Source: Clostridiales bacterium
GTDB taxonomy: Bacteria; Bacillota; Clostridia; Oscillospirales; Oscillospiraceae
DNA: 35,062 nucleotides
Assembly (NCBI GenBank): GCA_020860575.1
Contig: JAJBUB010000004.1
Span: 8,414 to 43,475 of the forward strand
Direction of reading: 5' to 3'
The position numbers and the translations under genes are program-made. Shown here piece after piece: positions 1 to 35,062 of this stretch. How positions within the stretch are numbered: the stretch's first letter is position 1; each line of letters begins with the position of its first letter. The notes beneath the pieces were generated by a model. The model searched no databases, had not been told where the DNA came from, and saw only the letters and a list, made by a program, of their open reading frames with translations.

Positions 1-297
1 GGCCCCGATCTCACGCTGCACCAGGCAGGCCATGCTGGGGACGAGGAACTCTCCGCTGACAGTGGCTCAGAGGATCAAATCCAGCTCATCCGCCCGTACG
101 CCGCTGTTTTCCAGCGCCGCCTGAGCTGCCTTAGCCGCCAGGATGGAGGCCGGCTCATCAGTGGAGACATGCCGGGAGCGAATGCCGGTACGGGTAGAGA
201 TCCATTCGTCATTGGTGTCCACCAGCTTTGCCAGGTCATCGTTGGTGACGACGGTGGGAGGCAGATAACTGCCGGTTCCCAGAATATGTAAACTCAT
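1..297 (-). pseudogene. fabH: 3-oxoacyl-ACP synthase III (FabH), 5' part of gene running off the window edge, interrupted by an in-frame TGA at 67-69
   Basis: Reading [43 protein letters not shown]...ELDLIL is typical of the FabH N-terminus. After the TGA the same frame continues ATVSGEFLVPSMACLVQREIGA, which is still FabH-like. Start ATG at 295-297. Confidence 0.75.
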
Positions 298-366
298 AGC
301 ATGTTTGTCCTTTCCTGTCTCCGGCCTTGCGTCATGCCGAAGCGCCATTCGATCGATTGCTTTTCT

Positions 367-395
367 ATTTTAACAAATGCAGCGAAAGCTGTCAA
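367..395 (-). promoter_or_regulatory. sigma-A-type promoter upstream of fabH
   Basis: Minus strand TTGACA - 17 nt - TAAAAT, about 70 bp upstream of the fabH start. Confidence 0.6.
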
Positions 396-530
396 TTGCC
401 ATTCCGGCGATTCCCATAGTCTGGCGGCGACGTCTCATCCATCTGAGAAGACACGATTCCACTGCTACCCCAGCAAGGCTCCTGTCATTTTTCAGCACAG
501 ACCGCATATAAAATTCTTTCTCGAAAAAAC

Positions 531-559
531 TTGACTTCCCCCCTGGAAACCTTTATACT
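531..559 (+). promoter_or_regulatory. sigma-A-type promoter for tRNA-Pro
   Basis: TTGACT - 17 nt - TATACT, ending 13 nt before the tRNA. Confidence 0.7.
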
Positions 560-572
560 ATATAAGCTGCAT

Positions 573-646
573 CGGGGTGTGGCGAAGCTTGGTATCGCGC
601 TTGGTTCGGGTCCAAGAGGCCCCGGGTTCAAATCCCGGCACTCCGA
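573..646 (+). tRNA. tRNA-Pro(CGG)
   Basis: Cloverleaf: acceptor CGGGGTG/CACTCCG, anticodon arm CTTGG-TTCGGGT-CCAAG (anticodon CGG), T arm CCCGGGTTCAAATCCCGG, discriminator A. Confidence 0.93.
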
Positions 647-650
647 TAGG

Positions 651-687
651 AAACCCGCCGAAATCAGATGATTTCGGCGGGTTTTTC
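651..687 (+). terminator. intrinsic terminator after tRNA-Pro
   Basis: AAACCCGCCGAAATCA-GA-TGATTTCGGCGGGTTTTTCT: long perfect stem followed by a T-run. Confidence 0.85.
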
Positions 688-747
688 TAACTTTTCGCTA
701 ATTTCTTGGTCGAGGCAGATCGTCCGAGCCACTCCGCTGACTCGAGC

Positions 748-797
748 AAATCCCCGCCTGTAGGCAGCTGCATAGCCGTTCTCCAGGCGGGGATTTT
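748..797 (-). terminator. hairpin at the 3' end of the lysine operon, probable terminator
   Basis: AAATCCCCGCCTG...CAGGCGGGGATTT inverted repeat just downstream of the ACT-domain gene stop. T-run is short. Confidence 0.5.
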
Positions 798-808
798 GCT
801 GGAGCCGC

Positions 809-1297
809 TCAGAAGCAGGTTTCCACCGGCTCCACGTTGTAGTTTTCGCACATCAGGGTCAAAGCGTCGGACAGGTTGTGACCGCTGACCAGGATAGAGA
901 TGTCCACCTCGGAGGTGGTGATGAGCATGACCTGGATGTCCGCCTGGCTGAGCAGAGCGAACAGCTTTGCTGCCACGCCGGGAGTCTGCACCATGTTCTC
1001 GTCATAGAATGCCAGCTTGCAGTTGCCCGGGAGGATTTCCGGGGAAATGGCCGGATTCTCCTGGCGCAGCTTTGCCAGTACAGAGAGAGCGACGGCCAGA
1101 GAGGCGTCGGAGATGGTGAAGCTCAGCCGGATGCTGCCCCCCTGGGGCGCAGTCTGGGAGATCATGTCCACATTGACCCCGTTGTCGGACAGGGCGGTGA
1201 GTACCGAGGCCACCGTCCGGCTGTCGCTGGGCAAGGAGGACAGGGTGATGAGGGTCACGTCGGCGGCATAGGCGATCTTGGTAATTCCCTGGCTCAT
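809..1297 (-). CDS. stand-alone ACT-domain protein resembling the C-terminal regulatory region of aspartokinase
   Basis: 162 aa. Repeats of the type VTLITLSSLPSDSRTVASVLTALSDNGVNVDMISQTAP and GVAAKLFALLSQADIQVMLITTSEVDISILV are typical of aspartokinase ACT domains. No kinase domain. Overlaps dapB by 4 nt. Confidence 0.85.
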   Translation of the reverse strand: MSQGITKIAYAADVTLITLSSLPSDSRTVASVLTALSDNGVNVDMISQTAPQGGSIRLSFTISDASLAVALSVLAKLRQENPAISPEILPGNCKLAFYDENMVQTPGVAAKLFALLSQADIQVMLITTSEVDISILVSGHNLSDALTLMCENYNVEPVETCF

Positions 1298-2073
1298 AAG
1301 GAACCTCCTTCTTCATGCTGGGCGGCCACCAGGGCCTGCATATCGTACAGACCGGGCTGGGGGACGGTGACGAGGAACTTGGCGGCCTTGACAGCGCCGG
1401 AGGCGAAAATCTCCCGGCTCTGGGCCTCGTGGCGGATCTCGATGACCTCGTCCCGGCCGGCGAAGATCACCTCATGGACGCCCACGATGGTGCCGCCCCG
1501 GACGGAGCTGATGCCGATCTCGTTCTTGGGTCGTGCCTGGCGGCGGTCGTGGCGGCCAAAGGTGTAATCTGCCTCATAGTCCAGCCCCTCCTGGGCGGCG
1601 TCGGCCAGCATGAGGGCGGTGCCGCTGGGGGCATCCACCTTCCGGTTATGGTGCCGCTCCACGATCTCAATATCGTAGGCGTCTCCCAGAATGGCGGCGG
1701 CCCGCTTCACCAGGTCGAGTACCACGTTGATGCCCAGGCTCATGTTGGCAGAGCGAAAGATGGGAACGGTCTTAGCGGCCTCTTCGATTTGTGCCAGCTG
1801 CTCCGGGGAATAGCCGGTAGTGGCCAGCACCGCTGGAACGCCCCGTTCCACAGCGAAGGCCAGCAGACCGTCCAGAGCCTTGGGACTGGAGAAGTCGATG
1901 ATAACGTCCGCCTCGCCGGTGAAGTTGGCGGGAGAGACGTAGACAGGATAGGCCCGGGGCGTCTGGTTGACGTCAAACCCGGCCACCACCTGGACCTGGC
2001 TGTCAGCGGAGCAGATGGACTCCACCACCTGCCCCATCTTGCCGTTGCAGCCGGAAATGATTATCTTCAGCAT
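1294..2073 (-). CDS. dapB: 4-hydroxy-tetrahydrodipicolinate reductase
   Basis: 259 aa. N-terminal ISGCNGKMGQVV nucleotide-binding motif, IVERHHNRKVDAPSGTALMLADA signature. Confidence 0.95.
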   Translation of the reverse strand: MLKIIISGCNGKMGQVVESICSADSQVQVVAGFDVNQTPRAYPVYVSPANFTGEADVIIDFSSPKALDGLLAFAVERGVPAVLATTGYSPEQLAQIEEAAKTVPIFRSANMSLGINVVLDLVKRAAAILGDAYDIEIVERHHNRKVDAPSGTALMLADAAQEGLDYEADYTFGRHDRRQARPKNEIGISSVRGGTIVGVHEVIFAGRDEVIEIRHEAQSREIFASGAVKAAKFLVTVPQPGLYDMQALVAAQHEEGGSL

Positions 2074-2085
2074 AGCAAAAGCTCC

Positions 2086-2970
2086 TTACAGCAGGCCGTA
2101 CTCGGTCAGCACGGACTTCAGAATGGCCAGATTGCCCTCCTCCATCTCACACATGGGCATCCGCAGCAGACCCGCCTCCATGCCCATCAGGTTCATGGCA
2201 GTCTTGACCGGGATGGGGTTGACCTCGATAAACAGGGTGTCGTTCAGCTTCTGATACTTGGCCTGGAGCTTGGCGGCCTCGGCGAAGTTGCCGTCCAGGC
2301 ACAGCTGCACCATGTCGTGGACCGGCCGGGGCAGGATGTTGGCCAGCACCGAGATGACGCCCTTGCCTCCCATCGCCATGAGAGGCACCACCTGGTCGTC
2401 GTTGCCGGACCAGATGTTCATGTTGTCTCCGCACAGGGCCACCGTCTGAGAGACCAGAGTGAAGTTGCCGCTGGCCTCCTTGATACCGTTGATCATGGGG
2501 TGCTTGGAGAGCTCATAGTAAGTAGATGCCTTGAAGCTGGTGCCCGTCCGGGAGGGGACATGATAGAGGATGATGGGGGTGTGTACCCGATCCGCAATAT
2601 AGGTGTAGTGCTGGATCAGGCCCTTCTGGGTCGCCTTGTTGTAATAGGGCGTCACCATCAGCAGTCCGTCGGCTCCGGCGCTCTCGGCGTGGAGGGCCAG
2701 CTCCAGGGCAGCGGCAGTGTCGTTGCTGCCGGTCCCTGCAATGACCTTGCAGCGTCCGGCCACCTTGTTGATGGCGTATTCCACCGTGACCATATGCTCC
2801 TGCATAGTCTGGGTGGAGGACTCGCCGGTGGTGCCACAGATGCAGATGGCATCGGTCCCGTTGGCGATCTGGAACTCGATGAGCTGTCCCAGCTTTTCGT
2901 AGTCCACCCCGTCAGGCTTGAAGGGCGTGACGATGGCGACACAGGAGCCGGTAAAAATAGGCTGCTTCAT
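2086..2970 (-). CDS. dapA: 4-hydroxy-tetrahydrodipicolinate synthase
   Basis: 294 aa. GSCVAIVTPF, GTTGESSTQ, YYNKATQKGLIQHY, YHVPSRTG and IKEASGN motifs. Confidence 0.96.
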   Translation of the reverse strand: MKQPIFTGSCVAIVTPFKPDGVDYEKLGQLIEFQIANGTDAICICGTTGESSTQTMQEHMVTVEYAINKVAGRCKVIAGTGSNDTAAALELALHAESAGADGLLMVTPYYNKATQKGLIQHYTYIADRVHTPIILYHVPSRTGTSFKASTYYELSKHPMINGIKEASGNFTLVSQTVALCGDNMNIWSGNDDQVVPLMAMGGKGVISVLANILPRPVHDMVQLCLDGNFAEAAKLQAKYQKLNDTLFIEVNPIPVKTAMNLMGMEAGLLRMPMCEMEEGNLAILKSVLTEYGLL

Positions 2971-3012
2971 AAACAGGTCTCCTTTCTCACAGCGGAGGAT
3001 ATAAGGGTAAAA

Positions 3013-4107
3013 TTACTTTCGGGTGATATAGCCCTCGGCGCACAGCAGCTCTGCCAGCAGTACGCCGCCTCCGGCGGCGCCCCGGAGGGTGTTGTGGCTC
3101 AGGCCCACAAATTTGTAGTCATACTGACTGTCCGGACGCAGACGGCCCAGGGAGATGGCCATGCCGCCCTCCAGGTCACGCTGGAGCTTGGTCTGGGGAT
3201 AGCTGGGATCTTCAAAGTAGTGGAGGAACTGCTTGGGGGCGGAGGGCAGCTCCAGCTCCTGGGCACGGCCCCGGTAGGAGGACCAAACCTCCTTGATCTC
3301 CTCCACGGAGGGCTTCTTTCCCTCGGGGAAGCTCATAAAGACGGCGGCCATATGTCCGTCGGTGACGGGGACCCGGAGGCACTGGCTGGTGATGGAGGGG
3401 GAGACGGCGTCCACGATCTCATCACCCACGATCTCGCCCCAGAGCTTCATCGGCTCCTGCTCGCTCTTCTCCTCCTCGCCGCCGATGTAGGGGATGACAT
3501 TGTCCACCATCTCAGGCCAGGTGGTGAAGTTCTTGCCCGCCCCGGAGATGGCCTGATAGGTGCAGACCAGCGCTTTATCCAGACCGTACTTCTCCCGGAG
3601 GGGATGCAGAGCGGGGACATAGCTCTGGAGAGAGCAGTTGGACTTGACGGCGATAAAGCCCCGCCGGGTGCCCAGCCGCTTGCGCTGGCTATCGATGATC
3701 TGAATGTGCTGGGGGTTGATCTCCGGCACTACCATGGGTACGTCGGGGGTATGGCGGTGCGCGGAGTTGTTGGAGACCACCGGGCACTCGTGCTTGGCGT
3801 AGGCCTCCTCCAGCGCCTTGATCTGGTCCTTCTTCATGTTGACGGCGCAGAAGGTGAAGTCCACCCGGTCACAGAAGGTATCCATATCTGCCTCGGCATC
3901 CAGGATGACCATGTCCTTCACGGACTCGGGCATGGGGGTACTCATCAGCCAGCGCTTTCCGGCCACCTCGCCGTAGGTCTTGCCTGCGCTCCGGGCGCTG
4001 GCGGCCAGAGCAGTGATCTGGAACCAGGGATGATTTTCCAGCAGGGTGACAAAGCGCTGTCCCACCATGCCGGTGCAGCCGACAACGCCAACCTTATACT
4101 TCTCCAT
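3013..4107 (-). CDS. asd: aspartate-semialdehyde dehydrogenase (archaeal/fungal-like subtype)
   Basis: 364 aa. VGVVGCTGMVGQRFVTLLENHPWF N-terminus, VKSNCSLQ active-site region, YQAISGAGKNF. Confidence 0.93.
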   Translation of the reverse strand: MEKYKVGVVGCTGMVGQRFVTLLENHPWFQITALAASARSAGKTYGEVAGKRWLMSTPMPESVKDMVILDAEADMDTFCDRVDFTFCAVNMKKDQIKALEEAYAKHECPVVSNNSAHRHTPDVPMVVPEINPQHIQIIDSQRKRLGTRRGFIAVKSNCSLQSYVPALHPLREKYGLDKALVCTYQAISGAGKNFTTWPEMVDNVIPYIGGEEEKSEQEPMKLWGEIVGDEIVDAVSPSITSQCLRVPVTDGHMAAVFMSFPEGKKPSVEEIKEVWSSYRGRAQELELPSAPKQFLHYFEDPSYPQTKLQRDLEGGMAISLGRLRPDSQYDYKFVGLSHNTLRGAAGGGVLLAELLCAEGYITRK

Positions 4108-4182
4108 GGGTAACTCCTCCTAAATTCGGACTCAGCTCAGTCTATGCAGGCGTCGTCCGTCCTGTTTCTCCATCTCCGGGGC

Positions 4183-4217
4183 AAAAAAGAAATCGGCCGT
4201 TGAAAACAGGCTGATTC
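4183..4217 (-). terminator. intrinsic terminator of the lysine riboswitch leader
   Basis: Minus strand AATCAGCC-TGTTTTCAAC-GGCCGATT followed by TCTTTTTT, between aptamer and asd. Confidence 0.8.
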
Positions 4218-4260
4218 TGTACTATAATGTGCGGTGCGCGAGGCACTGACATTATATGGA

Positions 4261-4451
4261 GCAGATCAGCTCAACATCAGACGCTCCACGACTGGGATTC
4301 TCTGATGACAGTCAGCAGACTGTTTGCCTGCCGCCCAGGCAGCCCGACCTCCGCCGTCCGGCTCCTTCGGCGGACTGCCCTTTCCACACTGCCTCACGGA
4401 GCGGCGGCGCCCTCCGCAGCGGTACTGATGCAGACCGCACCTCTATTCTGC
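4261..4451 (-). promoter_or_regulatory. lysine riboswitch (L-box) upstream of asd-dapA-dapB
   Basis: Minus strand has the ordered L-box elements AGAGGTGCG, AGTA, GGAAAGGGCAGTCCGCCGAAG, GGGCTGCC, CTGTCATCAGAGAA and GTGGAGCGTCTGATG, enclosed by a GCAGA/TCTGC P1 stem. Confidence 0.9.
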
Positions 4452-4463
4452 GTGTATAGCTGT

Positions 4464-4492
4464 ATCATATCACGCTTCCCTTGCATCGTCAA
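4464..4492 (-). promoter_or_regulatory. sigma-A-type promoter of the lysine operon
   Basis: Minus strand TTGACG - 17 nt - TATGAT, immediately upstream of the riboswitch. Confidence 0.8.
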
Positions 4493-4576
4493 GGCGCATT
4501 TCCTGCAAAACCGTTCTATTTCACAACAGGTTTTGCATACTCTTTTGGGCGACGGCCCTGAAATGAGGATAAATCA

Positions 4577-5656
4577 ATGAAGACCAGCGATTTTTATTAT
4601 GACCTTCCGCCGGAGCTGATCGCTCAGACGCCCCTGGAACGCCGGGATGCCTCCCGGCTGATGACTCTGGATAAGCAGACGGGTTCGATAGGTCACCATA
4701 TGTTTTACGAGCTGCCTGACTTTCTCCGCCCGGGAGACTGCCTGGTGATGAACGACTCCCGGGTACTTCCCGCCCGGCTCATCGGACACCGGGAGTCTGG
4801 CGGCGCCTGCGAGGTGCTGCTGCTCATCGACCGAGGGGACAAGACTTGGGAGTGCCTGGTCCGCCCTGGGAAAAAGCTGCGTACCGGCGCCAAAATCACC
4901 TTCGGTGAGGGCGAGCTGACCGCCCAGGTGACTGACGTGCTGGAGGACGGGAACCGGCTGGTCCGGTTCGACTACGACGGCATTTTCCTGGAGATCCTGG
5001 AAAAGCTGGGACGGATGCCCCTGCCTCCCTACATCAAGGAGGAGTTGGAGGATCAGGAGCGGTATCAGACCGTTTACTCCAAGGTAGTCGGCTCGGCGGC
5101 GGCTCCCACAGCGGGGCTGCACTTCACCCCGGAGCTGCTGGAGAAAATTCAGGGGATGGGAGTACGTCTGGCCTATGTTACCCTCCATGTGGGGCTTGGC
5201 ACCTTCCGCCCCGTCAAGACGGACGATGTGGAACACCACGATATGCACTCGGAATATTGTATCATCCCCCCGGAAACGGCGCAGATCATCAATGAGACAA
5301 AGCAAAACGGCGGGCGGGTCATCGGCGTGGGCACCACCTCCTGCCGGACGGTGGAGAGCTACGCCAACGAGGACGGCACCGTCCGGGCGGACGGGGGCTG
5401 GACGAACATTTTCATCTACCCCGGCTATCGGTTCAAGGTGCTGGACGGGCTGATCACCAACTTCCACCTGCCCGAGTCCACCCTCATTATGCTGGTCTCC
5501 GCTCTGGCCGGGCGGGAACACGTTCTCGCCGCCTATCAGGAGGCGGTGCGGGAGCGGTATCGGTTTTTCTCCTTTGGGGATGCGATGTTGATAGCCTCCG
5601 GGATGGACAACCATGAGCAGGAAGGCAAAAAATCAAACGATACAAGCACTTTTTGA
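4577..5656 (+). CDS. queA: S-adenosylmethionine:tRNA ribosyltransferase-isomerase
   Basis: 359 aa. [51 protein letters not shown] and [11 protein letters not shown]. Confidence 0.96.
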
Positions 5657-5682
5657 GGGTGCTCAAATGCTGATAAAAGCAC

Positions 5683-5722
5683 AAAAAAGAGGAGCCTGGA
5701 ATCGGTCGATTTCAGGCTCCTC
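5683..5722 (-). terminator. intrinsic terminator (minus strand), hairpin also downstream of queA
   Basis: Minus strand GAGGAGCCTGAAATCG-ACCGATTCCAGGCTCCTC followed by TTTTTT. Confidence 0.75.
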
Positions 5723-5753
5723 GCTATCTATCAAGCGGAGCGTGGATTGAAAT
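5721..5753 (+). repeat. solitary type I-C CRISPR-repeat-like sequence (single copy, no array)
   Basis: TCGCTATCTATCAAGCGGAGCGTGGATTGAAAT. The 3' GAGCGTGGATTGAAAT matches the characteristic I-C repeat end and TCGCT matches the repeat start. The middle is degenerate. Confidence 0.35.
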
Positions 5754-5767
5754 GATGAAAAAGTGCC

Positions 5768-6277
5768 TCACCACGGCAGCAGATAGGCGGCGTCCGCCAG
5801 GGACAGGTCCCGAAACAGGACGGCGTCCGGCGGCTGTATGGTCCAGCAGACGATCAGGCCGGTCACCAGGATGGTCGCCCCAGTGAGCAGGCTGTTCCAG
5901 CTCTCCCCTATCGGCAATACAGCGGGCAAAAAGAAGCCCAGTCCCATGGTCATAAAGTACAGCGCCAGGTTGGTACCCAAATCTCCGGCCCCGGCAGCAC
6001 AGTTGAGATACCACCCAGCCCCCAGCAGCAGGCCACAGCAGAGCAGCAGGGAGAGAAGCCAGGGGGCGGTCCGCCACCGTCCGGCGCCGGTGAGATAGAC
6101 TCCCGCCAGCAGCAGCGGCCAGAATACCAGTTTGAGATGCTCCCAGATGCTTTCGTTTACCGGAGCAATAAACTCGGTAAGGATACTGGGCCAGAGGGAG
6201 AACAGAAAGTGCAGCCCACAGCCCAGAGCCACGGCGGCAAAATAACAAAGCAACAGTGGTCTGTCCAGTTTTTTCAA
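5768..6277 (-). CDS. small multi-pass membrane protein (DUF6512-like, tentative)
   Basis: Hydrophobic ORF LKKLDRPLLLCYFAAVALGCGLHFLFSLWP...IAPVNESIWEHLKLVFWPLLL. TTG start at 6277 preferred over the annotated 6319 because the upstream part is the rpoD terminator hairpin. Confidence 0.65.
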   Translation of the reverse strand: MKKLDRPLLLCYFAAVALGCGLHFLFSLWPSILTEFIAPVNESIWEHLKLVFWPLLLAGVYLTGAGRWRTAPWLLSLLLCCGLLLGAGWYLNCAAGAGDLGTNLALYFMTMGLGFFLPAVLPIGESWNSLLTGATILVTGLIVCWTIQPPDAVLFRDLSLADAAYLLPW

Positions 6278-6283
6278 AAAATC

Positions 6284-6317
6284 GCCCCCTCTGCCATACA
6301 GGATATGCAGAGGGGGC
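6284..6317 (-). terminator. intrinsic terminator downstream of rpoD
   Basis: Minus strand GCCCCCTCTGC-ATATCCTGTATG-GCAGAGGGGGC followed by GATTTTTT. Confidence 0.8.
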
Positions 6318-6335
6318 AAATTTCATAACACAATC

Positions 6336-7592
6336 TCAGTTCAAAAAGTCTCTAAGCTTCTTGGAACGGCTGGGATGGCGCAGCTTACGCAGGGCTTTGG
6401 CCTCGATCTGGCGGATACGCTCCCGGGTGACGTGGAACTGCTTGCCCACCTCCTCCAGGGTGCGGGTGCGGCCGTCCTCCAGACCAAAGCGGAGCTTGAG
6501 TACCTTTTCCTCCCGGGGAGTCAGGGTGGAGAGCACCTCCGTCAGCTGCTCCTTGAGCAGCGTATAGGAAGCGGCCTCCGCAGGCTCGCAGGCGTCCTCG
6601 TCCTGGATGAAGTCTCCCAAATGGGAATCCTCCTCCTCGCCGATGGGGGTCTCCAGAGAGACCGGCTCCTGAGCGATTTTCAAAATCTCCCGCACCTTGT
6701 CCACCGGCATATTCATCTCGGCGGCGATTTCCTCGGGAGAGGGGTCGTGGCCCAGCTCCTGAAGCAACTGACGGGAGACGCGGATGACCTTGTTGATGGT
6801 CTCCACCATATGGACAGGGATGCGGATGGTGCGGGCCTGGTCTGCAATGGCCCGGGTGATGGCCTGACGGATCCACCAGGTCGCATAGGTGGAGAATTTA
6901 TAGCCCTTGGTGTAGTCGAACTTCTCCACCGCCTTGATGAGGCCCAGGTTGCCCTCCTGTATCAGGTCGAGGAAGAGCATCCCCCGGCCCCCATACCGCT
7001 TGGCGATGGAGACCACCAGACGCAGGTTTGCCTCGGCCAGACGCTGTTTGCAGTCCTCGCCATGCTTGATGGCCTTTTCCAGCTCCTTGCGGACCTCCTC
7101 CGGGACCTCCTCGCCGGACTCCTCCAGCTCCTCCAGCTGCTCCTTGGCGACGTTTCCGGCGCTCATGCCCTTGGCCAGCTCTGTCTCCTCCTCCGGGGTC
7201 AGCAGAGGGACCTTTCCGATCTCCTTCAGATACATCCGTACCGGGTCGTCGATGCCGTAGTTGTCAACAAGAGTGTTGGGGTCCACCACCTCTTCCTCGG
7301 CCAGCTCCTCGATCTCCTCCTCCGGAGGCTCCGCCGTCTCCGGCAGCTCCTCATCGGAGACCAGCTCGATGCCCTGATTCTCCAGGATATCATAGAAACG
7401 GTCCAGAGTGTCGCTGTCCAGCTCCACGCCGTCCAGCTCCATCATCTCCACGGCGGTGAGCTTACCCTTTTTCTTGCCCCGCTCAATGAGTTCGTTGAGC
7501 TTCTCTGCTCCGGGTACGCCGTCTGGGATGCGGGCCTTTGCATCCTTGGTCTCCTTGCTCTTCTCGGAAACAGGCTTTTTCTTGTCACTCAT
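6336..7592 (-). CDS. rpoD: primary RNA polymerase sigma factor RpoD/SigA
   Basis: 418 aa. [77 protein letters not shown] and [39 protein letters not shown]. Confidence 0.98.
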
Positions 7593-9339
7593 TTTGGTTC
7601 CTCCATGATTTTTTTTCTCTGAATGCCATCAGTGCGTCGTCGTCCAGGTCGGACGTCCCGCTGCCCTTCAGGCCCTCGGTCTGTATGATGTTGATGTAGT
7701 CCTCCATGGCCTGCTCCTGATTGCTCTGGGAGATGGGCTGCTGGAGGATGGAGACCAGATGGTTCATCTCCTCGGCGGTCAGCTCCGGGCCGAGGGCGTT
7801 GAGGGAGACGGGACGGTCCTCCGTCCACCGCTCCCAGATGAGCTGATAGATGCGGCCAAACACAGGGACGGTAAAATCCTCCGGACTCAGCCCCCGCACC
7901 TTTGAGAGCAGATTCGGGTCGTTCATCAGCATGGCGATGACCCCCTCCTCCGCCTTGCCGGAGCGCATATTGTCATAGCGGAGGGCCCGGCTCTCCGGTT
8001 GGTTCATCTGCACCGGCTGGAGCACCTTCCTGGCCTGCTGCTTCTCCTCCCAGCGGGTCTGGCGCTTCTGGCTGCGGCGGATCTCCCGCTGCATGGTTTC
8101 CGGGGTGATCTCCATCTCTTTGGCCATCCGGTTGCCGTAGACCTCCCGCTCCGCCGAGCCGGGGAGCCGGGAGATCACCTCCGCCAGCTCCTGAATGCAG
8201 GCCACCTTCTGGTCGTCCTGGGTCAGGTCGTACTTCCCCTTCACCTGGAGGAGACGGAATTCCACGTGATTTTCCGAGCCGTCGATGAGCTTTTGGAATG
8301 CCGCCGCTCCGTATTTTTTGATGAACTCGTCCGGGTCCTTCGCCCCGGTGACCTTGAGTACCTTCACCCGGATACCCGTCTTGTCCAGCAGCTGGATGGC
8401 CCGCTGGGCAGCGTTCACTCCGGCGCTGTCGCTGTCGTAGGAGATCACTACCTCTTGGGTGCGCTGGGCAATCATCCGGGCATGGTCAGGAGTCAGGGAG
8501 GTACCAAGAGAGGCCACGGCGCAGTCAAAGCCCGCCTGGTGGAGGGCAATGGTGTCCATATAGCCCTCGGTGAGGATAATACGGCCCTGCTTGCTCTTTC
8601 GGGCCAGATTCAGGGCAAAGAGGTTTTTGCTCTTGTTGTAGATAATGGTGTCCGGGGAGTTGAGGTATTTCGGCGTGCCGTTGTCCAGCACACGTCCCCC
8701 AAAGCCAATGACGTTCCCCCGCAGGTCGATGATGGGGAACATCACCCGGCCCCGGAACCGGTCGTAGAGACGGCCCTTGTCGTTCTTCACCACCAGACCG
8801 GCGTCCAGCAGCTCCTGCTTGCTGTAGCCCTTCCCCGTCATGGTCTGAATCAGCATATCCCACCGGTCATAGGAGTAGCCCAGACCGAAGTTCACGATGG
8901 TCCGTTTGGAGAGGCCCCGGTTGGTGAAATACTCCAGGGCGAACCGGTTCTCCGGGGCCATCAGGTTCTGGTGGAACCACCGGGCGGCCTCCCGGTTGAG
9001 CTGGTAGAGCCGCTCCCGCTTTTTTCGGTTGTCGCCGCTGCCCCGGCTTTCCGGGACCGTCATGCCCACCCGCTGGGCCAGGATGCCCACGGCGTCCGGA
9101 AAGCCCACGCCCTCCTGCTCCATCACAAACTGGATGGCGCCGCCGCCCTTGTGGCAGCCGAAGCAGTAGTACATCTGCCGCTCCGGGGAGACGGAAAAGG
9201 AGGGGGTCTTTTCGCTGTGGAAGGGACACAGACCCCAGTAGCGATTCCCCTTCTTGGTCAGCGTCACATAGCCGGAGATCAAATCCACGATATCTGTTCT
9301 GGCGTTCAGCTCCTCCAGGAAGCTCTCCGGGATCGCCAT
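7585..9339 (-). CDS. dnaG: DNA primase
   Basis: 584 aa. Zinc-binding [35 protein letters not shown] region [18 protein letters not shown]. Overlaps rpoD start. Confidence 0.97.
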
Positions 9340-9437
9340 GGCATTTCGCCTCCCCTTCTGTGGTTCTTTGGCACCAAATTTCCCATAGGATAACCCTTTT
9401 TATCTCGCTTTATCCGAAAAAGGGCGAAAGGGGCCGC

Positions 9438-10442
9438 TCACTTCACCGTCCACGCCTTTGGAATAAAAAGCTCTCCATATTTTGCCACGGCGTAGGTATC
9501 GGTCATGCCTGCGATGTAGTCGCACACCGCCCGTTCTACCCCCTCCTGATAGCGGATATCCTGAAAGTCCGCCGGGAGCAGATCCGGGTCCTTGACATAG
9601 GCCTCAAACATCCGCCGGAGCATCTCCTGGGCCTTGCCCTCCTCCCCCTTCGCCTGGGGATTGCGGTAGACCATCTCGAATAGGAACTCCCGCAGCTCGT
9701 TCATGGCCGCCCCGATCTCCGGGGACTGACGGATGGCGGCTCCCTCCTGGCTGCTGTCGATGACATCCTTGACCAGGGTGTCGATGCGCTGGCTCTTGTT
9801 GAAGCCCAGGATCTCCCGGAGGTGGATGGGGATGTCCAGAGGATAGATGATGCCGCCCCGCATGGCGTCGTCGATGTCGTGATTGATGTAGGCGATCCGG
9901 TCGGCGAACCAGAGGATCTGGCCCTCCAGGGTCTCCGCCTTGTCGCTGCCCGTGTGGCAGAGGATGCCTCGCCGGACCTCATAGGTCAGGTTGAGGCCGT
10001 CTCCCTCCTTTTCCAGCTTGTCCACCACCCGGAGAGACTGTACGTTGTGCCGGAAGCCTCCGGGCATGATCTCGTCCAGCACCCGCTCCCCGGCATGGCC
10101 GAAGGGGGTATGTCCCAAATCGTGGCCCAGGCCCGCCGCCTCCGCCAGGTCCTCGTTCAGGCCCAGGCCCCGGGCGATGGTTCGGGCGATACGGGTGACC
10201 TCCAGGGTGTGGGTCATCCGGGTGCGGTAGTGGTCGCCCTCCGGCTGGAGAAAGACCTGGGTCTTTCGCTTCAGTCTGCGAAACGCCTTGGAGTGGACGA
10301 TGCGGTCCACATCCCGCTGAAAGCAGGTGCGCACCTCGCATGGCTCCTCCGGGCGCTGCCGCCCCCGGGAGTCTGCGCTTTTGCAGGCTCTGGGAGAAAG
10401 CAGGACGTTCTCCGCCTGCTCGATCCGCTCTCTGACCAGCAT
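9438..10442 (-). CDS. deoxyguanosinetriphosphate triphosphohydrolase-like HD protein
   Basis: 334 aa. DRIVHSKAFRRLKRKTQVFLQPEGDHYRTRMTHTLEVTRIARTIARGLGLNEDLAEAAGLGHDLGHTPFGHAGE. Adjacent to dnaG-rpoD as in other Firmicutes. Confidence 0.93.
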   Translation of the reverse strand: MLVRERIEQAENVLLSPRACKSADSRGRQRPEEPCEVRTCFQRDVDRIVHSKAFRRLKRKTQVFLQPEGDHYRTRMTHTLEVTRIARTIARGLGLNEDLAEAAGLGHDLGHTPFGHAGERVLDEIMPGGFRHNVQSLRVVDKLEKEGDGLNLTYEVRRGILCHTGSDKAETLEGQILWFADRIAYINHDIDDAMRGGIIYPLDIPIHLREILGFNKSQRIDTLVKDVIDSSQEGAAIRQSPEIGAAMNELREFLFEMVYRNPQAKGEEGKAQEMLRRMFEAYVKDPDLLPADFQDIRYQEGVERAVCDYIAGMTDTYAVAKYGELFIPKAWTVK

Positions 10443-10557
10443 CCGCTCACCCCCTGTTTCCTGCCCGCTCGGGTCGATTTTTCACCTTCTCAAAAAGAAT
10501 ATACGCAAAAGATGGGAAAAATCCTGCTGCAAAAGGAAATTTTGTGTGAATATTCAA

Positions 10558-10718
10558 GGCATTACCGCATAAATCGGCAAGAGCGTATGGCGAGATATTT
10601 TTCGTCAGAAAAAGGTGCAAAAAGTGCAGGCGTACTGGATGTACGTCAAACTTTTGCTAACGCATTTCTGGCGGAAAATAGCCGCCAGACGCCGCAGACG
10701 CATTTGTGCGGTGATGCC
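10558..10718. repeat. ~161 bp imperfect inverted-repeat (foldback/MITE-like) intergenic element
   Basis: Left arm GGCATTACCGCATAAAT...GCGTATGGCGAGATATTTTTCGTCAGAAA...GCAAAAAGTGCAGGCGTAC pairs with right arm GTACGTCAAACTTTTGC...TTTCTGGCGGAAAATAGCCGCCAGACGC...ATTTGTGCGGTGATGCC around a TGGAT loop. Confidence 0.8.
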
Positions 10719-11864
10719 TCAATCAATACGCTTTTCCATCAGCTCCAGAGGCACCGTACTGTCCTCAGCAGCCCCCAGACTGCGGAAGCCGTACTTGAGA
10801 TAGAAGTGCATCCCCTGCTCGTTGTCCTCCGAGCAGCGGAGGCGTATCCTGTTCCGGCCCAGGGGGCGGAAGGTGGCAACCGCCTGGCCCAACAGCTGGA
10901 TGCCCAGCCCCTGCTCCCGGGCCTCCGGCGTGACGTAGTAGAAGTAGATGAATCCGGCGTTGTCCTCCTGATACCGCTCCAGGTCCATCTGGAGCAGACC
11001 GGCAATTTCGTCTCCCCGCATGGCGCAAACCACCGACCAGGGATTTTCCAGGGCGGAGCGGAGGGCCTGACGGTAAAAGGTCTCCCCGTCGTAGGGCAGG
11101 CCGGGGTGGACCCGCTCCCAGGTCTCCCGGCGGAAGCGGTCATAGAGGTCCCGCTCCCCCACCGGGTCCCAGGGACGATACCACAGATTGGCCGCCGGCT
11201 CTGAGACGTTGCCCGCCGTCTTCCACTTCTGGTTGGCCAGGGTGGACAGCTCCCTGGGCAGGTGGGAGTTGTCGCAGGCAAAGGCAACCTTCACCTGATC
11301 CCCCTCAATTTCCAGACAGGAGACCCCGGTATTGTCACAGCGGGGGATTTTCTGGTTGATCTCCTCCACCGGATAGCCGTAAAAGACGGACAGGGCGGAG
11401 CGAAGGGCGATGTAATGGGTGGAGATGCCTATGGTCTGTCCCGGGTGCCGGGCGGCCAGCTTCAAAATCGTGCCGCTGACCCGGGTGCGCAGTTCTTCAT
11501 AGCTCTCCCCGCCGGGGGCGCGAAAGGTCGGGGAGCAGGTCTGAAAGCCGTCCATCCCCTCCGGATCGGTGCGGCGCACCTCTCCCCAGGGCCGGTCCTC
11601 CCACTCTCCCAGGTCCATCTCCCGGAGACCTGTATCCAGCTGGAGAGGCAGCCCCTTGTGCTCATAGAGCGCCCTGGCGGTCTGGCGGCAGCGGCGCAGA
11701 TCGCTGGAATACACAGCGTCCAGGTGGATGTTGCGAAAACGTTCCTCCAACGCAGCGACCTGACGGAGACCGTTCTCCGTCAGGCTACTGTCATACTGTC
11801 CGTGGATGCGGCGGTAGAGGTTGCCCTCCGCCTCCCCGTGGCGGACGATGTAAACGGTCGTCAT
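10719..11864 (-). CDS. two-domain protein: histidine phosphatase (phosphoglycerate-mutase-like) fused to a GNAT acetyltransferase
   Basis: 381 aa. N-terminal VYIVRHGEAEGNLYRRIHGQYDSSLTENG, C-terminal FIYFYYVTPEAREQGLGIQLLGQAVATFRPLGRNRIRLRC..NEQGMHFYLKYGFRSLG. Confidence 0.9.
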   Translation of the reverse strand: MTTVYIVRHGEAEGNLYRRIHGQYDSSLTENGLRQVAALEERFRNIHLDAVYSSDLRRCRQTARALYEHKGLPLQLDTGLREMDLGEWEDRPWGEVRRTDPEGMDGFQTCSPTFRAPGGESYEELRTRVSGTILKLAARHPGQTIGISTHYIALRSALSVFYGYPVEEINQKIPRCDNTGVSCLEIEGDQVKVAFACDNSHLPRELSTLANQKWKTAGNVSEPAANLWYRPWDPVGERDLYDRFRRETWERVHPGLPYDGETFYRQALRSALENPWSVVCAMRGDEIAGLLQMDLERYQEDNAGFIYFYYVTPEAREQGLGIQLLGQAVATFRPLGRNRIRLRCSEDNEQGMHFYLKYGFRSLGAAEDSTVPLELMEKRID

Positions 11865-11912
11865 GGTGATTTGTTCCTTCTTCTCTCTTCTCTGTTTCTT
11901 TCTGTCGTTCTA

Positions 11913-12830
11913 TTACCAGGGCCTTACCCCGCCGGTCAGCTCCGACACACAGGCCAACCCCTGTTCTGCGGCGATTTTTTTCAGGCCGTCCCGGACCTTG
12001 AGGGGGGCGTATGGGTCGGCAAAGCAGGCCGTCCCCACCGCCACGGCGGAGGCCCCCGCCAGCATAAGCTGGGCCGCGTCCTCCCCCTTGGACACGCCGC
12101 CCATTCCCAGAATGGGCAGGTCTACCGCCTGGGCCACCTCCCAGACCATGCGTACCGCCACCGGCAACACCGCAGGCCCGGAGAGTCCCCCGGTGTTCAT
12201 TTTCAGCACCGGGCGGCGGGTGCGCACGTCGATCCGCATGCCCCGGATGGTGTTGATGAGGGACAGGGCGTCCGCCCCGGCCTCCGCCACCGCACGGGCG
12301 ATGGCGGTGATGTCGGTGACGTTGGGAGACAGCTTCACCATCACCGGCACATCTGAATGGCCCTTAGCCTCCTCCGTCACCTGGGCGGCCATCTCAGGGA
12401 CCACCCCGTATTGCAGCCCTCCCGCCTTCACGTTGGGGCAGGAGATGTTCACCTCGATCATGTCCACCCCCGCCTGGGAGAGCTTTTCGCACATGACGCC
12501 GTACTCCTCCGGGGTGTTGCCGGAGATGTTGGCGATGATCTTCACGTCATGCTCCCGGAGCCAGGGCAGCTCGTGGGCGATAAAGCCGTCCACGCCCGGA
12601 TTTTGTAACCCCACCGAGTTCAGGATGCCCATGGGGGTCTCAGCAATGCGTGGAGGCGGGTTGCCCTCCCTGGGGTGGAGGGTCAGTCCCTTGACGCAGA
12701 TGCCTCCCAGCTCGCTCAGGTCGTAAAACTGCCCGAACTCCCGGCCAAAGCCGAAGGTGCCGGAGGCCATCACCACCGGGTTTTTCAGCGTCACACCGGC
12801 GAGATGGACGGAGAGGTCGATCTTTTCCAT
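11913..12830 (-). CDS. pyrD: dihydroorotate dehydrogenase B, catalytic subunit
   Basis: Start at MEKIDLSVHLAGVTLKNPVVMASGTFGFGREF. Also NVSCPNVK-type NISCPNVKAGG and LPILGMGGVSKGEDAAQLMLAGASAVAVGTA. Start overlaps pyrK stop (TGATG). Confidence 0.95.
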   Translation of the reverse strand: MEKIDLSVHLAGVTLKNPVVMASGTFGFGREFGQFYDLSELGGICVKGLTLHPREGNPPPRIAETPMGILNSVGLQNPGVDGFIAHELPWLREHDVKIIANISGNTPEEYGVMCEKLSQAGVDMIEVNISCPNVKAGGLQYGVVPEMAAQVTEEAKGHSDVPVMVKLSPNVTDITAIARAVAEAGADALSLINTIRGMRIDVRTRRPVLKMNTGGLSGPAVLPVAVRMVWEVAQAVDLPILGMGGVSKGEDAAQLMLAGASAVAVGTACFADPYAPLKVRDGLKKIAAEQGLACVSELTGGVRPW

Positions 12831-13573
12831 CACCAGTCCACCTCCTCGGCGTTGAACACAGGGCCGTCCTTGCAGACGTGTTTGTAATGTCCTCCCACGG
12901 AGCAGGCGCAGACCAGGCAGGCTCCGACGCCGCAGCCCATCCGCTCCTCCATGGAGACGTAACAGGGGGTGTTCCCCTCCTTCGCCGCCTGGGCCACGCT
13001 TTTCAACATGGGTCGGGGGCCGCAGGCAAAGACGGCGGCATACCGCTCCTCGGAGAGCGTCTGACGTACCAGCGTATCCACAAAGCCGTGAACGCCCAGC
13101 GTCCCGTCGTCGCTGGCGATCAACACCTTTCCGCAGACGGCGTTCAGCTCCTCCAGCAAAATGGCGTTGTCGGCGCTGCGGAAGCCCACGCAGGCGTCCG
13201 CCTCCTGGCAGCATTTGGCGGCATAGAGCATGGGAGGCACGCCGATGCCGCCCCCCACCACCAGGACCTTCCCCTGGGGGATATCATAGCCGTGGCCCAG
13301 GGGGCCAAGCACATCCAGCTCCTCCCCCGCCTGACGCCGGGAGAGCCACTGGGTCCCCTCTCCCTTGACCTGGAACACCACGGTCAGCAGTGTTCCCTCC
13401 ACGTCACAGACAGAGATGGGGCGGCGGAGCAGCAGGCCCTCGCTGCACCGGATGTTGACAAACTGGCCGGGCCGGGTCGTCCGGGCCAGTTCCCCCGCCT
13501 CCAGGGTGAGGGAAAATACATCTCCGGTCAGCTGCCGGAGATCGGCGATGGGGCAGAGCTTTGTCATTGGCAT
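12830..13573 (-). CDS. pyrK: dihydroorotate dehydrogenase B, electron transfer subunit
   Basis: MPMTKLCPIADLRQL... FVNIRCSEGLLLRRPISVCD, VLVVGGGIGVPPMLYAAK, Cys cluster MGCGVGACLVCACSV...HVCKDGPVF. Confidence 0.94.
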   Translation of the reverse strand: MPMTKLCPIADLRQLTGDVFSLTLEAGELARTTRPGQFVNIRCSEGLLLRRPISVCDVEGTLLTVVFQVKGEGTQWLSRRQAGEELDVLGPLGHGYDIPQGKVLVVGGGIGVPPMLYAAKCCQEADACVGFRSADNAILLEELNAVCGKVLIASDDGTLGVHGFVDTLVRQTLSEERYAAVFACGPRPMLKSVAQAAKEGNTPCYVSMEERMGCGVGACLVCACSVGGHYKHVCKDGPVFNAEEVDW

Positions 13574-13619
13574 AGGCTCACCTGTTCCTTTCGTTCTAAA
13601 AGAGGCGGCAGAGATCATC

Positions 13620-14546
13620 TCAGAGAATGGGCGTGACCGCGCGGATGGCGTCCCGCATCTCCAGGGCGGCAGCGCGGGCCGCCTGGGCGTAGTCCTCGCC
13701 GTTGTGGCCCGTCTTTTTCCATGCGCACATAATGCTCCGGGAGGCGTTGATGACGGCGCCCCGGCCGTACCGGTCGAAGGCGTAGTGAACGTCCTCCGCC
13801 GTGCCTCCCTGGGCACCGTAGCCGGGCACCAGGAAGAAGGTGTGGGGCAGCAGCTTGCGCAGCTGGCGCAGGTCGGAGGGATAGGTGGCGCCGATGACCG
13901 CTCCCACCCGGTTATAGCCGTACTCCCCTACCGAGGTGGTCTTGCCCCAGCGGTCTACCAGCTCGCCCATGACCTTGTAGACCACCCGGTCGCCGGCCAC
14001 CATATCCTGGAGCTCGATGGCAGAGGGGTTGGAGGTGCGCACTAGGGCAAAGACGCACTTGTCCTCCGTCTCTGCGTCCTTGAGGAAGGGCTTGATGGCG
14101 TCGCTGCCCATATAGCCGTTCAGGGTCACGCAGTCTGCGTCGAAGCCAGGGATCTGCTCCTCCCCCACCTGGCTCTTGCCCAGCCATGCCTCGGAGTAGG
14201 CGGCGGCGGTAGAGCCGATGTCTCCCCGCTTCACATCGGCGATGACGAAAAAGCCCTTGCTCTTAGCGTAGCGGATGGTGCGCTCCAGCATCTCCATCCC
14301 CTCCCAGCCCCAGTTCTCATAGTAGGCGGACTGGGGCTTGACGGCGGGGACGATGTCGCTCAGGGCGTCCATCAGTCCACAGTTGAACTCAAAGATGGCC
14401 TCCACGGCGGCCTTGCGGGTCTCCCCGTAGGCCTCGATCTGCTTTTGGACGATAGCGGCAGGGACGTATTCCAGCCGGGCGTCCAGTCCCGCCACTGTGG
14501 GGTTCTTCATGCTGCGTATTTTGCTCTGGAGGGTATCGAAGGACAT
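13620..14546 (-). CDS. pyrF: orotidine 5'-phosphate decarboxylase (type 2 subfamily)
   Basis: 308 aa. VAGLDARLEYVP, KGFFVIADVKRGDIGSTAAAYSEAW, FLVPGYGAQGGTAEDV. Confidence 0.95.
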   Translation of the reverse strand: MSFDTLQSKIRSMKNPTVAGLDARLEYVPAAIVQKQIEAYGETRKAAVEAIFEFNCGLMDALSDIVPAVKPQSAYYENWGWEGMEMLERTIRYAKSKGFFVIADVKRGDIGSTAAAYSEAWLGKSQVGEEQIPGFDADCVTLNGYMGSDAIKPFLKDAETEDKCVFALVRTSNPSAIELQDMVAGDRVVYKVMGELVDRWGKTTSVGEYGYNRVGAVIGATYPSDLRQLRKLLPHTFFLVPGYGAQGGTAEDVHYAFDRYGRGAVINASRSIMCAWKKTGHNGEDYAQAARAAALEMRDAIRAVTPIL

Positions 14547-14586
14547 GGTGATAATCTCCTCTCTGAACGTGTCTCAGGCAGCTGTC

Positions 14587-15861
14587 TCACGCCTGATAGA
14601 TGATGTTTCCGTCTGCGATGGTATAGCGTACCTTTCCCTGGACCTCCATGCCGCCAAAGGGGGTGTTTCTCGCCTTGGAAACGAACTGGTCCGGGTCGAT
14701 GGTCCACTTTTCGTCCGGGTCGAAAATGGTGATGTCCGCAGGCGCGCCCAGAGCCAGGGAGCCACGGCGGATGCCCAAAATCTTGGCCGGGTTGATGGTC
14801 ATCTTCTGGATGATATCCGCAAGGGACATCTCCCCGGTGTGGTACAGGTAGGTCAGGGCCAGGGCCAGGGAAGTCTCCAGCCCCACCATGCCCGCCGGGG
14901 CCTCGGTCAGAGGCTTCGCCTTCTCCTCGGCGGAGTGAGGTGCGTGGTCTGTCACAATACAGTCGATGGTGCCGTCCTTCAGACCGGCCAGGATGCCCGC
15001 CCGGTCCTTTGTGTTGCGTAGAGGCGGATTCACCTTGGCAAGCGTCCCCTGGCGCAGAATCTCCTCGTGGGTAAAGACAAAGTACTGGGGACAGGTCTCG
15101 CAGGTGATGCGCACACCCCGGCGCTTGTACTGCCGGATGATGTTTACGCTGTTGGCGGTGGAGACGTGGCAGATGTGGACGGCGGTGCGGGTCTCCTCGG
15201 CCAGCATGGCGTCCCGCATGACCATCAGCTCCTCCGCGATGGCGGGACGGCCAGGCAGCCCCAGCTGCCGGGAGACGCGGCCCTCGTTCACGCTGCGCCC
15301 CCGGACCATCTTGTCGTCCTCGCAGTGAGAGAGGACGGTGAGCTTGTTCCGGTGCGCCCGCAGCAGAGCGTCCCGCATCAGGTTGGCGTTCATCACCGGC
15401 ATCCCGTCGTCTGAGATGGCTACCGCACCCGCTTTTTTCAGGGCGCGGGCGTCGGTAATCTCCTCCCCCCGCTCGCCTTTGGAGAGCGCCCCGATGGGCC
15501 AGACGTGGACGCCGCAGTTTTTCGTCGCCCGTTCCTTCACATATCGAATCATCTCCGGGCTGTCAATGGCAGGGACCGTGTTGGGCATACAGGCGATGGA
15601 GGTAAAGCCGCCGTGGGCTGCCGCCGCCGAGCCGGTGAGGATATCCTCCTTATAGGTCAGGCCGGGGTCACGGAGATGGACGTGCATATCGATCAGCCCC
15701 GCGCAGACGCAGAGGCCCCGGGCATCCAGCACCAGAGCGTCGCTCTCCTCCACGCCGTTGCCGATCATGACGATCACGCCTTCCTCGATGAGAATGTCCA
15801 TCACCCCGCCGATCCCGCAGACCGGGTCGATCAGCGTACCGTTGCGAATGAGCAGCTTCAA
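14587..15861 (-). CDS. pyrC: dihydroorotase
   Basis: LKLLIRNGTLIDPVCGIGG..., DMHVHLRDPGLTYKEDI, IVTDHAPHS. TTG start at 15861 preceded by GGAAAGGAG. Confidence 0.93.
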   Translation of the reverse strand: MKLLIRNGTLIDPVCGIGGVMDILIEEGVIVMIGNGVEESDALVLDARGLCVCAGLIDMHVHLRDPGLTYKEDILTGSAAAAHGGFTSIACMPNTVPAIDSPEMIRYVKERATKNCGVHVWPIGALSKGERGEEITDARALKKAGAVAISDDGMPVMNANLMRDALLRAHRNKLTVLSHCEDDKMVRGRSVNEGRVSRQLGLPGRPAIAEELMVMRDAMLAEETRTAVHICHVSTANSVNIIRQYKRRGVRITCETCPQYFVFTHEEILRQGTLAKVNPPLRNTKDRAGILAGLKDGTIDCIVTDHAPHSAEEKAKPLTEAPAGMVGLETSLALALTYLYHTGEMSLADIIQKMTINPAKILGIRRGSLALGAPADITIFDPDEKWTIDPDQFVSKARNTPFGGMEVQGKVRYTIADGNIIYQA

Positions 15862-15906
15862 GGTACAACACTCCTTTCCAGGGGTTTGCATAATTATCTA
15901 ATTTGC

Positions 15907-15940
15907 ATTATAACGTAAAACCATCCGTTGCGCAACGGAT
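15907..15940 (-). promoter_or_regulatory. pyr operon promoter with 18 bp perfect palindrome over the -35
   Basis: Minus strand TTGCGC - 17 nt - TATAAT. ATCCGTTGCGCAACGGAT (15923-15940) is a perfect palindrome containing the -35. Confidence 0.7.
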
Positions 15941-16010
15941 TCCCGGAATTTCTCAGGGTGTTTTTTTCGGTCGCCGGGCAAACTATCCGGGCGAAAGGAG
16001 GCGAATCAGG

Positions 16011-16181
16011 ATGAGTTGTTCCAAATTTCTCAGCGGCGTAGGCGTGGGCGTCGCCGTAGGCGCGGCCCTTGCCATATCTGTGACACCGAAGCCCCGCTGT
16101 ATCAAACGCTCCCCCGCCGGGAAGGCGATCAAGGCTGTGGCCGAGGTCGCGGATCACATTGCCGACGCCATGGGACTGTAA
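16011..16181 (+). CDS. small hypothetical protein with one hydrophobic segment
   Basis: 56 aa MSCSKFLSGVGVGVAVGAALAISVTPKPRCIKRSPAGKAIKAVAEVADHIADAMGL, preceded by GAAAGGAGG and followed by a terminator. Confidence 0.75.
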   Translation: MSCSKFLSGVGVGVAVGAALAISVTPKPRCIKRSPAGKAIKAVAEVADHIADAMGL

Positions 16182-16190
16182 TCCCATTGA

Positions 16191-16232
16191 GAGCCTGAGT
16201 GGGGACGACGCCCCCTCAGGCTCCCTTTTCTG
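16191..16232 (+). terminator. intrinsic terminator
   Basis: GAGCCTGAGTGGGG-ACGA-CGCCCCCTCAGGCTC followed by CCTTTTCT. Confidence 0.75.
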
Positions 16233-16453
16233 CTTTCTTACCACTATTTATCCGCTATTTTACCCATCTGTGATAGTACCATTTTCCTTTCGTTGCTATA
16301 ATGGGAAAAGTGTGGAAGGTCCATAGACGCAGACTCCTGTTTTTTTGCCGGACATCAGGAGCCGTTTTCTGCTCATATACCGTCTTCCACGCATCATGAG
16401 AGGAAAAAACAGGCCCACCGTACAGGTGCAGCCGTTGGGGAGGAAAGCATTTT

Positions 16454-16642
16454 ATGAAGGAATACAAGGTCGTTCTACTGAACAAAGAGGTCAAACTCAC
16501 ACGCAAAAAGGATCTGGAGCAGACGCAAAACGCCATCAACCAGTGCGTCGCAGAGGGCTGGGAGCTTCAGCAGGTCGTCTCACCTAATGATTGTGTCGGC
16601 GCGATGATCGGCATTTTCTGCAGGGAAAAGGAGCAGGCATAG
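16454..16642 (+). CDS. DUF4177-type small protein
   Basis: 62 aa MKEYKVVLLNKEVKLTRKKDLEQTQNAINQCVAEGWELQQVVSPND...MIGIFCREK: the EYKVV...GWEL pattern. Confidence 0.7.
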   Translation: MKEYKVVLLNKEVKLTRKKDLEQTQNAINQCVAEGWELQQVVSPNDCVGAMIGIFCREKEQA

Positions 16643-16667
16643 GCCGCACTTCTTCATCCATGCAGCA

Positions 16668-16710
16668 GACAGGCCTCGAACAAAACCCGTTCGAAGCCTG
16701 TCTTGTTTTT
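16668..16710 (+). terminator. intrinsic terminator
   Basis: GACAGGCCTCGAAC-AAAACCC-GTTCGAAGCCTGTC followed by TTGTTTTT. Confidence 0.8.
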
Positions 16711-17272
16711 ATTCAGATGGAGGTTCAGTTCCTTCCGCCCTCTTTTCGTCCCGCTCCTTTTTATATCGGAGGTAGTCCGGAATATACAGCAGCCCGGCAA
16801 TCACAGCGCAGGCGACGGCGACCACCAGCATCAGAGTGGTACACCAGTCCGGAATGGAGGGGAAGAGAACGATCAAAATCATAACGGTGTAAAAGACCAC
16901 CGTGGCGACCTTACCAAACCACCGGGAGCCCTTCAAATGCACGCCGCCCCTGGTGAGGTAGCCCCCCAGCACCAGCATGATCAGGTCCTTGATGATGAGG
17001 GCAGCAAAGAAGAACCACAGGGAGGGGAACCGGATCATCAGACAGATAGAGACCGCCGTCTGGGTCAGCTTGTCCGCTACCGGGTCCAGCACCTTTCCCA
17101 AATCGGAGATCCAACCGAATTTCCGGGCCAGATTGCCGTCCAGGGTATCCGTCAGGCCGGAGGAGATGAGGATCAGTCCGGCATTGAGCGTATTCCCCGC
17201 CAGCATTTGCCAGACGAAGAAGGGGATGAGCACGATGCGGAATGCAGATAAAATATTGGGGATGTGTCTCAT
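16709..17272 (-). CDS. pgsA: CDP-alcohol phosphatidyltransferase, probable CDP-diacylglycerol-glycerol-3-phosphate 3-phosphatidyltransferase
   Basis: 187 aa. IPNILSAFRIVLIPFFVW and the D-x2-DG-x2-AR-type motif SGLTDTLDGNLARKFGWISDLGKVLDPVADKL. Confidence 0.88.
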   Translation of the reverse strand: MRHIPNILSAFRIVLIPFFVWQMLAGNTLNAGLILISSGLTDTLDGNLARKFGWISDLGKVLDPVADKLTQTAVSICLMIRFPSLWFFFAALIIKDLIMLVLGGYLTRGGVHLKGSRWFGKVATVVFYTVMILIVLFPSIPDWCTTLMLVVAVACAVIAGLLYIPDYLRYKKERDEKRAEGTEPPSE

Positions 17273-18141
17273 GCATCTACTTCCTTTTTTACATCCGGGG
17301 CCGAAACAAAGAACCGCTCCGTCAATCGCTGATAGTGCTTATACAGGATACCGAAGCGGTGTCCATACATTGGTTTCCACGGCTTGGCCTTGCCACAAAA
17401 ATGGAGAATGGCCGTATGCTCCATGACCCAGTTCATATTCGCCTCCCCGGCGCTGCGGAACTGATAGTTGCTGTATTTCCGGGCATCATAATTCCAGATG
17501 TAATCATCCAGAGGCATGATACGGTCTCCGAACAGCACGTTCAAAATATCCTGGTCCGGCAGAATCAGCTCCTTGGGATGCTCCTCAGCATACCGGAAGA
17601 TCTGCTCCGAGTCGATCTCCTCCCGGCCCCGAACCAGGTCGATGAGCAGTACACCGGAGTTGTAATACTCGTTCTCCATCTGCAGCCGGATACGATTGAC
17701 ATCGTTGGCGATCTCGGCCTTGCCAGTATGGGCGGCAGCGGCGAACAGCTTTCCCTCCAGGTCCAGGTCCCACAGAGGGCGGATGGGGTTGATGACCAGA
17801 ATGTCCGGGTCGAGATAGAGGATGCGGTCCAGCGTCTCCGGCAACAGCTGAGGAGCCAGGAGGCGGTAATACATCTCCTGGGGATACTGCCGGGTCACGG
17901 GCGCAGCGGCAAAGACCGCCTCGTCCACCTGCACCGGGAACAGCTCGACACCCCACCGATTGCACTGTGCCTCCAGCTCCTCCAGTCGCTGTGCCGAGAA
18001 GGAGCGGTGGATCAGGTAGAGCTGAAACCGCTCCCCCGGATTGTTGATCAGGACAGAGGTCAAAAGCACCTGCAATTGAGGCAGATAGTTCTCGTTGAGT
18101 GTGGTGAGCAGTACGATAGGCTCACTCATACCATTCCACAT
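17269..18141 (-). CDS. glycosyltransferase family 8 protein
   Basis: MSEPIVLLTTLNENYLPQLQVLLTSVLINNPGERFQLYLIHRSF, LDPDILVINPIRPLWDLDL (DxD), YNSGVLLIDL, ILHFCGKAKPWK. Confidence 0.9.
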   Translation of the reverse strand: MWNGMSEPIVLLTTLNENYLPQLQVLLTSVLINNPGERFQLYLIHRSFSAQRLEELEAQCNRWGVELFPVQVDEAVFAAAPVTRQYPQEMYYRLLAPQLLPETLDRILYLDPDILVINPIRPLWDLDLEGKLFAAAAHTGKAEIANDVNRIRLQMENEYYNSGVLLIDLVRGREEIDSEQIFRYAEEHPKELILPDQDILNVLFGDRIMPLDDYIWNYDARKYSNYQFRSAGEANMNWVMEHTAILHFCGKAKPWKPMYGHRFGILYKHYQRLTERFFVSAPDVKKEVDA

Positions 18142-18266
18142 CCTTCCCTGTTCTATCCGTCCTCTGTCTCTTTGGAATCAGTCGGTATAGAACAGTTTAG
18201 CACAAACCCCATCTTTCGTCCAGTGTTACAACCAGAAAAATCCTTTTTGTCACAAAATGTTAAAAA

Positions 18267-20555
18267 CTACGAATCCGAAGTAACCTCCGTCTCATTTGAC
18301 TGGGACACCACCACTGTCACCGTTCCCTGCTCTGATGTTCCGTAGAGCGCTGCTCCTGCCTTCCGGCACCGGGCGACAGTCTCCGGGGTGGGGTGTCCAT
18401 AGCTGTTTTCCCCCACGGAAAATAGCACCGTCTGAGGCGACAGTGCCTCCAGCAGTGCCTCGCCTGTGGCATAGGCGGAGCCGTGGTGTCCAGCCACCAG
18501 CACCTCCATCCGGGGCAGGTCATAGCGCTCCAGCAGCATCTCCTCTGCCGCAAAGCCCGCATCCCCAGTGACCAACAGGTCAAAGGAGCCATAGCTGGCC
18601 CAGACGCAAAGGCCGTCATAGTCGCCGCCGCAAATCGGCAGGACGGAGATCGTCAATGCCCCGGCGGACAGCTCCGTCTCTCCCGAGATCGTATCCGCCT
18701 CCGTCCCCATCTCCTCCACTGACCGGAGCAGCGGTTCCGCCGCCGCCGGGTCCGTGTCCGGCTCTGGGGCCAGGATTCGCTCCACATATCCCTCTTCACA
18801 CAGGGCGACAACGCCGTTGGTGTGGTCGGCGTCATAGTGGGTCAGGATGAGTACATCCACCCGTTTCAACCCGCGCCGGGCCAGCGCGTCGGTCAGCACC
18901 GCCCCGGCGTCGTCGGTGAGGCTGCCGCAGTCGATGACGGCGGTCAACTCCCCGCCGCTCACCAGGATACACTGTCCCTGTCCCACATCCAACAGGTCGA
19001 CGGTGAGGGTTTCTCCCGCCCCGGGCAGATCGGTCAGGCGGACGCAGATCGCCAGAGCGCCCAGAAGCAGCGCCAGAGAGGCATATCCTGTTCTTCGGCC
19101 ACATCGCCCGGTCAAAACCAGCATACCCACCAAATAGCACAGCAACACCCAGGCCAGACAGATGGGATGCTCTGCGGTCAGAAGGCCGTTGGGAATACTC
19201 GCCAGTGCATCGATCAATCGGACGGCAAGCTGCGTCAGCCACTCTGTCGGGACGGCCAGAAGCATTGCAATTTCCGGGCAGAGCAGTCCCAGAATACCGC
19301 AGGCCATGCCCAGAGGCAGCAGAAAGGGCAGCAGCCTGGATATAGCAAGATTCGACAGCGGCGTCAAAAGGGAAAACTCCCGGAAGTAGTACAGCACCAG
19401 AGGAACGGTGAAGCAGTTCGCCCCGGCAGTCAGGGCAAGACCGCTCTGAAGGTATCTCAGCGCCCGGTTTCCCTTCCCCACCCGAATATGAGGACAGACT
19501 ACCAGTATCCCCATCATGGCGGCAAAGGAGAGCTGTAGGCTCACCGAGGCAGCGGCATAAGGATTGGCGACCAGGAGCAGCGCCAGAGCCAGGGAGAGGG
19601 AGGTCAGCGGGTCCTCCTGCCGCTCCAACACCGGGGCCAGGAGCAGGATGGCCTGCATGACGATCGCCCGACAGACCGAGGGCGGAAATCCCGTCACCGC
19701 ACCAAAAACCGCCAGGGCGGGGAGCAGGATCAGTCCCTTTCCCTTTCTGCTCCCGGGCAGCAGGAAAAACAGAGCGGAGGTCAGCAGGGTCACATGGAGG
19801 CCGGACGCCGCCACGATATGCCGCAGGCCGGTCTGGGTCAGCGCCTCGTCCAGCTCGTCCGTCAGCCCGTCCTTCTGTCCTGTGGTCAGGGCCAGGAGAA
19901 AACCGGCAGTCTCTTCAGAGAACAGAGATTCCAGGGAGTTTCGCAGATCTCTGGCCCAGACCCGCGGCAACAGGAGCATCGGCGTCTGCTCCACATGGAC
20001 GACAGTAGCATCCGATGCCGACCCGGTCAGCCAGATACCGTCAGCATAGTTGGACAGCGCCCAGACGCCGTCCTCCTCCCGGGCAGTTTTAAAGCTGACC
20101 TCTGCCGTCACCGTATCCCCGGGACGGATATCCTCCCCCGACTCGTCCAGCCAGAGCAAAACCCTCGTCCCCACCGGGCCGTCTCCGTCGGCCACAGTAC
20201 CCTCCACATACCAGCCGTATTGGCTCTGTGTGGAATAGTCCGCAGCCTCCACTGTCACGGAGGCCGTCTGGTCTAACCAGTCCGTCTCCAGACTGGTCAC
20301 CTGGTAAAACCGACACCAGAACAGCCAGAAGCCCGCCGCAGCCGCCAGCAGGCACAGGCCCGGCAGAACGCTCCGATTGACGCAGCAGGCCAGGCCGCAC
20401 AGCAGACACAGCGCTCCCAGCAGGAGCATTTGCCACCCCACCAGGGCATAGACAGAAAGACACACCCCGGCGGCGAAGGACAGACAGAAGCAGGCCAGTG
20501 GCCGCTTCCTGCCGAAATCCTTCCCTGCACTCAGGGCGTGTGTTCCCAGTTTCAT
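18267..20555 (-). CDS. comEC: DNA internalization-related competence protein ComEC/Rec2
   Basis: 762 aa. Competence domain HIVAASGLHVTLL...GFPPSVCRAIVM, C-terminal metallo-beta-lactamase-like LDVGQGQCILVSGG..LILTHYDADHTNGV..VAGHHGSAYATGEALLEALSPQTVLFSVGENSYGHP. Confidence 0.95.
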   Translation of the reverse strand: MKLGTHALSAGKDFGRKRPLACFCLSFAAGVCLSVYALVGWQMLLLGALCLLCGLACCVNRSVLPGLCLLAAAAGFWLFWCRFYQVTSLETDWLDQTASVTVEAADYSTQSQYGWYVEGTVADGDGPVGTRVLLWLDESGEDIRPGDTVTAEVSFKTAREEDGVWALSNYADGIWLTGSASDATVVHVEQTPMLLLPRVWARDLRNSLESLFSEETAGFLLALTTGQKDGLTDELDEALTQTGLRHIVAASGLHVTLLTSALFFLLPGSRKGKGLILLPALAVFGAVTGFPPSVCRAIVMQAILLLAPVLERQEDPLTSLSLALALLLVANPYAAASVSLQLSFAAMMGILVVCPHIRVGKGNRALRYLQSGLALTAGANCFTVPLVLYYFREFSLLTPLSNLAISRLLPFLLPLGMACGILGLLCPEIAMLLAVPTEWLTQLAVRLIDALASIPNGLLTAEHPICLAWVLLCYLVGMLVLTGRCGRRTGYASLALLLGALAICVRLTDLPGAGETLTVDLLDVGQGQCILVSGGELTAVIDCGSLTDDAGAVLTDALARRGLKRVDVLILTHYDADHTNGVVALCEEGYVERILAPEPDTDPAAAEPLLRSVEEMGTEADTISGETELSAGALTISVLPICGGDYDGLCVWASYGSFDLLVTGDAGFAAEEMLLERYDLPRMEVLVAGHHGSAYATGEALLEALSPQTVLFSVGENSYGHPTPETVARCRKAGAALYGTSEQGTVTVVVSQSNETEVTSDS

Positions 20556-20578
20556 GCTGATTTCCCTTCTCTACGGGG

Positions 20579-21601
20579 TCAAATCTTTCGAACGGAGTCC
20601 CGCTCCACCACACAGACTGCGGTTTTCACGTCATTGCTCTCCGGCTCGACCCCGGAGATCATATCCGCCAGCGCCCGAACCGCCGCCTGGGCCTTTTCGT
20701 CCAGGCTCTGATGTACCGTGGTCAGAGGGGGCCACGCAGTTTTGGCATAGACCATGTCGTCAAAGCCCGTCACCGAAAGCTCCTCCGGCATCTCCAATCC
20801 CGCCGCCCGCAGCCAGTTCATCGCCTCCACTGCATGGAAGTCCGAGCTGAAACAGAGGGCGGTCTGCTGCCGCAGGAGGGGCAGCTTCTCCTCGTATTGG
20901 GCCAGCCGCTCCGCCCGGTCGCCGGACACCGACAGCCGCATGGCGTCTGCATCGACGACGTCGGCTTCCTCCATGGCCTGGCGGAAGCCCAGCCAACGTA
21001 GCCGGTCGCTCTCCTGGTTGTCGGCCACAATGAACAGGATATGCCGGTGGCCCTGAGCGAGCAGATATCGGCCGATCTGATAGCCGCCGCCCATCTCATC
21101 CGAACTGACCTGACAGACATCAGGAATGCTCCGCTCCATATATGAGTCAATGAGTACCAGAGGCTTTTCATAGGAGGCGTGGAGAGATTCGATCTCCTGC
21201 TGGGTCAGATTGAAGGCGATCAGCCCGTCAAAATTCCATGCCCGACTCTCCTGAAGGATCTCCTCTATGCTGCGACGGGTGAGGAGCATCATATAGTAGC
21301 CCTCGCTGTGGATCGCCTCTTCCAGATAACCGATCAGGCCCGCCGCCAGCAGACCGTTTCGGGACCGGAGGGCATCCTGAGGGGAATAGCCCATGACAAC
21401 ACCTATAATATGGGAGCTGTCCCGGGCAAGCATTTGTGCGCTCAGGCTGGGAATATACCCCATTTCCTCGATCAGCTTGCGAATCTTCTCCGCCACGGCG
21501 GGAGAGACCTTGCCCTCCTTTTGGTGGATGACGTTGGAGACCGTGGTGGTACTCACACCAGCCCGCTCTGCAATGTCCTTGATTCGAACCAAAGTAACCA
21601 T
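20579..21601 (-). CDS. LacI-family transcriptional regulator
   Basis: VRIKDIAERAGVSTTTVSNVIHQKEGKVSPAVAEKIRKLIEEMGYIPSLSAQMLA helix-turn-helix plus periplasmic-binding-like domain. The start may be TTG at 21592, which has better Shine-Dalgarno spacing. Confidence 0.93.
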   Translation of the reverse strand: MVTLVRIKDIAERAGVSTTTVSNVIHQKEGKVSPAVAEKIRKLIEEMGYIPSLSAQMLARDSSHIIGVVMGYSPQDALRSRNGLLAAGLIGYLEEAIHSEGYYMMLLTRRSIEEILQESRAWNFDGLIAFNLTQQEIESLHASYEKPLVLIDSYMERSIPDVCQVSSDEMGGGYQIGRYLLAQGHRHILFIVADNQESDRLRWLGFRQAMEEADVVDADAMRLSVSGDRAERLAQYEEKLPLLRQQTALCFSSDFHAVEAMNWLRAAGLEMPEELSVTGFDDMVYAKTAWPPLTTVHQSLDEKAQAAVRALADMISGVEPESNDVKTAVCVVERDSVRKI

Positions 21602-21623
21602 CTCCAAACTGGCAACCTTAAAA

Positions 21624-21631
21624 TAACGTTA
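21624..21631. promoter_or_regulatory. operator-like palindrome TAACGTTA downstream of the lacI-type promoter
   Basis: TAACGTTA, with the central CG typical of LacI-family operators, in the 5' UTR of the regulator. Confidence 0.5.
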
Positions 21632-21654
21632 CCAAAATGAATTTTCAGGACTTT

Positions 21655-21683
21655 AGTATATCATAAGAGAAGAGAGTACGCAA
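21655..21683 (-). promoter_or_regulatory. sigma-A-type promoter of the LacI-comEC unit
   Basis: Minus strand TTGCGT - 17 nt - TATACT. Confidence 0.65.
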
Positions 21684-21693
21684 GAGAAAAAGC

Positions 21694-21701
21694 AAACGTT
21701 T
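21694..21701. promoter_or_regulatory. operator-like palindrome AAACGTTT upstream of the -35
   Basis: AAACGTTT, about 10 bp upstream of the -35 box. Confidence 0.45.
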
Positions 21702-21749
21702 CCAGAGGCCATTCCCGGCATTTTTCAGTCTATTTGACCGTCTTTGTCG

Positions 21750-22826
21750 TCAGGCAGACGGCCCTCTCCCACCCGTCAGCCGGGCCAGCGCAGCCGCCAG
21801 GGCGTCCATGTCCTCATCGGTACCGATGGTGATACGAAGGAAGTCGGAGATACGGGGCTGGTCGAACCAGCGGACCAGGATGCCATCCCGCCGCAGACCG
21901 GAGAACAGCTCCTGTCCGCTGACGGCGGGATGGGAGACAAAGATGAAGTTGGCCCTGGAGGGCAGGACGGTAAAGCCCAGCTCCTTCAATTGTCCCACCG
22001 TCCGCTCTCTGGTCGCCATGACCCGGCGGCGCTGAGCGTCAAAGTAGTCCACGTCCCGGACGGCGGCGGCGGCCCCGGCAATGGCCAGACGGTCCAGGGT
22101 ATAGGAGTTGACCGAGTTCTTCACGCAGTTCAGCCCGGCGATCAGGTTGGGGTTTCCGAAGGCAAAGCCCACCCGAAGCCCCGCCAGAGAGCGGGATTTA
22201 GAGGCAGTCTGCACCACCAGCAAATTGGGATACTCCCGGATGAGAGGCGTCACCGATTCGCCGCCGAAGTCCACATAGGCCTCGTCCACGATGACCACCC
22301 GTTCCGGGTTGCCCTCCAGGATGCGGCGGATGCTCTCCGTCTCCAGCGCCATCCCGGTGGGGGCGTTGGGGTTGGCGATGACCACGCCGTCGTTATTTCC
22401 CAGGAAAGGCTCCACCGGGAGAGTGAAGTCCTCCCCCAAAGGTACCGTCCGGCAGCGGATGCCGAACAGGTTCGCGTAGACGGGATAAAAGGAGTATGTG
22501 ATGTCGGGAAAGACGATCTCGCTTCCCTGGTCGAAGAATGCCTGAAAGGCGAAGGAGAGCACCTCGTCAGAGCCGTTGCCCACGAAAATCTGCGCCTCCT
22601 CCAGGCCGTAGACCTCCGCCAGCGCCTGCACCAGCTCGGTCCCTGCCGGGTCGGGATAGAGGCGGAGGCTCTCCCCCGCTCCCTGCCGGATGGCCTCCAG
22701 CGCCTTGGGAGAGGGTGGATAGGGGTTTTCGTTGGTATTCAGCTTGATGAATTTCCGCTCACGGGGCTGCTCACCGGGGGTGTAAGGGGTGATATTCTGT
22801 ATCCTGCCAGACCAAAATTCCTTCAT
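21750..22826 (-). CDS. hisC: histidinol-phosphate aminotransferase
   Basis: 358 aa. KLNTNENPYPPSPKALEAI, FVGNGSDEVL, IANPNAPTG, VDEAYVDFGGES, TASKSRSLAGLRVGFAFG. Confidence 0.93.
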   Translation of the reverse strand: MKEFWSGRIQNITPYTPGEQPRERKFIKLNTNENPYPPSPKALEAIRQGAGESLRLYPDPAGTELVQALAEVYGLEEAQIFVGNGSDEVLSFAFQAFFDQGSEIVFPDITYSFYPVYANLFGIRCRTVPLGEDFTLPVEPFLGNNDGVVIANPNAPTGMALETESIRRILEGNPERVVIVDEAYVDFGGESVTPLIREYPNLLVVQTASKSRSLAGLRVGFAFGNPNLIAGLNCVKNSVNSYTLDRLAIAGAAAAVRDVDYFDAQRRRVMATRERTVGQLKELGFTVLPSRANFIFVSHPAVSGQELFSGLRRDGILVRWFDQPRISDFLRITIGTDEDMDALAAALARLTGGRGPSA

Positions 22827-23017
22827 AGCGTGTCACTGCCTTCCCGGATGATTTTTTTAATGGAACGCTCCGCCTTGCTCCGGGGGATCATCATCTCCCG
22901 GCCGCAGGTACGGCACCGGAGGCGGAAATCCATGCCAATGCGCAGCACGTCCCACTCCCTGCCGCCGCAGGGGTGAGGCTTTTTCATCTGGAGGATATCG
23001 TTGACCTGAACATCCAT
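22823..23017 (-). CDS. DUF951-type small zinc-ribbon-like protein
   Basis: 64 aa. DILQMKKPHPCGGREWDVLRIGMDFRLRCRTCGREMMIPRSKAERSIKKI. Overlaps hisC by 4 nt. Confidence 0.85.
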   Translation of the reverse strand: MDVQVNDILQMKKPHPCGGREWDVLRIGMDFRLRCRTCGREMMIPRSKAERSIKKIIREGSDTL

Positions 23018-23076
23018 ATTGGCCTCCTGTCTCTCGCTCTGTTACGCTAACACGTTATCATGTCGGGGGGAGGTTG

Positions 23077-24351
23077 TCAAGGCTCCCATTCCCCCTTGAC
23101 CCGTTCCCAATAGGCCCGGGCGGCCTGCTCCTGCTTGTTCTCCCCAAACTCGTAGTATTTCCGCCCCACAAGAGCGTCCGGGAGATACTGCTGCTCCACC
23201 CAATGGTTCGGGTAGTCGTGAGGATAGAGATAACCCTGCTCCCGCTCCATGCCCGCGCTGTCGGCGTGGACGTTTTGCAGATGGCGGGGATAGTCCCCCG
23301 TCTTTCCTGCCGCCACGTCAGACATGGCGGCGGAGATGCCCTGATAGACGCTGTTGGACTTGGGGGCCGTGGCAAGCAGCACCACCGCCTGGGCCAGAGG
23401 CAGCCGGGCCTCCGGCAGTCCCAGCATATTGGCGTTTTCCACACAGGCGTTGACGATGGACACCGCCTGAGGGTAGGCCATGCCCACATCCTCGCTGGCG
23501 GAGCAGAGGATGCGCCGGATGGCGGTCACCATGTCCCCCGCCTCCAGCAGTCGGGCCAGATAGTGGAGGGCGGCGTCCGGGTCGGAGCCTCGCATGGATT
23601 TCATCAGCGCAGAGGCGATGTCGAAGTGGTCGTCCCCCGCCCGATCGTAGCGCATGGCGGAGCGCTGGGCCAGCATTTGGGCGTCCTCCAGCGTCAGGGT
23701 GATCCTCCCCCCTGTGGAGCGGGCGGCGTTCACCTGAAGCTCCACCGAGTTGACCGCCTTGCGCACGTCCCCGCCGCAGGCGGCGGCGATGTGGTCAGTC
23801 ACTTCGGGAGGACATTCGATCTCCACCCCACGCCGTTTCGCCAGCAGCGCCACCGCCCGCTCCACCGCCGGGCGCACCTCCTCCGCCGTCACCGGCTTGA
23901 ACTCAAAGACGGTGGACCGGCTGAGCACCGCGTTATAGACGTAGAAGTACGGGTTTTCCGTGGTGGAGGCGATGAGGGTGATCTTGCCGTTTTCCATGAA
24001 TTCCAGCAGAGACTGCTGCTGCTTCTTGTTGAAATACTGGATCTCATCCAGATAGAGGAGCACGCCGTTGGGCGCCATGAGGGTGTCCACGTCGGCGATG
24101 ACCTCCTTGATGTCGTTGATGGAGGCAGTGGTGGCGTTGAGCCGGTGGAGGGTGCGGTCCGTCCGCCGGGCAATGATGTTGGCCACCGTGGTCTTTCCCG
24201 TTCCGGAGGGCCCGTAAAAGACCATGTTGGGGATGTTCCCGCTCTCGATGATACGGCGCAAAATGCCGTTCTCCCCCAGGATGTGCCGCTGCCCCACCAT
24301 CTCGTCCAGGGTCTGGGGGCGTATCTCATCCGCCAGTGGGCGGTTTGCCAT
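23077..24351 (-). CDS. rarA: replication-associated recombination protein A (AAA+ ATPase, MgsA/RarA)
   Basis: 424 aa. PLADEIRPQTLDEMVGQRHILGENGILRRIIESGNIPNMVFYGPSGTGKTTVANIIA, LYLDEIQYFNKKQQQSLLEFMENG, ASTTENPYF. Confidence 0.95.
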   Translation of the reverse strand: MANRPLADEIRPQTLDEMVGQRHILGENGILRRIIESGNIPNMVFYGPSGTGKTTVANIIARRTDRTLHRLNATTASINDIKEVIADVDTLMAPNGVLLYLDEIQYFNKKQQQSLLEFMENGKITLIASTTENPYFYVYNAVLSRSTVFEFKPVTAEEVRPAVERAVALLAKRRGVEIECPPEVTDHIAAACGGDVRKAVNSVELQVNAARSTGGRITLTLEDAQMLAQRSAMRYDRAGDDHFDIASALMKSMRGSDPDAALHYLARLLEAGDMVTAIRRILCSASEDVGMAYPQAVSIVNACVENANMLGLPEARLPLAQAVVLLATAPKSNSVYQGISAAMSDVAAGKTGDYPRHLQNVHADSAGMEREQGYLYPHDYPNHWVEQQYLPDALVGRKYYEFGENKQEQAARAYWERVKGEWEP

Positions 24352-24357
24352 AGGTGC

Positions 24358-25611
24358 TCATCTCCCCTTGATTTTTCTGCCGTCGGAATAGACCGCTGTG
24401 ATCTGTTCCCTCTTGGCCCGGTAAATGGCCCGCTCCAGCCGCAGGGGCAGCTCCATCTCCCCCTTTGGCCCCAGGGTGCTGTCGTCCACCACCACGGCGT
24501 GGAGCCGGTCGCCCACGGCGAAGCCGTCTCCCGCCCCAAAATAGCGGTGGCCCGCGGTCGTCCCCAGGTAGTAGGCTTCGGCTGCGCTCAGAGGCGCGTC
24601 CCCGGCCGTCATGTACCGCACCTTGGAGGTGCGCACGGCGCTGGACATGACCTCCAGCATGGGGAGATGGTCCCCTCCGGCGATGTCGGAGCCAAGAGCC
24701 ACCCAGACCCCCTCCTCCAGCATCCGCCGCACCGGGGCGATGCCGCTGCACACGTTGGTGTTGGAGTCCGGACAGTGGACCGCCAGGACGTTGGATTCTC
24801 TCATGGCCTGCCGCTCTGTCTCGTCGCTGTAGACGCAGTGGGCCATGACGGTGTGATCTTTCCACAGACCGTATTTAGCGTAGGTCTCCCAGTAGCGCCG
24901 ACAGTCCGGGTGCAGCTGGGACACCCAGTCCAGCTCGTTGGTGTTCTCGGACAGATGGGACTGGACATACAGCCCCCGCTCCCCTGCCAGCTCTCCCAGC
25001 CAGGCCATCAGCTCGTCGGTGCAGCTGGGGGTGAAGCGGGGGGTGAGGATGGGTCTGATGCGGGAGAAGCGCCCGCACCCCTCCAGCCAGCGGATAGTCT
25101 CCCGTTTGGACTGCTCCGTCGTCTCCTGGAGCACCGGGGAGCCGTTGCGGTCCATGTTCACCTTGCCCACATAGCCGGTGACGCCCGCCCGCTCCAGGGC
25201 CTCCATCAGCAGCCAGGTCCCCTCCGTGTGGAGAGAAGAGAACATGACCACCCGCGTTGTGCCGTTGGCCACCAGCTCCGCCACCAGCATGGCATAGACC
25301 TCCCGGGCATAGTCCGGGTCGGCAAACCGGCTCTCTGTGGGGAAGGCATAGCGGTTCAGCCACTCCAGCAGCGGGACATCCATACAGGTACCCAACATGG
25401 GGTACTGGGGGCCGTGGAGGTGCATATCCGCAAAGGATTGTAAAATCAGGCAGTCGCCGTAGTCGGTCACCGGCAGCTCTGTGCCCTCGGGCAGCGTCTC
25501 CAGCACCGCCCGGATGACGCCGTCCTCCAGCACCAGACAGCCCCCCGGCAGACAGCGCAGCTCCCCTAGGGCGGGGGCGTCGATGATGTTTCCTCGAATG
25601 ATCTCTTTCAT
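24358..25611 (-). CDS. guanine deaminase / amidohydrolase family
   Basis: MKEIIRGNIIDAP..., FADMHLHGPQYPMLGTCMDVPLLEWLNRYAFPTESRFAD, QSHLSENTNELDWV, VMAHCVYSDETE, VALGSDIAGGDHLPMLEVM. Confidence 0.88.
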   Translation of the reverse strand: MKEIIRGNIIDAPALGELRCLPGGCLVLEDGVIRAVLETLPEGTELPVTDYGDCLILQSFADMHLHGPQYPMLGTCMDVPLLEWLNRYAFPTESRFADPDYAREVYAMLVAELVANGTTRVVMFSSLHTEGTWLLMEALERAGVTGYVGKVNMDRNGSPVLQETTEQSKRETIRWLEGCGRFSRIRPILTPRFTPSCTDELMAWLGELAGERGLYVQSHLSENTNELDWVSQLHPDCRRYWETYAKYGLWKDHTVMAHCVYSDETERQAMRESNVLAVHCPDSNTNVCSGIAPVRRMLEEGVWVALGSDIAGGDHLPMLEVMSSAVRTSKVRYMTAGDAPLSAAEAYYLGTTAGHRYFGAGDGFAVGDRLHAVVVDDSTLGPKGEMELPLRLERAIYRAKREQITAVYSDGRKIKGR

Positions 25612-25741
25612 AATGGTTACTCCAAAGCGCACGAGGGCGCAGACATTACTTTGCTAACAGTATAGCATTTTCCGGTGGATTGTCAATTTGAAGGCTTCGT
25701 AGCTCTCCACACGCTCCCCACAAATTTTCTCCATTTCCCTA

Positions 25742-25769
25742 TTGACATTGACCGCATATGGTCTATAAT
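25742..25769 (+). promoter_or_regulatory. strong sigma-A-type promoter of the HMA-P-type ATPase operon
   Basis: TTGACA - 16 nt - TATAAT. Confidence 0.8.
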
Positions 25770-25781
25770 AGAATCATCAAT

Positions 25782-25795
25782 TGAACAGTTGTTCA
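25782..25795. promoter_or_regulatory. ArsR/SmtB/CadC-type operator
   Basis: TGAACAGTTGTTCA, a perfect 6-2-6 inverted repeat flanked by AT, just after the -10. Resembles SmtB/CadC-family operators. Confidence 0.7.
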
Positions 25796-25829
25796 TATGA
25801 TGAATTGATATTCAGGGAGGATGCTCACC

Positions 25830-26048
25830 ATGAAAAAGACCTACAAGATCGACGTGGACTGCGCCAACTGCGCCAACAAAATGGAGGAGGCCGCCAGCCA
25901 GACCCCCGGCGTGGCCAAGGCCGTCGTCAACTTTATGACCCTGAAAATGGTCGTGGAGTTTGAGGAGGGGCAGGACCCCAGGGCCGTCATGGCACAAGTG
26001 CTCAAAAACTGCAAAAAGGTGGAGGACGACTGCGAAATTTTCCTGTAA
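25830..26048 (+). CDS. stand-alone heavy-metal-associated (HMA) domain protein
   Basis: 72 aa MKKTYKIDVDCANCANKMEEAASQTPGVAKAVVNFMTLKMVVEF. CxxC in CANCANKM. RBS GGGAGG. Confidence 0.9.
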   Translation: MKKTYKIDVDCANCANKMEEAASQTPGVAKAVVNFMTLKMVVEFEEGQDPRAVMAQVLKNCKKVEDDCEIFL

Positions 26049-26080
26049 GACAGGCAGTCTGTCTCAAGGGAGGCATAGAC

Positions 26081-27946
26081 GTGAACAAAAAGCAGAAAAA
26101 GATGCTGGCCCGCATCCTGGTATCCGGGGTGCTGATGATCGTCCTGTCCCTGTTGCCGGTGGAGGGTATCCTGCGATTTGTGCTGTTTCTCATTCCCTAT
26201 CTCGTCGTCGGATACGACATCCTGCGCAAAGCGTGGAAGGGTATTCTGAACCGGCAGGTGTTTGACGAGAACTTCCTCATGGCGGTGGCCACTGTGGGGG
26301 CCATGGCCCTGGGGGAGTATACCGAGGGCGTGGCGGTCATGCTGTTCTACCAGATCGGCGAGCTGTTCCAGAGCTACGCCGTGGGCAAGAGCCGCCGGAA
26401 CATCAGCCAGCTCATGGACATCCGCCCGGACTACGCCAATATCCAGGGAGAAGACGGCCTGGAGCAGGTGGACCCGGATGAGGTAGAGCCGGGCACCGTC
26501 ATCGTGGTGCAGACCGGAGAGAAAATTCCCATCGACGGCGTGGTGGTAGAGGGTCAGGCGTCCCTCAATACCAGCGCCCTCACCGGGGAGAGCCTGCCCC
26601 GGGAGGTGTCCGCCGGGGACGAGGTCATCAGCGGCTGCATCAACATGACCGGCGTGCTGAAGATCCGCACCACCCGGGCGTTTGGGGAGTCTACCGTATC
26701 CAAAATTCTGGAGCTGGTGGAAAACTCCAGCTCCAGGAAATCCCGTTCGGAGCAGTTTATCTCCCGGTTCGCCCACTATTACACCCCCATCGTCTGTTAC
26801 AGCGCCTTGGCCCTGGCCATTCTGCCGCCTCTGGTGCTGCTGCTTCTGGGCCAGGGGCCGGACTGGGGCACCTGGGTCTATCGGGCGCTGACCTTCCTGG
26901 TCATCAGCTGTCCCTGCGCTCTGGTCATCAGCATCCCCCTCAGCTTCTTTGCCGGCATCGGCGGGGCAAGCCGGGCGGGCGTGCTGGTGAAGGGCTCCAA
27001 CTATCTGGAGGCCATGTCCCAGGTGCGGTATATCGTCTTTGACAAGACGGGGACGCTGACCAGAGGCGTGTTCCAGGTGGTGGGCGTCCACCACAGTCAG
27101 ATGGAGGAGCAGCGGCTTTTGGAATACGCCGCACTGGCAGAAAGCTTCTCCTCCCACCCCATCAGCCGCAGCCTGAGAGATGCCTGCAAAACGCCTCTGG
27201 ACGCCTCCCGGGTCTCCCAGGTGGAGGAGATCGGCGGCCACGGCGTCACCGCCCTGGTGGACGGGCACGCCGTCGCCGTGGGCAACGCCAGACTGATGGA
27301 AAAGCTGGGCATCCAGCCGGTGGACTGCCACAGTGTGGGCACCGTGGTCCATGTGGCCATCGACGGGGTCTATCAGGGACACATCCTCATCTCCGACGTA
27401 CCCAAGCCCACCTCCGCCCAGGCCATCCGGGAGCTGAAGCGCTCCGGCGTGCGCAAGACCGTCATGCTCACCGGAGACGCTGCGCCGGTGGCAAACCAGG
27501 TGGCCCGGGAGCTGGGGGTGGACGAGGTCTACAGTCAGCTACTCCCGGCAGACAAGGTGGAGCAGGTGGAGCGGCTGCTCACGCAGAAGGACGGCCGGGA
27601 GAAGCTGGCCTTTGTGGGCGACGGCATCAACGACGCCCCCGTGCTGGCCCGGGCGGACGTGGGAGTGGCCATGGGCGCTCTCGGCTCAGACGCCGCCATC
27701 GAGGCCGCCGACATCGTCCTCATGGACGACGACCCCATGAAGCTGGTCACCGCCATCCGCATCTCCCGGAAATGTATGGGCATCGTCACGGAGAACATCG
27801 TCTTTGCCCTGGCGGTCAAGCTGGTCTGCCTGCTGCTGGGGGCGATCGGCGTCGCCAATATGTGGGTGGCCATCTTCGCTGACGTGGGCGTGATGGTGCT
27901 GGCCGTGCTCAACGCCATCCGCGCCCTGCGGGTGCCAACGAAATAA
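26081..27946 (+). CDS. P1B-type heavy-metal ATPase, probable Zn/Cd/Pb exporter (CadA/ZntA-like) without N-terminal HMA domain
   Basis: 621 aa. SCPCALVISIPLSFFAGIGGASRAGVLVKGSNYLEAM, DKTGTLTRG, SHPISRSL, VGDGINDAPVLARADVGVAMG, C-terminal FADVGVMVLAVLNAIRAL. Confidence 0.94.
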   Translation: MNKKQKKMLARILVSGVLMIVLSLLPVEGILRFVLFLIPYLVVGYDILRKAWKGILNRQVFDENFLMAVATVGAMALGEYTEGVAVMLFYQIGELFQSYAVGKSRRNISQLMDIRPDYANIQGEDGLEQVDPDEVEPGTVIVVQTGEKIPIDGVVVEGQASLNTSALTGESLPREVSAGDEVISGCINMTGVLKIRTTRAFGESTVSKILELVENSSSRKSRSEQFISRFAHYYTPIVCYSALALAILPPLVLLLLGQGPDWGTWVYRALTFLVISCPCALVISIPLSFFAGIGGASRAGVLVKGSNYLEAMSQVRYIVFDKTGTLTRGVFQVVGVHHSQMEEQRLLEYAALAESFSSHPISRSLRDACKTPLDASRVSQVEEIGGHGVTALVDGHAVAVGNARLMEKLGIQPVDCHSVGTVVHVAIDGVYQGHILISDVPKPTSAQAIRELKRSGVRKTVMLTGDAAPVANQVARELGVDEVYSQLLPADKVEQVERLLTQKDGREKLAFVGDGINDAPVLARADVGVAMGALGSDAAIEAADIVLMDDDPMKLVTAIRISRKCMGIVTENIVFALAVKLVCLLLGAIGVANMWVAIFADVGVMVLAVLNAIRALRVPTK

Positions 27947-27955
27947 AGCAGAAAA

Positions 27956-27998
27956 CAACCGGCCCTGTCTGAGCGGATTCAGGCAGGGCCGGTTTCGT
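27956..27998. terminator. bidirectional intrinsic terminator between the metal ATPase and nif3-like gene
   Basis: AACCGGCCCTGTCTGA-GCGGA-TTCAGGCAGGGCCGGTT stem between convergent genes. Confidence 0.75.
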
Positions 27999-28798
27999 TA
28001 TGCGTAGCTCAGGACCTCGTGATGGGTCCGGGAGACGATGACCTCCAATTGGGGGAATCCCTCCTCCAGCCAGCCTCGCAGCACCGGGACCACCACGTTT
28101 TCCGTGGGAAAGTGGCCCGCGTCGATGAGGGTCAGGCCCAGCTCCTCTGCGTCCAGGAAGTGGTTGTATTTCAGGTCAGAGGTGATGAAGGCGTCGCATC
28201 CGGCGGCCCGGACAGCCTCCAGCATACTGCCGCAGGCGCCGCCGCCCACCGCCACCCGGCGGATGGGCCGTCCCCCGTCCACATATCGGAGACCGTTGGG
28301 CCGGAGGGCGATCTTCACCCGCTCCAGCAGCGCCTCGGTGGTCAGCGTCTCCGGCAGCAGTCCCACCCGGCCGATACCGGCAGGCCGCCCCTGGTCGTCT
28401 GTGCCGCTGGCCTCCAACAGAGACACCTGCTCCAGCCCCAGCGCATCCGCCAGGGCGGAGTTCACCCCGCCCTCCACGGCGTCCAGATTGGTGTGACAGC
28501 AGATAGCGGCCAGCCCCAGCCGGGCCATGCTCCACAGCTTCCGGCCCACCAGGTCCTCCGGGGCCAGGGTGACATGGCGTACCGGGTTAAAAATGAGGGG
28601 ATGGTGGCTGACGATGAGCTGAGCGTCCCGCTCCGCCGCTTCACTAATCACCTGGTCGGTGATGTCCAGGGCCACCAGCACCCGCCGGACCTCTCCCGCA
28701 GGGTCGCCCACCAGCAGCCCGGAGTTGTCCCAGCTCTCCTGGAGCCGGAAGGGGGCCTTTTGGTCTAAATACGCTCTGATTTCCTCTACTGTCGTCAT
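27998..28798 (-). CDS. Nif3-like dinuclear metal center hexameric protein
   Basis: 266 aa starting MTTVEEIRAYLDQKAPFRLQESWDNSGLLVGDP. VSHHPLIFNPVRH, CCHTNLDAVEGGVN, VGGGACGSMLEAVRAAGCDAFITSDLKYNHFLDAEELGLTLIDAGHFPTE. Confidence 0.93.
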   Translation of the reverse strand: MTTVEEIRAYLDQKAPFRLQESWDNSGLLVGDPAGEVRRVLVALDITDQVISEAAERDAQLIVSHHPLIFNPVRHVTLAPEDLVGRKLWSMARLGLAAICCHTNLDAVEGGVNSALADALGLEQVSLLEASGTDDQGRPAGIGRVGLLPETLTTEALLERVKIALRPNGLRYVDGGRPIRRVAVGGGACGSMLEAVRAAGCDAFITSDLKYNHFLDAEELGLTLIDAGHFPTENVVVPVLRGWLEEGFPQLEVIVSRTHHEVLSYA

Positions 28799-29505
28799 GG
28801 CAGCTCTCCCCTCTCCGCGGCATTTCGCCACTGTTCCAGCTCGTTTCCGGCCCTCGTCAGCTCGTCCAGCCGTATCACATCCGGCTGGGCGGCGTGGAGC
28901 AGGCCCTCTCTCTGCCGCCGGAGCCGTTCCAGCTCGTGGCAAAGATAATCTCCCCAGGGACAGCCTGCCGCCCAGGTTGCCGGCCGTCCGGCGATGCGGG
29001 TCCCCGGCGTCCAGTAGGTGTCGCTCTCCCCGCCGAGGACCACCAGGACAGTGTACCACCGCTGCTCCTCCCGGACGCAGTACTCCTGCCGGATGGCGTA
29101 GCCGTTTTCCGTCAGCCACTCCCGCAGCTCCGGCAGATTGCTCTGGGGCTGGAGCAGGAGACGGACATTTTCCCGTGTCCAGGGGGCGGCGGCCAGGATG
29201 CCCCGCACTGTATCTCCTCCCATCCCGGCTATGGCGATGCAGTCCGCCTCGTGGGGGGACAGGGCGGCCAGTCCATCGGAAAGACGAAATTGAATCTGCT
29301 CTGTGCAGCCGAACCGCTCCGCCGTCTCCCTGGCATGGGCCAGGGGGCCGGGGCGGAGATCTCCGGCGATGGCGGTTTCAACGACCCCGTTCCGGAGCAG
29401 CCACACCGGGAGATAGGCGTGGTCGGTGCCGATATCCGCAAAGCGGCAGCCTCTGGGCACCAGGGCCGCCACCGTCCGGAGCCGGGGAGATAATTCCAGT
29501 GTCAT
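28795..29505 (-). CDS. trmK: tRNA (adenine(22)-N(1))-methyltransferase, TrmK family
   Basis: MTLELSPRLRTVAALVPRGCRFADIGTDHAYLPVWLL..AIAGDLRPGPLAHA, IAGMGGDTVRGIL, LLLQPQSNLPELREWLTENGY. Confidence 0.9.
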   Translation of the reverse strand: MTLELSPRLRTVAALVPRGCRFADIGTDHAYLPVWLLRNGVVETAIAGDLRPGPLAHARETAERFGCTEQIQFRLSDGLAALSPHEADCIAIAGMGGDTVRGILAAAPWTRENVRLLLQPQSNLPELREWLTENGYAIRQEYCVREEQRWYTVLVVLGGESDTYWTPGTRIAGRPATWAAGCPWGDYLCHELERLRRQREGLLHAAQPDVIRLDELTRAGNELEQWRNAAERGELP

Positions 29506-29523
29506 AGCGCACCTCGAAACTCG

Positions 29524-29561
29524 AAAAAAAGGAAGGCCGCCGGAGCTTGTTCCGGCGGCCT
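29524..29561 (-). terminator. intrinsic terminator downstream of the DUF1858 gene
   Basis: Minus strand AGGCCGCCGGA-ACAAGC-TCCGGCGGCCT followed by TCCTTTTTTT. Confidence 0.8.
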
Positions 29562-29581
29562 GTTCGGTCTGGTCTGCCGCC

Positions 29582-29788
29582 TTACTCTGGAAGGTCGACA
29601 ATGCTGTTCAGCTCGTCCAGCAGGGTGTCCACGTCCACGCCGTGAACCATGCAGGCCTCCTCTACCGTCTCGCCCATGGAGGCGGGGCAGTACAGGCAGT
29701 GCATCCCGATGGACATGAACAGCGGGGCCGCATCCGGGGCAATCCGCAGAATATCGCTGATAATGGTATCCTTGGTGATCTCCGTCAT
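29582..29788 (-). CDS. DUF1858-type small protein
   Basis: MTEITKDTIISDILRIAPDAAPLFMSIGMHCLYCPASMGETVEEACMVHGVDVDTLLDELN. CxxC in the canonical position. Possible upstream start at 29806. Confidence 0.85.
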   Translation of the reverse strand: MTEITKDTIISDILRIAPDAAPLFMSIGMHCLYCPASMGETVEEACMVHGVDVDTLLDELNSIVDLPE

Positions 29789-29910
29789 GGTGATTCCCTC
29801 CGTCATGGTGATTTCCGCCTTTGGCGGCGGTCGATTTTTCTGATCGCCCCTATTATACCCGGAAGGGACCGGATTTTCAACCGTTTTCCTCGTTCTCCTC
29901 CAGAAATTTG

Positions 29911-30771
29911 CTACCGGATATTGATCGTCCAGCACTCTGGAGAGAGACGCACCAGGAGGTAGGCCTCCTCCGTCCCTGTGGCGTCGTCGCCATAAGCTAT
30001 CACCTGTCCGTTGACATACTCCGTCTGCTCACCGGTGGACGAAAGCGCATCTGCGGGCAGAAAGAGATAGGCGCTCATGGTGCCGTTATCGCCCCCGGAG
30101 TAACCGATGTCCCCCTCGTCCAGGGCGTCCGACAGCTCTTCATGCTCCCGGAGGATCTCCAGATAGCTCTCCGCCAGAACGGAGGTCAAAGTCTCCAGGG
30201 CCTCTCCATTTGCATTGCCGGAGTCCGTATATCCCATTACCTCTGTCAGCTCTGCCCCGCCGTCGCAGTAGACCGTCAGAGGCAGTCCCGTCTCGTCGTC
30301 CACTAGCAGGGAGCAGAACATGGGTTCTCCGGATAGCTCTCCAAAGAAAACCACGTCCCAGCACTGAAACGCCGTCTCGCCGGTCTCGTCCACGAAAAGG
30401 TGGCAGCTCACCTCAGGCTCGCAATCGTCCAGTTGCCAGGGATAAAGCCCCAGCGCCGTCTGAAGCCGGTCCAAAATCTCCTGACTGATGGCAATCACAT
30501 CCTCCGAGGTCAGCCCCATCTCTGACTCGTCCATGGAATAATTGCTGGTGTAGCCATCACGGATGCAGTACACCCGGGAAAGATAGGTGTCTAAGGAAAA
30601 GCTCTGGCTCTGAGTCAGGCTCAGCCCCGCCACGTCGGCCAGGACAGTCTGGGTCTGGGCCATGGCGTCCTGATAAGGAAAGGCCAGACTGGGGAGCTGA
30701 CTGAACAGGAACAGCACCGCCCCGGTACACGCCGCCGCCAAGGCAGTCAATAGCGCCCGTTTTCCTCTCAT
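29911..30771 (-). CDS. secreted or membrane-anchored protein of unknown function following the histidine kinase
   Basis: MRGKRALLTALAAACTGAVLFLFSQLPSLAF signal-anchor, then an acidic extracytoplasmic region. 4 nt overlap with the kinase gene. Confidence 0.75.
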   Translation of the reverse strand: MRGKRALLTALAAACTGAVLFLFSQLPSLAFPYQDAMAQTQTVLADVAGLSLTQSQSFSLDTYLSRVYCIRDGYTSNYSMDESEMGLTSEDVIAISQEILDRLQTALGLYPWQLDDCEPEVSCHLFVDETGETAFQCWDVVFFGELSGEPMFCSLLVDDETGLPLTVYCDGGAELTEVMGYTDSGNANGEALETLTSVLAESYLEILREHEELSDALDEGDIGYSGGDNGTMSAYLFLPADALSSTGEQTEYVNGQVIAYGDDATGTEEAYLLVRLSPECWTINIR

Positions 30772-32186
30772 GGTTTTTCTCCCCCTCTCAGCTCCACCGT
30801 GACCAGAGTCCCCTTTCCCGGCTCGCTCTGAAAGGTCATGGTCCCGTGGTGGATGCGGACGATCTCCCGGCACAGGGCCAGCCCCAGGCCCGCACCCCCC
30901 TGGGCCCGGGAGCGGGACTTGTCCACCCGGTAAAAGGCCTCGGTAAGCCGTTCGATCTCCTCCGGGGGAATCCCCCGGCCGTTGTCCATGACCTGTATCT
31001 CACAGCCGTCGTCCCCCGTGGGCCGGATGCCCAGCAGGAGAGTCTTCTCCCCGTCTCCGTCCAGGGCCTTTCGCCCGTTGTCCAGCAGATTCAGGATGAG
31101 GGACTTTACCAGCTCCGGCTCCAGCAGAGCGCTCCCTGGCTGGCAGTAGACCCGGAGGCAGATATCGTTCTTTTGCATCACCGGCTCCATGGTGTCCTTG
31201 ACCTGACGGGCCAGCTGGGGCAGGTCGGTCCGGGTGAGTGCAAAGTCGTCCTTCCCCAGCACCAGCAGGTCCAGCAGCTTCAAGGATAGGTGTTCCAGGC
31301 GGCTCCCCTCCAGGAAGATGTAATTCGCCGCCTGCCGAGCATCCTCCGGGGGAAGGCTCTGACTGCGGAGCAGGTCGGCATAGCCGATGATGGAGGTCAT
31401 GGGGGTTTTCAGCTCGTGGGCAAAGCTGCCCATAAACTCCTCCTGACGGTGCATGGTCTCCTGAAGCTGATTTACATAATCCTGGATGCTGTCCGCCATC
31501 CGGTCAAACTCCCTTGAGAGAGCTGCCACCTCGTCCCCGCCCCGGATACGGGAGCGACGGGACAGATCGCCCTGGGCCAGAGACTGGGCTGTGCGGGAGA
31601 GCCTGGTCAGGGGCCGGGTGAGCAGAGTGGCGATGAGCCAGGACAGCGCGCCCCCCAGGGCCACCGCCACCCAAAAGACCCGGAAGTAGATCTGCTGCTG
31701 GCTCTCCCGGAGGGCATAGACAGAGGACATATCATACAGCCCGTCCAGATAGCAGATCGTCTCTCCCATGCGGAATTGGCTGGTGATCTGATAGTAGCGG
31801 CTGTCCCCAGCGGCAAAGAGCTGCATCACCCCTTGCTCCTCCTGGGTGTCGACCCGGAGATCCAGCAGCAGGTCGGCAAATCTGCTGTCGCCGAGATAGA
31901 CTGTCTCCCCTGCCCCGTCTGTCACCCGGAGGGTGAGCCAGCCGCCGGTCTGCTGCCCGTCCATCTGGTTGAGGATGTCCGCCACGTCCTCCGGCCCAGT
32001 CTGGTCGCTGACGGCGTTGACCAGGCTCAGGGTGCTCTGCACCATCCGGTAGGATTGCACCGCCGCATCCTCCTCCTCGCCCAGCAGACTGGAAAAGGAC
32101 AGGGAGAGGAGCAGCGTTCCTCCCACTCCGAAGGACAGGGCCAGCACCAGCACAGTGGAGAGCAATATCTTGGTGCGAAAGCGCAT
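30768..32186 (-). CDS. sensor histidine kinase (HAMP, HisKA, HATPase)
   Basis: MRFRTKILLSTVLVLALSFGVGG, FMGSFAHELKTPMTSIIGYADLLR (H box), VKSLILNLLDNGRKAL (N box), VMDNGRGIPPEEI, GGAGLGLALCREIVRIHHG. Confidence 0.94.
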   Translation of the reverse strand: MRFRTKILLSTVLVLALSFGVGGTLLLSLSFSSLLGEEEDAAVQSYRMVQSTLSLVNAVSDQTGPEDVADILNQMDGQQTGGWLTLRVTDGAGETVYLGDSRFADLLLDLRVDTQEEQGVMQLFAAGDSRYYQITSQFRMGETICYLDGLYDMSSVYALRESQQQIYFRVFWVAVALGGALSWLIATLLTRPLTRLSRTAQSLAQGDLSRRSRIRGGDEVAALSREFDRMADSIQDYVNQLQETMHRQEEFMGSFAHELKTPMTSIIGYADLLRSQSLPPEDARQAANYIFLEGSRLEHLSLKLLDLLVLGKDDFALTRTDLPQLARQVKDTMEPVMQKNDICLRVYCQPGSALLEPELVKSLILNLLDNGRKALDGDGEKTLLLGIRPTGDDGCEIQVMDNGRGIPPEEIERLTEAFYRVDKSRSRAQGGAGLGLALCREIVRIHHGTMTFQSEPGKGTLVTVELRGGEKP

Positions 32187-32187
32187 A

Positions 32188-32844
32188 TCAGGCCTCCAGC
32201 CGGTAGCCCACCTTGGGGATGGCCACCAGCCGACGCTCCCAACCCACCTTGCGCCGGAGGCGCTGGACGTGGAGGTCCACCGTCCGGGTGGTGCTGGTAT
32301 ATTCTCCGCCCCAGACCCGCTGATAGATGGTCTCCCGGTAGAGTGCGATGCCGGGGTTTTGGGCAAAGAGCAGGAGCAGCTCGTATTCCTTGGGGGTCAG
32401 GGAGATCTCCTGCCCGTCCCGAAAGACCTGCATGGAGCGCAGGTCGATGTGCAGGCCGCCCACGTCCAAAGTGCTCGCCAGCTTCTGGTACCGGCGGAGC
32501 ACCACCTCCACCCGGGCCAGCAGCTCGATGATCTCAAAGGGCTTGACCAGATAGTCCTCCGCCCCCATCCGCAGGCCCTTCACCCGGTCGCTCACTGCAT
32601 TTTTCGCCGTGAGAAAGATGACCGGTATGCCCAGGGGCCGGATGTACTCCATCAGCTCAAAGCCGTCCGCACCGGGGAGCATGATGTCCAGTAAAATCAG
32701 GTCGAAAGCGGCATCCGCCTCCAGCAGGTCGGCGGCAGCCAGCCCGTCGTAGACGCAGCGGCACTGATACCCCGCCCTGGTCAGGCTCATGCGGATGAGG
32801 TCGGAAATCGCCCGCTCGTCCTCCACGATCAAAATTCGGATCAT
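32188..32844 (-). CDS. OmpR/PhoB-family response regulator
   Basis: MIRILIVEDERAISDLIRMSL, FDLILLDIMLPGADGFELME, LTAKN, winged helix LTPKEYELLLLFAQNPGIALYRETIYQRVWGGEYTSTTRTVDLHVQRLRRKV. Confidence 0.95.
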   Translation of the reverse strand: MIRILIVEDERAISDLIRMSLTRAGYQCRCVYDGLAAADLLEADAAFDLILLDIMLPGADGFELMEYIRPLGIPVIFLTAKNAVSDRVKGLRMGAEDYLVKPFEIIELLARVEVVLRRYQKLASTLDVGGLHIDLRSMQVFRDGQEISLTPKEYELLLLFAQNPGIALYRETIYQRVWGGEYTSTTRTVDLHVQRLRRKVGWERRLVAIPKVGYRLEA

Positions 32845-32945
32845 GTCTGCCTCCCTGCCGCCGGAGACTGGCTCCGGCCTGTTTTTCTCTCCCGAAATAT
32901 TACATCCGCTCTGCATCCAAACGGCATCCGCCCGGGCCGTATCAA

Positions 32946-32973
32946 AGGGCGCACAGCAGAAACCGTGCGCCCT
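32946..32973. terminator. terminator-like hairpin between the PRT-family and response-regulator genes
   Basis: AGGGCGCAC...GTGCGCCCT stem. Flanking A/T-runs on both sides. Confidence 0.6.
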
Positions 32974-32997
32974 GAAAAAATGTGTGATTGTTCGGCC

Positions 32998-33654
32998 TTA
33001 CAGCATGGAGTAGCCGTTCCGGTTGACCAGCGCATCCACCGGGACGCCCTGCTTGCAGTAGGGGCAGTTGGTGTAGTCATAGCTCCGGTAGTCCGGGAGC
33101 GAGCTGACGTCGAAGATGCTGTCGATCTGTACTCCGTCCATCTGGCTGATGTTGCTGAAGATGGAGGAGACGCCTCTGGGCACGCCGCCGTAGAACTGGA
33201 TGGTTTCAATGGCCTTGTGTACCGTGTAGCCGGTGGTGATGGAGGCCATGAGAACGATGCAGTCCCGGTTCTGGATGAGGGACTTGTAGTTATCCCGGAA
33301 GATGAGCTGACTGGTGTTGGCGTTCTGCTCCGGGGTGACGATAGCCACCTCTTTCTTGGCGTTCAGGCCCCGGCCCAGGTGGGAGTCCACCAGCATCCCC
33401 GCCAGCAGCGTGCCGATGACCTCGGTGCCGTCCATACAGAGGATGGTGTCCACCGGGATGTTGTTCTTATACTTCCGGGAGAGGACGTCGGCCACCGCCT
33501 TGGCCTCCCGGTAAACCGTCTTCATGGAGGTCAGCTCCATAAAATAGTTGATGTGGGAGTGGTTGGTGATAAAATGGCCCGGAATGGCCTTGAGATACAG
33601 GTCCGTGTTTTTGTTCTTTGCATAGAACTTGACAATCTTATGGTCCAGCGACAT
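32998..33654 (-). CDS. phosphoribosyltransferase-family protein with C-terminal CPYC motif
   Basis: MSLDHKIVKFYAKNKNTDLYLKAIPGHFITNHSHINYF, VDTILCMDGTEVIGTLLA, CIVLMASITTGYTVHKAIETIQFYGG (PRPP-loop-like), YTNCPYCKQGVPVD. Confidence 0.7.
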   Translation of the reverse strand: MSLDHKIVKFYAKNKNTDLYLKAIPGHFITNHSHINYFMELTSMKTVYREAKAVADVLSRKYKNNIPVDTILCMDGTEVIGTLLAGMLVDSHLGRGLNAKKEVAIVTPEQNANTSQLIFRDNYKSLIQNRDCIVLMASITTGYTVHKAIETIQFYGGVPRGVSSIFSNISQMDGVQIDSIFDVSSLPDYRSYDYTNCPYCKQGVPVDALVNRNGYSML

Positions 33655-33749
33655 AAGGAGCACCTCCGATATCAGGATGGGAACATTATAAGGCATTCCG
33701 CTCGAAAAAGCAAGATACTTTTGGAAAAATGAATGTATTTATTCTGCCG

Positions 33750-34289
33750 TCAGCCGCTCACGCCGTACTGCTCCGCCAGCTCGCACAGGTATTCCGCCAT
33801 GGACTGTCCCTCAGGTGGGGTAAACTCCGCCCCGTTGTAGGTGTAAGGCCCGTCTATGGGAAAATCTATCCTGTCCCGTACTGCGAGGATATGGGGGTGC
33901 TCGGCCTCCTCCGACTGGACGCCCTCCATCAGCAGGAGCAGGTACTGCTGCCCGGTGTCGTAGACCGGTGCCATGCCTCCGTCCCGGTTCTGGTCACACA
34001 GGGCATACACATACAGCTCCTCCTCCGTCCAGGTGCCGTACAGCACCTCGTCCACCTGAAAGAGATAGTAGACATAATCCTCATATGCCTCCATGCTCTG
34101 ATAGGTAGCGGAGACGGCCAGATCGCTCTCGCAGACCAGGGCCTCCAGCTCGTAGGTCTCCCCATCCACCGTCGTCTCGGTGGGCAGGGCCGCAATGCTA
34201 CCGTCGGAGGCCCCGCTGTCGCAGCCAGTGAGCAGCAGGAGCATACACAGTACCGTCAAAATTGCCGTCCATCGAGTCCTGTTTTTCAT
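33750..34289 (-). CDS. lipoprotein of unknown function
   Basis: 179 aa MKNRTRWTAILTVLCMLLLLTGCDSGASDGS: signal peptide with LLTGC lipobox. Confidence 0.75.
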   Translation of the reverse strand: MKNRTRWTAILTVLCMLLLLTGCDSGASDGSIAALPTETTVDGETYELEALVCESDLAVSATYQSMEAYEDYVYYLFQVDEVLYGTWTEEELYVYALCDQNRDGGMAPVYDTGQQYLLLLMEGVQSEEAEHPHILAVRDRIDFPIDGPYTYNGAEFTPPEGQSMAEYLCELAEQYGVSG

Positions 34290-34330
34290 GTGACACCATC
34301 CCTTCCCATTTTCCGTATTCCTTCTTTTTT

Positions 34331-34357
34331 ATTATACTGAGGGGGGATAATTGTCAA
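34331..34357 (-). promoter_or_regulatory. putative promoter for the lipoprotein gene
   Basis: Minus strand TTGACA - 15 nt - TATAAT. Spacing is short. Confidence 0.5.
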
Positions 34358-34437
34358 TGACATTTACTGAACTTCTATCCATATTGACCTATTTTCTCCC
34401 TTCACGAAAGATTTACACATCTGGAAATGTAATTCTC

Positions 34438-34465
34438 TTGCCATTTGCGCAGAATGTGATAAAAT
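34438..34465 (+). promoter_or_regulatory. putative promoter for the activase gene
   Basis: TTGCCA - 16 nt - TAAAAT. Confidence 0.5.
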
Positions 34466-34539
34466 ATGACCTGAACGTAATTCCAGGGCAGACGAGCCTT
34501 GGGTCTCCCATTTTGAACAAGCGCAGGGGTAATCGCACT

Positions 34540-35062
34540 ATGAGCTATCGTATCGGCATTGACATCGGCTCCACCACTGTCAAGGTAGTGGTGCTGGACG
34601 ACGACAACAAACTGCTGTTCCGCTCCTATGAGCGGCACTTTTCCAAGGTCCGGGAACGGACCTGCCAGACCCTCCGCTCCATCGCCGACCGGTACAGTGG
34701 CCAGGACGTGAAGGCGGTCATCACCGGCTCCGCCGGTCTGGGCGTCAGTAAGGCAAGCGGGGTGGGCTTTGTCCAGGAGGTCTACGCCACCGCCGCGGCG
34801 GTGAACACCTACATCCCCGGCACCGACGCCGTCATCGAGCTGGGCGGCGAGGACGCCAAAATCATCTTCTTCGGCGGGGCGCTGGAGGAGCGGATGAACG
34901 GCTCCTGCGCCGGAGGCACCGGGGCCTTTATCGACCAGATGGCCACCCTGATGAACGTCACCGGCGACGAGCTGGATCGGCTGTCCATGGGGCACGAGAA
35001 GATCTATCCCATCGCCTCCCGCTGCGGCGTGTTCGCCAAGAGCGACATCCAGCCCATCCTGA
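34540..35062 (+). CDS. acyl-CoA dehydratase activase (2-hydroxyacyl-CoA dehydratase activator, BadF/BcrA-type ATPase), partial, continues past the window
   Basis: Read directly, since it is absent from the ORF track: MSYRIGIDIGSTTVKVVVLDDDNKLLF...VITGSAGLGVSKASGVGFVQEVYATAAAV...AVIELGGEDAKIIFFGG..MNGSCAGGTGAFIDQMATLM...ASRCGVFAKSDIQPIL. Confidence 0.92.
   Translation, partial: MSYRIGIDIGSTTVKVVVLDDDNKLLFRSYERHFSKVRERTCQTLRSIADRYSGQDVKAVITGSAGLGVSKASGVGFVQEVYATAAAVNTYIPGTDAVIELGGEDAKIIFFGGALEERMNGSCAGGTGAFIDQMATLMNVTGDELDRLSMGHEKIYPIASRCGVFAKSDIQPIL

Follow-up and report, generated by a model that had tools for sequence, protein, structure and literature searches.

The stretch of DNA analysed here (35,062 nucleotides of a Clostridiales bacterium, hereafter the window) carries a 161-bp foldback between two genes transcribed from the minus strand, which raises the question of whether this sequence is a mobile repeat, a structure kept by selection, or both. 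All the arms quoted in a preliminary description were found where it had placed them, and the predicted plus-strand RNA fold of positions 10540-10740 (-86.4 kcal/mol) was much more stable than those of 200 dinucleotide shuffles (-52.5 +/- 4.3 kcal/mol; z -7.9), none of which reached as low a value. The minus-strand fold of the element was weaker (-63.5 kcal/mol, z -3.7), and with covariance model R2 the core scored 107.7 bits on the plus strand and 27.4 bits on the minus strand. Across the class, the apical hairpin follows the consensus GCAGGAATAC-TTNNT-GTATTTCAAG, with one G-U pair kept in most cores. The terminator scan found no T-run or terminator-like site at the element, in agreement with the earlier remark that a canonical T-run is missing, and an intrinsic terminator (a G+C stem followed by a T-run) was rejected on this ground; the promoter scan showed no sigma-70-like site nearby.

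The neighbouring genes, all on the minus strand, encode the domains DHO_dh (pyrD), His_Phos_1 and GNAT, HD and HD_assoc (dgt-like), DnaG and RpoD, which matches the neighbours named previously (pyrD, phosphatase-GNAT, dgt, dnaG and rpoD). The element had been described as abutting the phosphatase-GNAT stop codon. The adjacency stands, but the stop codon is not just beside the element: TGA, the complement of TCA at 10719-10721, lies within the right-hand TCAA of the target-site duplication, which explains why the element abuts the gene end. Since the duplicated target resupplies the stop codon, the gene was left unharmed and the end of its protein unchanged. The transcript of the phosphatase-GNAT/dgt side carries the weaker-folding minus strand. 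The coordinates of the features are collected in Table 1.

Table 1. Features of the foldback element and its flanking genes (positions in the window)
Feature	Position	Strand	Remarks
Whole element (MITE, 161 bp)	10558..10718	+	Plus is the more stable single-stranded fold; models R1 and R2 are written in this sense
Left TCAA copy of the target-site duplication (4 bp)	10554..10557	.	From sequence; single TCAG at the empty site of G021; family-wide 4-bp duplications
Right TCAA copy	10719..10722	.	Holds the phosphatase-GNAT stop codon (TGA on the minus strand)
Left terminal inverted repeat GGCATTACCGCATAAAT	10558..10574	+	
Right terminal inverted repeat GGCATCACCGCACAAAT (as read on the minus strand)	10702..10718	-	
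Conserved foldback core	10583..10692	+	Occurs class-wide with many different ends; covariance model R2, class search
Apical hairpin around GCGTAC-TGGAT-GTACGT	10630..10649	+	
Histidine phosphatase-GNAT gene	10719..11864	-	Stop codon is the insertion site; frame end unchanged (...KRID*)
HD-domain dGTPase-like gene (dgt)	9438..10442	-	Next downstream on the same strand

A search of the element's own genome with blastn found four full-length copies, along with several that were partial, and matches were present in 23 of the 32 genomes of the same genus. Exact 4-bp direct repeats flank 32 of 90 distinct genus copies, against a mean of 5.1 when the flanks were shuffled; in other genera, they flank 32 of 81 copies. 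They are mostly of the YTAR type (TTAG, TTAA, CTAA and CTAG), of which the TCAA in the window is a variant. Five close congeners, with phosphatase-GNAT proteins 94-98% identical (G007, G008, G012, G021 and G022), are empty at this locus; the unduplicated site of G021 reads GAATGT-TCAG-TCGATGCG, as against GAATAT-TCAA-(161 bp)-TCAA-TCAATACG in the window. According to a simple purpose-built gene caller, none of the 90 genus copies lies inside a gene; 18 of 82 copies were located at a stop codon; gene context beyond the window was derived by simple ORF scoring, and the counts for other genera from codon-trained calls. The copy numbers are minimum values, since scans of many genomes scored no more than the best 15-19 candidates in each. 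Contigs were also seen to terminate at copies of the element (G009:C269, G030:C34, G030:C1 and contigs of G401), and as assemblies break on the element in this way, its copies are undercounted.

The copies differ in size. Larger ones of 200-273 bp in the same genus (L243, L237, L236, L242, L235 and L049) bear additional hairpin modules at set positions in the core, and what appears to be the same module was seen in different subfamilies and in either arm, which suggests that the modules may themselves be mobile or exchanged. At the other extreme, L238, L239, L240 and L241 are minimal MITEs of 54-79 bp with ends GGAACCTCTGAATAAAT and without a core, suggesting that the ends suffice for spread.

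The ends of the MITEs resemble those of IS5-family elements from the same genus or family. One IS5-family transposase of the same genus (DDE_Tnp_1 and DUF772 in Pfam; NCBIfam NF033581 at 1.8e-96) is carried by an element of approximately 1.14 kb with ends GGCACCACCGCACAATG / GGCACCATCACACAAAG adjoining CTAA, while a second IS5 lineage, 45% identical to the first, has ends GGAACCGCTGATTAATA / GGAACCACTGATTTAAT, also given as GGAACCRCTGATTWA. The two MITE end types of the genus, GGC..ACCGCAYAAT and GGAACCTCTGAATAAAT, resemble the first and the second lineage, respectively. In two cases the identity is complete (17/17), namely between IS L118 of genome G028 and the MITEs of G057, and between IS L430 of G165 and the MITEs of G127. 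The left terminal inverted repeat in the window is identical at 12-13 of 17 positions to the best-matching ends of the IS5-family elements L117 and L118 of the same genus, and the right one at up to 14 of 17 positions to IS5 ends, the link between transposase and MITE being drawn from end sequences only. The element's own genome (assembly 95.5% complete) yielded no IS5 relative of this kind at E <= 1e-10, nor was an intact IS5 transposase found in most of the relatives searched, so that we infer the mobilising enzyme from other genomes. A PF05598 search of the genus returned one IS5 element with clear ends and otherwise mostly fragments. The IS5-family transposase genes observed were mostly fragmented or interrupted (G010:C14, G006:C37, G016:C9, G017:C33 and G085:C147) and the MITE copies plentiful, which suggests that the MITEs outlive their IS. 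Judged by its terminal inverted repeats, 4-bp YTAR-type duplication, multiple copies and empty sites, the window element is an IS5-family MITE, which would have moved in trans. The same features bear out the earlier suggestion of a non-autonomous mobile repeat.

The interior of the element has a different distribution. A covariance model of the full element, built from 30 genus copies, matched 70 of the 151 genomes searched in the family, from 57 of 106 genera, and 60 of the 197 searched in the order. In other families, the match was often confined to model positions 25-133, and elements that matched over their full length ended in unrelated sequences, such as AGAACCTGTTCCCATAGG, GGTGTATCTGAAAACT and GGGTCTGTCGRAAAA. 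With a core-only model, built from 50 diverse copies, relatives, themselves multi-copy, were found in 55 of 245 genomes of the class. These represent 40 of the 157 genera sampled, and the dispersal in gut Clostridia that had been suggested is thereby corroborated. The same model matched 8 of 250 genomes of the phylum, two of which (the element's own and G096) belong to its own family, and this low rate doubles as a specificity control; the E-values of such purpose-built models are rough. When named genomes were scanned for the exact pattern, all hits were to MAGs of Clostridiales and Oscillospiraceae, and the class is called Clostridia on that basis. Rfam searches with the window and divergent copies gave no matches or chance matches only, with no covariance-model match at the gathering score. 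Phage and plasmid records gave no match with blastn, which is weak for hairpins this diverged, and a description of the repeat was not found in literature searches, which reached few subscription journals.

Ends and core appear to have separate histories. Among 34 elements, core identity and end identity were nearly uncorrelated (r = 0.20), which indicates that the two reassort: L256 and L273 share 86% of the core and 53% of the ends, while L278 and L275 agree in all 17 end bases and in 56% of the core. On this sequence evidence, the foldback core is older than its ends. Cores were also observed in inverted (head-to-head) pairs, separated by a short spacer such as gctccgc, in several families (L290, L295, L297, L298, L317, L319, L322, L323 and L329), some of these pairs lying between the arms of a larger inverted repeat (GGGATAAGTCGG...CCGGCGTATCCC in L290). 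Related cores within flanking inverted repeats (AGTACTCTGTTAACCCTAATT... in L334 and L337) were seen in genomes outside the class (L334, L335 and L337), indicating that the core reaches beyond it.

The pairing of the core has been preserved through compensatory change, as the earlier suggestion of selection on structure would have it. In the genus alignment, double changes occurred in 27 of 50 pairs (171 cells, compared to 51 when shuffled), and in the class alignment in 33 of 34 pairs (400 cells, compared to 113); slid controls fell far below the observed counts. Compensatory change above controls is what a structured RNA should display, though arm-to-arm correction of the DNA could also yield it. 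What the preliminary description had named as evidence against its reading, a single copy lacking homologues and covariation, is thus contradicted on all three points.

The strands of the core are not equivalent. The plus strand gave the more stable RNA in 71 of 72, 52 of 52 and 34 of 34 copies (157 of 158 in total, the copies being related rather than independent tests), a polarity to which common inheritance of a few fixed G-U positions could contribute. G-T and A-C combinations were counted only in pairs predicted on both strands and with a Watson-Crick majority, which avoids the folding bias of the plus strand. In the two alignments, G-T exceeded A-C both in cells (70 vs 20 and 80 vs 21) and in pairs (26 vs 7 and 16 vs 5; sign test p = 0.0013 and 0.027), and the excess was present by both mutational routes. 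Together with the polarity, it suggests selection on one single strand, either RNA or ssDNA. Correction between the arms at the DNA level has no strand sense and would not favour one strand, whereas RNA or ssDNA of fixed sense both would.

These data bear on the strongest alternative, that the element is an ordinary IS5-derived MITE whose palindrome is kept by arm-to-arm correction of the DNA (hairpin-templated repair) and whose core is functionless. We regard this as a real possibility, if not a probable one: long-foldback MITEs are common, double changes are also expected from arm correction, and the 54-79 bp MITEs that consist of terminal inverted repeats only move with the same ends. It fits poorly with the G-T excess in both alignments and the better plus-strand fold in 157 of 158 copies, and also with a core that survives changes of its ends and keeps its consensus bases over many families. 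The core of the window element is therefore probably more than junk between two ends. More tentatively, it may be a class-wide structured nucleic acid not filed so far, with a plus-sense function of its own, either as a small RNA or as a hairpin specific to one strand, which repeatedly swaps its terminal repeats and so rides different transposases; we hold this to be a real possibility rather than the likely case.

Strand polarity would also be expected if the core were a one-strand ssDNA hairpin serving an HUH (tyrosine) transposase, similar to REP/REPIN-RAYT, and the inverted core pairs in several families would then be a dimer form like that of REPIN/BIME (PMC3116915, PMC3733652). We consider this improbable, as Y1 transposase genes (PF01797) were missing from 17 of the 25 core-rich genomes searched, no core lay within the flanks of approximately 1.5 kb around the 27 Y1 genes found, and terminal inverted repeats with 4-bp duplications indicate a DDE enzyme. 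An identity as RAYT/REPIN was rejected, the cores having shown no association with Y1 (HUH) transposases in these searches.

That the element is an RNA acting in cis on this operon, as a terminator, an attenuator or an RNase III site favoured by selection for what it does to phosphatase-GNAT or dgt, is very improbable, since, in spite of the strong fold between two same-strand genes and the known effects of Correia and ERIC elements on mRNA (PMC10969869, PMC2229807), the locus is empty in all close relatives, the T-run is absent, the transcribed strand is the weaker folder, and copies elsewhere lie between other genes in either orientation. Among copies between same-strand genes, transcripts carry the minus rather than the plus strand in 37 vs 25 cases in the genus and 38 vs 21 elsewhere (75 vs 46 pooled, p = 0.011). 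The stronger plus fold is thus, if anything, avoided in mRNA, with no sign of a benefit from it there.

The most convincing explanation, which we consider very probable, combines an IS5-mobilised MITE with exchangeable ends and an old core whose single-stranded fold selection maintains in one sense, the element being locally a structured spacer. The anatomy and the empty sites, both observed directly, point to a non-autonomous MITE that would have been brought in by a borrowed IS5-type transposase. The shape of its core appears, from the compensatory change and the preference for G-T over A-C, to be under selection as a one-sense single strand, most likely plus-strand RNA or a plus-strand ssDNA hairpin. 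Between the phosphatase-GNAT and dgt genes it is probably just a structured spacer. Read-through mRNA would hold the weaker minus-strand fold, which RNase III could cut or which might affect mRNA ends, rather than a terminator, and by analogy with ERIC and Correia elements the ends or the stability of transcripts may be modestly affected.

The usual view of MITEs is that they are remnants of an IS and that their interior is dispensable. In the present repeats it is the interior that is conserved across many Clostridia families, and the ends that can be exchanged. Should the core have a strand-specific function, it would be a structured element that is widespread yet absent from Rfam, and one on which to study how non-autonomous elements switch transposase. 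The covariance models enable annotation of these repeats, which were found at many contig ends in the assemblies examined.

The element shares with IS5-family MITEs its short length, IS-like terminal inverted repeats, 4-bp YTAR-type duplication, intergenic position, multiple copies and a rare or lost transposase, but its interior is a conserved structured core found class-wide under unrelated ends, rather than what a deletion left of one IS. Correia/NEMIS and ERIC elements, intergenic foldback MITEs of 100-170 bp which are transcribed and can affect mRNA (PMC10969869, PMC2229807), are similar, the likeness meant here being one of architecture; they were reported from single groups (Neisseria and enterobacteria), whereas the present core spans many families. 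The clustering described for the pneumococcal BOX, RUP and SPRITE repeats (PMC10969869) recalls, in its nested insertion, the additional hairpin modules that the larger copies bear at set positions, but the present core consists of a single long hairpin and has terminal inverted repeats. Finally, hairpins in inverted dimers are shared with REP/REPIN, with the CGTC repeats, which have no dedicated transposase (PMC3733652), and with the two-armed CIR RNA of Caulobacter (PMC2229807). Unlike REPs, which measure 20-40 bp (PMC3733652), and REPINs, the cores described here are approximately 108 bp long, carry terminal inverted repeats and target-site duplications, and have no RAYT linkage.
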